Origin: Deltaproteobacteria bacterium
Lineage (GTDB): Bacteria > SAR324 > XYD2-FULL-50-16
Direction of reading: 5' to 3'
Assembly: GCA_018657625.1 (NCBI GenBank)
Contig: JABHWU010000044.1
Span: forward strand, 1-64,000
DNA length: 64,000 nt
Shown: piece after piece, positions 1 to 64,000 of the stretch
Numbering within the stretch: position 1 is the first letter of the stretch
How the letters are laid out: each line of letters opens with the position of its first letter
Translations under genes and position numbers: made by a program
Notes under the pieces: generated by a model
What the model was told of the DNA's origin: nothing
Databases searched by the model: none
What the model saw: the letters and a program-made list of their open reading frames with translations, nothing else

Positions 1-86
1 TCAAAGGGTGTCAAAAATATATCGAAGAAAATGAGGCAACTGAACAAGAATACACATTCAGTTTTGACTTACTTGAAAATTTTTAA
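1..86 (+). CDS. C-terminal end of an unidentified protein (partial)
   Basis: The frame beginning at base 3 is open from the window edge and ends in TAA at 84-86. The visible 27 residues include the segments CQKYIEENEATEQEY and FSFDLLENF, with protein-like composition. The other two plus frames give a stop or a poor composition. It converges on the minus-strand regulator that ends at 150. The family cannot be named from so short a tail. Confidence 0.45.
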   Translation, partial: KGCQKYIEENEATEQEYTFSFDLLENF

Positions 87-149
87 CAACATCAAACCCT
101 TTGCAGGGCATAGCGTCTCGAGTTAGAACAAATTAGCCCTGTCGTATTG

Positions 150-335
150 TTATGTCTCTTCTTCATTTAATTCATTTTTTTCTTTCTTTGAATTTCCACT
201 ACCTTTTATTTTTATTTTGTAGCGCAATGCTCTTTCACTAATCCCTAACTCCTTTGCAGCACGGGTTTGAATACCATTATGCTTTGCTAAGGCCAGTTCA
301 ATCAGTTTTTTTTCTGCAGCTTCAAGCGTCATCAA
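150..335 (-). CDS. Fis-type HTH domain, detached C-terminus of the NtrC-family regulator
   Basis: This is a 60-residue Fis-family helix-turn-helix (HNGIQTRAAKELGISERALRYKI), the DNA-binding module that normally ends NtrC-type sigma-54 activators. It lies in the same reading frame as the regulator at 360-1547. The two are separated by one TAA (362-360) followed by eight sense codons (AAG GAT ACC TCT TCG TAT ATC GAA) with no shift. An independent start is possible at TTG 335 or ATG 332. An AAAAGGATA stretch lies about 20 bases upstream of the ATG, which is too far for a good ribosome-binding site. It could be a broken domain, a readthrough product or a separately translated HTH protein. Confidence 0.6.
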   Translation of the reverse strand: MMTLEAAEKKLIELALAKHNGIQTRAAKELGISERALRYKIKIKGSGNSKKEKNELNEEET

Positions 336-359
336 TTCGATATACGAAGAGGTATCCTT

Positions 360-1547
360 TTAATCTTCTTTTTGAACCGAGGTCACAGTGACGGGTATAT
401 CTTTTTTAGTAATCACTTCGTCCCTTGCAATAACAATAGCTCTTTCAATGATATTTTCAAGTTCTCTGATATTTCCAGGGTAGTCATATTTAACTAATAT
501 GCTTTTTGCTTCCTGGGTAATCCCGCTAATGGTTTTTTGATTTTCTTTTGAATATTTTAAAATAAAATGATCGATCAATTGAATAATATCTTCACGACGT
601 GCTTTCAAAGGAGGGATATAGATTGGCACGACATTCAGACGATAATATAAATCTTCACGCATTTCTTTTTGTTCCACAGCTTCTTCAATATTTTTATTTG
701 TTGCCGTAATAATTCTAACATCAACTTTTAAGGTCTGATTACTTCCAACCCGTTCAATTTCTTTTTCCTGTATCACTCTTAAAAGTTTTGATTGAGTTGT
801 CAGGCTAATTTCTCCAATTTCATCCAAAAAGATAGTTCCTCCGTCGGCTTCTTCGAACTTCCCTTTTCTATCTGAAATAGCACCAGTGAAAGAGCCTTTG
901 ATGTGTCCAAATAACTCAGATTCCAGCAATGATTCAGGTAAGGCGGCACAATTCACTTTGATAAAGGTTCTATCTTTACGTTGACTGGCAAAATGAAGTG
1001 CTGTTGCTATCATTTCCTTACCCGTTCCGGATTCACCCCTGATAATAACATTAGCACTAGATTTAGCACACCTCTGAACCATACTCATCACTTCTGATAA
1101 GGCATTACTCGAGCCGATGATATTTTCAAATTTAAATTTTTCTTTTAGGATATCTTTGAGTTGCCTGTTTTCTACTAATAAATCTTTTTTGTCGATGCTG
1201 CGATCAATTAAAACCAACAGCTCTTTTAGATCTATCGGTTTAGTCATAAAGTCAGAAGCTCCTGATTTTATAACCTCAACTGCCGTTTCGATATTGCCGA
1301 AAGCAGATGCCATTATCATTCCGATTTCAGGATCAATCTCTCGGATGGTTTTTATCAATTGCAAGCCATTCATTTTGGGCATGCGATAGTCTGCAATCAT
1401 TAAATCAAATTCCTGGTTTCTTACCAGAGTAATGGCATTTAATGGATCCTGTTCGGTGGTAACTTCATACCCTTTTTTTTCGAGAAACCCTTTTAATAAA
1501 GCTGTTTGTGATACTTCATCATCAACAATTAGGATTTTAGATTTCAT
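360..1547 (-). CDS. NtrC-family sigma-54-dependent response regulator lacking its HTH
   Basis: The 395-residue product has a receiver domain (residues 1-115: acidic DD at 9-10, phospho-acceptor D53 in LMIADYRMP, conserved K103) followed by an AAA+ sigma-54 activation domain. Walker A is GESGTGKE (171-178), the sigma-54 contact loop reads GSFTGA (218-223, Ser in place of the usual Ala) and Walker B is IFLDEIG (239-245). It stops soon after the AAA+ lid (GNIRELENIIERA). The Fis HTH follows in frame after a single TAA, so DNA binding depends on readthrough, a separate polypeptide, or is lost. It lies 82 bases downstream of a membrane histidine kinase, its likely partner. Target genes cannot be inferred. 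Confidence 0.9.
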   Translation of the reverse strand: MKSKILIVDDEVSQTALLKGFLEKKGYEVTTEQDPLNAITLVRNQEFDLMIADYRMPKMNGLQLIKTIREIDPEIGMIMASAFGNIETAVEVIKSGASDFMTKPIDLKELLVLIDRSIDKKDLLVENRQLKDILKEKFKFENIIGSSNALSEVMSMVQRCAKSSANVIIRGESGTGKEMIATALHFASQRKDRTFIKVNCAALPESLLESELFGHIKGSFTGAISDRKGKFEEADGGTIFLDEIGEISLTTQSKLLRVIQEKEIERVGSNQTLKVDVRIITATNKNIEEAVEQKEMREDLYYRLNVVPIYIPPLKARREDIIQLIDHFILKYSKENQKTISGITQEAKSILVKYDYPGNIRELENIIERAIVIARDEVITKKDIPVTVTSVQKED

Positions 1548-1629
1548 ATTGAGTTTTTAAGGTGATTGATTATCGATTATGCAAACGATCAGATAACTAC
1601 TTTTAAAAGAACATGATTTTGTATAATGA

Positions 1630-3285
1630 CTATTCTTCAGACTCAAAAGGTAAGTGTACGTTTACTTTGGTTCCTCCAATACTGCTTTTTGAGAATAGAA
1701 TTTTACCATTGTGGGCTAATACAATTTTACGGGAAATATAGAGCCCTAAGCCTGTACCATTTTGTTTTGTTGTAAAATAAATATCAAAAATATGATCCAG
1801 TTTTTTCCTGGGAATACCAACTCCACTATCTTCAATAGTAATCAGCCAATTTTGTTTTTTTTCAATATTGGATGTAACAACAATAATTCCGTCGGTGTCG
1901 ATTGAATCAATGGCATTTTTAATCAGGTTGACAAACACTTGTGTCAATTTGTCCTGATCTCCATAAAACAACTTATCATCATAATTTCCTGTTAATTCAA
2001 GTTTAACACCTTTTTTTAAAGCTTCCGCAATAAAGAGCTTAATTGTATTACCTAAAAAATCGGAAATAAAGAATTTAGATCGCTTAAGATCGAATGGTTT
2101 AGAAAAACCTAAAAAGTCAGTGATGATTTTATTAATTCGATCGACTTCGTTTTTCATTAATGCGGTAAATGAAATATATTCATCAATATCAGCATCATTC
2201 TTAGGTGTAAATTCCAGTTGAAGTCTTTGAATGATCATCGAGATACTATTCAGGGGGTTTCTGACTTCATGTGCAACTCCAGCAGCCATATTTGCCATAG
2301 AACTCAACATTTTATTTTCCTGAATTTGTTTTTCCATCAATACCAGTCTTTTTGTGTATATTTGCTGAAATCTAAGCATAACCAACGAAGTGATAATTGC
2401 TACAAGCATAAACCAGCCACTAAAAATTAATGTATTTTTGACAGTAGTACGATAAATACGATCGATCTCTGTCGTCGGAAAGCTAATTTTAAATACACCT
2501 CTCACATTATTATTTAATGATAGCGGCTGAATAACTTCCATAATATCATTGTTCAGAAAAAAATAGGATGCGTCTGACTCCAGAGCATCCTGATATTCTT
2601 GTTTTTCATCAATTTCTCCAACCTGGGTCGGGTCAGAATCAGCGATTACTCTTAAACGGTCATTTAAAAAAGTAATATATTGGATGATATTACGATTTTC
2701 CAAAGAGGCTATGAATATTTGCAGACCAATTGAAAATTTAATATCTTGCAATTTATTTTCAGTATACCTGAGCTCAATCGTTCCCGGCTTATTATTACGA
2801 AAGAAGGAATAAAAATAAATTTCTTGTTGCTGTTTCAATGCTACTCTTGGAAAGTTTTCCACAGTCAAATATTTTTCTTTATCAGCAATCGAAGCCGAGC
2901 TGGTTGTTTGATGCTTTTGGTCGATTACTTTAATAGAATGGAGTTTATGATCATTAAGAAGCCTAAAAAGAATTTCATCGGGTACTTTTCCTGAAACAGA
3001 ATCAAAATCATCAACTTGAATGGCTATTTTTCGAAGATTTTTTTTTACTTGTTGGGGGGTAAGTTTTACGGATTCTATGGTTTGTTGTGCACTGATCGCA
3101 ATCGATTCAACGACTAATTCGCCCTGTTTCCAGTAAATTTCAATTAAGGTTGAAGAAGTCCTCTTGATTAGAAAAATCGAAATCCCTATTAATATCAAAG
3201 CAATCAAACATAAAAATGAAGCTGCGTAGATATAAGGCACGCGCCTGCCTTGATATACATAGGGAATTCGTCTTCGATTTTCCAT
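1630..3285 (-). CDS. Membrane sensor histidine kinase, NtrB-like
   Basis: The 551-residue protein begins with a basic stretch and a transmembrane helix at about 20-40, then an extracytoplasmic sensor region of about 240 residues. A second helix follows at about 285-304. The H-box AAGVAHEVRNPLNSI contains the phospho-acceptor H339. The HATPase domain shows the N-box VFVNLIKNAIDSI, the G1 box DSGVGIPRKK, an F-box in FDIYFTT and the G2 box NGTGLGLYISRKI, so it looks catalytically complete. No HAMP or PAS domain is obvious. It starts 17 bases after the Do protease gene and precedes the NtrC-type regulator, forming a kinase-regulator pair. The position after degP suggests, but does not prove, envelope sensing. 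Confidence 0.92.
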   Translation of the reverse strand: MENRRRIPYVYQGRRVPYIYAASFLCLIALILIGISIFLIKRTSSTLIEIYWKQGELVVESIAISAQQTIESVKLTPQQVKKNLRKIAIQVDDFDSVSGKVPDEILFRLLNDHKLHSIKVIDQKHQTTSSASIADKEKYLTVENFPRVALKQQQEIYFYSFFRNNKPGTIELRYTENKLQDIKFSIGLQIFIASLENRNIIQYITFLNDRLRVIADSDPTQVGEIDEKQEYQDALESDASYFFLNNDIMEVIQPLSLNNNVRGVFKISFPTTEIDRIYRTTVKNTLIFSGWFMLVAIITSLVMLRFQQIYTKRLVLMEKQIQENKMLSSMANMAAGVAHEVRNPLNSISMIIQRLQLEFTPKNDADIDEYISFTALMKNEVDRINKIITDFLGFSKPFDLKRSKFFISDFLGNTIKLFIAEALKKGVKLELTGNYDDKLFYGDQDKLTQVFVNLIKNAIDSIDTDGIIVVTSNIEKKQNWLITIEDSGVGIPRKKLDHIFDIYFTTKQNGTGLGLYISRKIVLAHNGKILFSKSSIGGTKVNVHLPFESEE

Positions 3286-3302
3286 TTCTGTAAAATTATT
3301 GG

Positions 3303-4682
3303 TTATCGATTATAATCAATTGGTAAGGCTACAAAGTTTACATTACCGTTTCGATATACTAAAAGATTAACTGGTATTTTTAACTTCCGACATTCTTTAA
3401 CCACTTCCTGAAAATCATCATTTGATTTCAATTTATTATTACGGGCTTCCAGTATAATATCTCCTTTGCGAATGCCTTTCTCCCAGGCAATTTCGGTAGG
3501 ATCGACATCATAAACATATAAACCGTATTCGAAGTTGACGTCCAGTTGACTTCTTAAATCATTATTTAATTTAACAAGTTGCATTCCAAAATCCTGACTA
3601 ACACCTGTAAAAGAAGCTACTTCATCATCAGGACGTTTACTGACTTTTACCGATTTCTGGAAAAATTTCCCTTGACGAAAAACTTTGACTGACAGACTTT
3701 CTCCGGGCATGGTTTCTGCTATATACTGCCTGAATTGACCTTCTTTAATTATTTTCTTTCCTTCAATTTCAACAATGATATCGCCTTGCTTTAACCCTGC
3801 TTTATATGCAGGAGTGTCATCATCGACACGCGTTAAAATAATCCCACCTGTACCTTCAGGGAGACCAAATGATTTTGCAAGTTCCTCATCCAATTCCTGG
3901 GGAATAACACCAAAATATCCTCTAACCACTTTCCCATTTTTCATTAACTGTTTAAAGATTTTCTTAGCTAAATTACTAGGAATAGCAAAACCCAATCCCT
4001 GACCACTTGCCACAATAGCAGAATTAATACCAACAACTTTTCCATCCATATTGTACAGCGGGCCACCCGAATTTCCCGGATTAATAGCTGCATCAGTTTG
4101 AAGAAATTGACCATAAGCCACTGAATTACCAAATACTCCTCTTTCTTTAGCACTTATGATTCCAGAGGTAACACTATGATCTAAACCAAGTGGATTGCCA
4201 ATTGCCAATACCCAATCACCAACTTCAAGTTCATCAGAATCTCCAAGTTCTGCATAATCATGATTTTCTATATCTATTTTTAACAGTGCCAGATCGGTCA
4301 TTTTATCGTTGCCAACAACTTTAGCATTGTATTTTTTGTCGTTAAACAAAACGACTTCTATTTTATCGGCTCTGGCAACAACATGGTTGTTAGTTAAAAT
4401 ATAACCATCATGGCTGATAAAAAAACCTGAACCAAGGGCTGATTCACGCTTTTTTTTAGGCATATTTTTGGGAATATTCTTAAAGAACTTTTCAAAAAAC
4501 GGATCATTGAAAAAATGCCTATTATCAACAATTGAAGAGGTAGTGATATGAACGACTTTATTGCGTTCAGATTTTACAATAGATGAAAATGAATTCAAAT
4601 GTGCAAATAACTGATTAAAGTTGAAAACAGCTATCAAAATAATAGCTAGTAAAACAACCTTCCTACGAATTAACTTTTTCAT
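3303..4682 (-). CDS. degP: Do/HtrA-type periplasmic serine protease
   Basis: This is a trypsin-fold protease with two PDZ domains that degrades or refolds damaged envelope proteins. I chose ATG 4682, which has AAAGGAG seven bases upstream; an in-frame extension to 4721 exists but lacks such a site. The 459-residue product starts with a signal sequence (basic MKKLIRRK, then a hydrophobic run to about residue 27). The catalytic triad is visible: H100 in LTNNHVV, D130 in MTDLALL and S205 in NPGNSGGP. PDZ1 (about 270-355) contains GYFGV and the second PDZ lies near 375-450. It is transcribed just before the histidine kinase. DegP, DegQ and DegS cannot be separated with certainty, but two PDZ domains argue against DegS. 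Confidence 0.93.
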   Translation of the reverse strand: MKKLIRRKVVLLAIILIAVFNFNQLFAHLNSFSSIVKSERNKVVHITTSSIVDNRHFFNDPFFEKFFKNIPKNMPKKKRESALGSGFFISHDGYILTNNHVVARADKIEVVLFNDKKYNAKVVGNDKMTDLALLKIDIENHDYAELGDSDELEVGDWVLAIGNPLGLDHSVTSGIISAKERGVFGNSVAYGQFLQTDAAINPGNSGGPLYNMDGKVVGINSAIVASGQGLGFAIPSNLAKKIFKQLMKNGKVVRGYFGVIPQELDEELAKSFGLPEGTGGIILTRVDDDTPAYKAGLKQGDIIVEIEGKKIIKEGQFRQYIAETMPGESLSVKVFRQGKFFQKSVKVSKRPDDEVASFTGVSQDFGMQLVKLNNDLRSQLDVNFEYGLYVYDVDPTEIAWEKGIRKGDIILEARNNKLKSNDDFQEVVKECRKLKIPVNLLVYRNGNVNFVALPIDYNR

Positions 4683-4746
4683 AATACTCTCCTTTGGATG
4701 ATTCATCATTTTAAATATCATTCGTTAATAATAACAATGATTAATA

Positions 4747-5628
4747 CTAATTTATTAACCATGGAACCAGAATTACATCTCCAAATACCGCCATAAACAT
4801 CGTAATACTAATGATGGAATTCATATTAAAAAAAGCAACATTCAGTTTACTTAAATCCCCGGGTGATACCAATCGATGTTCATAGATCAATAAACAGCTA
4901 CAAATCAATGCACCCAAATAATAAACCGTACTTAATTTAGCAAAGCCTGGAACCGTAAACCACAGAACAATGGTTAAAATGTGGAGTGATCTGGCAATAT
5001 AAATACTTCTGACAATGCCAAATCTAACAGGAATAGAATGTAATTTTACACGACTGTCGAAATCCACATCTTGTAACGAATAAATAATATCAAAACCAGC
5101 GATCCAGGTTAGTACAGACAAACCAAAAAACAGCGAAACCAGTGAAATTTCTCCCGTAACTGCTATCCAGGAGGCAACCGGAGCACTACCAATTGCTAAT
5201 CCTAAAAAAAGATGAGCATAGGTCGTAAATCGCTTGGTATAGGAGTAAAAGCAAACTAAAAAAATCGCTACTGGACTGAGCTTGAAAGCGAGCGGATTTA
5301 ATCGCCAGGCTACGTAAACCAATATTGCAAAAGAAATCAGGATCATGATAATCATTTGACCAGTACCAACAGCACCCGTAGCAGAGGGACGGGTGGCCGT
5401 TCTGGGATTTTGGGAATCCCATTTAATATCCACTAAACGATTAAAGCCCATTGCTCCGGATCTGGCAGAAACCATCGCAATGATAATCAAAATCACAATT
5501 TCCAGAATCATTTTTCCCGAATTATAACCCTGTAAGGCGATTATCATTGTCACTAAAGCAAATGGTAATGCAAAAACAGAGTGGGAAAATTTAATCAGAC
5601 TGAGATAGTCCCGTACGCTTTTAATCAT
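4747..5628 (-). CDS. mqnP: UbiA-family prenyltransferase, probably MqnP
   Basis: This 293-residue polytopic membrane protein has both Asp-rich UbiA motifs: N63-R-x-x-D67-x-x-x-D71 (GFNRLVDIKWD) and a second DxxxD in LQDVDFDSR near 186-193. These bind the Mg-prenyl diphosphate. Family members prenylate 4-hydroxybenzoate (UbiA), dihydroxynaphthoate (MenA) or, in the futalosine route, dihydroxynaphthoate-type acids (MqnP). Because mqnA and mqnD are in this window and no ubiquinone gene is visible, MqnP is the best assignment by context. It sits 17 bases after hslU. Confidence 0.85.
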   Translation of the reverse strand: MIKSVRDYLSLIKFSHSVFALPFALVTMIIALQGYNSGKMILEIVILIIIAMVSARSGAMGFNRLVDIKWDSQNPRTATRPSATGAVGTGQMIIMILISFAILVYVAWRLNPLAFKLSPVAIFLVCFYSYTKRFTTYAHLFLGLAIGSAPVASWIAVTGEISLVSLFFGLSVLTWIAGFDIIYSLQDVDFDSRVKLHSIPVRFGIVRSIYIARSLHILTIVLWFTVPGFAKLSTVYYLGALICSCLLIYEHRLVSPGDLSKLNVAFFNMNSIISITMFMAVFGDVILVPWLIN

Positions 5629-5645
5629 TCAGATTCCTTTATCTA

Positions 5646-7001
5646 TTATAAAATGTATCGGCTTAAATCTTGATCTTTAGCAATATCCCCCAGGCGTTCC
5701 TGAACATACTCTCTGGTTAACTTAATTTCCTGCCCGGATATTTCGGGGGCAGTAAAACTGACTTCATCCAATAATTTTTCCATAACAGCATGCAAGCGTC
5801 GCGCACCAATATTTTCTGTTTTTTCATTTACATCACTGGAAATTTTTGCAATTTCATCAATGGCATCCTCTTTAAATTCCAGTGTTACAGCTTCTGTGTG
5901 TAGCAATTCAACGTATTGTCTAACCAAAGAGTTTTTAGGTTCGGTCAGAATACGGACGAAATCATCTTTAGTTAATGATTCCAGTTCTACTCTGATTGGA
6001 AAACGACCCTGAAGTTCAGGTATTAAATCCGCAGGTTTAGCGATATGAAAAGCACCCGCAGCCAGAAACAATATATGATCAGTTTTCACAGGCCCATATT
6101 TAGTATTAACGGTGCTACCTTCTACAATTGGAAGTAAATCCCGCTGGACACCTTCACGGGATACTTCACCACTGCCAGCATGTGCATTTTTACTGGTGAT
6201 TTTATCGATTTCATCTAAAAAGATAATACCGGCCTCTTCAACGCGTTTGATTGCGTCATTGTTTAAATCATCTGTATTAATCAGTTTTTCTGCTTCTTCT
6301 TGCTGAAATATTTTTAAAGCCTCTTCAACAGTAACTTTTCCTTTTTTTGTCTGTTTCGGCATAAAATTTGACATAATATCTTTAATATTGATGTCCATAC
6401 CTTCATTGCCGGAAATCGGAAAAAATTCGATATTGGGTCCCCCTGACTTTCTAGAAACATCAACTTCGATCATTTTATCTTTTAATTCCCCATTTTCAAG
6501 TTTCTGTTTAAATTTATCCCTGATTTGAGAATCATCCCGAACATATTCTTCCGGATTTAGCCCTTTTTGAGGGTTTGTCGGTGGAATCAGTACATCCAAA
6601 ATTCGATTTTCAGCATTTTGAGCTGCTTTTTCCTTAACATCCGCCATTTTTTCCTTCCGGATGATATTAATACTGATCTCTGTCAAATCCCTTATCATGC
6701 TTTCGACATCCCTGCCAACGTAGCCAACTTCAGTAAATTTTGAGGCTTCCACTTTTATAAAAGGAGCACTAACCAGTTTTGAGATTCTTCGTGCGATTTC
6801 GGTTTTACCAACACCGGTGGGACCGATCATAATTATGTTTTTAGGCATTATCTCTTCCCTAAGGTCTTCCGAAACTTGCATCCGTCTCCATCTGTTTCTT
6901 AAAGCTATGGCAACGCTACGTTTAGCGTTATGTTGTCCGACAATGTATTTATCCAGGAATTTGACTATTTCACTGGGAATTAATGATTGTTTTTTTTTCA
7001 C
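5646..7001 (-). CDS. hslU: HslU, ATPase subunit of the HslUV protease
   Basis: HslU is the AAA+ unfoldase that feeds substrates to the HslV peptidase in the cytoplasm. Length (451 residues) is normal for the family. Walker A is GPTGVGKTE (60-68), Walker B is [10 protein letters not shown] and the sensor/arginine region reads GRFPIRVEL. The pore-loop region [19 protein letters not shown] is typical of HslU. The C-terminus ends in SRYIL, matching the conserved tail that docks into HslV and activates it. It is placed 22 bases after hslV and co-oriented with it, as in most bacteria. Confidence 0.98.
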
Positions 7002-7023
7002 TATTTTAACCTAAATTATTTAA

Positions 7024-7551
7024 TTAAAGACTATCAATTTCTTCCATATTGATATTTGGATTTGTATATATGCAAATTGAAGCAGCAATTTCCATTGATT
7101 TTTCAACAATTTGCTTGGCATTTAAATCTGAATTGCCGATTAATGCTTTAGCTGCCGCCAAAGCAAACTGGCCACCCGACCCTATGGCAATAATTCCATC
7201 ATCGGGTTCAATGACATCTCCATTGCCTGATATGATCAATGAATTTGACTGATCAGCCACAGCTAATAGCGCCTCAAGATTTCTGAGCACCTTATTCGTG
7301 CGCCAATCCTTGGCCAATTCAACAGCGGATCTTATTAAATTACCGTTATACTCTTCCAGCTTTGCATCAAATTTTTCAAATAATGTAAAAGCATCCGCCG
7401 TTGACCCAGCAAAACCAGCTATTACTTTATTATTGTATGTCGTTCTTATCTTGCGAGCATTTGATTTCATAACTGTATTACCCAAGGTCACCTGACCGTC
7501 CCCTGCAATTACTACTTTGTTTTCTTTTCTTACACATAAAATCGTTGTCAT
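7024..7551 (-). CDS. hslV: HslV, peptidase subunit of the HslUV protease
   Basis: This 175-residue N-terminal-nucleophile threonine protease assembles into a double hexameric ring. After Met removal the mature chain starts TTILCVRK, exposing the catalytic Thr, so the start at 7551 is secure. Family motifs include [32 protein letters not shown] and [15 protein letters not shown]. The C-terminal part ends in a NINMEEID-like stretch usual for the family. It is followed by hslU and preceded by rlmE nine bases upstream. Confidence 0.98.
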
Positions 7552-7560
7552 TTTACCCTT

Positions 7561-8148
7561 TTATATTTTTTGTTTATTGATTCCTAAAATAAAAATTTCA
7601 ACACTTTCATTCCGGGAACTTCTCGGTTTAATCCGTTTAACGATTTGATATTCTATTTTCATTTGCTGCACTAATTTTTCCAACGCTGCTCCCTGAAAAA
7701 CTTTGATGAGTGTATTTCCTCCATATTTTAAAAGCTTTTGGCAGGTGGCTAAAACCATCTGACATAAATGATAAGATCGATCAGCATCTGTCCCTTTGAT
7801 ACCTGTCGTTTTAGGTGCCATATCACTGCAGATTAAGTCGAAATATGGTTTTATTTGTTTGAGAATAGCTAAATCCAATTCATTAATATCGGAATGAAAA
7901 AACTTCATATTAGCACTTAGCGGCAATTTTAATTCCTGCATATCAACACCAACCACGATTCCTTCATTACCGATTCTTTTTGAAATGTATTGTAACCAGC
8001 TCCCTGGAAAACACCCTAAATCCACCACGGACATTCCAGGTTTTAATATCTGATTTTTTTGATCAATTTCCTCCAGTTTAAAAGCTGATCGCGCCACAAA
8101 TCCTTTTGCTTTGGCTTTATTAAAATAGAAATCTTTTACTTTTTTCAT
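7561..8148 (-). CDS. rlmE: 23S rRNA (uridine-2552 2'-O)-methyltransferase, RlmE/FtsJ
   Basis: The 195-residue Rossmann-fold methyltransferase modifies the A-loop U2552 of 23S rRNA late in 50S assembly. The SAM-binding motif is VVDLGCFPGSW (41-51). The family K-D-K-E tetrad is present as K24 (ARSAFKL), D109 (ICSDMAP), K149 (TLIKVFQG) and probably E184 (VEIFILG). It overlaps the end of mazG by four bases (ATGA-type coupling), which indicates translational coupling. Confidence 0.95.
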   Translation of the reverse strand: MKKVKDFYFNKAKAKGFVARSAFKLEEIDQKNQILKPGMSVVDLGCFPGSWLQYISKRIGNEGIVVGVDMQELKLPLSANMKFFHSDINELDLAILKQIKPYFDLICSDMAPKTTGIKGTDADRSYHLCQMVLATCQKLLKYGGNTLIKVFQGAALEKLVQQMKIEYQIVKRIKPRSSRNESVEIFILGINKQKI

Positions 8149-8909
8149 ATAGAATTGACTTTGCTTTTTTCCCAGGTTTCTTCCATTTCAGCCATTGATA
8201 ATTTTTTGCCGGACTTTATCGATTGATTAATTTGTTTCTCAACGGTAACAAATCGCTTTTTAAACTTATCATTACCCCTTTTTAAAGCAACTTCAGGATT
8301 AATTTTATAAAAACGCGCCAAATTACTAATCGTAAACAATAGATCTCCAATCTCCTCTTCTATTTTTTCATTATCATTTTTTTCCATTTCCTTTTTAACT
8401 TCACTCATCTCCTCTTCAATTTTTTCAAACACCTGCCATGGATTTTCCCAATCAAAACCAACACTTGAAACGCGTTGCCCAATTTTTAACGCCGAAATTA
8501 AGGCTGGTGTTTCCGTTGAAATACCATCAAGCACAGAATCCATTTTCTTTTCTTTGACTTTCCTTTGATGCCATACTTTTTTTTGGGCATCAGCACTTAT
8601 TTTTTCTGATTTCTCTTCGAATACATGAGGATGCCGGTCAATCATTTTTTTACAAATCCCATCAACCACATCATCAATAGTAAACCGTCCCTCTTCTTTG
8701 GCAATCTGAGCGTGTAATAGCACCTGAAGTAATACATCTCCGAGTTCATCTTTCAATGTCTCACCAAAATTTTTACTTTTAATTTCATCTATTACCTCCC
8801 AGGCCTCCTCCAGTAGATATGGGATAAGGGTTTGATGCGTTTGTTTACGATCCCAGGGGCAACCATCCGGTGAACGCAACTGATCAACAATGTTTACCAG
8901 TTTTTGCAT
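8145..8909 (-). CDS. mazG: MazG nucleoside triphosphate pyrophosphohydrolase
   Basis: MazG hydrolyses NTPs and dNTPs to monophosphates and can lower (p)ppGpp or clean oxidised nucleotides. The 254-residue protein has two MazG modules. The N-terminal one shows SPDGCPWDRKQTHQTL, EEAWEVIDEI and DELGDVLLQVLLHAQIA, giving the ExxE...ExxD metal site. The second repeats it as EEMSEVKKE and EEEIGDLLFTISNLAR. This matches the full-length E. coli-type enzyme rather than the single-domain phage type. It is the first gene of the minus-strand run down to the NtrC-type regulator. Confidence 0.96.
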   Translation of the reverse strand: MQKLVNIVDQLRSPDGCPWDRKQTHQTLIPYLLEEAWEVIDEIKSKNFGETLKDELGDVLLQVLLHAQIAKEEGRFTIDDVVDGICKKMIDRHPHVFEEKSEKISADAQKKVWHQRKVKEKKMDSVLDGISTETPALISALKIGQRVSSVGFDWENPWQVFEKIEEEMSEVKKEMEKNDNEKIEEEIGDLLFTISNLARFYKINPEVALKRGNDKFKKRFVTVEKQINQSIKSGKKLSMAEMEETWEKSKVNSI

Positions 8910-9024
8910 ATTTGAGTTTAAATTAATAAAGTTAAACTATTTAATGAAATAGAAACATTCATTTTGGTATTCGATATTCTTCTTGTCAACAATTAGCACA
9001 CCGTAGTTTTAGCTTTTGCAACAA

Positions 9025-10116
9025 CTATCTTTTAAAATAGGACAATAATAAATTATGAATTTGAGGCCTGAAAAGACGCATTTGTTGAATATTTGTATCC
9101 CTGTCAATGTTTATCCGATTAGATAACAATATGATAGCTAGTTTTTCAGGTAGATATAACCAGGATGAGGTTCCGGTAAAACCCAAATGTCCAATCGCAC
9201 CATCTGGCATAAAATCTCCACAGCTTTTATAGGTGGCATTTGAATTATTTATATCCCAACCGACGGTTCTGGGGTCTATTGTTGAGGCATTTTGATTTGA
9301 GGTCCATATCTTGAAATAGGGTTCAGATATTATTTGATGTCCATTGTGATATCCTTTATTGAAAATCATTTCATTTAAGGCAGTTAATCCGTCAATATTG
9401 GCAAAGACACCGGCATTTCCACCTTCTTCTTGAAATAGATACGCATTTTCGTCATGCACAACTCCTTTCAATTGCATTTTACGAAAATTGCAATAAGCGG
9501 TTGCAATTAATGAATGATTTGGTGATTTGGTGTGGGGTTTAAAGGATACAAAGCCCTGCTTAAGTTTGCTGAAAATCTGCTCTTGACAGTATTGAGAAAG
9601 AGATAATGACGATACCTTTCTGACAAGTTCCCCTAATATAAGGTATCCTAGGCAACTATACACCATTTTACTTCCAGGTGTATTTTCAATATCCATGGAC
9701 AGGAGTTTATCCTGGGCAATCTTTAAATCGAAACCATCCTCAAAAAGTGGATACCAGGCCGGTAGTCCTGATGTGTGTGTCAATAGTTCTAATATGGTTA
9801 TGGTACTTTTATCAGAGTGTTTGAAGTGATTCAAGTATTTAGAAAATGGAAGCTTAAGATCTATCAATTTTTGTTCGGCCAGCTGTAACACTGCCAGAGA
9901 AGTCACATAAGGTTTAGTTAGTGAAGCAATGTCAAAAATACTATTTCTTTTCAAAACAGAAGCATTTTTTTCCTTTGATTCTAAACCAAAGGTTTGGTGT
10001 ATAATGACTCTATTTTGATAACTAAAATAAACCTCTAAGCCAGGAAATGTTTTCCTTAAGATATTTTCTTCGATGATTTTTTTGATGTTTAAATAGTATT
10101 CCTGATCCATCTTCAT
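9025..10116 (-). CDS. Beta-lactamase-family serine hydrolase with altered YxN motif
   Basis: This 363-residue protein has the class C beta-lactamase/penicillin-binding-protein fold. S65-L-T-K68 (DIASLTKPY) supplies the nucleophile and general base, and H310-L-G-F-T-G matches the third motif. The segment VVHDENAYLFQEEGGNAG is typical of the esterase/amidase-like branch. The second motif, usually YxN or YSD, reads Y153-S-C155 here, so a catalytic helper residue is replaced. There is no clear signal peptide (MKMDQEYYLN), so it is probably cytoplasmic. The substrate is unknown. It lies 115 bases upstream of mazG on the same strand, perhaps separately expressed. Confidence 0.85.
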   Translation of the reverse strand: MKMDQEYYLNIKKIIEENILRKTFPGLEVYFSYQNRVIIHQTFGLESKEKNASVLKRNSIFDIASLTKPYVTSLAVLQLAEQKLIDLKLPFSKYLNHFKHSDKSTITILELLTHTSGLPAWYPLFEDGFDLKIAQDKLLSMDIENTPGSKMVYSCLGYLILGELVRKVSSLSLSQYCQEQIFSKLKQGFVSFKPHTKSPNHSLIATAYCNFRKMQLKGVVHDENAYLFQEEGGNAGVFANIDGLTALNEMIFNKGYHNGHQIISEPYFKIWTSNQNASTIDPRTVGWDINNSNATYKSCGDFMPDGAIGHLGFTGTSSWLYLPEKLAIILLSNRINIDRDTNIQQMRLFRPQIHNLLLSYFKR

Positions 10117-10294
10117 AAATTAATTCAATTAAAAAACTATAGAAATGACATTCCCTTAGCAGTTACCACCAATTTATAAATTATTTTAAAACATTTTTTC
10201 ATTTCATGGGATGGCGTGGCAGACCGTTTGCATTTTCCATCCTTAAAGTTTCACTTTAATACTTTACGAACTTATTGGCTATGGAGATCTAAAA

Positions 10295-10567
10295 ATGAAA
10301 AAAGTCATCCTTACTTTGGCAACAATGTTTATGTTTTGGGGAGCAACATTTGCTCAGGATAACCAAGAATCCAGTGTATCATTAGATTCTTTTGAGCAAT
10401 GTAATAACTGGGCTAGACACTATTGTTTAAATGGAAACCATAATGCAGCCGTGAATGACAAGTTGTTACGTTTAAAAAAGCGTGGTTATATCATAACTAC
10501 TAAGCTGATTAGAAGTTATGCACAACGTACCAGAGCGAATACCCCGATGCCCCAGAAAACAAATTAA
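10295..10567 (+). CDS. Small secreted protein with a Cys pair, function unknown
   Basis: The 90-residue protein has a clean signal peptide (MKKVILTLATMFMFWGATFAQ, cleavage expected after TFA). It is preceded by GGAGAT eight bases upstream of the ATG. The mature part has two cysteines in EQCNNWARHYC, then a basic segment LRLKKRGY and a basic, Pro-ending tail. It has no metal, enzymatic or repeat motif that I recognise. The methyltransferase gene follows four bases later, which suggests co-transcription but not a shared role. Confidence 0.75.
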   Translation: MKKVILTLATMFMFWGATFAQDNQESSVSLDSFEQCNNWARHYCLNGNHNAAVNDKLLRLKKRGYIITTKLIRSYAQRTRANTPMPQKTN

Positions 10568-10571
10568 ATGA

Positions 10572-11159
10572 ATGTTGACGAATTCATATTTTAAAAAAAT
10601 GAAGGTTGATCAAAGTAAGTGGGATGTCCGATATCAAAATACACAGTATCCCACTCTCCCCTCGATGATTCTTACTGATTTTATTCATCTGGCACCTCCT
10701 GGTAATGCCCTGGATATAGCAACAGGGAACGGCCGTAATGCTTTATTTTTAGCACAGAATAAATTTAAGGTTGATGCTGTCGATATTTCAAATGTTGGAA
10801 TTAAAAAGTCTGCGATTGATACTTCCAATATTAATTTTATTCACCAGGATTTAGATCATTTCAAAATCAAACAAAATTATTATGATGTTGTTGTTAATAT
10901 CAATTTTCTAGATAGAAACCTGTTCTCCCAAATGATGCAATCATTAAAAAATAACGGGCTCCTGATCTTTCAAACCAAATTAAAACCTTCTGATTCTATC
11001 ATTAAAAGAATTAAAAGCACAAAAAGCCATTATTTGTTACCAAATGAGCTATTAGAAGCTTTTCATGATCTGCACATCATCTATTATTCTGAACACAAAA
11101 TAAAAATAATTAATGACATCTCCTTTCAAATAGCGTCACTGGTTGCTGATAAACGTTAA
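10572..11159 (+). CDS. Class I SAM-dependent methyltransferase, TehB-like
   Basis: The 195-residue Rossmann methyltransferase has motif I LDIATGNGRNALFLA and the acidic residue that binds the ribose in VDAVDIS. A later motif is NYYDVVVNINFLDRNLF. The N-terminal KWDVRYQ and YPTLPSMIL segments resemble the TehB/small-molecule methyltransferase group. Two starts are possible: ATG 10572 (used here) or ATG 10599, which begins MKVDQSKWD; neither has a strong ribosome-binding site. The substrate is unknown. Confidence 0.8.
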   Translation: MLTNSYFKKMKVDQSKWDVRYQNTQYPTLPSMILTDFIHLAPPGNALDIATGNGRNALFLAQNKFKVDAVDISNVGIKKSAIDTSNINFIHQDLDHFKIKQNYYDVVVNINFLDRNLFSQMMQSLKNNGLLIFQTKLKPSDSIIKRIKSTKSHYLLPNELLEAFHDLHIIYYSEHKIKIINDISFQIASLVADKR

Positions 11160-11323
11160 TTTTTCTTTAATCTTCTTTTTTCAAAAATTTTTAGGGCATA
11201 CGATGGATATTTACTATTATTTAATATTGTGCTAAATTAAACGGATTAAATAACAGGAAAAAGAATTCACTTGAAATAGCTATTAAACTATTTGATCTAA
11301 CTACTATCCAACGAGAGGATGAA

Positions 11324-11917
11324 ATGCTGAGCGTTCGCGGTGTTTATGAAAACGGTAAAATCATCATTAAAAAAGATCCAACAAAAATAATTCCTCCTAA
11401 TTCAAAATTAATCATTACTTTTACGAACCCGGAAGAACCTGAAAGCTCACCTCAGCCTGATGTTCAACATTCATTTATTGAAAAGGAGGCAGAATCAAAC
11501 GATTTTGCAATGGTTGATATTGATGACAGTAATTCTGATTTGCTCACCGAGGAAATATCATTATCCGGAGGAGAAGATACAGGGAATTCAGAAGATTTCT
11601 ACGAATCAATGAGAGAATTTGAAAGAGTACCCGCCACCGGTAATATCACTATTATTGACGCAAACAGTACCAATACCTATCCACTTTTCGATTATTCACA
11701 GGGAGGTTTGTGTTTTGTCGCAGATAAAAATTTCGAAGTTGGAATACACATCAGTGCGGGGATTACTGATCCTTCAAATACTGATATGGTTTTAATGGAA
11801 TTAGAAATGGAAGTCAGGGGGGTTTTTAAGTCAGATAACGGTATGAAAATAGGATGTATGTTTGAGAATCCTGTTGATGAAGATCTATGGCATGGTTTAC
11901 TGCAGTTTCTTAGTTGA
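11324..11917 (+). CDS. PilZ-domain protein, likely c-di-GMP receptor
   Basis: The 197-residue protein combines three parts. Residues 1-35 (SVRGVYENGKIIIKK) resemble the short DUF104-like beta module seen at the start of some antitoxin-like or PilZ proteins. Residues 40-95 are acidic and probably disordered. Residues 96-197 form a PilZ domain with the c-di-GMP motif R97-x-x-x-R101 (REFER) and D123-x-S-x-x-G128 (DYSQGG), so ligand binding is expected. Such proteins often act on flagellar motility or exopolysaccharide. It is monocistronic, between the methyltransferase and convergent fusA, with a hairpin terminator just after it. Confidence 0.85.
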   Translation: MLSVRGVYENGKIIIKKDPTKIIPPNSKLIITFTNPEEPESSPQPDVQHSFIEKEAESNDFAMVDIDDSNSDLLTEEISLSGGEDTGNSEDFYESMREFERVPATGNITIIDANSTNTYPLFDYSQGGLCFVADKNFEVGIHISAGITDPSNTDMVLMELEMEVRGVFKSDNGMKIGCMFENPVDEDLWHGLLQFLS

Positions 11918-11931
11918 AAAATATTCAATGA

Positions 11932-11972
11932 GGGTTAATTACTTATCTCATCAGCAGTTAACCCCATTTTTT
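11932..11972 (+). terminator. Hairpin terminator after the PilZ gene
   Basis: GGGTTAA (11932-11938) pairs with TTAACCC (11958-11964) across a 19-base loop. A run of six T follows at 11967-11972. It lies 15 bases after the PilZ stop codon and just before the fusA stop on the other strand, so it ends the plus-strand transcript. Confidence 0.5.
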
Positions 11973-11974
11973 AT

Positions 11975-14086
11975 TTATTCATCTTCCTTCAGTTTTTCTC
12001 TTCTGGATTCAATAATCTCTTCCTGGATATGCTTCGGACATTGCGCATAACTGTCAAATTCCATTGAAAAAGTAGCTTTACCCTGTGTCAACGATCTCAA
12101 AACTGTCGAATAACCAAACATATCTGATAAAGGTACTGTTACAGTTACAACGGTTAAATCATCGCGCAGGTCAGTTCCACCAATCACACCTCTTCTGGAA
12201 CTCAAATCGCCAATAACGGATCCCTGGAATTCAGTTGGAGTTTCAACCTCAACTTTCATGATTGGTTCCAGAATTACAGCTTTAGCCTGATGGACAGCTT
12301 TCTTCAAAGCCTGACGCGCACAAATTTTAAAAGCCATATCAGATGAATCAACGTCATGATATTTTCCATCATCCAGATTGACTTTAATACCTACCATTGG
12401 AAATGCAGCCAGTGGTCCTTCAGCCATGATATCTTTAAAACCTGCTTCACAGGCATTGATATATTCAGAGGGGATATTACCACCTTTGACGTTGTTTTTA
12501 AATTCGAATTCTTTAACGTCTTCATCTCCTTCAGCCGCAACCACTTTAAGAGGTTCTATTGAACCGATCACACAGGCATATTGACCGGAACCACCAGTTT
12601 GCTTTTTATGGGTATAATTATAACCCGCTTTACTAGTGATTGCCTCTCGGTAATTCACCTGTGGTGCACCAACTTCAATATCAACATTATATTCACGCTG
12701 CATTCTTTCAATGTATATTTCAAGATGTAATTCACCCATTCCTGAGATAATCGTTTGACCAGATTCGGAATCGGTTTTGACATTGAAAGTAGGATCTTCT
12801 TTTAAAAAGCGTCCCAATGCTTTTGACATACGACTGGATGCATCTTTGTCTTTGCAGGTAATAGCCAATGAAATAACAGGTGTCGCCACAAACATGGATT
12901 CGAGCGACACGTTAATTTTTTCATCGCAAAATGTATCGCCGGATGCGCAATCAACACCGATCATCGCAATAATGTCACCAGCTGAGGCTGAATCGATATT
13001 TTCACGATCATTGGAATGCATGCGAACCAAACGACCGACTCTGATTTTTTTCCCGGTTCTGGTGTTAAATATATTAGATCCCTTTTTTAATGTCCCTTGA
13101 TAGATTCGAACATATGTTAATTGTCCGAACTTCTCATCCGTTATTTTAAAGGCCATGCAGACCAACGGCCTATTTTTGTCAGGTGCTAATTCTATTTGTT
13201 TGGATTCATCATCAACCTGCGTTGCAAGCATTGGTTTAGCTTCAACCGGAGAAGGCAAGTATCGGCAAAGAGCGTTAAGCATCGGTTGAACGGCTTTATT
13301 TTTAAAGGCTGATCCCATAAAAACAGGCGTCAGCTCTAAATTGTTTACGCCTATCCAAATTGCTTTATGAATCGTTTCTTCTGATATTTCTTTTTCTTCA
13401 AGAAGATCTTCCATCATTTGATCATCAAACATTGACAAGGCTTCTAACATTTCAGCGCGTTTTTCATTAGCAAAATCCAACAAATCTTCTGGTATTTCTT
13501 TTTCAATAACATCCTGGCCCTTTTCGCCATCGTTATAAAAGGATTTCATTTTCACTAAATCGACAACACCTTCAAATAAATCTTCAGCACCAATTGGAAT
13601 TTGGACAGCCACTGCATTGTGATTCAATTTTTCTCTCAAATCCTTAATCGCTTTGAAAGGATCAGAACCCACACGGTCCATTTTATTAATAAAAACAAGT
13701 CTGGGAACCTTATATCGCTTCATCTGTCTGTCAACTGTGATAGACTGGGATTGAACGCCTGCAACAGAACATAATATCATAACAGCTCCATCCAGCACCC
13801 TCAGCGCTCTTTCCACTTCAACTGTAAAATCAACGTGTCCGGGAGTATCTATGATATTGATTTTATTTTTATCCCAATACACTGTTGTAGAAGCTGATGT
13901 AATTGTGATTCCTTTTTCTTTTTCCAGTTCCATGTGATCCATGGTCGCACCATCACCACCACCGCGAACCTCTTCAATTTTATGAATAACACCGGCATAG
14001 TAAAGAATTCTTTCTGTAAGTGTTGTTTTTCCACTATCGATATGAGCGGAAATACCTATATTTCGCGTATTGCTAACGTCTTTCAT
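11975..14086 (-). CDS. fusA: Elongation factor G, spdEFG1/mitochondrial-type
   Basis: This 703-residue translational GTPase moves tRNAs and mRNA through the ribosome. G1 is [13 protein letters not shown]3 is DTPGHVDF and G4 is NKMD. Domains II-V follow in the usual order ([12 protein letters not shown] in domain [15 protein letters not shown] in domain V). The G1 sequence [21 protein letters not shown] differs from the canonical bacterial form with MAHIDAGKTTTTE. It resembles the spdEFG1/mtEFG1 branch known from spirochaetes, planctomycetes, some delta-group bacteria and mitochondria. It stands alone rather than in the str operon with rpsL, rpsG and tuf. Confidence 0.95.
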
Positions 14087-14141
14087 TTTTTCAGAGTTTT
14101 TAAGATTTGGAAAAAAAAGGTGTAAAAGCTTTAAAAATCAG

Positions 14142-14173
14142 TATATTATTTACAGTGAACCGTAAATAATATA
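14142..14173. promoter_or_regulatory. 12-bp perfect inverted repeat upstream of fusA
   Basis: TATATTATTTAC (14142-14153) and GTAAATAATATA (14162-14173) are exact reverse complements separated by eight bases. The element lies 56 bases before the fusA start and about 180 bases after the mqnA stop, both on the minus strand. No T-run of terminator length follows on either strand, so an operator or leader hairpin for fusA is as likely as a transcription stop. Confidence 0.4.
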
Positions 14174-14351
14174 TTTGGATAAATAATCTGTCTATCATTT
14201 TCTATATTATATTGTAATTTTTATTTAAATCAACTCAATTATTATTAAAGCAAATAAAGGTAATCATCCATGCTAGATGGTCTTGTCAACTAAATGAATC
14301 AATTGTACGAGATTAGCTCACTTTGTCGGTTTGTTTAGAGATACTCAGATA

Positions 14352-15152
14352 TCATCTTTCCTGATCTATAAATTCAAGAGGTGCAATTTCTTGTAATTTT
14401 GCGATCTTTAACATTTCTTTTTGAAAAAGATTAAATCCATCCTGGTACTTAGGTGTGAAATTGTAGTGCAGGTTTCTTAAATAAAACTCGCAGGATTGTT
14501 GATCCGGAAAAATTCCTGTGAAATATTCCCGAGCCATTTGAGTGAAATGCATTTCTGAAGTTTTTTTCGAAGTCAGTAAAGCATCATAAACCTGCAATAC
14601 ATCTTGTTGGTATTGATGATATACCTCCCGTCTTACGCACCATAAGGCAAAAACAAATGGTAATCCTGTTTTTTGTTTCCACAACTCTGACAGGTCATAT
14701 ACATAAGCGTCTTTTCTTTGATAAAAGCGTTTTATGGCTTCATCTGCAATTAGCACCTCTCCCACTGATTCATCAGTTTCATCGGTAACATATGTAATAT
14801 TATAATCATTTAATAAGAATTGAATGAGATGAACAGACGTGAAAGAGAAAGCGGTCAATTTTATTTTGTCCCTTGATAATTGATCAATTGGTTTGTCAAG
14901 GAATAGGTATATAGATCCAACAGGCCCATCAGCACTAACGGATAGTTTTGGTAGGATATAATATTGATGATAGTTTTTAGCATATTCGAATGAGGAAACC
15001 ACTGAAATATCTATATCACCGGTATTTAACTTATTGTTCAATTCGGTGACTTTACCCAAAATTAGTTGAGCAGGGATATTTATTTTTTGTTTTAATATCC
15101 CATAATATACAGGCAGCACATTTAGAACATCTATTACACCTAGTTTTAACAT
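14352..15152 (-). CDS. mqnA: Chorismate dehydratase MqnA (futalosine pathway)
   Basis: MqnA removes water from chorismate to give 3-enolpyruvoyl-benzoate, the first committed step of the futalosine menaquinone route. The 266-residue protein has the periplasmic-binding-protein-like fold. Family features are the N-terminal KLGVIDVLNVLPVYYGI, GDIDISVVSSFEYAKN (substrate pocket) and LPKLSVSADGPVGSIYLF. Further on are DEAIKRFYQ and GLPFVFALWCVRRE. Length fits the family. mqnD lies about 21 kb away and the prenyltransferase about 9 kb away, so the pathway genes are dispersed. Confidence 0.93.
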   Translation of the reverse strand: MLKLGVIDVLNVLPVYYGILKQKINIPAQLILGKVTELNNKLNTGDIDISVVSSFEYAKNYHQYYILPKLSVSADGPVGSIYLFLDKPIDQLSRDKIKLTAFSFTSVHLIQFLLNDYNITYVTDETDESVGEVLIADEAIKRFYQRKDAYVYDLSELWKQKTGLPFVFALWCVRREVYHQYQQDVLQVYDALLTSKKTSEMHFTQMAREYFTGIFPDQQSCEFYLRNLHYNFTPKYQDGFNLFQKEMLKIAKLQEIAPLEFIDQER

Positions 15153-15228
15153 AATTTAACAAAAATAGATTTCAGGAAATATGATTGGGGTATTAAAACA
15201 GTAAAGAGGCGTCTTTATTTTTTATGGA

Positions 15229-15269
15229 TTGACAAAAAATCAAGAAAAATATTTGAAATAATCAAATAT
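15229..15269. promoter_or_regulatory. Possible promoter/operator between mqnA and cinA
   Basis: Within the divergent mqnA-cinA interval there is a TTGACA hexamer (15229-15234). It is followed by an 8-bp inverted repeat ATATTTGA (15249-15256)/TCAAATAT (15262-15269) with a 5-base spacer. The repeat would cover the -10 region of a plus-strand promoter, although no strong -10 is seen at 17 bases. It is a candidate operator only. Confidence 0.3.
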
Positions 15270-15357
15270 AAATTTTATAAACGAGCATTTTTTTTATAAA
15301 TCCTGTATACATTTTCTTAAAAAGTAAAGTAGGTTTCCATCAATAACTGACGATTCC

Positions 15358-16116
15358 ATGAAACAACAGAACTTTTACATGTTTGGGATTTCCCCAATTA
15401 TTTTACAAGATAACCTAAAACAGTATCTGGCTCAATTAGATATCAAAACTTCTGATTTTATCATTGACCAAACTTCTGATTTTGGCGAATTGAAACTAAT
15501 CATTCACTATCATCAAAGTCAGATACCTGTTTATTCACAATTATTTAAATTGCTGTATGATTCTTTTAAACCGTATATTTTCTCAGAAGAATTTTACCTG
15601 CCTGAGTACTTAATTGAAGTTTTAAGAAACCATAGTAAAACATTATCAATTGCTGAATCCTGTACCGGTGGTATGATTTCCAGTCAAATTACTAAAATTT
15701 CAGGAGCCTCATCTGTTTTCGATACCGGAATTGTTACCTATTCCAATGCCTCCAAAATGAAGTTTTTAGGTGTGGATGAGAACTGTTTAATAAAAAATGG
15801 TGCTGTCAGCAGACAAACTGCAAAAGCTATGGTTAGCGGATTGTTACATTCCACCCATTCTGATTTAGGAATAGCGGTTACAGGTATTGCAGGCCCAACT
15901 GGTGGAACTCCTGAAAAACCGAACGGAACCGTTTATATTGGTTGGGGAAGTCAGAAAAATATTCAGACACAACATTTTATAATTCCCTTATCCCGCCTAG
16001 AATTCCAAAAAAAGGTGACTAGTACTGCTATTAATCAACTGATTAGATTTATTTTAAAAGAAGAGGCTGTAGTCAATTACTATTTTGATCATCGATCAAA
16101 TAATTTCAATCTTTAA
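15358..16116 (+). CDS. CinA-like protein lacking the MoCF domain (KH-like plus NMN amidase domain)
   Basis: The 252-residue protein has the C-terminal CinA/PncC domain: SIAESCTGGMISSQI with the active Ser, SSVFDTGIVTYSNASK, GAVSRQTAKAM and GIAVTGIAGPTGG. PncC deamidates nicotinamide mononucleotide to recycle NAD. The first 85 residues (YMFGISPIILQDNLKQYL) resemble the linker/KH domain that precedes it in full-length CinA. The roughly 170-residue N-terminal MoCF-type ADP-ribose pyrophosphatase domain is absent, and the 205-base upstream gap cannot hold it. It is either a natural two-domain form or a truncation. Confidence 0.85.
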   Translation: MKQQNFYMFGISPIILQDNLKQYLAQLDIKTSDFIIDQTSDFGELKLIIHYHQSQIPVYSQLFKLLYDSFKPYIFSEEFYLPEYLIEVLRNHSKTLSIAESCTGGMISSQITKISGASSVFDTGIVTYSNASKMKFLGVDENCLIKNGAVSRQTAKAMVSGLLHSTHSDLGIAVTGIAGPTGGTPEKPNGTVYIGWGSQKNIQTQHFIIPLSRLEFQKKVTSTAINQLIRFILKEEAVVNYYFDHRSNNFNL

Positions 16117-16248
16117 TGCCCTTCTCACCAGCATTCATCATTCTATATTCTTGACAAGAGGTTTATATAGAGTGATAATTACCGATAAATTCTGTTTAGC
16201 AACTATATCATAGCTGAATTTGATTCATTCTGTTTATCGAGAAAAGAA

Positions 16249-17433
16249 ATGAAAAAAAGAACCATCGAAGATATCGATGTAAAAGATAAAAAAGTGTTAC
16301 TACGCGTCGATTTTAACGTGCCATTGGATGACAAACAAAAAGTCACCGATGATACTAGAATTGTTAAAGCCTTGCCGACAATCAACTATTTAATGGACCA
16401 GGGCGCGAAATTAATTCTGGTTTCTCATTTGGGGAGACCAAAAGGAGAACCTTCAGACCAGTTCTCACTGAGACCAGTAGTTGAGGTGTTGGAAAAGAAT
16501 TTAGATAAAAATGTCGCTTTTTCACCCACTGTTCTCGACCCCGTAGCCCAATCTGCCATTGAGTGCTTAAAAGCGGGTGAATGTATTTTATTAGAAAACA
16601 TCCGCTTTTATCCGGAAGAAGAACAAAACGATCCACAATTTGCTAAGAAACTCGCTTCTTTAGCCGATGTTTTTGTCAACGACGCCTTTGGAACCGCGCA
16701 CAGAGCCCATGCTTCTACTACTGGTGTTGCAAAATATTTCAACGATGCGGCCTGTGGTTTTTTAATTCAGAAAGAACTTGAGTTCCTGGGAGCTATGGCT
16801 GAAAATCCTGAACACCCTTTTTGTGCAATTGTAGGTGGAGCAAAGGTAAAAGACAAAATTAAGGTTATATCCCGTTTACTTGATAAAGCTGATGATATTT
16901 TAATCGGTGGTGGGATGGCCTACACTTTTTTAAAAGTTAAAGGACATCAAATTGGTAATTCTATTCTGGATGATGAACATCTTGATTTGGTCAAAGAATT
17001 ATATCAGCAAGCAGCAGATCAAAACAAAAACATTCACACACCTGTTGATCATATCGTTGCGAATGAATTTAACAACGATGCCAAAATCAAATCTGTGGAT
17101 ATTGATATTCCGGATGGTTTTATGGGAATGGATATTGGGCCGAAATCTATTGAAAACTTTTTGTCTATCATCGAAAAATCAAAAACTGTCTTATGGAATG
17201 GCCCTATGGGGGTATTTGAAATGAGTAATTTTCAAAACGGAACATTTAAGGTTGCAGAAGGTATGGCCAACAACCCGAATACTACTGTTGTTGGCGGTGG
17301 TGATTCAGTGGCTGCTGTCAATCAATCGCAAAAAGCTTCCAAAATGTCTCATGTTTCAACTGGAGGGGGAGCCTCATTGGAATTTCTTGAAGGTAAAATT
17401 TTACCTGGAATTGATGCTTTATCGGAGAAATAA
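16249..17433 (+). CDS. pgk: Phosphoglycerate kinase
   Basis: Phosphoglycerate kinase transfers phosphate from 1,3-bisphosphoglycerate to ADP in glycolysis. The 394-residue protein shows the signature KKVLLRVDFNVPLDD, the hinge ILLENIRFYPEEE, AIVGGAKVKDKI, and the nucleotide site TVLWNGPMGVFEM and TVVGGGDSVAAV. It begins a plus-strand operon with tpiA three bases downstream and secG after that. Confidence 0.98.
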   Translation: MKKRTIEDIDVKDKKVLLRVDFNVPLDDKQKVTDDTRIVKALPTINYLMDQGAKLILVSHLGRPKGEPSDQFSLRPVVEVLEKNLDKNVAFSPTVLDPVAQSAIECLKAGECILLENIRFYPEEEQNDPQFAKKLASLADVFVNDAFGTAHRAHASTTGVAKYFNDAACGFLIQKELEFLGAMAENPEHPFCAIVGGAKVKDKIKVISRLLDKADDILIGGGMAYTFLKVKGHQIGNSILDDEHLDLVKELYQQAADQNKNIHTPVDHIVANEFNNDAKIKSVDIDIPDGFMGMDIGPKSIENFLSIIEKSKTVLWNGPMGVFEMSNFQNGTFKVAEGMANNPNTTVVGGGDSVAAVNQSQKASKMSHVSTGGGASLEFLEGKILPGIDALSEK

Positions 17434-17436
17434 ATT

Positions 17437-18192
17437 ATGGCTAGAAAAACAATTATTGCGGGAAACTGGAAGATGAATTTGCTTCCTTTACAAGGTGAAG
17501 AATTAGCCTTAGGACTCAAAGAAGGACTGGTTAATAAACCTAATTTAGAAGTCGTAATCATTCCACAAACAGCTTTGATACCACTTGCACAGGATTGGGT
17601 GATGGATTGTGGAATGCAATTAGGTGCTCAAAACTGCTCAAATAATTTATCAGGTGCTTATACTGGAGAGAATTCTCCGGAACTCCTACGTGCTTTTGGA
17701 TGTACATACTGTCTGGTTGGGCATTCAGAGCGGCGAGAAATATTTAATGAAAGTAACGAATTTATTGGACAAAAAGCTCAAACTCTGATTTCAATGAACA
17801 TTACTCCGATCGTTTGTGTCGGAGAATCTTTAGAAGAGAGAGAGTCCAATAAACATATTGATAAAATATTAGGGCAAATTCAGGCAGTTTTTGACCAGGT
17901 TGATCAAGAAGGTTGGTCAAAAATGGTTTTTGCTTATGAGCCAATTTGGGCAATCGGAACCGGTAAAACAGCTTCAAAAGAGCAAGCAAACGAAATCCAT
18001 CAAATTATTCGACAGCATATTATAAAAATCGCAGGTGAATCAGCAGGTAAATCAGCTAGTATTCTCTACGGTGGCAGTGCCAAACCTGGTAATGCGAAAG
18101 AATTGCTCAATCAATCTGATATAGATGGTTTGTTGGTTGGCGGTGCGAGTCTTAAAGTTGAGGACTTTTCGAAAATTATTGAAGCATTTTAA
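17437..18192 (+). CDS. tpiA: Triosephosphate isomerase
   Basis: The 251-residue TIM-barrel enzyme interconverts dihydroxyacetone phosphate and glyceraldehyde 3-phosphate. Catalytic residues are in the N-terminal AGNWKMN (Lys), LVGHSERRE (His) and YEPIWAIGTGK (Glu). The phosphate loop is ILYGGSAKPGN and LVGGASL. It lies three bases after pgk and 17 before secG, a common bacterial arrangement. Confidence 0.98.
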   Translation: MARKTIIAGNWKMNLLPLQGEELALGLKEGLVNKPNLEVVIIPQTALIPLAQDWVMDCGMQLGAQNCSNNLSGAYTGENSPELLRAFGCTYCLVGHSERREIFNESNEFIGQKAQTLISMNITPIVCVGESLEERESNKHIDKILGQIQAVFDQVDQEGWSKMVFAYEPIWAIGTGKTASKEQANEIHQIIRQHIIKIAGESAGKSASILYGGSAKPGNAKELLNQSDIDGLLVGGASLKVEDFSKIIEAF

Positions 18193-18209
18193 CAAGTAAA
18201 TTATATATT

Positions 18210-18530
18210 ATGAGCACATTAATACTAACGATCCACATCATTGTCTGTGTTTTCATTATTTTTGTTGTTTTACTGCAAGTCGGAAGAGGTGCCGAATTAG
18301 GTGCCGCTTTCGGTAGTGTGGGACAAGCAAATGCTTCCAGAGGTGTAACTACCTTTATCAGTAAATTAACAACATTTATGGCTGTCGCATTCATGGTCAC
18401 GTCATTTGTTCTAACTTATCAAACTTCAGATCGTGCAAAAACATCCGTGATTGACACTGTATCTCAAGAAGAGGTTTCTACTCCTGCTATTCCAGATCAA
18501 GGGACTGAAGAAGCCGAAAAAACTGAATAG
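18210..18530 (+). CDS. secG: SecG, protein translocase subunit
   Basis: SecG is the small membrane subunit of SecYEG. The 106-residue protein has two transmembrane helices (about 3-23 and 52-70) around the conserved loop GRGAELGAAFGSVGQANASRG. An acidic tail ends in GTEEAEKTE. It is the last gene of pgk-tpiA-secG and is followed by a hairpin terminator. Confidence 0.95.
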   Translation: MSTLILTIHIIVCVFIIFVVLLQVGRGAELGAAFGSVGQANASRGVTTFISKLTTFMAVAFMVTSFVLTYQTSDRAKTSVIDTVSQEEVSTPAIPDQGTEEAEKTE

Positions 18531-18565
18531 AATCCTGCAGATCAATAAGTAAGCCCTCAATAGAA

Positions 18566-18601
18566 AAATCCGGATAACCTGTCGGTATTCGGATTTCTTA
18601 T
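18566..18601 (+). terminator. Hairpin terminator after secG
   Basis: AAATCCG (18566-18572) pairs with CGGATTT (18590-18596). The imperfectly paired interior GATAACC...GGTATT lengthens the stem. A short TTCTTA tract follows. It lies 36 bases after the secG stop. Confidence 0.5.
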
Positions 18602-18769
18602 AATTACCTAAATTTAGCATTATCAGCTCCATTTTCTCTTATAGAACTATAAAGATTTTAATGGCAGTAAGTCGCACGCAGTCCTTCTGATATTTTTATG
18701 TCATATTATATGCAATAGTCTGGGTAATGAAAGCTAATACCAGCCTGCTATCTTCAGTTATTGCATTCT

Positions 18770-19876
18770 TTACCGACGGATACAGTATTTAGATATATTT
18801 AATAAAATTCCAACCATAAACATACTAACTATCAAAGAACTTCCACCGTAACTAATAAATGGTAGAGGAATTCCCTTGGTTGGCAGTAAACCTATTACGA
18901 CACCAATATTGAAAAAACTCTGCAAGATTAAAATAATCGTCACCCCAAAAGCTAAATTCCTACCAAAATCATCAGGACAAGTAACAGCTATTTCAAACCC
19001 TTTTATCATCAATAGGACTAATAATAAAATAACAAGAGAGACGCCAATAAAACCGGTTTCTTCTGCCAAAATTGAAAAAATAAAATCGGTGTGACTTTCA
19101 GGTAAAAAGAACAGTTTTTGTCTGGAATCCCCTAAGTTTCTCCCAAATAATCCCCCTGTGCCGTAAGCGACCATTGACTGAATTAGCTGGAATCCGGAAT
19201 CCAAGGGATCAGCCCAGGGATCCAGAAAGCCCATGATTCGCCGCATGCGATAAGCTTTAGAAATGATTAGCCAAAACCCGATGGTTGATAATCCAACAAA
19301 ACTGACAACCATATGTGAAGTCTTAACCCCGGCCACAAAAACCATCAGTAGAAGAGTGACGGCAATAAGAACCGAAGTTCCAAAATCCGGTTGTAAAATC
19401 AACAAAAGGCAAAAACAGCTTATAACGATAAGACTTGGTAATATACCCTGAGAAAAATATCCCAGTACCCTTTTTTTCCTTTCCAGAAAACCTGCTGCCC
19501 AAATAATTAAAGTGATTTTTAATAGTTCTGAAGGTTGGAAACCAATACCTCCGATTCGTATCCACCGCCGTGCATTACCAACCTGCTTACCAATTCCGGG
19601 AATAAGCACCAGAATCAGCAAAACAAAGGTTACAAACATTAAAATAGGAATATATTGTTTGTACTTTAGGTAGTGGAATTTGATCGCAATTCTAAAAAAA
19701 ACCAGGCCTACGACCAGATGAATTAACTGTCTCGTTAAAAAATAGAACTCATTTCCAAGTTGTTTTTCAGCATAAATTGAACTGGCAGAGTAAATCATAA
19801 TGATACCAATTCCGATTAAGCTGATTAAAACACCAAGAATGACGAAGGATGGTCTATATTGGGGGAAAAATTTCAT
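18770..19876 (-). CDS. ftsW: FtsW-type peptidoglycan glycosyltransferase
   Basis: This 368-residue SEDS-family protein has about ten transmembrane helices and polymerises lipid II during septation. FtsW is preferred over RodA because of GLFGRNLGDSRQKLFFLPE, SHTDFIFSILAEETGFIG and GIPLPFISYGGSSLIV. RodA proteins carry a different loop before the LPE motif. The first helix region reads SLIGIGIIMIYSASS, also FtsW-like. Unusually it is not in a dcw cluster; its neighbour is the large pseudo-receiver gene. Confidence 0.9.
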   Translation of the reverse strand: MKFFPQYRPSFVILGVLISLIGIGIIMIYSASSIYAEKQLGNEFYFLTRQLIHLVVGLVFFRIAIKFHYLKYKQYIPILMFVTFVLLILVLIPGIGKQVGNARRWIRIGGIGFQPSELLKITLIIWAAGFLERKKRVLGYFSQGILPSLIVISCFCLLLILQPDFGTSVLIAVTLLLMVFVAGVKTSHMVVSFVGLSTIGFWLIISKAYRMRRIMGFLDPWADPLDSGFQLIQSMVAYGTGGLFGRNLGDSRQKLFFLPESHTDFIFSILAEETGFIGVSLVILLLVLLMIKGFEIAVTCPDDFGRNLAFGVTIILILQSFFNIGVVIGLLPTKGIPLPFISYGGSSLIVSMFMVGILLNISKYCIRR

Positions 19877-19925
19877 TGAAGTACTTTATCAATATTCAAA
19901 GTGCAAAATTCAATTAAATCAAAAT

Positions 19926-22900
19926 TCAATCTTTTAATTCTTCCTGAATGATTTTTTCCATCATTTCAGGCAGGACTTTATTAATAGCACTTTGAAGTGT
20001 ATCAGAAATCACATTCTCGAGCATAGACCCTAACTCTTCCCGGTGTTCTTTTGAAAGCGATTTTAGTGCTTTTCGATTTGAATCAGATATTAGTTTATTC
20101 TCTAAAAATTTATCATTTGTTACATTTTCTTCGCTGGTTACTTCTGAAATTATATCCTGTTGGTCACCAAACGGTGATTTTAATGGAACTTCATCTTCTG
20201 CAGCAACACTTTTAAGTCTTAAATCACCAATTTCAAAAACATCATTAGATATTTCAAGGGTCATATCATCAGCTGCTTCAATATTCTTCATTTGCCCCTG
20301 CAATTGGTCATTGTCCTTCGTATGAGCGTCTGTTTCAATTATTTCAGGTTGGTCAGGTTCTTCAATAGGTTCTAATTCAGCCTCCGGTGTGTCATTTTCA
20401 CTAGTATCTGATTCAAGTGCTTCAAAATCGAAAATTTCTTCACTTTCCAGACCTTCCCCTTCTAGGTCCTGTTGAAAACTGTCATTGGATTCTTCATCAT
20501 TTGATTCTAACATTTGAGTGTTTTCCACATCGGTTTTTCCTGATTCATCTAAAAGATCAAATTCGTCTGGGTTTGGTTCGATATCAGCGTCAATTAGATC
20601 CTTCAATTCCGCGGTAAGATCCTCTGACATTTCAGAACCATCCCCTAAAACTAACTCTGAATTTGGTTCACCTTCCACTGGGGGAGCTTCCAAATCCATC
20701 TCCCCATCCAGGGAGATTTCTTCAAGTGGTTCTTCAAAGGAATTAATATCTGTAGATAATTCCAGTTCTGGTTCTTCGTCCAGAGAGAGGTCTGACATTA
20801 AATCTTCTTCTGTAGATGTATTCTGATCTTCATCGAGGGACAACTCTACCAGCGAGTCTTCGTACGAATCATTTTCTGTAGATGATTCTATTTGCGCTCC
20901 CTCTTCCGGAGATAGCTCTGACATCAAATCTTCTTCGTAGGAGGTATCCAGGTCCTGCTTTGGTAATTCTTCATCTAGATCACTATCAGCTAATAATTCC
21001 AACTCCGGTTCTTCGTCCAGAGATAGCTCTGACATTAAATCATCCTCTGAAGATGTTTCTGATTCCAGAGCTCCTTCCTGAGAAATGTCATCGGGGGGGT
21101 CTTCAAAAAGATTGCTATCAGCAGTTTGAGCCTGATCCCCATTAACTTCTATCTCATCTAATAGTGATGTATCAGCATCCAAAACCATATCCTGATCAAA
21201 ATCTTCCAATTCAATTTCATCCAGCAAATTAGTTGAACCATCAATATCCAATTCCAGGTTAGTGTCTTCTTCATTACTGTCTTCCAGGGAGATATCAGGT
21301 AAAACGATATCTAAATCTGATTCAATTTCGCTTCCTCTGGAATCACCTTCTTCCCTTAAGTCTAGTGACACATCCATTAATAAGTCGTCAGAAGAATAAT
21401 CTTTACTTTCATCCGGCTCTTCGAATAATGAATCATCACTTCCATCATCTAACTTATCCGCTATTGGTTCTTCAATAACAGCAATTTCCCCTTCATCAAT
21501 ATCTTCAAACGATCCTGTTTCTTCTTCATCTACAGCCAACTCTAAATCCAAGACTACTTCCGGATCATTACGATCATTTTCAATGGTTACTTCTTCAGAA
21601 AACAATGAATCATTGGTGATACTTATATCGTCAGTTAAGCTAATTGAATCGCCAGTTTCAGAATTAGTTTCCTCAGAAAGCTGTGAATCATCCGATAATT
21701 CCATCCTTTCCGATTCTATATTTATATCCTCCGCTATGTCTTCATCAGCGGTTTCCTCAAACATATCATCACCGGAAAAGAAATTATCTTCAGATTCTAT
21801 ATCTTCAGAATCAGAAGTGTTGTCATCATCCATCAAAACATCATATTTTGCTTTGGATACCTGCCTTAAATTAATCATTTGTTGAATATTTGAGGCAGCA
21901 TTGTCCTGATTATCGTCATTCAACAATAAATCTAAATCAAATCCATTTTGTTCATTTTCATCCGAACTGTCACCAGCGATATTTTCTGCTTCTATATCAA
22001 ACACATCATTTTCAACGATATCGCTACCCGAATCATCATTTATTTCAAATTCATCACCTGAAGATATATTATCAAAATCACTAAGATCATCGGTATCATC
22101 CTCAAAATCTATATTTATGTGATCCGATCCCAAGTTTTCATCATCCAAATCAGTTGATTCAGCAAAATCATCAAATTCAACTTCTAAATTCTCTTGAACA
22201 ATGTCACTTAACTCACTTTCATCTTCAAATTCAATAGTTATATTAGTAATACCACCTTCACCAATATAATCTGATTGAGTTTGTGTCGTTAATTCAAATC
22301 CAGACAGTTTTTCTACTTCGAGCTCTAAATATTCATTTTGTGTACCTGAAACCGAAGCTACCTGTTCAGAGTCAAACTGTTCCCCTTCAACAATTAACTC
22401 GTTATAAACAGAACTGGTTTCAGTTTGGCGATTGAGTAAAGGATCTTCTTCTGATCCAATATCTTCAATCATTACCGGAATCGTGTTCTGTGACACTGAT
22501 GTTTCAACTTCTTCAATTTCTTTGTCCAGGCTCATTGAATCATTTAACAATTCAATTTCCATAAATTCAGAAGATTCCTCTATATCCATTTCATCATTTG
22601 CCGAGTTGATGCTCTCTAAATCCAAATCACCATCTTCCAGTTCCAGGATTTCTAATTCATCATCTAAATCGTCGTCTACCGGCTCCAGACTCTCTAATTC
22701 CACTAATTCTGTTTCTTCAGCTTCAATTTCAGTCTGATCCAGTTCATAAAGCGTGTCATCGGCTAATGTCACTTCTTCCGGTAAATCTTCAACTTCATCA
22801 TCCAATAGTTGTGATGTTATATCCAATTCATTTTCTAACTGGTCAATTGACATTGTTTCGTCATTTTTATCTGCTAAGATATCCAGTAATTCATCATCGA

Positions 22901-23324
22901 TAACGTTAATAGAATCCAGGACCTGTTTTCTATTTTTTGATCTATTTTGTTTTTGATTTTCAAAAACTGCTTCTAGTTGATCCTGCAAAGTCGATGACTC
23001 AAAGGGTTTTCTCAAAAAACCGGAAACACCGATATTTTGTAATTGCTTTTCATCAATTTTATCTCTGGCAGATGTTAATAGTATTATAGGAACATTGTTT
23101 AAATTGTGATCATTTTGAAGCGCGTTTACGGTTGGGTAACCATCTTTGTGATCATTGTTACTTAAAAAAACGATATCTGGTTGAACATCTTTTGTTCTGT
23201 CAATGTATCGGCCTGGTTGTTGTTCATGTTCTACGTTCCAATTCCAATTTTCTTTGGGCAAAGCAGACTCAAATAAATCATGAACTAGTGTACTCTCTTC
23301 CAGAATTAAAATTGTCTTATACAT
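19926..23324 (-). CDS. Large acidic protein with N-terminal pseudo-receiver domain
   Basis: The 1132-residue protein has three zones. Residues 1-125 form a receiver-like domain (KTILILEES, PDIVFLSNND, VPIILLTSARD, GFLRKPFE). The phospho-acceptor Asp is replaced by S55, while T84 and K106 remain. Residues about 130-1070 are extremely acidic (Asp, Glu, Ser, Leu) and low-complexity, with repeats of a module like EDLMSELSLDEEPELEL at about 760, 797 and 839. Residues about 1075-1132 return to normal composition with helices ending in INKVLPEMMEKIIQEELKD. That ending resembles the C-terminal helix of delta-group receiver proteins and of PopZ-like scaffolds. It is probably a cytoplasmic scaffold or polarity-type protein, by analogy with FrzS; the role is unproven. 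Confidence 0.8.
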   Translation of the reverse strand: MYKTILILEESTLVHDLFESALPKENWNWNVEHEQQPGRYIDRTKDVQPDIVFLSNNDHKDGYPTVNALQNDHNLNNVPIILLTSARDKIDEKQLQNIGVSGFLRKPFESSTLQDQLEAVFENQKQNRSKNRKQVLDSINVIDDELLDILADKNDETMSIDQLENELDITSQLLDDEVEDLPEEVTLADDTLYELDQTEIEAEETELVELESLEPVDDDLDDELEILELEDGDLDLESINSANDEMDIEESSEFMEIELLNDSMSLDKEIEEVETSVSQNTIPVMIEDIGSEEDPLLNRQTETSSVYNELIVEGEQFDSEQVASVSGTQNEYLELEVEKLSGFELTTQTQSDYIGEGGITNITIEFEDESELSDIVQENLEVEFDDFAESTDLDDENLGSDHINIDFEDDTDDLSDFDNISSGDEFEINDDSGSDIVENDVFDIEAENIAGDSSDENEQNGFDLDLLLNDDNQDNAASNIQQMINLRQVSKAKYDVLMDDDNTSDSEDIESEDNFFSGDDMFEETADEDIAEDINIESERMELSDDSQLSEETNSETGDSISLTDDISITNDSLFSEEVTIENDRNDPEVVLDLELAVDEEETGSFEDIDEGEIAVIEEPIADKLDDGSDDSLFEEPDESKDYSSDDLLMDVSLDLREEGDSRGSEIESDLDIVLPDISLEDSNEEDTNLELDIDGSTNLLDEIELEDFDQDMVLDADTSLLDEIEVNGDQAQTADSNLFEDPPDDISQEGALESETSSEDDLMSELSLDEEPELELLADSDLDEELPKQDLDTSYEEDLMSELSPEEGAQIESSTENDSYEDSLVELSLDEDQNTSTEEDLMSDLSLDEEPELELSTDINSFEEPLEEISLDGEMDLEAPPVEGEPNSELVLGDGSEMSEDLTAELKDLIDADIEPNPDEFDLLDESGKTDVENTQMLESNDEESNDSFQQDLEGEGLESEEIFDFEALESDTSENDTPEAELEPIEEPDQPEIIETDAHTKDNDQLQGQMKNIEAADDMTLEISNDVFEIGDLRLKSVAAEDEVPLKSPFGDQQDIISEVTSEENVTNDKFLENKLISDSNRKALKSLSKEHREELGSMLENVISDTLQSAINKVLPEMMEKIIQEELKD
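20740..21060 (-). repeat. Degenerate tandem repeats inside the acidic linker gene
   Basis: Copies of the sequence encoding DLMSELSLDEEPE-type peptides occur with Met codons at 21035, 20924 and 20798, giving spacings of 37 and 42 residues. The first and third copies are nearly identical over about 35 bases around GGTTCTTCGTCCAGAGA. This points to recent internal duplication within the coding region. Confidence 0.6.
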
Positions 23325-23483
23325 GAATGGCTCTCTTAGATTTGAATTTAGGTCGTTTTTTTTGTTTTAATGATACTAAAATTCCCTTTTAAGTTGCATT
23401 GCTTTCATATCAAAGGAATTTAAATTTGTCTCTAATAATAAGGACTCCAGAGTTTTTATTACACTCTCATCCAAAGTGATTTT

Positions 23484-25553
23484 TTACCCTTTTTCTGTAT
23501 GTTTAAAAACACCATCCCAGTCGCCTGCCGGAGGCGTTTTTATAAATTGGTTGCAACGGTCAATATAACTGATAGATGGGCCATCTCCCGGAATAATTTT
23601 CAAGGCACGATTAAAAGCACTAATTGCATCCTGATAATTTCTGGCTTTATATAACCCCAGTCCCTTGTCATATTCCACGACCATATCCGCGATTTTTCCT
23701 GATACTTTATTCTTTTTATCCATTAAATCGTAGACGATGACTGGTTCATTTCTACCTACTACCAGGATTCGATCCAATTCTCTAACGTCGATATCACCTG
23801 AACAAAGGTTGTAGGTGTTTTCCGATATCATGGAATAATTTTTATAAAATTTATTGGCCCCTTCCAGTCTGGCTGCCAAGTTTACGGCATCGCCCATAAT
23901 GGTGTAATCCATTCGGTTTTGGGAGCCCATATTTCCAACAACCATTGGTCCTGAATTTAAGCCCATTCTGACGTATAATTCTGGTTTTCCGGCTGCAATA
24001 AATTCCTTTCGTTGTTCAAGCATTCGTTGCTGCATGTCAATCGAGGCATAACAAGATAATTTTGCGTGATCCGGTTGTTCCAAAGGCGCTCCCCAAAATG
24101 CGATGATAGCGTCTCCTTCAAATTTATCAACAGTTCCATTATACCCGGAAATAATGTCACACATTTCTGTTAAATATTGATTTAACAACATTACCAGCTC
24201 ATCCGGTGTTAAGCCCTCTGAAATTGTCGAAAATCCCTGAACATCTGAAAAGAAAGCAGTCATCTCTTTACGGGAACCACCTAAAGATAATTTTGAAGGG
24301 TCTTTAACAATAATATCAATAACATCTGGCGACAAATATTGTCCAAAAGCAGTTGTTATAAAACCCTTTTCCTTCCTTTCTGCAATGAAAAGAAAAACAT
24401 TGATAAATAAAAATCCAATGGCTCCGGCTAAATAAACATAACTCATGGAAAACGCAACATCTTGATAAATGTATAAATAAGTACACAATAAGGTGTACCC
24501 AATCATCAAGCCTACTGATGACAAAAGCCTTATAATCAGTACAGAAATAAAATGGATGGAAATCAGTACTATTAACATGAAAAGAATCATAATCACTTCC
24601 AGGGTGGTCGAAGCTGATCTCAAATTATTATTTTTCAGCAAGGTAGAAACTTCAATTGACATCATTTCAATACCGTACACTTCCCCAACAATCGTATGAA
24701 AGATGTCATGTGATAAGAGTGAAGTATCACCTAAAAACACTATTTTACCACCTAAGAGTTCTTTAAATTCATCAATTTCGTCCTCATCCTCAGTATCCAT
24801 ATCCAAAATATCCATCGCTGGTATCCCAACAAACGGATCTTTACTTAATGAAAAAATATCACTTTTTAATTTTGGAAAATCAATTCGGAATTCATTAAAT
24901 TGATCCAATGTAACTTTTTTATCACCGATAATCAGCTGACCATTCTTCACCTTCGGTTCACTCTCCAGAAACATTGACACGGCCTTAACCGAAACCGGCC
25001 ATGAATTTTCTGTTTTATCCAGATCAGAATAAATAGTCAGTCGATTTTGCATATTACCCTGTGGTGTGTGATCAGAATAAGCAGTGATGGCACTATTTTT
25101 TAAAATTTCAATGGGATATCTAACTCCTTCGATTTTTTTGGTGATTTTATTTATATTGAGTAGAGAAACGATAACGATATTATCCTGCGCTTTTAAATAT
25201 TCTGCCAGTACCGGATCTTCACCATATGAACTATTAAAATCGAATAACATATCCACAACTACAACTTTCGGTTCCGCCAAACTAATATTATGAATTATTT
25301 TTCCAATATCAGTTCTTTTGAAAGGAAATCCACCGTATTCCTGAAAAAAATCTTCATTTAAGTCAATAATAGCAATATCTTCCGATAAAAACCGTGTTTT
25401 CTCTTTATCGCCGTAAGTATTCCTTAAAATGTGTCGAATTGACAAAGTTTCATTTTCAAAGGTCGAAAATAGTTCCATTTGTTCTGCTGGTATCATCAAG
25501 GCGAACAACAAAATAGTCAAAAATATATCATATCGCTTTATAATAGATTTCAT
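23484..25553 (-). CDS. CHASE2-domain class III adenylate cyclase
   Basis: The 689-residue membrane protein has an N-terminal helix (about 10-25) and an extracytoplasmic CHASE2 sensor (about 35-310; AIIDLNEDFF, GGFPFKRTDIG, VVVVDMLFD, GKIVFLGDT). Three transmembrane helices follow (about 318-392), then a cyclase domain (about 430-610). Metal-binding D437 (FFSDVQGF) and D481 (KFEGDAIIAFWG) are present. So are K477 and D549 (DYTIMGD), which select ATP, and N558/R562 (NLAAR) for transition-state binding. It should therefore make cAMP. The C-terminus (about 625-670) resembles a TPR-like pair. It is preceded by a 319-base divergent promoter region. Confidence 0.92.
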   Translation of the reverse strand: MKSIIKRYDIFLTILLFALMIPAEQMELFSTFENETLSIRHILRNTYGDKEKTRFLSEDIAIIDLNEDFFQEYGGFPFKRTDIGKIIHNISLAEPKVVVVDMLFDFNSSYGEDPVLAEYLKAQDNIVIVSLLNINKITKKIEGVRYPIEILKNSAITAYSDHTPQGNMQNRLTIYSDLDKTENSWPVSVKAVSMFLESEPKVKNGQLIIGDKKVTLDQFNEFRIDFPKLKSDIFSLSKDPFVGIPAMDILDMDTEDEDEIDEFKELLGGKIVFLGDTSLLSHDIFHTIVGEVYGIEMMSIEVSTLLKNNNLRSASTTLEVIMILFMLIVLISIHFISVLIIRLLSSVGLMIGYTLLCTYLYIYQDVAFSMSYVYLAGAIGFLFINVFLFIAERKEKGFITTAFGQYLSPDVIDIIVKDPSKLSLGGSRKEMTAFFSDVQGFSTISEGLTPDELVMLLNQYLTEMCDIISGYNGTVDKFEGDAIIAFWGAPLEQPDHAKLSCYASIDMQQRMLEQRKEFIAAGKPELYVRMGLNSGPMVVGNMGSQNRMDYTIMGDAVNLAARLEGANKFYKNYSMISENTYNLCSGDIDVRELDRILVVGRNEPVIVYDLMDKKNKVSGKIADMVVEYDKGLGLYKARNYQDAISAFNRALKIIPGDGPSISYIDRCNQFIKTPPAGDWDGVFKHTEKG

Positions 25554-25872
25554 GATAATTATTTATTTTTTGGTTTCGTTTAAATCGGGTTGCTGAAGAT
25601 AAAAAAATAAATTAACTGATTATTTAACAAAAAAACTCATTTAACCACCATAATACTGGTTATACTATACAATGTCTATTATTATAGCAAGTTTGTAACC
25701 TCAATAATTAATCAATATCTCATTTGACTGTTTTAGTGAACATTTGGAAAAATAGTCTAACATTGTTCAGGAAAGTACACGGCAAAAGTATTGTTAATTA
25801 AGGCGATTTAGGCATATTCATTCACCGCTTTGAAAACCAAATCCAATAACATTAATATAAAATGCACTAAAT
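25554..25872. other. Divergent intergenic region, cyclase versus TPR protein
   Basis: These 319 bases hold no convincing gene. A short inverted repeat TAACCA (25642-25647)/TGGTTA (25657-25662) is followed by TATACT (25661-25666), which could be part of a promoter for either divergent gene. Otherwise it is plain AT-rich sequence. Confidence 0.5.
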
Positions 25873-26682
25873 ATGATCCAACAAAATTATAAAAAAAGTC
25901 TCTTTTTCATTATATTTTTATCGATCTCAATGCTTTTAATTGGAATTTGGGTAGGTGGGAAAAATAAATACTCATATTCGGATTTTAATTTCGATGCAGA
26001 AAACATAACTGAGCTAATCACTCAATTTGAGGTAATTGAAAAGGAAGATCAACTTTCAGCTGAAGATAAATATAATTTATCGGTACTTGTTTATAAGAAT
26101 AAAAACTATATAAAATCAAAAAAATCATTTCAGGAACTTTTGAATTCAGGTACAGGTGAATCCAATATTCTAATTTCTGGTTTTTTTAACCTGGGTAATA
26201 ATTTTTTTAAACTTGCTGAGGCTGAAAAAGAAATTGAAAAGGCATTGGAACTGTATCATAAAAGCTTAACAAGCTTCCGTGGAGCCTTGGAATTAATAAA
26301 TCGAAATCAGAAATTTTTTAGAGAAGAGACCAAAAAAGACGATGATATTTTACATAATTTTATATTGACTAAAAACCGAATTAAAATTCTGGCTGATCAA
26401 CTAAAAACTAATAAACAAGCCGCGAAGCAACAACAAAATCCTTATCAGCTCGTCAAGCAAATTGAATCAAACGAATCAAAAATTGAATTACTTATTCAAA
26501 GATTGCAGACGATCGCCAATACAAAAGAAATTTTAGAAATAAAGGAGGAAATAATAAAACTGCGAAAGGAAAACTTAAACAGTTTAGCTATCATAAAAAA
26601 ACAAGTACAGGAGCAGAATAATCAAAATCAACCCTCTTCACCATCTACTCCCCTAAAACCATCAAAGAAACTAACAATATAA
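25873..26682 (+). CDS. Membrane-anchored TPR-like protein, function unknown
   Basis: The 269-residue protein starts with a basic N-terminus and one transmembrane helix (about 11-28, FFIIFLSISMLLIGIWVG). The rest should be outside the cytoplasm. Residues 60-150 read as TPR-like helical pairs (LSVLVYKNKNYIKSKKSFQELL, FFNLGNNFFKLAEAEKEIEKALELYHKSL kept short here as a pattern). Residues 150-240 are Lys/Glu-rich and probably coiled coil. The end is a Pro/Ser tail. It resembles the BatC/BatE-type TPR proteins of aerotolerance loci only in outline, and no batA/batB neighbours are present. Confidence 0.65.
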   Translation: MIQQNYKKSLFFIIFLSISMLLIGIWVGGKNKYSYSDFNFDAENITELITQFEVIEKEDQLSAEDKYNLSVLVYKNKNYIKSKKSFQELLNSGTGESNILISGFFNLGNNFFKLAEAEKEIEKALELYHKSLTSFRGALELINRNQKFFREETKKDDDILHNFILTKNRIKILADQLKTNKQAAKQQQNPYQLVKQIESNESKIELLIQRLQTIANTKEILEIKEEIIKLRKENLNSLAIIKKQVQEQNNQNQPSSPSTPLKPSKKLTI

Positions 26683-26698
26683 GCGATTTAACCTATTA

Positions 26699-27865
26699 CT
26701 ATTTTTTGGTAATTATCCACCGACCGTTTTCTATTTGACGATCATATTTAATTCCTTCTTCCTGGGCTTTCAATTTAAGTCTTTGGTTCAATCGCCTTCC
26801 CTTTAAGGAAGTAAAATATTCAATTATTTCGTTAGGGTGTGTCTGCAATTCTTTTAATGACTGGTAACCATCCAGGCTTTCCAATATATCCAGTAAGGTA
26901 TCAATTGACGTTTCATTAAAGCCTTTAAACGTAATTAAAAAACTCTCACCGATATCTCCGACAGATTGATAATAGGCAACAATCCTTTCAATGAGCTCAC
27001 TGGCAGCAAAATTTCCTGCCTTTATGGCGGCTTTCGCCTGTTCGCTCTCCCAGGCATAACTATTGACTTTTGCTGTTGTTAATTGTTTTTGTTCCGAATG
27101 CAGTGTTGCCATTATAACACCACTAGCTACATCATATGCCTTTAATTGAGCGGTAATCCATACCGCCGAGTAAGCAAATGATGGATCTGATATCGCGGAT
27201 TTTTGAGTAGGAAACAGTTCTAATTCCACGATTGTTTCCACCATGTTGCTATTCGCAATTTTAATCCATTCAGAAATATTTTCATCACCATTTCCCGTAG
27301 GTCTGGTTTGATCAAGTACGTTAAACAGAGACGGTTGATGAAACACGCGGAACCCATTCCTGATTAACTCTGATTGAATGGCTGATTGTGCTTCTGAAAC
27401 CGCCCGGTGGTTTTTATTTAAAGCTGAGGGATGTGTCGGATTATATAACACCACAAAACGTTTATTACCCATTTTCTTATGCAGGATTCTAAGTGCGCTT
27501 AGTTTTCCTTTAATCTTTTCAGTAGATACTTCTGCATCGATTTCAACATACCATTCTTTATTTCTCTTTTCACTGATTAAGGTTTTATAACTGGTAATAT
27601 ATCCCTGGGCGCTTGAATATATTTCATCATTGATAATCAAGTAGTTTTTAATTCTGGTTTTGGACTCTAAGACAACACCAACCCCCTGTTCCACAGCACT
27701 ACGTAAAGCATTTCTAAGTGCCTGCTCTTTAGCTAAACCATCGTTGCCGTTAAAAATAGAAACGGAGCCTTTCCCAATTGTTCCAGCTTCTACTACATTG
27801 AAAGCTAACACAAATAAGACGAAAAACGGAAAGAAAATTTTAGAAAATCTGGATATTGAATTCAT
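26699..27865 (-). CDS. Exported protein with FlgT N-terminal-like domain
   Basis: The 388-residue protein has a signal peptide (SKIFFPFFVLFVLAFNVVEAG). It continues with a domain matching the flagellar assembly T pattern: GKGSVSIFNGND, ALRNALRSAVEQGVGV, IYSSAQGYITSYK and WYVEIDAEVSTEKI. FlgT in Vibrio builds the H-ring around the basal body. Residues about 130-290 resemble the following beta-rich middle domain (RFVVLYNP, GFRVFHQPS). The C-terminal 80 residues are less clear. A lipoprotein gene and a CvpA gene precede it on the same strand. A flagellar role is plausible but not proven, because related domains occur in non-flagellar exported proteins. Confidence 0.7.
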   Translation of the reverse strand: MNSISRFSKIFFPFFVLFVLAFNVVEAGTIGKGSVSIFNGNDGLAKEQALRNALRSAVEQGVGVVLESKTRIKNYLIINDEIYSSAQGYITSYKTLISEKRNKEWYVEIDAEVSTEKIKGKLSALRILHKKMGNKRFVVLYNPTHPSALNKNHRAVSEAQSAIQSELIRNGFRVFHQPSLFNVLDQTRPTGNGDENISEWIKIANSNMVETIVELELFPTQKSAISDPSFAYSAVWITAQLKAYDVASGVIMATLHSEQKQLTTAKVNSYAWESEQAKAAIKAGNFAASELIERIVAYYQSVGDIGESFLITFKGFNETSIDTLLDILESLDGYQSLKELQTHPNEIIEYFTSLKGRRLNQRLKLKAQEEGIKYDRQIENGRWIITKK

Positions 27866-27946
27866 TGTTACCTCTTTTACTGTTTTTATTTTCTTTAAAA
27901 AATTGTATCTATTTACCCTATCAATGATATGCGATATTATTTTGTA

Positions 27947-29119
27947 TCATTGATTTGTTTCATTGCCTATTGGAATTTGATTCTGATCAAACTTATCTTT
28001 AATTAGTGATTCAAGTGGCCAAAGCTTAAGTGGTTTTAGGAGAAGATCCTCATGATTAACGATACTAAGTTTATCTACCCTGGGGTTTTCCTCATAGGTG
28101 GGTTGTGCTTCTGGTGCTTTTTTCATTTGTTCTGCTTCAACCATAGCATCACTGACTTTTCTTAACTGCTGTTCCTCCAACCAACTTTGGATACTATCCC
28201 CCCAGGCCTGAGCATATTCCATTTCGCGATTTATTCTATTGGCATTTGAAAACATATCAGCGGCTTCCAGCCATTTTTTCTGCCTTAAATAAGCTGATCC
28301 AAGGTTATAATAGGCAGCAGTTTTATTTTGGATATAGATCGCTGCCGGTTCTTTTTTGCCGGGTTCAAATAGCACTATTTTCCATACTTCCACTGCTTGC
28401 TCAAGATTTCCGGCATCCGCAAACTTAATGCCTTTTCTGATTCTCCAATCTCCAAAATCATATACAGTACCAGAAATAAAATCATACCCAAAGCCTTTTT
28501 TTAAATCTAATGGCTGATCTTCCGGTTTGATTTCAAGCAGCGCGTTAATGACCTTCTTAGATAATAACGCAGTAAGTCTAATGAGTTCATCTTCCTTGGA
28601 AATACGATTCTTTACCTCTTCTTCTCCAAAATAAATTTGTTGAAAAGGTTGAGAAAACTGTTTTTGGATTAAAATTTTTCCGGAATCTGCCTGATAAAGC
28701 GATATATGAACATTTACCAAAGCATTTCTTCTAACAAATTGTGTATCAGGAGACACATCAAATTCACCAAAATCTGTAAATGGATTGATTCGTTCTTCAT
28801 TTTCCCAGATGGTATAATCATTAACTCTAATTCTGAGTACACCCAGCTGTTCTAAATTATCTGGCAATAATTCGGTAACAGAATATTTCCTGATCGATTT
28901 AAGAGAAGTTAAAAATTTTTTCTGAAATTGTTGAATATTATCTCCGATAAAACTTTGGATATAGATTCCCCTGATATTTTTGAGCGTGGTTTCTTTTTGT
29001 GTCTGAGTAGTAGTGTTCACTTCATTCCAGAATGGAAAGAATTGGCAGCTGGTTAGAAACGCCAGAAAAAAAAGGACAGCAAATCCATAATTAATCAAGG
29101 TAAAAGGGTATTTCTTCAT
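27947..29119 (-). CDS. TPR-containing lipoprotein, unknown function
   Basis: The 390-residue protein has a lipoprotein signal (hydrophobic AVLFFLAFLTSC, lipidated Cys at about 25). An N-terminal half (IRGIYIQSF, LGVLRIRVNDYTIW, ALVNVHISLYQ) looks like the outer-membrane DUF6340/LPP20-type fold. A TPR pair follows at about 270-315 (AAYYNLGSAYLRQKKWLEAADMF). The tail is variable. It lies 81 bases upstream of the FlgT-like gene, so the two may form an envelope complex. Confidence 0.7.
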   Translation of the reverse strand: MKKYPFTLINYGFAVLFFLAFLTSCQFFPFWNEVNTTTQTQKETTLKNIRGIYIQSFIGDNIQQFQKKFLTSLKSIRKYSVTELLPDNLEQLGVLRIRVNDYTIWENEERINPFTDFGEFDVSPDTQFVRRNALVNVHISLYQADSGKILIQKQFSQPFQQIYFGEEEVKNRISKEDELIRLTALLSKKVINALLEIKPEDQPLDLKKGFGYDFISGTVYDFGDWRIRKGIKFADAGNLEQAVEVWKIVLFEPGKKEPAAIYIQNKTAAYYNLGSAYLRQKKWLEAADMFSNANRINREMEYAQAWGDSIQSWLEEQQLRKVSDAMVEAEQMKKAPEAQPTYEENPRVDKLSIVNHEDLLLKPLKLWPLESLIKDKFDQNQIPIGNETNQ

Positions 29120-29259
29120 TCAATGGATTCAGTTATTATATTCTCAAACAAGGTGGCAAACACCAGCTATTGATGTTTGTCGCACGATTAAATTCATCAA
29201 CAATAACTAAAAAGCAAAGATGATACCAAGGTATTACCTGAAAATTGCTATTATTCCGA

Positions 29260-29724
29260 TCAGTAAATTAATGTGCTTACAAAACCCTTGATTTTAAGTA
29301 GTGTCGGGAATACGAAAGACCTAATCAGATCGTCACCCAACATATTTTGAAAACTAGTCTGAACAGTAAATATAATTACAAATGCGATTAAGATGCTTTT
29401 TGCAATACTAAATCCACTGGCAACAATCCGACTTAAAAAAATCGGAGGCCGATTGGATAGCATCGCCTTTGCCAACCAGGATAAGATACCTCCGATAATT
29501 AATCCAAGTAGAAACAATGATATGTAAGTGGTAATTTTGGCAAAAAGCTGATTGGATATGTATGGTAATAGATGATGATAGTAACTCATAAAGTATTTTT
29601 CTGCAGCAACATATCCTGCAAAACAGCCTAAAAACGATAAAAGTTCCCTTAATGCACCTTTTCTGATAGCGAAAATAAAAAGTACAATAAAAATAACGAT
29701 GAAAATTATGTCAAAAAAATTCAT
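29260..29724 (-). CDS. CvpA-family membrane protein
   Basis: The 154-residue protein has four predicted transmembrane helices, with the family features NFFDIIFIVIFIVLF, KGALRELLSFLG and GGILSWLAKAM. CvpA was named for colicin V production but is a general envelope protein of uncertain function. It is the promoter-proximal gene of the CvpA-lipoprotein-FlgT-like run. Confidence 0.85.
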   Translation of the reverse strand: MNFFDIIFIVIFIVLFIFAIRKGALRELLSFLGCFAGYVAAEKYFMSYYHHLLPYISNQLFAKITTYISLFLLGLIIGGILSWLAKAMLSNRPPIFLSRIVASGFSIAKSILIAFVIIFTVQTSFQNMLGDDLIRSFVFPTLLKIKGFVSTLIY

Positions 29725-29913
29725 ATATCGACCTTTTTATTTTTTGTTATTATAATATTAAAATTTCGATTATCATAAGGCGTTCAAAAAAAAAAACCAA
29801 CGTAATTATTAAAAAATTGAAAGATTGTACAGGACCGTGTAGTGCTGTGATTAGAAAAATTTATAAAAAACCGTAAATTATGCAACGAATAAACTCCAAT
29901 ATTAAGAGGTAAA

Positions 29914-31536
29914 ATGAAACCAACAGCATCAAAAGAGTGGCAAGAATTAATAAACCATTTTAATGAGATTCAAAATTTTTCATTAAAGGATATGTTTATT
30001 GAAAATAATATGCGTGCCAATGATTTTACTTTTGAGCAGTCAGGTTATTACTTTGACTTGTCAAAAAATCTGATCACGCAAAATACAATACCTTTATTAA
30101 TCAAACTTGCCAGGGAATTAAAACTGGAACATGAAATTGAGGACATGTTTTCTGGTAAAAAAATCAATCAGACAGAAAACAGGTCTGTATTACATACAGC
30201 TTTAAGAGATGTCAAAAGTTCCGAACATATAGTTGATGGCCAGGATATCCTGAAAAATGTGAATACTGAAATTCAAAAAATGGAATCTTTCGTTCAAACC
30301 GTTCACAAAGGCGACTTCAAAGGATATACAGGTAAAAATATTAAAAATGTAGTCAACATCGGTATCGGTGGTTCCAATCTTGGTCCATTAATGGTTTATG
30401 AAGCCTTAAAACATTATTCAGTTGAAAATATCAACGTTCAGTTCATCTCCAACATCGATGGCACTCATTTCATTGAAACCATCAAGGATCTTCATCCCGA
30501 ATCAACTCTATTTGTCATCTGCTCAAAAACATTCACCACCCAGGAAACAATGGTCAATGCTTTCACTGCTCGAAAATGGGTTCAAGACTATTTTGGCAGT
30601 GAACAAGCCACCAAACACCATTTTGTAGCTGTTTCAACCAATATAGAAAAAGTCATGGAATTTGGAATTGGCCGGAACAATATTTTTCAATTCTGGGATT
30701 GGGTGGGTGGAAGATACTCACTAACATCCGCAATAGGGTTATCTTTGATGATAGGATTGGGAATCGAAAATTTTCATTTACTAAGAGCCGGTTTTCATCA
30801 AATGGATCAACACTTTAAAAGTACAGATCTTGAAAAAAATATCCCTGTGCTACTTGGCTTGTTAGGGGTCTGGTATAATAATTTCTTCAAAGTGGAAACT
30901 CACGCTATCATCCCTTACGATCAATATTTGAAGTATTTGCCTGGTTATTTGCAACAAACTGACATGGAAAGCAATGGTAAATCCACTGATCGAAATGGTG
31001 AGTATGTAGACTATCAGACAGGTCCCATTGTATGGGGAGAACCGGGAACAGATGGTCAGCATGCTTTCTTCCAGTTAATACATCAGGGGACTAAAAAAAT
31101 ACCTTGTGATTTTATTGGATTTGTGAATCCTCTTCATGAACTTAACCACCATCATGAAATATTGCTAGCAAACTTTTTTGCACAACAGGAAGCTTTAGCC
31201 TTTGGAAAATCAGAAGCTGAAGTTGCAAAGGAAAATATCGATTCATGGCTAATTCCTTTTCGTACTTTTCAAGGGAACAATCCCTCAACTTGTATCTTAG
31301 GAGAGCGCTTAACACCTGAAAGTCTGGGAGTTTTAATCGCCCTGTACGAACATAAAGTATTTGTTCAGGGAATCATATGGAACATATTTTCTTTTGATCA
31401 ATGGGGTGTTGAATTAGGAAAACAACTGGCATCCAGAATATTGGCGGAAATTAAAAATGGGGTAGTTAATAAAGCTCAACATGACAATTCAACAAGTAAT
31501 TTATTACAATACTATTTAAGAAAGAGTAAGGAGTGA
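29914..31536 (+). CDS. pgi: Glucose-6-phosphate isomerase
   Basis: The 540-residue enzyme interconverts glucose 6-phosphate and fructose 6-phosphate. It shows the PGI signatures NIGIGGSNLGPLMV, VCSKTFTTQETM-like ICSKTFTTQET, VGGRYSLTSAIGL and GQHAFFQLIHQG. The ribosome-binding site AAGAGG lies seven bases before the ATG. A small zinc-finger gene starts four bases after its stop. Confidence 0.97.
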   Translation: MKPTASKEWQELINHFNEIQNFSLKDMFIENNMRANDFTFEQSGYYFDLSKNLITQNTIPLLIKLARELKLEHEIEDMFSGKKINQTENRSVLHTALRDVKSSEHIVDGQDILKNVNTEIQKMESFVQTVHKGDFKGYTGKNIKNVVNIGIGGSNLGPLMVYEALKHYSVENINVQFISNIDGTHFIETIKDLHPESTLFVICSKTFTTQETMVNAFTARKWVQDYFGSEQATKHHFVAVSTNIEKVMEFGIGRNNIFQFWDWVGGRYSLTSAIGLSLMIGLGIENFHLLRAGFHQMDQHFKSTDLEKNIPVLLGLLGVWYNNFFKVETHAIIPYDQYLKYLPGYLQQTDMESNGKSTDRNGEYVDYQTGPIVWGEPGTDGQHAFFQLIHQGTKKIPCDFIGFVNPLHELNHHHEILLANFFAQQEALAFGKSEAEVAKENIDSWLIPFRTFQGNNPSTCILGERLTPESLGVLIALYEHKVFVQGIIWNIFSFDQWGVELGKQLASRILAEIKNGVVNKAQHDNSTSNLLQYYLRKSKE

Positions 31537-31540
31537 TTAA

Positions 31541-31720
31541 ATGCTGAAAGAGAAAAAAATACTGGAAGTAATTGCATGTCCAAAATGCAAATCAAAACTA
31601 ATAATCAATGATACAGATGATAATTTAAATTGTTTAACCTGTAAATTGGCTTACCCCATAAAAGACGGGATTCCAATTTTACTTTCAGATGAAGCGATTG
31701 ATCTCAAAAAGCATCAGTAA
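31541..31720 (+). CDS. Trm112-like zinc-binding small protein
   Basis: The 59-residue product begins MLKEKKILEVIACPKCKSKL. It carries four Cys (13, 16, 31, 34) as CPKC and CLTC, followed by AYPIKDGIPIL. This matches the YcaR/Trm112 family, zinc-binding activators or partners of methyltransferases and other enzymes. It follows pgi by four bases with GAGTG upstream. Its last 17 bases overlap the end of the convergent lptE-like gene. In many genomes this family sits near lpxK/kdsB, which is not the case here. Confidence 0.85.
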   Translation: MLKEKKILEVIACPKCKSKLIINDTDDNLNCLTCKLAYPIKDGIPILLSDEAIDLKKHQ

Positions 31721-32264
31721 GTTCATCCAGAATTTTTTTTGCAAAAAAAGTGACCACATCCTCGTTACCAGTTTCTGTTTCTTCAGTAGTTAAGTCCTGA
31801 TTCGTTGAAATCAAATCATTAGTCACCTTTAAGGTGACATTTTCAAATAACGATTCACTCGGTATATTTTGAACTTGATTGATGCTTTTGTTCTCAATTA
31901 AATTCATTTTACCAACTAACTGAAATCTAAACTCATAAGATTGAACGTTAGTATCCGGATCAAGCGCATATTTACTTTTTACGATCGACAAATTTAACAA
32001 CTCTATATTGATTACTAAATCTGCTTGTTTTTTTGAAATCAGCTCAATTTTTTGAGTATTAAGCAATATTTCCAACTCTCTTTTGACCTTTACGTCTAAG
32101 GCAGGCGAATAGCTGCTGTTAGTTATTCTTTGAATATACAAAGAAGTGGCACCATTTTTCAAAACCACCCGGTTTCGATTTAATTGAAATCCACAATTTG
32201 AAAAAATTAGTATAAAAAACAAACTAATTAGAACTAAATGATTGACAATTATCGATTTCATCAT
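31704..32264 (-). CDS. lptE: LptE-like LPS-assembly lipoprotein
   Basis: The 186-residue lipoprotein has a signal ending in FSNC, with CGFQLNRNR after the Cys, a hallmark of LptE. It continues with SLYIQRITNSSYSPALDVKVKREL (family pattern of an N-x-S-x-x-P near a long helix) and ADLVINIELLNLS. LptE plugs and assembles the LptD channel that delivers LPS to the outer leaflet. The start may be Met1 or Met2. It diverges from ffh (59 bases apart). Sequence conservation in this family is low, so the call rests on pattern and size. Confidence 0.75.
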   Translation of the reverse strand: MMKSIIVNHLVLISLFFILIFSNCGFQLNRNRVVLKNGATSLYIQRITNSSYSPALDVKVKRELEILLNTQKIELISKKQADLVINIELLNLSIVKSKYALDPDTNVQSYEFRFQLVGKMNLIENKSINQVQNIPSESLFENVTLKVTNDLISTNQDLTTEETETGNEDVVTFFAKKILDELTDAF

Positions 32265-32323
32265 TAAATTTATGGATTGTATTTTTTCTTCTTAAATCTG
32301 TTTTAGTTACCTTCAAAAATCCA

Positions 32324-33685
32324 ATGTTTGAAGCCCTTACCTCAAAATTAAATAGCACTTTTAAAAAGCTAACCAATAAAGGTGTATTAAACGAAACCAA
32401 CATTGCTTCTTCATTAAAAGAAGTAAAAATGGCATTACTGGAGGCTGATGTCAATTACCGTGTTGTTAATGCTTTTTTAAAAGCGATTAAAATCAGGGCA
32501 CTGGGGAAAGAAGTAATGGGATCACTGAGTCCCGGACAACAGTTTATTAAAATTGTGAATGATGAACTGGTTAAAATGATGGGGTCCGAGAATCACGGAC
32601 TAGCCCAATCCAGTGAACAGGTAACTATTGTGATGCTGGTTGGATTACAGGGATGCGGAAAAACAACAACCGTGGCAAAAATTGCCAACAGAGCAAAAAA
32701 AGAAGGGAAAAAAACATATTTAGTGCCGGCAGATGTCTACCGACCCGCTGCAATTGATCAGTTACAAATGTTAGCTAAAGACATCGGTGTTCCATGTTTT
32801 GAAAGTACCAGCGAAATGAAACCAGCTGATATTGTTTCCAAGGCATATAAAACTGCAAAAGCCAGTCTGGTGAATTATATGATCATTGATACTGCGGGTC
32901 GACTGCAGATCGACGACACACTCATGAATGAACTTGAAGAAATCAAAGAAATCGTTCCCATTAAAGAAATCCTGTTCGTTGCAGATGCAATGACTGGCCA
33001 GGACGCAGTCAATGTAGCAAAAACCTTCCACGAAAAAATAAAAATTACTGGTTTTATATTGACTAAAATGGATGGAGATGCAAGAGGCGGAGCGGCACTT
33101 TCCATTCGCGCAATTACAGGGCAACCCATTAAATTTATTGGTACCGGAGAAAAAATAAAAGACCTGGAACCCTTTTATCCAGATAGAATTGCATCTAAAA
33201 TTCTGGGTATGGGAGACTTGGTGGGATTGATCGAAAAAGCTCAGGAACATTTCGATCAGTCAAAAATTGAAAGCTTAGAAGAAAAGCTAAAGCGGAATTC
33301 ATTTACTCTTGGTGATTTTCAGGATCAATTGCGACAAATTCGAAAAATGGGTTCACTAACAGATCTCGTTGGTATGATCCCAGGGCTTGGAAATAAAATC
33401 CCAGCCAACGCCAGTATGGACGAAAGTGCACTAATAAAAATTGATGCTATTATCTCATCTTTAACCAACAAAGAGAGAGATAACCCAACCTTGTTAAATG
33501 GTTCGCGTAAACTTCGGATTTCCAAAGGTAGTGGAACCCAGGTAAGTGATATCAATCGTTTACTGAAGCAGTTTATGCAAATGAAAAAAATGATGAAGAA
33601 ATTTTCTAATATGGGCCAGGATAAAAAATCGATGCGCGCTATGCAGCAGATGATGGGTCCCGGAAATATGAATATGTTTCAGTAA
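32324..33685 (+). CDS. ffh: Signal recognition particle protein Ffh
   Basis: Ffh binds signal sequences on ribosomes and docks with FtsY. The 453-residue protein has the N domain, the GTPase G domain (GLQGCGKTTTVAKIA, VPADVYRPAAIDQL, DTAGRLQID, TKMDGDARGGAAL) and the Met-rich M domain. The M domain ends in MKKMMKKFSNMG and MRAMQQMMGPGNM. It starts the translation cluster with rpsP, rimM, trmD, rplS, yraN and rpsT. Confidence 0.98.
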   Translation: MFEALTSKLNSTFKKLTNKGVLNETNIASSLKEVKMALLEADVNYRVVNAFLKAIKIRALGKEVMGSLSPGQQFIKIVNDELVKMMGSENHGLAQSSEQVTIVMLVGLQGCGKTTTVAKIANRAKKEGKKTYLVPADVYRPAAIDQLQMLAKDIGVPCFESTSEMKPADIVSKAYKTAKASLVNYMIIDTAGRLQIDDTLMNELEEIKEIVPIKEILFVADAMTGQDAVNVAKTFHEKIKITGFILTKMDGDARGGAALSIRAITGQPIKFIGTGEKIKDLEPFYPDRIASKILGMGDLVGLIEKAQEHFDQSKIESLEEKLKRNSFTLGDFQDQLRQIRKMGSLTDLVGMIPGLGNKIPANASMDESALIKIDAIISSLTNKERDNPTLLNGSRKLRISKGSGTQVSDINRLLKQFMQMKKMMKKFSNMGQDKKSMRAMQQMMGPGNMNMFQ

Positions 33686-33750
33686 TCATTTTGTTTTTTA
33701 TTAATTCTGGATAGATTAATCTATTAATTGTTTTATTTGGAGAAATCATA

Positions 33751-34044
33751 GTGGCAGTAAAAATTCGACTTGCAAGAGCAGGCGCAAAGAAAAAACCATT
33801 TTATAAAATTGTGGCTGCTGATAGCCGAATGAAAAGAGATGGAAGGTTCCTGGAAAAACTGGGTACTTGGGATCCGATTACTAAAAGTCTGAACTTCAGC
33901 AAAGCAGACGTTGAAAAGTGGATTGCAACAGGCGCATCTCCAACTGATTCGGTAGCAAAACTACTGAACAAAGAAGGTTTTGATTTTAAATTTTCTTATG
34001 TTCCAAAAGCCAAACAAGAAAAAAAGGCTGATGAATCTGAATAA
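33751..34044 (+). CDS. rpsP: 30S ribosomal protein S16
   Basis: The 97-residue protein starts at GTG with GGAGA eight bases upstream. The sequence [19 protein letters not shown] is diagnostic of S16. Its end overlaps the rimM start by 14 bases, so the two are translationally coupled. Confidence 0.98.
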
Positions 34045-34552
34045 TATCAGACAAATTGGTAAAATTTTTAATAGCCATGGTGTTAAAGGAGAACTCAAAG
34101 TTGCCTCATATACCAGCTATCCAGAAATTTACGCAACATTAGATCAGATTACTCTGATCGGGAAAAACACAAAAAAGGTCTATAAAGTAATCAATACCCG
34201 ACCGGTAAAAGATCACTGGTTATTTACATTGGAGGGTGTCGAAAACATGGACCAGGCAAAAAATTTAAAAGATTTTGACATTTATGTTTCAGAAGTTGAA
34301 TTGCTTCCATTAGCTGAGGATGAATTTCTGATTTCTGACTTAATTGATGCAGAGGTCTTTTCAACAGAAAACAAGTATTTAGGTAAGATTATTAATTATT
34401 TTGATAACAGTGAACATGGTATCTGTGAAGTCAAAACGGAAGACGGAAAAATATTTCTTTTCCCGACGACAAAGGAAGTATTGATAGATATCGAAGCTAA
34501 TAGCAAAGTCGTTATCAAGGTTTTACCGGAACTACTTGAATTAAATGATTAA
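34031..34552 (+). CDS. rimM: Ribosome maturation factor RimM
   Basis: RimM helps mature the 3' major domain of 16S rRNA near S19. I take ATG 34031 as the start ([13 protein letters not shown]), which gives 173 residues, the usual size. An upstream in-frame start would extend deep into rpsP. The N-terminal RimM domain shows [15 protein letters not shown] and the C-terminal PRC-barrel shows [13 protein letters not shown] and [12 protein letters not shown]. It lies between rpsP and trmD. Confidence 0.95.
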
Positions 34553-34576
34553 TATTCTATTTTGCAGTGAAAATAC

Positions 34577-35290
34577 GTGCTGGATTTTATAGTTTTTACA
34601 ATTCTTCCTGATTTAATAAAAACTTTTACTGCTCAAAGCCTAATTAAAAAGGGAATAGATAAACAAAAGTTCAGTATTAAAACCGTAAACTTTAGAGATT
34701 TCGGAATCGGTAAGCATCATAAGGTAGACGACACACCATACGGCGGCGGCGCAGGGATGCTGCTCAGACCTGAACCTATCATTGACGCAATCGAAGATGT
34801 AGAAAAAAAGTTAACAGGAAAGCAACTATATAAAATTCTTATTTCCCCACAAGGGGAGCCATTTAAGCAAAAAAAAGCGATCTCCTTGAGCAAATTAGAT
34901 GCAACAATTGGTTTGATTTGCGGGAGATTTGAAGGTTTTGATGAACGTATCCGGGACTTCGTCGATGAAGAAATAAGTATTGGTGACTATATATTATTAG
35001 GTGGTGAAATACCAGCAATGGCGATTATTGAAGCAGTTAGCAGACTAGTCCCCGGTGTCGTTGGAAATGACGACTCTCTGGTCGATGAATCGTTTCAGGC
35101 AGATTTGCTGGAATACGCACAATATACAAAACCACTAAATTTCAGAGATAAAGTAGTACCGGAAGTTTTGATTTCAGGTCACCATCAGAAAATTAAAGAA
35201 TGGCGACAAGCATGTTCGATCAGCAGAACCAGGAAAAATCGATCTGATTTGTACCAGCTGTTTATAAACAGTCAGCACAAAAATGATTGA
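34577..35290 (+). CDS. trmD: tRNA (guanine-37 N1)-methyltransferase TrmD
   Basis: The 237-residue SPOUT-fold enzyme methylates G37 of tRNAs to prevent frameshifting. Signatures are the N-terminal FTILPDLIKTF, DDTPYGGGAGMLLRPEP, GRFEGFDERI, and the trefoil-knot SAM site SIGDYILLGGEIPAM with LVPGVVGN. The start is GTG 34577. It is in the conserved order rpsP-rimM-trmD-rplS. Confidence 0.98.
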   Translation: MLDFIVFTILPDLIKTFTAQSLIKKGIDKQKFSIKTVNFRDFGIGKHHKVDDTPYGGGAGMLLRPEPIIDAIEDVEKKLTGKQLYKILISPQGEPFKQKKAISLSKLDATIGLICGRFEGFDERIRDFVDEEISIGDYILLGGEIPAMAIIEAVSRLVPGVVGNDDSLVDESFQADLLEYAQYTKPLNFRDKVVPEVLISGHHQKIKEWRQACSISRTRKNRSDLYQLFINSQHKND

Positions 35291-35340
35291 TTATTAACCA
35301 AAATTGAATCTATATAATCAACAGGTTGGGAGATTTAAAG

Positions 35341-35697
35341 ATGAATCAGATTATTAAAACACTTGAAGAACAACAATTACGGGAGTTACCTTCGTTCGAA
35401 ATTGGAAATACGATAAGTGTCAGTTTTAAAATTAAAGAAGGTGAAAAAGAACGTATTCAACAGTTCGAAGGTGTTGTAATCGCAAAGCATTTTGGAAGTA
35501 AAAATTTAAAAGCTTCATTTACTGTTCGAAAAGTCACTCAAGGTTATGGTGTAGAACGTATTTTTCCACTACATTCGCCTAAAATTGATATGATTAAAGT
35601 CGTTCGAAAAGGTAAAATTAGAAGAGCCAAATTATATTACTTACGAAATCTATTTGGAAAAGCTGCTCGAATCAAAGAAAAACTTTATTCAAAGTAA
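35341..35697 (+). CDS. rplS: 50S ribosomal protein L19
   Basis: L19 sits at the 30S-50S interface. I take ATG 35341 because GGGAG lies eight bases upstream; the in-frame TTG 35326 is inside that site. The 118-residue protein contains [25 protein letters not shown] and [20 protein letters not shown], typical of L19. Confidence 0.98.
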
Positions 35698-35700
35698 ATT

Positions 35701-36078
35701 TTGACGACTCAACAACGATTTAAGACAAGAAAAAGCACTGGTATTACCGGTGAACAGATCGCTACTACCGAAATGAAGCAAAAAGGGTATCAGATTCTTG
35801 AAAATAATTATCGTTGTCATATCGGTGAAATCGATATCGTCGCCAGCAATAATGAGTTTTTGGTGTTTGTAGAAGTGAAAACAAGAACAGAAGGAAAAAC
35901 CAAGGTTGATCCACTGATTTCAATAACACAGAAAAAACGTCGAAAACTAAAAAATTTGGGGATGTTTTATGTTCGACAAAAGAGCATTTATAATAAACAA
36001 CCTCGATTTGATGTCATTGCAATTATGCTGCTAAAGGATAAAAAGCATACTTTACAGCATATTGAAAATGCATTTTAG
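35701..36078 (+). CDS. YraN/UPF0102-family endonuclease-like protein
   Basis: The 125-residue protein belongs to the UPF0102/YraN family with a restriction-endonuclease-like fold. GEQIATTEMKQKGYQILENN, then CHIGEIDIVA and FVEVKTR carry the putative metal-binding Glu, Asp, Glu and Lys residues. The start is TTG 35701, three bases after rplS; no ATG lies near. It often accompanies rplS and rnhB in bacteria. The function is not established. Confidence 0.9.
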   Translation: MTTQQRFKTRKSTGITGEQIATTEMKQKGYQILENNYRCHIGEIDIVASNNEFLVFVEVKTRTEGKTKVDPLISITQKKRRKLKNLGMFYVRQKSIYNKQPRFDVIAIMLLKDKKHTLQHIENAF

Positions 36079-36116
36079 TTATTTAATATCAGCCAAAAAT
36101 CTGAAAGAGGTAAATA

Positions 36117-36389
36117 ATGGCCAATCATAAATCTGCTCTTAAAAGAGCAAGACAAAATGCTAAAAGAAGATTAAGAAATCGAAACTTAAAATCTACTTAC
36201 AAATCAGAAATTAAGAGTTTCATTACATTAATCAATGAAAATAAAATTGATGAAGCGAAGACGAGTTTACCTCATCTTCACAAAACCATCGATAAAGCAC
36301 AGACAAAAGGTGTGATGCCGAAAAACACGGCTTCGCGTTATAAATCTAACCTGACAATTCGTCTCAATAGAGTATTAAGTCAGGCATAA
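36117..36389 (+). CDS. rpsT: 30S ribosomal protein S20
   Basis: The 90-residue basic protein begins ANHKSALKRARQNAKRRLRN. It ends with GVMPKNTASRYKSNL, both diagnostic of S20. GAAAGAGG lies seven bases upstream. It is the last gene of the cluster that begins with ffh and is followed by a 299-base gap containing a possible hairpin. Confidence 0.98.
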   Translation: MANHKSALKRARQNAKRRLRNRNLKSTYKSEIKSFITLINENKIDEAKTSLPHLHKTIDKAQTKGVMPKNTASRYKSNLTIRLNRVLSQA

Positions 36390-36412
36390 GTTATTTTTTT
36401 TTAAATAATTTT

Positions 36413-36438
36413 GGGGAATTGTAACTAATTGATTCCCC
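36413..36438 (+). terminator. Possible hairpin after rpsT
   Basis: GGGGAAT (36413-36419) pairs with ATTCCCC (36432-36438) across a 12-base loop, 23 bases after the rpsT stop. There is no good T-run downstream, so it is at best a weak intrinsic terminator or an RNA end-protecting stem. Confidence 0.35.
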
Positions 36439-36508
36439 CGCTTTCCTTATCTCTGTAATTGTTTAAATATAATCAGAGGTACTCAATTTAAATCTATTTC
36501 CAGGAAAG

Positions 36509-36646
36509 ATGATGAAAAGTTTGAAATTGCTCAGTAATTACAGCATAAAAAAAGTTTATTCTAACGTTAATAATCTCAGTAATTCGCGATTTCAATCAAC
36601 TTTTTGTGTTAATCGTCTGCACCATTACCGAAAGATAATTGTATAA
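36509..36646 (+). CDS. Possible 45-residue basic small protein
   Basis: Between rpsT and mqnD, CAGGAAAG precedes two Met codons (36509, 36512). The frame runs 45 codons to TAA 36646. The peptide begins MMKSLKLLSNYS and contains basic patches such as LHHYRKIIV. It has no recognised motif, transmembrane segment or signal. The ribosome-binding site is the only support, so it may be chance. Confidence 0.25.
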   Translation: MMKSLKLLSNYSIKKVYSNVNNLSNSRFQSTFCVNRLHHYRKIIV

Positions 36647-36688
36647 AGCCACCTTTAACCATATAATTTCATTGTAGGCCTTTATACT

Positions 36689-37522
36689 ATGAAGCAGCTA
36701 TCGATCGGATATTCAACTTGCCCAAATGACACCTACATTTTTGATGCATTGGTACACAATAAAATTGAACATGATTATCAATTTGATGTGATACTTCAAG
36801 ATGTTGAATCATTAAATCAGCTTGCTTTTAAAAAATCATTAGATATTAGTAAAATATCAATTCATGCTTGGTTTCACATGACTAATGATTACAAATTACT
36901 TAGTAGTGGAGCCGCTTTGGGCAGAGGTTGTGGCCCTTTATTGATCGGAAAAACAAGTGATATCCCGAAAAGTGGAAAAATAGCACTACCAGGCACATTA
37001 ACAACAGCTGCACTATTATTTAAGATTGCACTGTCTGGTGACTTTGAGTTTGTAATGATGCCATTTGATGCAATCATTCCGGCGATTATCAGCAATAAAG
37101 TAGTTGCTGGTGTCATCATCCATGAATCAAGGTTTACTTATCAGGATTATGGATTATGTGAGAAATTAGATCTTGGGCAATGGTGGGAAGAAGAAACAGG
37201 ATGTATGATTCCATTAGGAGGAATTATGATTGATAATCAAAAATCAGATGATACAAAAAAAAACATCTGTAAATTAATTGAACAGTCAATTCTCTTTGCA
37301 AATCAACACCCTAAAGAAAGTACGAATTATATAAAAAGTTATGCAAAAGAAATTAAAGACAGTGTTATTAACAACCATATTCAATTATATGTAAACGAAT
37401 ACTCTTTATCATTACAAGATACAGGAATACAAGCAATACAAGAACTATATATAAGAGCGGTTAAAAATAATATTATCCCAAATATCGAAAAGGGAAAAAT
37501 TTCAGAATTAATCATTCAATAG
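36689..37522 (+). CDS. mqnD: 1,4-dihydroxy-6-naphthoate synthase MqnD
   Basis: MqnD converts cyclic dehypoxanthine futalosine to 1,4-dihydroxy-6-naphthoate in the futalosine menaquinone pathway. The 277-residue protein has the periplasmic-binding fold with IGYSTCPNDTYIFDAL, LDISKISIHAWFHM, LLSSGAALGRGCGPLLI and MIPLGGIMI. These distinguish it from MqnA. It stands alone upstream of dnaG, away from mqnA. Confidence 0.93.
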   Translation: MKQLSIGYSTCPNDTYIFDALVHNKIEHDYQFDVILQDVESLNQLAFKKSLDISKISIHAWFHMTNDYKLLSSGAALGRGCGPLLIGKTSDIPKSGKIALPGTLTTAALLFKIALSGDFEFVMMPFDAIIPAIISNKVVAGVIIHESRFTYQDYGLCEKLDLGQWWEEETGCMIPLGGIMIDNQKSDDTKKNICKLIEQSILFANQHPKESTNYIKSYAKEIKDSVINNHIQLYVNEYSLSLQDTGIQAIQELYIRAVKNNIIPNIEKGKISELIIQ

Positions 37523-37601
37523 TAAAAAAATTAATTATAAAACGGTGCAAGATTTGCTTTTCCTGCAATCGTGCAAATTCTGACTAATTTAATGATTGGT
37601 A

Positions 37602-39389
37602 ATGGCTGAAAAAATTGGATATGTTTCAAAAGAACAAATTGAGCAGATCATTCAATCTGTCGATATTGTTCAATTGATCAGTGGATATGTTCAAATTAAG
37701 TCTTCAGGCAAGAATTTTATAGGGTTATGCCCGTTTCATAATGAAAAAACGCCGTCATTTATTGTTTCACCATCTAAACAGAATTATCATTGCTATGGGT
37801 GTGGTGAATTTGGGAATGCCATTCGATTTATTATGGAGGTTGAAAATTTCAAATTCCCCGAAGCAGTTAAATACCTGGCAGATAGGCATGGCATTTTATT
37901 GTCTACCACTAGTTCTGGTAAAAAAGAGAACAGGTTTCAAAATCATGCTTATCAATGTATTGAAGCAGCTTTTAAGTTTTATCGTAATAATCTGAAACGA
38001 TCTGATGAATCCAGTAAAATTCAACAGTATTTAAAACAAAGAAGTATTTCCCGGGATTTAGTTGAAAAATTCCAGTTAGCCTACGCGCCTTCTGGCTGGA
38101 ACAACCTAAGTCAATATTTGAATAAAAATGGTTTTAGCGAATCACTACAAAACAAAGTAGGGCTTATCAAGCAGGGTGAAAAGGGTAACTTCTATGATCG
38201 AATGCGTAATCGGCTGATCTTCCCGATACAGGACACGCAAAGCCGATTTTTAGGTTTTGCCGGCCGTGTGATTGGTGATGATTTACCTAAATACTTAAAT
38301 CCACCGGAAACGCAATTATATAAGAAAAGTAACTATTTATATGGGCTCAAAGAAGCCCAAAATAATATTCGAAAAAAAAACAGAATAATCATTGTTGAAG
38401 GTTACTTGGATGTTATCCGTTTACATGAACATTCGTGGGATGAAAGTGTTGCTACATGCGGAACGGCACTTCATGATAACCATATTAAACTGATAAAGCG
38501 ATTAAATGTTAATCAGGTCTACTTACTTTTTGACGGTGATTCAGCTGGTATTAAAGCAGCTGAAAAAGCAGCACAACTTTTTATTAAAAGTGAAGTAGAT
38601 AGTAAAGTTATTATATTACCGGAGGGTCTTGATCCGGATGATTATTTCAAGGCACATAATAATACGGAATTTCAGATTTTAATTGATCAATCGTCAAAGG
38701 ATTTTGAATTCATCATTCAACAATCCCAAAAAAGAGCTCAAGAAGGAGGAATTGAACATCAGAAAACGACAGTTGAAAATATGGTTGAACTTTCTAAAGA
38801 GATTCGAAGTCCAATAAAAAGAGATTTATTTCAGCTAGCAATTGCAAAGGCTTTTTCAATTGATCCAAAGAGTGTCTATCATTCTGTCAGATCGACGAAT
38901 CATGAAAAAAAACATAAAAATATTAGCTATTTAAATCAAAATAGACAATTCTCTTATCAAAAATCTGAAGAGCATGAAGTTGAATTAATTCAATATCTTA
39001 TTAAACAAGTACAAGCTATTACCAAAATTAAAGAGTATGTAACACCCGTTCAGTTTTCAAATCCTTTGTTAGCCACCTTATTTTCAAGGCTGATAAAATT
39101 GACAGATGAGGAATATACTTCATTAAAACCACAGGAGTTTCCTGAAATTTTTGTCGAATACAGTTCTCTGATCATGCATTTATTGCAGACGGGAAAAAAC
39201 TATACAACAGACATATTTTCAGAAACTAGATTGGATGAAGTCATTTACAGATTTAAAGAACAACAAATGTTTCAATTGCAAGCCAAAATTGATTCAGCAG
39301 AAACTGAAGCTGAAACGAAAAAATGGTTAAGTAAAAAAAACGAACTACGTAAAGAAATTAGTCACTTGCATCATAGAAAAAAGAAGTAA
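37602..39389 (+). CDS. dnaG: DNA primase
   Basis: DnaG makes RNA primers at the replication fork. I use ATG 37602 ([15 protein letters not shown]); an in-frame TTG six bases earlier is less likely. The 595-residue protein has a CHC2 zinc finger ([11 protein letters not shown]...HCYGCG, residues about 40-65). The TOPRIM core has [25 protein letters not shown] and [16 protein letters not shown], and a helical C-terminal DnaB-binding region follows. It is followed 25 bases later by rpoD, the classic macromolecular-synthesis order with rpsU missing here. Confidence 0.97.
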
Positions 39390-39414
39390 TTTAGCCAACC
39401 CAGTTGGAGATAAT

Positions 39415-41262
39415 ATGAAAAAAAAGCTCGCAGAAAAAACAAAACAGAAAAAAGATATCAAATTGACTCCTAAAATCATGGAAAAGATCATTAAACAATT
39501 GATATCAAAAGGCAAAACAAAAGGATTTGTCACGGAAGCTGAAATTGTTGATAGTTTTCCAACCAAACCTATTAAAAAAGAGTTAAATGCGGTATATGAT
39601 TTTCTCGCCGATAAAAATATTGAAATCGTTGATTCCACCAAAAAAGTTGACTTGAAAGATCTTGACAACGACATTCGCAGTCAAAATCTTGATTTTGAAA
39701 ATAGCAATGATTTTAGTGGTGGAGAGGCAGCAAATACAGCAGATAGCCAGACGACTATAGATCAGAGTTCTGACGACCCTGTCCGAATGTATCTTCGGGA
39801 AATGGGTTCTATCAAGCTACTTACCAGAGATGGTGAAGTTGATATCGCTAAGAAAATTGAGAAAGGTCAACATGAAATGCTTGATATTTTGCTAAGATCA
39901 GAATTGATTGTTAACTATTTATTCGATTTAGGTAAAAAACTTAAAAATGGAAAAGCCCGGGCCCGTGATATTGTCTCTGGTATCGACGAAGATGATCAGG
40001 TAATTGAAGAGGAATCACAGGCAGCTGATCAGGTGATTCAAAAGTTAAAAATAGCCAAGAAACATTTTGATGAAAGAAACAAGTTCTTCAAAAAACTACA
40101 AAGTATTAAGGATCTAAAGAAGAAAATAGAGATCGAAAAAGATCTGGAAGAAGCAAAATATTTATTATTAAATATTTTACGCTCTGTTAATTTTAATACC
40201 AAACAAATTGATACTATGTTTGCTGTGATGTTACATCATAATGATAAAATTGACTTAACATTCACACAACTTTCCAGATATCAAAGAGATTTACATGCAC
40301 CAGTGGCTAAAGTAGAAAAAATAATTATTCAGTGGAATGAGGAAAACCCCGAAAAATTTGATGAATTAGAACAACAAATTAAGGATCTGACCAGACATAG
40401 TTTCAGGGTGGCTCGGCGGATTTATGAAAAAGTTGAGGCCGGTGGACGCCGAATTGACAAAATGATTTCACAAACAGATGTACCACTGGATAAATTCAGA
40501 AGTGAAATTAAAAGACTTAAAATCGCGGAAGGTAAAGTAAGTCGAGCGAAAAGTCTACTGGTTGAAGCAAACTTAAGGCTCGTTATCAGTATCGCAAAAA
40601 AATATACAAACAGAGGACTTCAATTCCTGGACTTAATTCAGGAAGGAAATATCGGTCTAATGAAAGCTGTTGATAAATTTGAATATCGAAGAGGTTATAA
40701 ATTTTCGACTTATGCCACCTGGTGGATTCGACAAGCAATTACGCGCGCTATTGCAGATCAGGCACGTACCATTCGTATTCCGGTACATATGATTGAAACC
40801 ATTAATAAGCTAATTCGTACCTCGCGTCATCTGGTCCAGGAATTTGGCCGGGAACCGTCACCGGAAGAAATTAGTGAAAAAATGGATTTACCAGTTGAAA
40901 AAGTTAGGAAAGTACTTAAAATCGCCAAGGAACCAATATCCCTCGAAACACCTATTGGTGACGAGGATGACTCTCATCTGGGTGATTTTATCCCTGATGC
41001 AACGGCTGTACTACCCAGTGATTCTGTTGTAAATACCTACTTAGCTGATGTCACTAGAAAAGTATTGGGCACTTTAACACCAAGAGAAGAAAAAGTTCTG
41101 AAAATGCGTTTTGGAATTGATGAGAAAAAAGATCACACATTAGAAGAAGTTGGACAAGATTTCGATGTTACCCGTGAAAGGATTCGGCAAATAGAAGCCA
41201 AAGCTCTTCGAAAATTACGACATCCAACTCGAAGTCGACAATTAAAAAGTTTTTATGAATAA
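39415..41262 (+). CDS. rpoD: RNA polymerase primary sigma factor, sigma-70
   Basis: The 615-residue protein has region 1.1 (about 1-80), region 1.2 ([18 protein letters not shown]) and a charged non-conserved region. Region 2 ([35 protein letters not shown]) recognises the -10 element. Region 3 and region 4 follow ([18 protein letters not shown]), the latter recognising the -35 element. This is the housekeeping sigma, co-oriented with dnaG. Confidence 0.98.
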
Positions 41263-41568
41263 CTCAGTCCTAATTTTAATGAATAAAGCCTTTCTACAAC
41301 CATTTTTCCGGATGAATCTGTCGAATTTGCTTAAAAAAAGCGGATTCGACATCCTCTAATGATCAATAATCATAGAAAACCCTTTTCTTCATATTTAAAT
41401 AAGATACAATCTCGGTATTTCAAGGTTCAGCTGTCAAGTCAATTCCCATGGCAAAGACCATTCGATCTATAAGCAGTTAGTTAGAATCAATTATTAATAA
41501 ACCGGATCGTATTTTTTAAAGATTAACTATTTTAACGATAAATAACCTTTTTATTATTACAGGATACA
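41263..41568. other. Intergenic region between rpoD and aspS
   Basis: These 306 bases hold no convincing gene. A strong hairpin lies at 41319-41351, and the rest is AT-rich. An AGGATAC ribosome-binding site precedes aspS. Confidence 0.5.
41319..41351 (+). terminator. Hairpin after rpoD
   Basis: TGTCGAAT (41319-41326) pairs perfectly with ATTCGACA (41344-41351). An inner GCTT...AAGC adds pairing across an A-rich loop. It lies 57 bases after the rpoD stop. No T-run follows, so it may be a stabilising 3' stem or a factor-assisted stop. Confidence 0.4.
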
Positions 41569-43365
41569 ATGACTTTAAATCAGCTTGAAAGTTGGTCAAG
41601 AACGAACATGTGTGGGGATCTAAGAAAGGAAGCAACTGGCAAAGAAGTAATTTTGATGGGGTGGGTGAATAACCGGCGTGATCATGGTGGCGTTATTTTT
41701 ATTGACCTGAGAGATTATACTGGTTTGTGTCAAATTGTTTTCGGAAACCAACATGATGCAAATTCATTTGAAAGAGCTGATACACTAAGATCAGAAAATG
41801 TTATCGCCATAAAGGGAATTGTGGCTGATCGGGCTGATAACATGATAAATCCTAAAATGGTTACTGGTGAAATTGAAATCTTTGTTACTGAACTTAAAAT
41901 TCTAAATACCTGCAAAAACCTCCCATTACAGATATCTGATGAGCAGCAGGAGGTGAACGAAAAAACCCGTCTAAAATACAGGACCTTAGATCTTAGACGA
42001 CCGGCAATGCAGGAAAATTTAATGCTTCGCTCAAAAGCAGCCCAGGTGGTTCGAAATTTCTTTTATGATAGTCAATTTTTTGAAATCGATACCCCTTTTT
42101 TAACAAGGTCTACACCTGAAGGAGCCAGGGATTTTTTGGTGCCTTCAAGAGTTAATCCCGGCAAGTTTTTTGCGCTACCACAGTCTCCTCAGCTTTTTAA
42201 ACAAATGTTGATGATCAGCGGATATGATCGCTATTTCCAAATTGTGAAATGCTTTCGGGATGAAGATTTAAGAGGAAACAGACAGCCAGAATTCACACAA
42301 ATCGATATTGAAATGTCATTCACTGATCAAGCCCAGGTAATTTCAGTTGTTGAAAAAATGGTTCAAAAACTGTTCAAAGAAACAATCAATGTTGATGTTC
42401 AGTTACCAATTATTCAAATGACTTACGCTGAAGCTATGGACGATTATGGGGTGGATGCTCCGGACCTTAGATATGACCTTAAGTTAAAGGATGTCAGTTC
42501 AATTATAAAAGGATGTGGATTCAAAGTTTTTTCCGGTGCCACAGACAAAGGTGGTATTGTTAAAACCATCATGGTTCCGAACGGTTCCTCTCTATCAAGG
42601 AAAGAACTGGACGATTTTACTGATTTTGTTAAAATCTTCAAATCAAAAGGAATGGCCTGGGCAAAAATCAATGAAGATGGTTGGCAGTCACCAATCGCTA
42701 AGTTCTTTACCGAAGAGGAAATTCAAGCCATCAATGAAAAAACAGGTGCAAAACCAGGTGACTTAATTTTATTTGGTGCTGATACTTCAAAAATAGTTAA
42801 TGATTCCCTGGGAAATCTCAGAAAAGAGATCGCTAAAAAACTGGGATTAGTCAATGATGACGTTTTTAAATTCGTTTGGGTCACCGATTTTCCACTTTTT
42901 GAATATGATGAAACAGAAAAAAGATACTCATCTTCACATCATCCTTTCACTATGCCGGTTATTGAAGATCTGGAAAAATGGGGTGAAACAGATCCTTCTA
43001 AGATTAAATCTATTGCCTATGATCTGGTATTGAATGGTGTCGAACTCGGTGGAGGAAGTATCAGAATTCATCAAAAAGAAATTCAGGAGAAAATATTTAA
43101 GTTGCTCAATCTCAGTGATCAGGAAATCAAAGAAAAATTTGGTTTTTTTATTGAGTCATTGGAATTCGGAGCGCCACCTCATGGTGGATTAGCATTTGGT
43201 TTTGACAGAATTATGATGTTTTTAAACAAAACAAGTTCAATTAGAGATGTCATTCCTTTTCCAAAAACACAACAGGCTTCCTGTTTGTTAACCGAAGCTC
43301 CTTCTGACGTTGCCCTCGACCAATTAAAAGAACTTGGATTGGCGATCAGAAAATCAAATCAATAG
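41569..43365 (+). CDS. aspS: Aspartyl-tRNA synthetase
   Basis: The 598-residue class II synthetase has an N-terminal OB anticodon-binding domain (GWVNNRRDHGGVIFIDLRD). The catalytic core has motif 2 in VKCFRDEDLRGNRQPEFTQID, a GAD insert (about 280-420) and motif 3 GAPPHGGLAFGFDR. Length and the GAD insert match bacterial AspRS. A patatin-like gene starts three bases after it. Confidence 0.97.
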   Translation: MTLNQLESWSRTNMCGDLRKEATGKEVILMGWVNNRRDHGGVIFIDLRDYTGLCQIVFGNQHDANSFERADTLRSENVIAIKGIVADRADNMINPKMVTGEIEIFVTELKILNTCKNLPLQISDEQQEVNEKTRLKYRTLDLRRPAMQENLMLRSKAAQVVRNFFYDSQFFEIDTPFLTRSTPEGARDFLVPSRVNPGKFFALPQSPQLFKQMLMISGYDRYFQIVKCFRDEDLRGNRQPEFTQIDIEMSFTDQAQVISVVEKMVQKLFKETINVDVQLPIIQMTYAEAMDDYGVDAPDLRYDLKLKDVSSIIKGCGFKVFSGATDKGGIVKTIMVPNGSSLSRKELDDFTDFVKIFKSKGMAWAKINEDGWQSPIAKFFTEEEIQAINEKTGAKPGDLILFGADTSKIVNDSLGNLRKEIAKKLGLVNDDVFKFVWVTDFPLFEYDETEKRYSSSHHPFTMPVIEDLEKWGETDPSKIKSIAYDLVLNGVELGGGSIRIHQKEIQEKIFKLLNLSDQEIKEKFGFFIESLEFGAPPHGGLAFGFDRIMMFLNKTSSIRDVIPFPKTQQASCLLTEAPSDVALDQLKELGLAIRKSNQ

Positions 43366-43368
43366 AAA

Positions 43369-44277
43369 ATGAGTTTTAAGGTAGGATTAGCGCTAGGTGG
43401 TGGAGGTGCCAAAGGTTTAGCCCATTTAGGTGTCATTAGAAGACTTGAACAATATGGCTTCCCCATCGATATTATCACCGGTACAAGCATAGGAGCCATC
43501 ATTGGAGCACTTTATGCGAGCTCACTGGATAGTGAATATATCATCGATCATGTGATTTCTTACCTTAATTCCAAAGATTTTGATAAGACCCGGTTGGAAT
43601 TCTTAAAAGAAGGTAACAAAGAGGAAAGTGGTTTTGTTTCTCAGCTAAAAACAATTCTTAAAACCGGGTTGTTTTTAACAGTTTATTTGAATCAACAGTC
43701 TTTTATTTCCAAAGAAACACTTCAGAAAAACCTTGAAAAGATTCTACCCAATATCCAACTGGAGGATTGTCTCATTCCACTTGGTTTAATTGCTCTTTCC
43801 TTAGATGATAGCTTACCGGTCGAACTTAAATCAGGCAATCTGATTGAGGCGGTAATGGCTAGTTGCGCAATTCCTGGAGTATTTTCACCAATTTATGTGG
43901 ACGGGAAAATGATGGTGGATGGTGGATGGGTAGACCCGGTTCCCGTGAACCTGGCCAAAAAAATGGGTGCTGATTTTGTAATTGCTATTGATGTTGCACC
44001 AGAGTCCGGTTTTAATTCAACACCAAATAATGCTTTGGAAATTTCTCAAAAAGCCAGTGAAGCAACCAGGATGGAATTGAAATCTCAGTTATTGGAAAAG
44101 GCAAATCACACTATTCAAATTGATTTATCTAATATTCATTGGGCAGATTTTTTAAAATACGAAGCATGTATATCTATTGGTGAATCTGTTATAGATCAAA
44201 ATATAGAAACGATCCGGAAAAAAATATTCCGGAAAAAAATATTTTCCTTCTTTACAAAACCGTTCCATTTTTCTTAA
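43369..44277 (+). CDS. Patatin-like phospholipase, RssA-type
   Basis: The 302-residue protein has the oxyanion loop GGGGAKGLAHLG (residues 10-21). The nucleophile elbow is GTSIGA and the catalytic Asp is in VDGGWVDPVPV, so the Ser-Asp dyad is intact. RssA/NTE-type patatins are lipid acyl hydrolases of the cytoplasmic membrane face. The close spacing to aspS suggests co-transcription. The substrate is unknown. Confidence 0.9.
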   Translation: MSFKVGLALGGGGAKGLAHLGVIRRLEQYGFPIDIITGTSIGAIIGALYASSLDSEYIIDHVISYLNSKDFDKTRLEFLKEGNKEESGFVSQLKTILKTGLFLTVYLNQQSFISKETLQKNLEKILPNIQLEDCLIPLGLIALSLDDSLPVELKSGNLIEAVMASCAIPGVFSPIYVDGKMMVDGGWVDPVPVNLAKKMGADFVIAIDVAPESGFNSTPNNALEISQKASEATRMELKSQLLEKANHTIQIDLSNIHWADFLKYEACISIGESVIDQNIETIRKKIFRKKIFSFFTKPFHFS

Positions 44278-44445
44278 AAACTCCGCCAACGGCTTGCCTT
44301 TTGCATCTTCACATCGAATGAATTTGCAGCAGATAAAATTCAAAATTAAAATATTTAATGGGAAGGTTTATATAATTGATCTTATTAATTCAAAACATTA
44401 TATGGGTTTTCTTCCGGCCAATACTGTTATAATATAAAAAAAATC

Positions 44446-44475
44446 TTGTAAAAAGTAACGGTTAGTGGCTATATT
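44446..44475 (+). promoter_or_regulatory. Possible sigma-70-like promoter before fliL
   Basis: TTGTAA (44446-44451) and TATATT (44470-44475) are separated by 18 bases, about 48 bases upstream of the fliL ATG. Another TATAAT-like hexamer lies near 44428. I see no clear sigma-54 (GG-N10-GC) or sigma-28 element. The match is only approximate. Confidence 0.35.
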
Positions 44476-44522
44476 CTATGAAAAAAATGCCTGTTACAGC
44501 GGCAAACTGATTTGGAGATAAA

Positions 44523-45062
44523 ATGGCTGAAGAAGATGTGGAAGAAGAAGGATCAGGTGGTGGAAAAAAGAAATTTATTATAATCATTGTCGTTGTTCTT
44601 TTACTTTTAGGTGGCGCAGGTGCAGCATATTATTTCATGTTTATGGGAGACGATAAAGAGGAAGCACTCAATCCAGGGCAAACAACAGAAGAGCAAGCAG
44701 AAAGTGAATCAGGAACCCAGGGTGATCCAGCTAATCCAATATTTACACCCCCGGCTCAATACACTGTTAACCTAAGAGATGGTAAACATTTCATAAAGTT
44801 ATCCTTAGTAGCTGTATTAGAAGATCCTGCTGCTTTGGCATATTTAGCCCAGCGAATGGCTTATATTGATGATAGGGTGATTTCCCTCTTGTACAACATG
44901 ACGACTGCGGATCTAAGAACTCAAGCTGGAATTGAGTTGCTAAAAAGAGAGTTATATAAGGAAGCCAATAGTATATTTACCCATGAATTTATTATGGAAA
45001 GTGATACTCAGGACCAATTTCCGGTTAAAAAGATTTTATTTAAAGAATTTTTGATTAACTAA
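44523..45062 (+). CDS. fliL: Flagellar basal-body protein FliL
   Basis: FliL is a single-pass membrane protein that surrounds the stator and supports torque. The 179-residue protein has an acidic/Gly-rich N-terminus and one helix (about 18-40, FIIIIVVVLLLLGGAGAAYYF). After a disordered linker comes the FliL domain: YTVNLRDGKHFIKLSLVAVLED, DDRVISLLYNM, ELLKRELYKEAN and VKKILFKEFLIN. TTGGAGAT is the ribosome-binding site. FliN and FliO follow. Confidence 0.93.
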   Translation: MAEEDVEEEGSGGGKKKFIIIIVVVLLLLGGAGAAYYFMFMGDDKEEALNPGQTTEEQAESESGTQGDPANPIFTPPAQYTVNLRDGKHFIKLSLVAVLEDPAALAYLAQRMAYIDDRVISLLYNMTTADLRTQAGIELLKRELYKEANSIFTHEFIMESDTQDQFPVKKILFKEFLIN

Positions 45063-45080
45063 TTTTAATTATAAAATGTC

Positions 45081-45545
45081 ATGGCTGAATCAGGTGAACT
45101 GGATTTCTCGAATCTGGATGGAATGGATGATATTGATTGGTCCGACGTAGAGGGAGAATTACAGCAAAACAGGGACATGCTCATTCAGGAAGCGAAAGAA
45201 TCAAAAAAACCTGCTGAAGGAGGAGCATTACAAAGTTCAGGTGAAGAATCCGTATCCGATGCTTTACCTGATCCAACCGAACTGGATATTGATTTTCTGA
45301 TGGACGTTCCACTGCGACTAACAGTGGAAATTGGTCGTACCAAAGTTCTGATTAAGGATTTATTAAATATTGATATCAATTCTGTAATCGAATTGAGGAA
45401 GAAAATTGGTGCACCTATGAACGTTCTTATCAACGATAAACAAGTTGCTAAAGGAGAAATTATTGTTCAAAATGAAAAGTTCGGATTAAAAATTACTCAA
45501 ATTCTAGATGAAAAGGAAAGATTACAAAGTTTAAGAGATCGTTAA
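45081..45545 (+). CDS. fliN: Flagellar motor switch protein FliN
   Basis: FliN forms the lower C-ring and binds CheY-P and FliH. The 154-residue protein has a variable acidic N-terminus (MDDIDWSDVEGEL). The SpoA/FliN domain follows: FLMDVPLRLTVEIGRTKVLIKD, then NSVIELRKKIGAPMNVLIN and VAKGEIIVQNEKFGLKITQI. It is followed immediately by the FliO-like gene (start at 45546). No fliM or fliG lies in this window. Confidence 0.95.
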   Translation: MAESGELDFSNLDGMDDIDWSDVEGELQQNRDMLIQEAKESKKPAEGGALQSSGEESVSDALPDPTELDIDFLMDVPLRLTVEIGRTKVLIKDLLNIDINSVIELRKKIGAPMNVLINDKQVAKGEIIVQNEKFGLKITQILDEKERLQSLRDR

Positions 45546-46463
45546 ATGCGGCCATCAATTTCATTATTTATCTTTTGTTTACTGTTTTTTAGTCTCCCAG
45601 CCATCTTATACAGTTCAAGCCAAGAAAAGTGTTTAATTGATAATGTTAAGCATTCATCCACCCAAGAATTCGATACGATTCAATTGCATTTAAATTGTCA
45701 GTTTTCCAGCCCTTTAAGTTACCATTTTGATTATGGAATCACAGAAATTACAATTCCTGATACTGCCGTCGAAAAAGAGTTTTTTTATAAAGTAAACAAT
45801 CGTTTCCTCAAAGATATAAACATTCAAAATTCAGGCGATAATACAATTTTACGGATTTCATTTGCAGACAGGAATGAGCAAAAAATTGGATTGTTTGATC
45901 ATGAAAGCAAAGAAAATGATTTAATAATTAAAATAAGCAGAAAATTACCAACTTCACTAGAGTCTAAAGATTCTGAGATAATACAGGAAAATCAATCGAT
46001 TACCACTGGATTCTTGGAAGACTCCCAGATTAGTATCATTAAAATGCTGGCTGCTCTGTTTTTTATTTTACTCATCATTTATACTCTATTATGGCTATAC
46101 AAGCGATTTACCAATAATCGATATAATTTCAAAAACCAAAAATATGATATTCGATTAGTATCTTCTTACCATATTGGAACGAAACAAAAAGTAGCCATAA
46201 TTGAAATAAACCAGGTACCTTATGCCTGTGGTATCACTCCCAATAGCATCAACATCATTTCACAAGTTAATGATCAAAGCTTTTGGTCCTATTTTAAATC
46301 AATTGACTTTAATAAAAACAGTGACCAAATTATTGACTTTGCTAAAATCAAACAGGAATATTCTGATTTAAAAAATGAACAGCAAAAAGATTTAAAACCC
46401 CAAAAACCAAAGTTTGCTAACGAATTCTTAAAAAAAGTAAAGAATCTAAAACCAATTGATTAA
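45546..46463 (+). CDS. fliO: FliO-like flagellar export protein with extended periplasmic domain
   Basis: The 305-residue protein has a signal peptide (SISLFIFCLLFFSLPAILYSS), about 130 residues of beta-rich exported sequence, and one transmembrane helix (about 166-184, LAALFFILLIIYTLLWLY). A cytoplasmic FliO domain follows: IRLVSSYHIGTKQKVAIIEI, ACGITPNSINIISQV. Typical FliO proteins are about 100-150 residues, so the exported part is unusually large. FliO stabilises FliP assembly in the export gate, but fliP does not follow here. The gene begins directly after the fliN stop. Confidence 0.75.
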   Translation: MRPSISLFIFCLLFFSLPAILYSSSQEKCLIDNVKHSSTQEFDTIQLHLNCQFSSPLSYHFDYGITEITIPDTAVEKEFFYKVNNRFLKDINIQNSGDNTILRISFADRNEQKIGLFDHESKENDLIIKISRKLPTSLESKDSEIIQENQSITTGFLEDSQISIIKMLAALFFILLIIYTLLWLYKRFTNNRYNFKNQKYDIRLVSSYHIGTKQKVAIIEINQVPYACGITPNSINIISQVNDQSFWSYFKSIDFNKNSDQIIDFAKIKQEYSDLKNEQQKDLKPQKPKFANEFLKKVKNLKPID

Positions 46464-46481
46464 CTATCCACTTATTAAATA

Positions 46482-46853
46482 ATGAAACAAGAAAATGGCT
46501 ATTTAATTGAAATAAATGGCATTCAGCTATATGGTTACCACGGTGTTTTTTTAGAAGAACAAACACTGGGACAAAAATTTGAAATTGATGCCAGCCTTAA
46601 AGTATCCACAAATTCCGACTTTATAGAAGATAATCCCGAAAAAATACTTTCTTATGTTCACATCTTAGAGAGTATTGAGAAAAGCTTCTTTTCAAAAAAA
46701 TTCAAACTGATCGAATCCCTTGCCCAGGCAATTCTAAATGATTTATCCCAATTTGAAGCTATTTGGCAGGCTTCAATTAGAGTCAAGAAGCTCAATCCTC
46801 CGATTCCAACCCCACTTTCTTCAACAGCCGTAGTTTTTGAGAAAAAATACTAG
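46482..46853 (+). CDS. folB: Dihydroneopterin aldolase
   Basis: FolB cleaves 7,8-dihydroneopterin in tetrahydrofolate synthesis. The 123-residue protein has the family pattern IEINGIQLYGYHGVFLEEQTLG, ESLAQAILNDL and VRVKKLNPPIP-like SIRVKKLNPPIPTP. It follows the flagellar genes, and the pabABC genes for the other half of folate are at the window's end. Confidence 0.92.
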   Translation: MKQENGYLIEINGIQLYGYHGVFLEEQTLGQKFEIDASLKVSTNSDFIEDNPEKILSYVHILESIEKSFFSKKFKLIESLAQAILNDLSQFEAIWQASIRVKKLNPPIPTPLSSTAVVFEKKY

Positions 46854-46924
46854 TCAAACATGTGATTCAGACGGCTTTTCAAATGATTTACCCAAAATTC
46901 AAAACTTTCAGATAGATTAATATT

Positions 46925-47536
46925 ATGACAGAACTAGGTATGGAAAAATTGATTTTAATTCCTCTTGTATCAGCTTTTATTGGTTGGATGACTAACTGGA
47001 TCGCAGTAAAAATGCTTTTTCATCCCAAAAAACCGGTAAAAATTCTATTTTTTGTCATCCAGGGAATATTTCACCTTCGTCAAAAGGAAATTGCAAAAAA
47101 ACTGGGTAGTACTATTGAAAGTAAATTATTATCCCACCAGGATATTCAAGTGGTGATGAAATCGGACGATATCAAACAAAATTTATTGCCGGTCATTGAA
47201 GAATATATCAATGATTTTGTTTCTAATCGTTTGGTTTCCATACATCCCATGATGGCAATGCTGCCTCCGGATATGGTAGAACTCATTCAGGAGAAGTTAC
47301 TGGAAGAAATTCAAAATATGCTCCCCGATCTTCTGAAAGAAGCCGGTAAATCATTAGAATCGAGCATGGATATTAAAGAAACTATCCGGAAAAAAATTGA
47401 AAACTTTGATGTTTCAGAACTTGAGGATATATTATTCTCGATACTTAAATCAGAATTTAAAATGATTGAATATATTGGGGGTATTCTTGGATTTTTTATA
47501 GGGGTCAGTCAAATTTTAATTATCAAGTTCTTATAA
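46925..47536 (+). CDS. DUF445-family membrane protein
   Basis: The 203-residue protein has hydrophobic segments at both ends (LILIPLVSAFIGWMTNWIAV and IGGILGFFIGVSQILII). A helical middle contains FHPKKPVK and KKIENFDVSEL. TNWIAVKMLFHP is a DUF445 hallmark. Function is unknown. It shares orientation with folB and thiN, which starts six bases after it. Confidence 0.88.
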   Translation: MTELGMEKLILIPLVSAFIGWMTNWIAVKMLFHPKKPVKILFFVIQGIFHLRQKEIAKKLGSTIESKLLSHQDIQVVMKSDDIKQNLLPVIEEYINDFVSNRLVSIHPMMAMLPPDMVELIQEKLLEEIQNMLPDLLKEAGKSLESSMDIKETIRKKIENFDVSELEDILFSILKSEFKMIEYIGGILGFFIGVSQILIIKFL

Positions 47537-47541
47537 TTCCA

Positions 47542-48207
47542 ATGAATCATTTAAAATTTGCACTTCTCATACTAAATGGTAGCCCCCCTTCCAAAACGCT
47601 AATTTCCAAGTTCTGGGATGATGCCGCTCTAAGAGTATGTACAGATGGTGCCATTCATATATTACAACAATATCAACTGTCACCTGAAATCATATTAGGT
47701 GACCTGGACTCACTTAATAAAACGCTTGAACAAAATTACAAAACATCTGAATTGATATATATCTCTGATCAAAATACAACAGATGGGGAAAAAGCAATAA
47801 ATTACTGCCTGAAAAAGAATTTTGATAATCTTATAATCCTCGGTGCTCTAGGGCAACGAAGTGATCACTGGTTGTACAATATTGGTTTACTAAAATATTG
47901 CCTTAAGCACAAACTTGAAGCGAAGTTATACAGCGAAAATGAAGAATTGTTTATTTGTAATTCACGGGTTGAAATTTGCGAAAAACCAGGAACAACACTA
48001 TCAATCATACCTATTTTCGGAGAAGCATATATAGAATCTACCACAGGACTCAAATACCCGATTCGGCAACAGATCCTCAATTTAGGTCAATATAGCAGTA
48101 TCTCCAATGAATTTGATCAAAGTTTGGCATCCATCAAAGTCACACAGGGGGAAGTATTGATATTGATAATTCGCCCAAGTTCAAGCGAAAAACAGTGTTT
48201 GCATTGA
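47542..48207 (+). CDS. thiN: Thiamine pyrophosphokinase
   Basis: ThiN transfers pyrophosphate from ATP to thiamine to form thiamine pyrophosphate. The 221-residue protein shows CTDGAIHIL, EIILGDLDSLN and QNTTDGEKAINYCL (metal and ATP site). A C-terminal beta domain with STTGLKYPI follows. The 3' end overlaps the convergent 48181-50484 gene by 27 bases. Confidence 0.92.
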   Translation: MNHLKFALLILNGSPPSKTLISKFWDDAALRVCTDGAIHILQQYQLSPEIILGDLDSLNKTLEQNYKTSELIYISDQNTTDGEKAINYCLKKNFDNLIILGALGQRSDHWLYNIGLLKYCLKHKLEAKLYSENEELFICNSRVEICEKPGTTLSIIPIFGEAYIESTTGLKYPIRQQILNLGQYSSISNEFDQSLASIKVTQGEVLILIIRPSSSEKQCLH

Positions 48208-50484
48208 ATCTCTCAAACGATAAATATCCCCGGTTTCATATAATTCACTTGCAATAACACTGACGTTTTGTTGGAGCAAATTATCAATATCTACGCCAAT
48301 AAATTCTCCGGTCACAATAGCAATAATTGGTTTTAAACCCAATACTTCATATTCACTGCGAAGCATTTTTATGAAAACATATAACAACTCTGCATCATGA
48401 TTTAGAATAACCAGATCAGGATCAAATACTTTAATTTGGTAGAGTAATCGGTTAAAATAGGTAGCAATTTCGACGGCATTTTGATTGGCGATATCCTGCT
48501 GTATAACATATTCTCTTTCCCTGGTGTCAGGGTACTCCAGAATTGTTTTTGCCATCTCTTCACTTGAAAGCGACGAAACTAAGTCTAAATCCGACCAGGG
48601 TAATTGAAATTTAGTGTCAGGGTTGTCATCGCTTCGAAGGATTTCCTCTAAAAAATTCTTAGTCAGATAAGCATTACTTTTTTGATGAGATACAATTGAG
48701 ATTCGGCGAATATGCTGTTTTTGAAATTTATTTTGTAAACTTTTTTTATTTTTATTTTGACATGTTTTAAATATTTTATCTTTATTGACTTTAAATACTT
48801 GATTTAATTGGTTGTATAACTCATACAAGCTCAACTCATTCATCCTAAAATGGTACTCATCAATCTTAGCTTGAATCTTCTTTGATTGATTACTTGAAGA
48901 TTTATCATATTCCTGAAGTAACTTATGCTTAAAAATTCGAAAGTTCCGATCCAAAATTATTTGACTTGATTTGCAACAAACAACAACACCGCTGTGTAAA
49001 AATTGTTCAATATAATCGGTATCAACCGCTGCAATTTTTTCCAATGTATCCAACTTTTCAGTAATATTTACAAACAATTTGTTCTTACGTATTCCTTTAA
49101 GTTGTTTATTGATAATACTTCCCTGAATATGGTCATCATAGAAAACTAAAGCATTTTCATCACTCAATTCAAGAATCTTGCTTTGTTTTTCATCCCAAAT
49201 CAATGCACTTTCTAAAAGGCTGATTAGAATATCTAATTTTCTCTGGGTAATAAAGTTTTGATATTGCTCCTGATGATTAAGAACCTGGGTACTTCTGAGG
49301 ATTTTTTTCTTATCTTTTAATACCTGAATTTTCTTGCGGATAAATTTTTTTTCAGTCTCTATTTCTTTCGTTTGCTGAATAATTAAATCTGGAACGATAT
49401 TGTATGAATGGAAAAACAAATCAAATTCTCCATTGTCGATATTATTTGTACTTATTTTGCTAACGTCAATTTTGATTTCCTTTTTTGGTATTATTTCACA
49501 ATTTTTTCCATCTAAATTTATGGTAATACAATCCTTATCGGTGCTTTGTATACCGACAACACCGGTTTTTAAATATCCATCGTCTTTTAATACCTCACTA
49601 AAAACTTTTCCAACGATCTCACTGGTAGTGGCTATTTGAACGGGAATATTTTGTTTGATTGTCTGTTTAGCGTTTTGAACGGTTTCCAGCATTTTCAAAT
49701 TAATCACTGATCGCATCATCCCCTCAAGGTATTTTATCTGGCTTGATTTTTCATCGATATTGCCGCTGTTTTGAATAATATGATCAATGACGACACCCTG
49801 GTATTCAATCTTTACTACCTCGGATTGAAGAAAACCCATGCAAATATAACATTTTTCATCATAGAAGGTGAACCCGATGGGTTTCCGTCCTGGAACATTG
49901 TTAAAAATATACTCCTTAAAAAAATCATAAAACTGAATCAGTGGATATGTTTTTCCTTTCCAGATAACAAATTTAATATTTTCGTTAGGGATAAAACATG
50001 AAGATATCATTGGGAAATACTCTTTTTGAGTAAAAGTGAAATCCGGAATGCTTTCTAGCTCAAACTTTGTATCATCATTCACCCCCTGATACCATAACTG
50101 ATTTGCTTCTAACGTAATTCCTTGCTGGATATTTCTAATATAAACCAGTGCTCTGGAGTTTAATAATGTTGTACACAATGGCTGCAAATCAAGGCTAACT
50201 ACAATTAACCGGATATCCTTTTCCAGAACCTTCATTAATTCAGAAAAATCGGCTTTATACTGTATCGTAGCCACTAAGACTTTTTCAGAAATAAAAATAA
50301 TATCAGGATCCGATTTTATTAAATTGCCCTGAAAATCGTTCAAGTTATTAAACCAGCCTGATTTGACAGTATCAGATGTTAAATGGACATCAAAGTTTTC
50401 ATATTTTTTCTTAAAATATGTAATATAAGTCTTCCAATGTTTCTGTCCTATACCCGCATTGGTAAGATTCACTGTCGTTTTCAA
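48181..50484 (-). CDS. Large protein with receiver-like C-terminus, function unknown
   Basis: The 767-residue protein is not one I recognise. Residues 591-767 read like a divergent receiver (RRISIVSHQ, FDPDLVILNHDAELL, KPIIAIVTGEF, NVSVIASELY). The phospho-acceptor Asp is replaced by N695 and the conserved Lys is missing, so phosphorylation is unlikely. Residues 1-125 have a weaker similar pattern (SDPDIIFISEKV, IRLIVVSLD). The middle includes beta-rich segments (IPVQIATTSEIVGKVF) and a Lys-rich coiled coil near 390-420. No transmembrane helix or signal is seen. It precedes nothing obvious; rsmE lies upstream on the same strand. Confidence 0.7.
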   Translation of the reverse strand: MKTTVNLTNAGIGQKHWKTYITYFKKKYENFDVHLTSDTVKSGWFNNLNDFQGNLIKSDPDIIFISEKVLVATIQYKADFSELMKVLEKDIRLIVVSLDLQPLCTTLLNSRALVYIRNIQQGITLEANQLWYQGVNDDTKFELESIPDFTFTQKEYFPMISSCFIPNENIKFVIWKGKTYPLIQFYDFFKEYIFNNVPGRKPIGFTFYDEKCYICMGFLQSEVVKIEYQGVVIDHIIQNSGNIDEKSSQIKYLEGMMRSVINLKMLETVQNAKQTIKQNIPVQIATTSEIVGKVFSEVLKDDGYLKTGVVGIQSTDKDCITINLDGKNCEIIPKKEIKIDVSKISTNNIDNGEFDLFFHSYNIVPDLIIQQTKEIETEKKFIRKKIQVLKDKKKILRSTQVLNHQEQYQNFITQRKLDILISLLESALIWDEKQSKILELSDENALVFYDDHIQGSIINKQLKGIRKNKLFVNITEKLDTLEKIAAVDTDYIEQFLHSGVVVCCKSSQIILDRNFRIFKHKLLQEYDKSSSNQSKKIQAKIDEYHFRMNELSLYELYNQLNQVFKVNKDKIFKTCQNKNKKSLQNKFQKQHIRRISIVSHQKSNAYLTKNFLEEILRSDDNPDTKFQLPWSDLDLVSSLSSEEMAKTILEYPDTREREYVIQQDIANQNAVEIATYFNRLLYQIKVFDPDLVILNHDAELLYVFIKMLRSEYEVLGLKPIIAIVTGEFIGVDIDNLLQQNVSVIASELYETGDIYRLRDSMQTLFFA

Positions 50485-50518
50485 TATTTATCTCTACTTT
50501 TTTATTGTGAATGATTCA

Positions 50519-51253
50519 TTAGTTCAAATCACCAAACAGGTGCTGGAAAATAGCTGTTGCAGAAATTGCAGCAGTATCTGCCCTAAGAATCCGTGGCCCT
50601 AATTGTAGGGTTTTAAAAACATTTAATGCTTTTTCCCTTAAATGCCATCCACCTTCTGAACCAATAATCAGATTAACTTGTGACTGATTGGCTAGTGATT
50701 TTGAGTTTAAAGTAACCGTTTCAGCTGTATCCAGAAAAAATGAATTACTTAAATCAGACCTTTCCTGCTGAATATATTCCAAAACATCAGCAAAGGTATC
50801 CAAAACCCCAATTTGAAGTGGATGCATTCGATCACATTGTTTGCAGGCTTCAATTGATATTTTTTGCCACCGATTTAACTTTTTCTGAAGTTGCTCCCCC
50901 TGATGTAATTTTTGAGAAAACTCACTTTGGAAAATAAAAAGTCTCCAGCAACCTAATTCGGTCAACTTCTGAATGATATTATCGGAAGCCTTTTCTTTAA
51001 CCGCGGCCTGGAAAACCTGAATTTTTAACTTTGATTCAGGTGGAATGCTCAATTGACGAATGGCAGTTGCTAATATTTTTTTCCTGATAATTTGATCAAT
51101 GACGACTACATAGCGTTCCTGCCCATTATCCTGAACCTCAATCGTTTCGCCTTTTCTGATTCGACGAGATTGAAAAATATGATTAACTTCATCGCCGACA
51201 AACTGAAATTGGGCATTAATTGTAATTTTTCCGTCGTAAATAAAATAAGTCAT
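50519..51253 (-). CDS. rsmE: 16S rRNA (uridine-1498 N3)-methyltransferase RsmE
   Basis: The 244-residue SPOUT methyltransferase modifies U1498 in the 30S decoding centre. Motifs are an N-terminal PUA-like region (NHIFQSRRIRKGETIEVQD) and QKLTELGCWRLFIFQSE. LIIGSEGGWHLREK and LGPRILRADTA form the SAM knot. Spacing to the 767-residue gene is 34 bases, so co-transcription is possible. Confidence 0.95.
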   Translation of the reverse strand: MTYFIYDGKITINAQFQFVGDEVNHIFQSRRIRKGETIEVQDNGQERYVVVIDQIIRKKILATAIRQLSIPPESKLKIQVFQAAVKEKASDNIIQKLTELGCWRLFIFQSEFSQKLHQGEQLQKKLNRWQKISIEACKQCDRMHPLQIGVLDTFADVLEYIQQERSDLSNSFFLDTAETVTLNSKSLANQSQVNLIIGSEGGWHLREKALNVFKTLQLGPRILRADTAAISATAIFQHLFGDLN

Positions 51254-51383
51254 TGAGTACTTGCCAAAAGACCTTAGGGGAGAATATTCTGATGATCATT
51301 TAAATAAATCTTTTCTCATATTAGAATTTGTCTTACAAGCAGATTTCTAAATCATTAATCTTATTCTTACTGATTAAACAAAG

Positions 51384-52340
51384 ATGACTAATCAATTAAC
51401 ACAACTAAAAAAAATGACAGTTGTTGTGGCTGATACGGGAGATATCGATGCTATTGAGCAGTATGCACCTGAAGATGCGACGACTAACCCCTCATTGTTA
51501 TACAAAGCCGCTCAGATGGAGCAATATAGCTATTTAATAGATAATGCGATTGCAGATGGAAAACAATATCAGGAGAATGAGAAGCTCTACCTGGATTTTA
51601 TTCTTGATAACCTCGCTGTAAATTTTGGTAAAGAAATTCTAAAAATTGTACCAGGACGTATATCAACAGAAGTTGATGCCAGATTGTCTTTTGACCAGGA
51701 AGCGACAATTAAAAGAGCCCGACAGTTGATTTCATTATATGAGCAGGCAGGAATCGCTAAAAACCGCATCTTAATAAAAATAGCGGCTACCTGGGAAGGT
51801 ATTAAAGCAGCTGAAGTATTGGAAAAAGATGGAATTAATTGTAATTTAACACTTCTTTTCGGATTTTGTCAGGCGGTGGCTTGCGCCGAAGCTGGTGTAT
51901 TTCTTATTTCACCGTTCGTGGGACGGATATTAGACTGGTATAACAAAAATACAGAAGAAAGCTATACTGCAGAAACAGATCCCGGGGTTTTATCAGTTGC
52001 TAAAATTTATGCCTATTACAAGAAATTTGGGTATTCCACTGTTGTCATGGGTGCGAGCTTCAGAAATATTGGAGAAATTTTACAACTGGCAGGTTGTGAC
52101 AGATTAACAATTGGCCCTAATTTTCTCGAAGAGTTGCAACAAAATGAAACCGAAGTAAAACAGCTGTTATCAAAAGATATGGTTACATCTGACAATATGG
52201 AAAAAATACATTTAGATGAAAAAGCTTTCCGATGGCTGTTAAATGAAGATACTATGGCAACCGAAAAGCTGGCTGAAGGCATTCGAAATTTCAGCAAAGA
52301 TATTGTAAAACTGGAAGACTATATTAAATCCAGGTTATAA
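51384..52340 (+). CDS. tal: Transaldolase
   Basis: The 318-residue TIM-barrel enzyme works in the non-oxidative pentose phosphate pathway. It has [39 protein letters not shown] with the Schiff-base Lys, [12 protein letters not shown] and [13 protein letters not shown]. Length and motifs match the TalB class. It diverges from rsmE with a 130-base gap. Confidence 0.97.
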
Positions 52341-52427
52341 AAATTGATTTTATCTCAATAGCTATTATTCACAGTATAATCAAAACCGAATAATAGCTTC
52401 CTAATCAACATTTCAAACCATATTAAA

Positions 52428-53729
52428 TTGAACAATACTCCTACTAATAATCCGTTAATTACATTAGAAAACGGTCTAAAAATTTGCCTGATTACAAAAA
52501 AAAATATTAATACAATTTCTATCAATTGTTTTATTCGGGTTGGATCCACTTTTGAAATACCTGAAAATAGCGGAATTAGTCATTTCCTAGAGCATATGAT
52601 ATTTCGGGGAAATCAAAAACTTGGAAACACAAAAACAACTTATCGTAAAATTGAAGCAATCGGTGGAAATATTAATGCCACAACCTCTTGTGACCAAACT
52701 GAAATTTACCTGGATTATCATAAACGCTTTTTAAAAACAGGTATTCAGTACTTTTGTGACTTTATTAAATTCCCGACTTTTGAAAATATTGAAACGGAAA
52801 GGAAAATTATTCTTGAAGAAAGCCTTATAGATTATAATTCAAGACATGAGTTGATTGATACCGATACTTTAACGGCTCAATGTATTTGGCCAGAAAATGC
52901 TCTAAACCTACCAATTGTTGGTTCTCAGGCTTCAATCAAGACCATTAATCTTGAAAAGGTTCAATCATGGTATCGGAAGTTTTATGTTCCTAATAATATG
53001 ATTATTGGCATAACAGGCGATTTTGATAAACAAGACGTTTTACAGTTGCTTGAACAGGAAATGAAACTACTTAAAGCTGATGAAAAATTACCTGTTCCGG
53101 AAGTTGCAATAATCGATGTTGATTCCGAAAAACAAGCCCAGTTTGTATTTGATGATGAAAATCAATATACTATTCAGTGGTCCTTCCCCCTGGAAACAGA
53201 AAATATTAATGATTATATTACCACTCAATTAATCAACCGAATTCTTGATGATGGTTCCAGTAGTCAACTTCAACGATTAATTCGGGAAGAAAAAGGATTG
53301 GTATATGACATATCATCTGACATCAGCTACTTTAAACATGGTGTGTTATTGGCAATTCGATGTTCAGTCAGCAAAAATAAAGCCATGGAATTGATGAATG
53401 TACTGGTGCAATTGATCAGGGATATCGTCAACAATGGTTTTCAATCTAAAGATATTGAACTTGCAAAACTACGATATCAATTATCATTGGATTGTTATAC
53501 CGATTCGCTAAGAGGTTTATTGTCTGAAGCTTTAAATCCTCATATTTTTCCATACTTGCCTGATTTTAAAATCATTTCCAGAATTATAAACAGTGTTGAT
53601 AAAGATATTATAAATCAGGTAACAAATTCGATTTTCAATCAAAATAAATCCTCATTTGTCATGGTAGGACCGATCGATAAAAGTATAAAACAGAAAATAT
53701 TACCCTTAATTAATCATTGGGTCCAATAA
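52428..53729 (+). CDS. M16-family zinc metallopeptidase, single-chain type
   Basis: The 433-residue protein is an M16B-type pitrilysin relative. The zinc motif is HFLEHMIFRG (HxxEH) and a distal Glu lies in ERKIILEES. The C-terminal half has GSSSQLQRLIREEKGLVYDI, the typical substrate-binding inactive domain. There is no ATG near the start: the frame opens at TTG 52428 (NNTPTNNPLITLENGL) with no strong ribosome-binding site. Family members process peptides or assembly intermediates, and the substrate is unknown. Confidence 0.9.
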   Translation: MNNTPTNNPLITLENGLKICLITKKNINTISINCFIRVGSTFEIPENSGISHFLEHMIFRGNQKLGNTKTTYRKIEAIGGNINATTSCDQTEIYLDYHKRFLKTGIQYFCDFIKFPTFENIETERKIILEESLIDYNSRHELIDTDTLTAQCIWPENALNLPIVGSQASIKTINLEKVQSWYRKFYVPNNMIIGITGDFDKQDVLQLLEQEMKLLKADEKLPVPEVAIIDVDSEKQAQFVFDDENQYTIQWSFPLETENINDYITTQLINRILDDGSSSQLQRLIREEKGLVYDISSDISYFKHGVLLAIRCSVSKNKAMELMNVLVQLIRDIVNNGFQSKDIELAKLRYQLSLDCYTDSLRGLLSEALNPHIFPYLPDFKIISRIINSVDKDIINQVTNSIFNQNKSSFVMVGPIDKSIKQKILPLINHWVQ

Positions 53730-54031
53730 TGTGTTATTTTCCTGAATACAAAATACTTTTCAGACCATAAATATTTTTCAATAGAATCAAAACGTCAGAC
53801 CTCTGATGAATTATTATTGGCATTTTCCAGATCATTTATTTTGAATTATAAAATTGCCGCGTGTGTATTTTCCCCTTTTTATTAATACAAATTTGCAAGT
53901 GAATAGTGTTATGGTAACGAATACTGAAAATGCAGGAAATGATGTCACAGAATTAAAAAATAGTTTTGATGGAAATTCTGATAGAATAACTGATCTTATG
54001 CAACAATTGGCTGATAGTATTTAACCATATT
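53730..54031. other. Intergenic region after the M16 peptidase
   Basis: This roughly 300-base stretch is AT-rich. It contains a short frame at 53911-54024 that resembles a coiled-coil signalling fragment. Nothing else gene-like is visible. Confidence 0.4.
53911..54024 (+). pseudogene. Possible remnant of a methyl-accepting chemotaxis-type coiled coil
   Basis: A 37-codon frame (ATG 53911 to TAA 54022-54024) encodes a hydrophilic helical segment with NDVTELKNSFDGNSDRI and ITDLMQQLADSI. The heptad-like spacing recalls the stretch that precedes the signalling tip of chemotaxis receptors. There is no ribosome-binding site and no rest of a receptor around it. It could be chance; I give it little weight. 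Confidence 0.2.
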
Positions 54032-55318
54032 TCAACCTGCCAGATTAGAAAAAAGTAAATCAAAATACCCCGGAAAAGTTTTTGAAACACATTTAGGATT
54101 TAAAATCCTCACTTCCGGGATTTTTAAGCCAGCCAGTGAAAAAGCCATAGCCATCCGATGATCATCATATGTTTCTATAGCAGTTCCGTGATATTGGCCT
54201 TTCCCTGATATCTCCAGTCCATCTTCAAACTCTTTTACTTCAGCACCAAGTTTTTTCAATTCTGTGCAAACAGCGGTTATTCGATCGCACTCTTTGATTC
54301 TCATATTTGAGACGTTTTTTATAAACGTTTTACCTTCTGCAAATAGCGCAATTACAGCTAATGTCGGGGCAACATCACTCATTGTATTCATATCAACAGT
54401 GATTCCTTTTAAATCTTCGCAACCTGTGATACTGATCATTTCAGCCGATCTAAATACATGGCAACCCATTTTCTCTAAAATATCGACTAAACCGATATCC
54501 CCTTGAGTTGAATGTTGATCAAAACCTGATATTTCTACTTTCCCCTGTGTTATGGCTGCCAAACCCCAAAAATAAGAAGCTGAGGATGCATCCGGCTCTA
54601 TTTGATATTTTTGGGCTTGATAACGTTGACCGGATTTTATTCTAATCTCTTTTTCTCCAGTCCATTCCACTGTTACTCCAAAATCTGCCATGATCTGTTT
54701 TGTCATATTTACATATGTCTTAGAAACCAGTTTTCCTTCGATTTTAATGGTGACATCTGATTCGGCATAAGGTGCAGTCAGCATAATGGCGCTGATATAT
54801 TGTGAACTTTTTTCTCCGGGAATCTCAACATATCCGCCAGACAGGCCATTTGCTGTAATTTTGACGGGCGGACAACTTGTCCTGTTCAGATCGATCACAT
54901 TGGCACCCAGTTGATTTAAAGCTTGAATTAAATCAGTAATCGGCCGCTCCTGCATTCTCTCATTTCCGGTTAGGAAATAGTCCCCTGACCCCAGGGTTAA
55001 TGCAGCAGTCAGGAATCTTGCCGCAGTACCCGCATTTTCTACAAATATTTCTCCCGGATAAGGTTTAATGACACCATTACAACCATTTACTTCTATATTA
55101 TTATCACTAAGAAGTCTGATATCAACGCCAAGTTCTTTCCAGGCCTTTATCATATAGTGGGTATCATCAGAATGAAGAATGAAGGATAAATGAGTAATCC
55201 CTTTTGCTAAAGCAGCAATCAATATAGCCCTATTGGTGATGCTTTTCGAACCGGGAATAACAACATTACAATTAACAGGGCCTGAATTTGGGATACCAAT
55301 AGATTTTAAATCAGTCAT
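54032..55318 (-). CDS. aroA: 3-phosphoshikimate 1-carboxyvinyltransferase (EPSP synthase)
   Basis: AroA makes EPSP from shikimate 3-phosphate and phosphoenolpyruvate on the way to chorismate. The 428-residue protein has IPGSKSITNRAILIAALA, the PEP-site motif NAGTAARFLTAAL, PGEKSSQYISA and YDDHRMAMAFSLAGL. It supplies chorismate to mqnA and the pab genes in this window. It stands alone on the minus strand. Confidence 0.97.
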   Translation of the reverse strand: MTDLKSIGIPNSGPVNCNVVIPGSKSITNRAILIAALAKGITHLSFILHSDDTHYMIKAWKELGVDIRLLSDNNIEVNGCNGVIKPYPGEIFVENAGTAARFLTAALTLGSGDYFLTGNERMQERPITDLIQALNQLGANVIDLNRTSCPPVKITANGLSGGYVEIPGEKSSQYISAIMLTAPYAESDVTIKIEGKLVSKTYVNMTKQIMADFGVTVEWTGEKEIRIKSGQRYQAQKYQIEPDASSASYFWGLAAITQGKVEISGFDQHSTQGDIGLVDILEKMGCHVFRSAEMISITGCEDLKGITVDMNTMSDVAPTLAVIALFAEGKTFIKNVSNMRIKECDRITAVCTELKKLGAEVKEFEDGLEISGKGQYHGTAIETYDDHRMAMAFSLAGLKIPEVRILNPKCVSKTFPGYFDLLFSNLAG

Positions 55319-55338
55319 AGAAAAACAATAGTGTTTAA

Positions 55339-55375
55339 ATTAAAAAACCAGTTAAAATCAAATTTTAACTGGTTT
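55339..55375 (-). terminator. Strong hairpin terminator after the MBL-fold gene
   Basis: The arms AAACCAGTTAAAAT (55345-55358) and ATTTTAACTGGTTT (55362-55375) pair perfectly over 14 bp with a 3-base loop. On the minus strand the stem is followed by a T-run (complement of the A-run before 55345). This ends the 55401-56846 transcript and lies upstream of aroA. Confidence 0.75.
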
Positions 55376-55400
55376 CAACTCTTTTGAAAAAAGGAATTCA

Positions 55401-56846
55401 TCATTCCGGTGGATTCTCAATCAGTACATCCAGTTCTCCAAATTGTGCCTGTTTTCCTATTTCAAGTTGACGTTTATTAAGAGGATGGGTTGTGTGTGCC
55501 AGAACTAGTTTTTTTGTTGAATCATTTACAAAGTCTTCTTCATCGCCATGAATTGTAGGACCACCGACATCCACTTTTTTAACATCCAGTTTCATCTTAA
55601 AACAATCTTTAACATAATTTAAATATTCCTGTGAAATCCCATGATCATCCTTTTTTTTGATCAACATTCTTTCAAGCCAACTAATCGCGGCGATATCGCT
55701 GTAGTGACCATAGGTATAGTCTCTATCTGCCCCTTTTGCCTTAAAAACGAAGATGGTGGTATCAATAGCATGAGGAGACATCTTTGGTTTGATGAACAAC
55801 TGATGATAATTATTCCACAGATCCAATGTTAGTTCATGATACCGAAACAATGATTTTACTTCTGATTGATTTTTCCTTAGTAACGCTGCCAGTTTTTTTT
55901 CCAGTGTATTCTGAACCACAGCTGTAGCAAATATTTTTACCTGGGTATCCTTGCGGAGAATCGAATATAGGCCGGCAAAATGATCATCATGGACATGAGT
56001 AAAAAAAATACCTTCAATATCTTTAACTTTGATCTTTAAGGCTTTTAAGGTTTGTAATATATTTGGTCCGGTATCGACTAGGAATATTTTACCATTAAAC
56101 AGAATAATACTACCAAGGCACGGTCTTTTGGGATCCCAGCCGTTTCCTTCACCAGTATGAATAATACCAAAATAGGGTTTTTTCAGTTGAACATCTGGTA
56201 ATTGATAAGTTGATTTATATTTTCTATATTTTCTTAAGTTTAAATCAATGGTAACTGTTTTTCCCTGATAACTAATTTCAAAGATATTTAATCGCTTTCT
56301 ATTGATTGTAACTCCGGTTTTGATCTCAGTGGGTTGATCTCCGACACATATACCATTGATCAATTCTTCGGACGGCATAAAACGGCCAAAAGCAAACCTT
56401 AGTTTCAAACGCATGTTATCACGAATAAATTTTTCAGATTCTCCGGAATTTTGATACTCTTTTTCGTTAACCAAGCCATAATTACCACGGAAGATGTAGT
56501 CCATTTGTGATTTGACCTGTTCTTTACTTCCAATCAAATAAGGACGGTTCCCCGTATTATTTGGGTGTCCGGGTAATATCATCCCCTGATTATAAAACAT
56601 ATGCAATATCGGAAATTCAGACAGATTGGAAAGCTCCCCTTCCTGGAAAAGCAAATCAGACAATAAGACTGCATTTGGACCGGTTTGATAAGGAACACCT
56701 TCGTGTTCAACATTCTGCACAAGTCCCATCTTTATTAGGTGTTTTATACTATCGGCCGGACAACCACATAGGATGAAAAGATTAACCTTCGGAATCTCGA
56801 CCCAATAAACGCCATCAAGCACCTTGCGTTTTTTTATCAAAGACAT
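55401..56846 (-). CDS. MBL-fold metallohydrolase with long N-terminal extension
   Basis: The 481-residue protein has a metallo-beta-lactamase-type domain in its second half. The metal signature is FFTHVHDDHFAGL (HxHxDH), with VDTGPNILQTL before it and later His residues in GGPTIHGDEE and AHTTHPL. The first 220 residues have no fold I recognise (LPGHPNNTGNRPYLIGSKE and IFRGNYGLVNE are notable). Substrate class is undetermined: hydrolase, oxidoreductase or nucleotide-related are all possible. No signal peptide is seen. A strong terminator follows. Confidence 0.8.
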   Translation of the reverse strand: MSLIKKRKVLDGVYWVEIPKVNLFILCGCPADSIKHLIKMGLVQNVEHEGVPYQTGPNAVLLSDLLFQEGELSNLSEFPILHMFYNQGMILPGHPNNTGNRPYLIGSKEQVKSQMDYIFRGNYGLVNEKEYQNSGESEKFIRDNMRLKLRFAFGRFMPSEELINGICVGDQPTEIKTGVTINRKRLNIFEISYQGKTVTIDLNLRKYRKYKSTYQLPDVQLKKPYFGIIHTGEGNGWDPKRPCLGSIILFNGKIFLVDTGPNILQTLKALKIKVKDIEGIFFTHVHDDHFAGLYSILRKDTQVKIFATAVVQNTLEKKLAALLRKNQSEVKSLFRYHELTLDLWNNYHQLFIKPKMSPHAIDTTIFVFKAKGADRDYTYGHYSDIAAISWLERMLIKKKDDHGISQEYLNYVKDCFKMKLDVKKVDVGGPTIHGDEEDFVNDSTKKLVLAHTTHPLNKRQLEIGKQAQFGELDVLIENPPE

Positions 56847-56916
56847 TTTATTTGAACACGATGTTATTTTTTTTACTGTTTATTTTGAACTCAAACTTTT
56901 GTTAAATCGTAAAAAT

Positions 56917-57459
56917 CTATAGATCATATTTAAGAAAAGCATCTACTTTGTCATTAATTGAAAGCGTCGTTTCCTGATATAATGTAACTTTTTTGTTTTT
57001 AACCCAAACAAAAAACATTTCAATGACGTATTGATACATCGGATCAATGCAAACATTTAATTTGATTTTAGATGTCGCTTGCGAAAAATTGATTAAATTA
57101 TAAAATTCATCCTTAGTTAGTCCAAGTAAAACAGAAATTTGTGCCAACATTATTTTTTCAGGCTGTAAAATCACACCATCTGCTAAAGCCATTGCAATTA
57201 AATCCAAAATGAAACTATAGTGCAGATTATCTTTTTTTAACTGACCAAATATTTTATTAATCTGTTTTTTTGAAAACTCTTTATTGGTAAAAATTTTCTT
57301 ACTATCCTGATCTAACAAACAAAATTTCAGGATCATTTTTCTCAATAGAGAAATCTCTTTTTTATCCAATTGGCCATCAATTCTTGCCATATAGTTGATC
57401 AATGACAGATAAGAAATTCTAAGTTTTTTTCTTGAATCACAAATAGTCGGTAAATTCAT
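56917..57459 (-). CDS. TerB-like helical protein
   Basis: The 180-residue protein has the TerB-fold pattern of two acidic metal-like turns: ARIDGQLDKKEISLLRKM and ALADGVILQPEKIMLAQIS, the latter followed by LLGLTKDEF. TerB family members bind metal and are linked to tellurite or stress systems, but no ter genes are nearby. It diverges from lpxD across 168 bases. Confidence 0.75.
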   Translation of the reverse strand: MNLPTICDSRKKLRISYLSLINYMARIDGQLDKKEISLLRKMILKFCLLDQDSKKIFTNKEFSKKQINKIFGQLKKDNLHYSFILDLIAMALADGVILQPEKIMLAQISVLLGLTKDEFYNLINFSQATSKIKLNVCIDPMYQYVIEMFFVWVKNKKVTLYQETTLSINDKVDAFLKYDL

Positions 57460-57627
57460 ATTAGATTATTAAAAGGATTATTAATTTTTTATTACAAAAT
57501 CTTCTAAAAACCCTTGCAGTATACATATTGATATATCTATTTTATTAAACAAGCTATCAAAAATTATCAACAAACAGGCGATTATTGTAAAGATCGTAAT
57601 ATTTTCACAAAAATCAACGAAATAATT

Positions 57628-58692
57628 ATGAAAATAACCATCGAAGAATTATGTCAGCAACTCTCTTTAGACTTCTCCGGTAATGGTGATGCTATTATTA
57701 CACATGTTTGTGGGATAGACAATCTGTCTGACAATTCCGGAGCTTTAACTTTTATCACAAATCCAAAGGATCTGACAGACTTACCCACACCTAAAGGTAT
57801 TTTTAGTGAACAGACTACTAATATCAATGCTATTGTGGCGCCGAAAGATAGTGCTATAATCGTACCTAAATCTGCTTCGAGTGAGCATCATAATCTCATT
57901 TTTTCAGATGATCCCCTGGACGCCCATGTTCAAGCAATCGCTATTTTGTATCCCCCCATAGCAATAACCTGCAAGATCCACCCTTCTGCTGCAATTGATG
58001 GAGATGCAAAAATAGGCAAAAATACCACTATCGATGCTAATGTTACGATTTACCAAAATGTAACTATCGGTGAAAATACAGTGATTCGCGCCGGAACAGT
58101 AATAATGCCAAATTCAAATGTAGGTGACAACTGCATTATTTACCCTAATGTCTCCATCAGAGAAAACAGCAATATAGGAAACAATGTCATTATTCACTCA
58201 AATTCAGAAATAGGATCTGATGGATTTGGGTTTTATCAACGATCAGGAATCAATAAAAAGATACCCCAAATTGGAGGCGTAATTATAGAAGATAACGTTG
58301 AATTAGGTGGCGGATGTACGATAGATAGAGCGCGTTTTTATAATACCATTATCAAAAATGGATCTAAATTAGATAATATGGTGCATATTGCACATAATGT
58401 AATTGTTGGAGAAAATGCACTTATTGCCGCTCAATCAGGAATTGCAGGATCCACGACAACGGGTAAAAATCTAATCATGGGAGGTCAATCAGGGATTAAA
58501 GACAATATGCAGATCGGTGATCAGGTCACTATTTTTGGCCGATCTGTTGCAACTTCAAATACTGGAGATAACGAAGTCCTTGCGGGTTTTCCATCCAGAC
58601 CAATGAAAAAATGGCGTAAAATCCAGGCACTTATAAATTCACTTGAAAGCATCGTCAAACGACTTAAAACTTTAGAGAAAAAACAAAAATAG
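57628..58692 (+). CDS. lpxD: UDP-3-O-acylglucosamine N-acyltransferase LpxD
   Basis: LpxD adds the second acyl chain in lipid A synthesis. The 354-residue protein has an N-terminal uridine-binding domain (about 1-105). The left-handed beta-helix of hexapeptide repeats starts at about 110 ([19 protein letters not shown]). The acyl-transfer site is [29 protein letters not shown] charged C-terminal helix closes the trimer. It is not clustered with lpxA/fabZ here. Confidence 0.95.
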
Positions 58693-58708
58693 AAGAATAA
58701 CTATAAAT

Positions 58709-59734
58709 CTAATTAAGGTTTCCAGGATTAACCCATAACCAATGTTTACTTAAGCGACGAAAAACATCTGTAAAAACGATAATAACTTTAACGGTCCAAT
58801 AACAGGAGAAGGCGATCATCAGGTAATTCAGAATACCTGATGACAGTAATTCCAACATCGAAACAAGTAGTAAAATTAACGGTATAACAATACTATCTAT
58901 TTTTATAACCCAGATATCCAACCTGACCAGATAATTCCGCATTACTTTTCCAATGTATTCACCACTATAAACAGTTAATATTAACCACCCCAATGTTTGA
59001 TCAATTTTAGAATAAAACAGTGCGGCTGATAAAACTCCGCTACCCAAGGCAAATATAATAAAATGACTCGGTAGTTTCCCCACACGATTCCAAATATCAA
59101 CCATTGTCAATATATAACCGATCGTCATGGCAATAATTACTATCCAGTATGCCTGAATACCGTATAAAGAATATTGTGACCAAAGTGTTTTAAATACTGG
59201 AATACACCAGCTAATTAAAAAAACGATCAGCAAAATAAGGCCTTCCAGGGTACCTATTTTACTAAACACCAGTTGACCTGTTTCAAGTTCTTCTACCATC
59301 GTTAAAGCAAAAGCCTGAAAATTAAACCATACAACAAGGTAGAACCAAACATTGTCGATACTTCCAAATAGGCGTATGATTACCAGTAAGATGACGGCTC
59401 CATTGTAGACATCGAAATAGTGATCTAAAAATTCTCCAAGGGGCGAACCGGTTTTAGTCTCTTTCGCCTGCATTCCATCCAAATGATCTCCAACAACATA
59501 GCCATGGATGCAAATTGCAAAAAACAGGGGCAGCCAAACTGAACCAGAATAGAAGAAACTACCGATCAGCATTGATAAAACCAGTAGTGTGGATAAAATT
59601 GTGATTATATTAGCAGTCAACAGATGAGGTATCAGTTTAAAATACAATGTCACATAGTACTGTTTAAAGTACGGTAGAATTATTGATTTATCACTACAAT
59701 TATATTGATATTTGTCGTTGAAATTCGTTGACAT
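58709..59734 (-). CDS. CDP-alcohol phosphotransferase, eukaryotic CEPT-like
   Basis: The 341-residue polytopic protein has the CDP-alcohol signature: D83-x-x-D86-G87-x-x-A90-K91, then eight residues, G100-x3-D104-x3-D108. The usual Arg after Ala is Lys91. The segment HLDGMQAKETKTGSPLGEF and the size (about ten hydrophobic segments) look more like eukaryotic choline/ethanolamine phosphotransferases (DGKQARRT...SPLGELFDHG) than bacterial PgsA or PssA. The product would be a phospholipid, but the head group is unknown. Confidence 0.8.
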   Translation of the reverse strand: MSTNFNDKYQYNCSDKSIILPYFKQYYVTLYFKLIPHLLTANIITILSTLLVLSMLIGSFFYSGSVWLPLFFAICIHGYVVGDHLDGMQAKETKTGSPLGEFLDHYFDVYNGAVILLVIIRLFGSIDNVWFYLVVWFNFQAFALTMVEELETGQLVFSKIGTLEGLILLIVFLISWCIPVFKTLWSQYSLYGIQAYWIVIIAMTIGYILTMVDIWNRVGKLPSHFIIFALGSGVLSAALFYSKIDQTLGWLILTVYSGEYIGKVMRNYLVRLDIWVIKIDSIVIPLILLLVSMLELLSSGILNYLMIAFSCYWTVKVIIVFTDVFRRLSKHWLWVNPGNLN

Positions 59735-59885
59735 ATAGATTTGAAGTAGTTTCTTCTTAAATTAAAAATCATAAATAGTTGTGAATAGCCAGTTCCAATC
59801 AATAAGCTAAATATCAAATATTGTAAATATGATACTGAATAACTGAATAGGGCATTAATTACCGGAAGGGTATTTAGCGAGGTAT

Positions 59886-59920
59886 TATAAGGTCTGTCAC
59901 CGATCTGGAAAGACCTTATA
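59886..59920. repeat. 10-bp inverted repeat between two minus-strand genes
   Basis: TATAAGGTCT (59886-59895) and AGACCTTATA (59911-59920) are perfect reverse complements with a 15-base spacer. It lies 12 bases downstream of the CheY-type gene's stop and upstream of the CDP-alcohol phosphotransferase. No T-run follows on the minus strand, so it may be a processing or operator site as much as a terminator. Confidence 0.4.
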
Positions 59921-59931
59921 AACATATTTGA

Positions 59932-60327
59932 CTATACGGTATAACCCATTTTTTCTATTAATTCGAGGATTTTAAGTTTATTATAAGGTTTCATAATATA
60001 GTACTCGCAACCTTCCCGAAAAGAAGACAAAATGTTTTCTTTGTCATCTAAGCAGGTCTGCATAACCACTTTAGAGCCATTTCCGATATGAATATTGTTA
60101 CTATCCTCTAGTTTTCTGATTTCTAATAGCGCCTCATGACCGTTTAATTCTGGCATCATGATATCTAGAAAAATAATATCGTATATCTCTTTTTTTTCAA
60201 TAGCTTGAGCCACTAGCTCAACGGCTTTTTGGCCGTCAACTGCCATATCGCAGGTAGCAAAATTCATCAAAATTGCGTGAAGCAGTTGCCTGGTACTGAT
60301 ATCATCATCAACGATGAGTATTTTCAT
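59932..60327 (-). CDS. CheY-like single-domain response regulator
   Basis: The 131-residue receiver-only protein has DDD at residues 7-9 (MKILIVDDDIST). The phospho-acceptor Asp is in DIIFLDIMMPELNG, the Thr/Ser position is in VVMQTCLDD and the conserved Lys is in YYIMKPYN, so all active residues are in place. Output is by protein interaction, as in CheY. No kinase is adjacent. The neighbouring gene upstream is the pseudo-ABC-like protein. Confidence 0.92.
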   Translation of the reverse strand: MKILIVDDDISTRQLLHAILMNFATCDMAVDGQKAVELVAQAIEKKEIYDIIFLDIMMPELNGHEALLEIRKLEDSNNIHIGNGSKVVMQTCLDDKENILSSFREGCEYYIMKPYNKLKILELIEKMGYTV

Positions 60328-60440
60328 TACATCACTCCATTACTTTATGATATTAATTATAATTGATCTAAAGCATATTATTAAATACGCAGTTAATCTA
60401 CTATTTTTTATGTTTTAACAGATTAAGTGCCATCAGTCTT

Positions 60441-61073
60441 TTATTTAGAAGACTTTGAATTTTCTGGAATCGAAATTTTTTTATAGTCACTGTACTGATC
60501 TAAATCAAGACAATCTTTACTAGCATCATGTAAAATACAAATTAAATTATGTGAATCAATTAGAATTTTATTCAATACACGCTTCATATTATTGTCTAAT
60601 TCAATATTCAATAATTTGTTGATCAAAATCAGACCACTTTTTTGAAATAACAACGATAGCAGCACAAATTTGACTTTATCATCCTTTTTCAATTTATAAA
60701 CAGGATAGTGTAAAATATTTTTTGCTTTTAATAGGTCAACATAAAAACGTTTACTTTTCCTCACTCCAGCTAAATAGAAAAAATCACTATTAATTCCTAA
60801 CCAGCTATCGGTCATTTTTGAGATGACCCGATCTTCCAACAACAATCGATCACTCTGTATAAAAAGATTGTCTTCTCTTTTAATAATTCCCCTGTCAGCT
60901 TGATATCTTTTTTCCATCAAACCCATAACACATTGAAGAGTATCTTCACTTTTATTACTAAGTATATACTTTTTTTGGTTATACAATTTAAATGAAATAT
61001 CAGAAACTCCAAAATCATCATTCTCCATAAAACATACCCGATGAAAAGCTACAAGTGGAATTTGAGAAGACAT
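60441..61073 (-). CDS. Degenerate ABC-ATPase-like protein
   Basis: The 210-residue protein has the order and spacing of an ABC ATPase, but key residues are lost. The leading pattern VSDISFKLYNQKKYIL matches the start of the fold. The Walker A position reads S39-N-K-S-E-D-T-L (normally GxxGxGKST). The signature position reads LKKDDKVKFVL instead of LSGGQ. Walker B reads GLILINKL with N152 and K153 where Asp and catalytic Glu belong. The H-loop H182 (ICILHDA) is kept. ATP hydrolysis is therefore unlikely, and a structural or regulatory role is possible. Similarity is by pattern only. Confidence 0.55.
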   Translation of the reverse strand: MSSQIPLVAFHRVCFMENDDFGVSDISFKLYNQKKYILSNKSEDTLQCVMGLMEKRYQADRGIIKREDNLFIQSDRLLLEDRVISKMTDSWLGINSDFFYLAGVRKSKRFYVDLLKAKNILHYPVYKLKKDDKVKFVLLSLLFQKSGLILINKLLNIELDNNMKRVLNKILIDSHNLICILHDASKDCLDLDQYSDYKKISIPENSKSSK

Positions 61074-61250
61074 ATTATCGAAAAGAGGAATTTGAAGTTA
61101 ATCGTTGATAAGACCAGAAAGTAAAATAGTTCAGTGGATCAAAGCCTATAATTCACTAGCTAACTTTTTATATATATATAAAAATCGGAGGTTCCTCTGC
61201 AAGCGATTTACCAGGTTTATTTAGTTTTTTAAACAATCAGAAAATTTGGA

Positions 61251-61454
61251 TCAGTTATCTTCGTTTTCATATACATTAATGATTTTTTGTAATAATCGTT
61301 TTTTTAGATGAATTGTGATTAATAGCAAATAAAATTTTCTGATAATTATCCCAATCATTAAAATACACAAACAAATAAGCAGTAAGATAATCCAATTTGC
61401 ATTCGTTTCAAAAAAAGAAAATAAAAGTGTTTTTGTTTCAGTCATACTTGCCAT
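61251..61454 (-). CDS. Small single-pass membrane protein, unknown
   Basis: The 67-residue product (ATG 61454; the next ATG is 61445) begins MASMTETKTL. It contains one strong transmembrane helix (WIILLLICLCILMIGIII) followed by a basic stretch and an acidic C-terminus. No ribosome-binding site is clear and no family is recognised. Composition and helix support a real gene, with moderate doubt. Confidence 0.45.
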   Translation of the reverse strand: MASMTETKTLLFSFFETNANWIILLLICLCILMIGIIIRKFYLLLITIHLKKRLLQKIINVYENEDN

Positions 61455-61574
61455 AACCAAAAATGAAGGTTATCGATTATAAATTACTTGTTAATTGTAT
61501 TTAACATTCAGGGATAAAAGGTTATTCAAATCTTGAACCTATTTACTGGCTAAGCTATCCATTTTATTAATAAA

Positions 61575-62132
61575 ATGATATTATTAATTGATAATTACGA
61601 TTCATTTACCTACAACCTTTACCAATTAATTGAATCATTAGGCGGTAAAACACAGGTTTACCAAAACGATCAAATTACGATTAGTGAAATCAAAATTATT
61701 AAACCGAAAAAAATAATTATTTCACCAGGTCCAAAAACCCCTGAAGATTCAGGTATTTGCAAACAGTTGATTCGGGAATTTTATCAGGAAATACCAATTT
61801 TAGGAGTTTGCCTGGGACATCAATGTCTTGGTTCAGTTTTTGGAGCCAATGTCATTCGGGCTAAACGACAAATTCATGGAAAATCATCCCATATTTTTCA
61901 TAAAAATTTAGGCATTTTTAAAAATATTCCAACACCATTTCAAGCAGCCAGATATCATTCCTTAGTCATTGATCATTTGCCAAAAGATTTTGTTCTGACT
62001 GCCCAAGATAAAAATGATGAAATCATGGCTATACAACATAATAAGTTACCACTTTTCGGCGTTCAATTTCACCCGGAATCCTTTATGACATCTCACGGAC
62101 CTCAATTAGTGGCGAATTTTTTAAATGTTTAA
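61575..62132 (+). CDS. pabA: Aminodeoxychorismate/anthranilate synthase glutaminase subunit
   Basis: The 185-residue class I glutamine amidotransferase delivers ammonia to PabB. It has DNYDSFTYNLYQLIE, IISPGPKTPED, catalytic Cys in GVCLGHQCLG, and the His-Glu pair in VQFHPESF. PabA and TrpG are hard to separate by sequence, but pabB and pabC follow and no trp gene is nearby. It overlaps pabB by eight bases. Confidence 0.93.
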   Translation: MILLIDNYDSFTYNLYQLIESLGGKTQVYQNDQITISEIKIIKPKKIIISPGPKTPEDSGICKQLIREFYQEIPILGVCLGHQCLGSVFGANVIRAKRQIHGKSSHIFHKNLGIFKNIPTPFQAARYHSLVIDHLPKDFVLTAQDKNDEIMAIQHNKLPLFGVQFHPESFMTSHGPQLVANFLNV

Positions 62133-63384
62133 AACCATATCAATACCTTTTCAACCCGAACAACTCATTCATCAGTTAAATGATCGTGAGCAATCACCTT
62201 TTTTTACCTGGTCAAATACTGATCAGGGCTGGAAAAAAATATTAGCTTTTAATCCTGTCGAATCAATAGAAATATTTAATCATAATGAAATTGAAAAATT
62301 ATTTGAATTTGTGAAACATCACCAGGGCCATCTGATCGGTGGTTTTATAAATTATGATCTGGGTATAAAAACCAAAGCCATAGCGAGTACAAGCACCGAT
62401 CCTCTCTCAATGCCTTTAATAAAATTTGCAGCTTACCGTAATTTTGTAGAATTTAATTACCATGAAAGTAAAGTCTACTACCAGGATTCTGAATTTTTAA
62501 AACAGATCTATGATATAAATGAAAGATCTGCTTTTGTATCACAAACGATCACCCGTTGCCCATTTAAAATTAATCTACCAAAAAAGCAGTATGAAAAGCA
62601 GTTTGAAAAAATAATCGAATATATCAAATCAGGGGATATTTACCAGATTAATTATACACATCAATTAACCGGACAATCTGAAAATAGAGGAAACTTACTA
62701 TTTCTTGACTATCTAAAAACTAATCCTGTCGATTTTGCGGTTTTTTTTGGTTGTGAACATTATAATATTATTAGTCTATCACCGGAACGTTTTATTTCAA
62801 TCAAAGACAGAGAAATCGCAACCTACCCTATCAAAGGAACAATTCCTCGCGGAAAAACTCCCGCTGAGGATCGAATCAATAAAAAAAGATTGATCTCAAG
62901 CCAAAAAGAACAGGCCGAATTATATATGATCACCGATTTACTCAGAAATGATATTGGAGAAATCTCAGAAATCGGCAGCGTTAAAGTCGTTTATAAAAAA
63001 AGATTACAAACATTAGCTAAAATATTTCACACTTATTCCAAAGTTACCGGACAATTAAAACGCAATCTAACTGGAATTGAAGCTTTAATTTCTATGTTTC
63101 CCGGTGGTTCCATAACTGGATGTCCCAAAAAACGCGCCATGGAAATTATTGACGAATTAGAAGATTATTCCAGAGGTGTTTATACCGGTTCCATCGGTTA
63201 TATCCTCCCCAATGGAGATCTGGATTTTAATATTGCTATTCGAACCATTATTCAAAAAGGTAATCAATTGAATCTAAGTGTCGGGGGCGGAATTACCTTA
63301 CACTCAACACTTGATTCAGAATTTGAGGAAACACTCTCAAAAGCAAAATCTTTTCAGGTTTCAAATGAAAATTCTAATCAATAA
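62125..63384 (+). CDS. pabB: Aminodeoxychorismate synthase component I
   Basis: PabB combines chorismate and ammonia to 4-amino-4-deoxychorismate. The 419-residue chorismate-binding enzyme shows IKSGDIYQINYTHQL, SLSPERFISI and PIKGTIPRGKTP. The core continues with DLLRNDIGEISE, FPGGSITGCPKKRAMEIID and the GSIGYILPNGDLDFNIAIRT region. Absence of an anthranilate-type context and the following aminotransferase support PabB over TrpE. It overlaps pabA and pabC. Confidence 0.93.
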   Translation: MFKTISIPFQPEQLIHQLNDREQSPFFTWSNTDQGWKKILAFNPVESIEIFNHNEIEKLFEFVKHHQGHLIGGFINYDLGIKTKAIASTSTDPLSMPLIKFAAYRNFVEFNYHESKVYYQDSEFLKQIYDINERSAFVSQTITRCPFKINLPKKQYEKQFEKIIEYIKSGDIYQINYTHQLTGQSENRGNLLFLDYLKTNPVDFAVFFGCEHYNIISLSPERFISIKDREIATYPIKGTIPRGKTPAEDRINKKRLISSQKEQAELYMITDLLRNDIGEISEIGSVKVVYKKRLQTLAKIFHTYSKVTGQLKRNLTGIEALISMFPGGSITGCPKKRAMEIIDELEDYSRGVYTGSIGYILPNGDLDFNIAIRTIIQKGNQLNLSVGGGITLHSTLDSEFEETLSKAKSFQVSNENSNQ

Positions 63385-64000
63385 CAACTGGACAAATTTT
63401 GAAGATGCTAAAGTTAGTGTATTTTCAGAAGCAGTCATGTACGGTTTTGGTCTTTTTGAAACCTTATGTACCAATCAAAATAAACTTCCCCTTTTTAATG
63501 CTGAGCATATCAAACGACTATTTAAAAGTTGTCGGAAAATCAATTTACCGATTCAATTTTCCGAGAAAGCAGTCATTGAAATGGTCGATCAGGTTGCTGC
63601 TGCATCAGATCATCAAATTCAGCGCATAAAAGTATTGGTTATTCCCGATAATGTAATCGTGATTTCCACCCCCCTGGTTATTGATTCTTCAATTTATAAC
63701 GGTGTTCATCTACAATCAGTTCCTTTAACCAGATCACTACCAACCATTAAAAGCACTGCCTATCTTGATTGTTATCTAAGCTGGAAAAAAGCAAATGAGA
63801 ATGGCTATTACGATGCGCTATTCACTGATTCGAATGGTTTCGTATCCGAAGCCTCTAGATCAAATGTTGTCTGGATAGAAGATGGTTATTACGGATCCTG
63901 CATACAAAATGTTTTGCCTGGAATTACAATCAAAATGTTAATGAAACATTTAAAACTACCCATCCAAAATAAAAAAATACCACTGAATCTTTTACAAAGT
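63365..64000 (+). CDS. pabC: Aminodeoxychorismate lyase (class IV aminotransferase), partial
   Basis: PabC is a PLP enzyme that releases pyruvate to form 4-aminobenzoate. The visible 212 residues start at ATG 63365, overlapping pabB by 20 bases, and run off the window end. The class IV pattern includes VMYGFGLFETL, the PLP Lys region IKSTAYLDCYLSWKKA, and DSNGFVSEASRSNVVW. The order pabA-pabB-pabC makes a complete 4-aminobenzoate operon. Confidence 0.88.
   Translation, partial: MKILINNNWTNFEDAKVSVFSEAVMYGFGLFETLCTNQNKLPLFNAEHIKRLFKSCRKINLPIQFSEKAVIEMVDQVAAASDHQIQRIKVLVIPDNVIVISTPLVIDSSIYNGVHLQSVPLTRSLPTIKSTAYLDCYLSWKKANENGYYDALFTDSNGFVSEASRSNVVWIEDGYYGSCIQNVLPGITIKMLMKHLKLPIQNKKIPLNLLQS

Follow-up and report, generated by a model that had tools for sequence, protein, structure and literature searches.

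The window (i.e., the whole 64,000-nucleotide stretch of SAR324 DNA that was analyzed) carries an ATG-initiated open reading frame (ORF) of 210 amino acids at positions 60441 to 61073 of the minus strand. On the basis of its homologs, its AF2 fold, and its dN/dS values, we annotate this ORF as encoding a putative ATPase-dead single-domain ABC protein (pseudo-ABC gene), probably derived from domain 2 of the ribosome-associated ABC-F ATPase Uup. The gene of a CheY-like response regulator (59932 to 60327, minus strand; PF00072) follows in the same orientation after 113 bases, a linkage that is not conserved, and a CDP-alcohol phosphotransferase gene (58709 to 59734) and lpxD lie further downstream, in this order. 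Upstream, a pabA-like gene occupies the opposite strand. No permease gene adjoins the pseudo-ABC gene in the window, and none was seen in the other loci examined. An earlier reading of the DNA, made from the letters alone (the sequence-only reading), had likewise placed the ORF beside a CheY protein and a CDP-alcohol phosphotransferase with no permease adjacent. An additional ORF of 69 amino acids containing a hydrophobic stretch (61251 to 61460, minus strand) is located upstream on the same strand as the pseudo-ABC gene; it has a weak match in one relative (G001, locus L054; 33% over 48 amino acids; E = 0.003), where the matching sequence stands ahead of a cupin gene.

We predicted structures with AF2 (window protein plus seven relatives) and searched them against the PDB with Foldseek. 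The best of five models of the window protein reached a pLDDT of 88.2 and a pTM of 0.86, with two models near a pLDDT of 88 and three at 52 to 69. This best model had 1,017 matches at an E value of ≤0.001, led by EttA (2.2e-10); all of the 50 matches listed were ABC proteins, and Uup had the best query TM score among them (0.67). The model of a second family member (pLDDT, 77.9) also matched EttA first, and the EttA structure 4fin was the top fold match of both models. A profile-profile comparison with 16 genuine ABC ATPases of the window's own genome gave a probability of 97.6 (E = 2.7e-12). The models predict an ABC nucleotide-binding fold (i.e., a RecA-like core with ABC beta and helical subdomains) for the window protein, which bears out the ABC ATPase architecture that the sequence-only reading had recognized in this ORF and had proposed to check by structure prediction and fold search. 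The profile search that it had also proposed gave a divided result: no Pfam or NCBIfam model matched the window protein alone, while profiles of its family matched ABC-F proteins strongly.

A profile of 20 family members recruited Uup (9nlj) as its best match in the PDB (7.5e-26), whose second ABC domain scored 72.7 bits by itself. The next-ranked matches were all ABC-F proteins, and the transporter ATPase CcmA appeared at 6.6e-7. An earlier, narrower profile had been too weak against the PDB until members from genome families f3 and f4 were included; profiles built from f3 only and from f4 only each returned Uup first. Domains were also scored singly, which removes the double counting of two-domain ABC-F proteins. 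The median score was 68.7 bits for Uup-type second domains and 46.1 bits for other ABC-F second domains, while first domains (17.6 and 25.3 bits) and transporter ATPases (9.3 bits, the lowest) scored below them. Uup domain 2 had the highest median with every subprofile, weakly so for f1/f2 (median, 8.8 bits). Seven members additionally matched the NCBIfam Uup model (NF050005; best E value, 6.4e-10). In the phylogenetic tree, the family was monophyletic (UFBoot, 100) and sister to ten Uup-type second domains of the SAR324 class (UFBoot, 88) within a wider domain 2 clade (UFBoot, 97). Because its stem branch is long (approximately 1.0 substitutions per site), the domain 2 origin is more secure than the identity of the sister group, and long-branch attraction could have affected the exact position of the family. 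The window's own genome still encodes intact full-length Uup-like and EttA (L142) proteins, each of which retains its two Walker A motifs; this Uup-like protein falls below the NCBIfam Uup cutoff, and "Uup-type" is used here in that sense. Taken at the level of sequence, these data support an ABC-F ancestor, specifically Uup domain 2, rather than a transporter ATPase.

Our alignment combined 40 family members, 36 ABC-F domains, and 20 transporter ATPases, and an intact Uup domain 2 served as the reference for the catalytic motifs. At the former Walker A motif (residues 40 to 48; 60930 to 60956, minus strand), the window protein has NKSEDTLQC in place of GKNGSGKSS, and the P-loop Lys position is occupied by Leu46. 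The Walker A pattern GxxxxGK[ST] was found in none of the 40 members; a single Gly at one of the three Walker A columns occurs in two members only, and 14 members have Lys at the position of the Walker A Lys. Positions 44 and 45 of the old P-loop instead carry Glu/Asp-Gln in about three quarters of the family. The former signature LSGGE (residues 128 to 132; 60678 to 60692, minus strand) reads LKKDD in the window protein, and LSGG is absent from all 40 members; the signature helix carries a basic residue in 39 of them. In the former Walker B strand (residues 148 to 153, LILINK; 60615 to 60632, minus strand), the hydrophobic character is retained, but the Asp/Glu pair is replaced by N152-K153; no member has both acids, and the 12 members with an Asp at this column (12/40) never combine it with Glu. 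The sequence-only reading was thus right that Walker A, the signature, and the Walker B Asp/Glu were all replaced. It had also listed the H-loop among the recognizable elements, a point that the alignment does not support, since a His is present at that column in only 2 of 40 members and H182 of the window protein is not a family feature.

Other positions of the former nucleotide site are conserved. The former Q-loop (residues 74 to 76, SDR; 60846 to 60854, minus strand) carries an invariant [ST][DN] pair (40/40 members), in which the Ser/Thr is new and the Asp is common to Uup domain 2. The D-loop Asp (D160; 60594 to 60596, minus strand) is retained in 31 of the 40 members. The disappearance of the catalytic motifs, together with the new or continued fixation of other columns, looks like replacement under constraint rather than simple decay. 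Because of the Lys found in 14 and the Asp found in 12 of the 40 members, residual nucleotide binding in some of them is conceivable.

Among 52 genomes sampled from the class to which the window belongs (i.e., SAR324/Ca. Lambdaproteobacteria), a class-wide profile detected homologs in 42, while the family was absent from all 331 sampled genomes outside the class, where the sole match was a 659-amino-acid frame of the size of a full-length ABC-F protein. A protein search among the relatives recovered a single copy from almost all genomes of the window's family and one from another family of the same order. The copies of f1 (with f2), f3, and f4 are homologous to one another, with profile-profile E values of 1.1e-15 and 5.9e-13. 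In related pairs, dN/dS ranged from 0.14 to 0.42 (i.e., well below 1); purifying selection evidently acts on the family. Given these values and the 40 aligned homologs, the window ORF is a real gene. Some fairly complete genomes of the class are missing the gene. In the near-complete f4 genome G028 (L199), the gene is missing between a divergent spermidine-synthase-like gene and lolD and thus seems to be dispensable there. One homolog (L049; G005:C47, near position 10088) contains an in-frame TAA close to the old P-loop and may be a decayed copy or reflect a sequencing error. The gene, which is unnamed in Pfam and NCBIfam, is a candidate marker of the SAR324 lineage. The putative Uup domain 2 ancestry and the class-wide family, both supported by sequence comparison, go beyond the earlier reading.

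Gene context differs among the genome families, and no neighbor common to all of them was found (genes at the relatives' loci were named partly by eye from their sequences). In f1, six loci have a cupin gene ahead of the pseudo-ABC gene. An EpmA-like gene is convergent with the pseudo-ABC gene in seven f1 loci, six of which also carry the EF-P gene; EF-P and EpmA-like genes thus adjoin it in most f1 genomes (L050 to L057) but not in the window. In f3, the gene is mostly divergent from tsaE-tsaB and lies ahead of dnaG-rpoD. The window also contains dnaG and rpoD, at 37596 to 41262 (approximately 20 kb from the pseudo-ABC gene). An EnvC-like gene (named by eye) is near the gene in five f3 loci but is convergent with it, so an operon link was rejected; a replacement of FtsE was ruled out as well, an intact ABC ATPase gene being located directly before FtsX in the window's own genome. 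In f4, 7 of 8 loci (L065, L123, L124, L126, L128, L129, and L130) have the gene immediately ahead of lolD-bamA in the same orientation, with skp and fabZ next where the contig reaches; lolD is downstream there, but no permease gene adjoins the pseudo-ABC gene. In G010, the gene stands just before lpxD. Translation-related and envelope-related neighbors thus both occur, and neither proves a partner.

Our preferred interpretation combines descent from a Uup-type domain 2 with a non-hydrolyzing binding role, a joint claim to which we assign a probability of roughly three in four. According to this interpretation, an ancestral member of the SAR324 class would have acquired, in a single event, a free-standing pseudo-ATPase derived from domain 2 of a Uup-type ABC-F protein. 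Domain 1, the linker, and the arm would either have been lost or not have been copied at all, and Walker A, the signature, and Walker B would have eroded afterwards. The fold, the descent, the motif loss, the class-wide retention, and the purifying selection have computational support, which for the descent and the motif loss comes from independent analyses, and we infer beyond them that the protein probably neither binds ATP canonically nor hydrolyzes it. It would work by binding, with the old ABC surface and a remodeled nucleotide pocket docking a protein or ribonucleoprotein partner. This pocket would comprise the Glu/Asp-Gln of the P-loop, the fixed [ST][DN] of the Q-loop, the basic residue of the signature helix, and the D-loop Asp. 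Because of the ABC-F ancestry, our first guess, a tentative one, is a translation-related partner (e.g., the ribosome or a full ABC-F protein); a partner in envelope assembly is a second and unlikely guess. In a bolder version, which we consider doubtful, the protein would be a lineage-defining single-domain pseudo-ABC-F whose ATP pocket was rebuilt as a conserved non-nucleotide site ([ST][DN] plus Glu/Asp-Gln) and which would act ATP-free on the ribosome or another complex.

The f4 gene order and the position before lpxD in G010 would also fit a degenerate ABC subunit working alongside a transporter (e.g., a dead LolD partner in lipoprotein release) or another envelope system. However, the sequence comparisons rank Uup domain 2 first and transporter ATPases last; the best LolD match in the window's own genome lies on another contig and is accompanied by a permease of its own; the f1 and f3 members do not adjoin lolD; and G028 keeps lolD-bamA without the pseudo-ABC gene. 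We therefore regard a transporter subunit as quite unlikely. A nucleotide sensor with an unusual pocket, rather than a plain scaffold, would account for the conservation, instead of drift, of the old P-loop and Q-loop positions (Glu/Asp-Gln and [ST][DN]), although the absence of Walker A and LSGG from every member makes such a sensor improbable.

The sequence-only reading had suggested that the protein became a non-hydrolyzing structural or signaling partner. Its non-hydrolyzing part agrees with the role that we infer from the fold and the motif loss. Signaling with the neighboring CheY protein, which the 113-base distance and the shared strand might suggest, is highly improbable: a response regulator lies within two genes of the pseudo-ABC gene in 4 of 37 loci, about as often as expected by chance from the abundance of these proteins (109 domain matches in the window's own genome). 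A decaying gene without function could explain the in-frame TAA of the G005 copy and the genomes that are missing the gene, and yet the retention of the gene by 42 of the 52 SAR324 genomes, the dN/dS range, and the fixed family-specific residues leave this explanation hardly credible. The reading that we continue to favor is a binding protein that descended from Uup domain 2.

The closest known relative of the family is Uup (NF050005; PDB 9nlj), whose second ABC domain is the best match of the whole-family, f3, and f4 profiles and the sister in the tree, and whose Asp before the Q-loop Gln is shared with the SAR324 family. ABC-F proteins usually are ATPases with two ABC domains joined by a linker (PMC6723617). 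Uup has two ATP-competent domains and a linker in one chain, whereas the SAR324 proteins consist of a single domain and lack both the linker and the catalytic motifs; two ABC domains with a linker (PtIM) in one chain were not found in the family, and one domain was present in all members seen. The ABC-F linker that reaches the P-site tRNA is absent from the family. EttA and other ABC-F proteins (i.e., YheS, YbiT, VmlR, and PoxtA) form the second-best sequence group and differ from the family in the same respects as Uup. LolD is also an ABC ATPase and is encoded directly beside the gene in f4; however, it is intact, and the profile of the SAR324 family scores it far lower than Uup domain 2. In the open literature searched, we found no description of a single-domain ATPase-dead ABC-F offshoot, which is not proof that none has been published. 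Catalytic residues have likewise been lost from an ABC domain in exporters with one degenerate nucleotide site (ABCB11 type; PMC7544095). In those exporters, the degenerate domain still works within a transporter that has one active site, whereas the SAR324 domain stands alone and its Walker A motif is wholly lost. If confirmed, the family would represent a pseudo-ABC-F protein that an entire bacterial class has retained, and it would be well suited to studying what an ABC domain can do without ATP.
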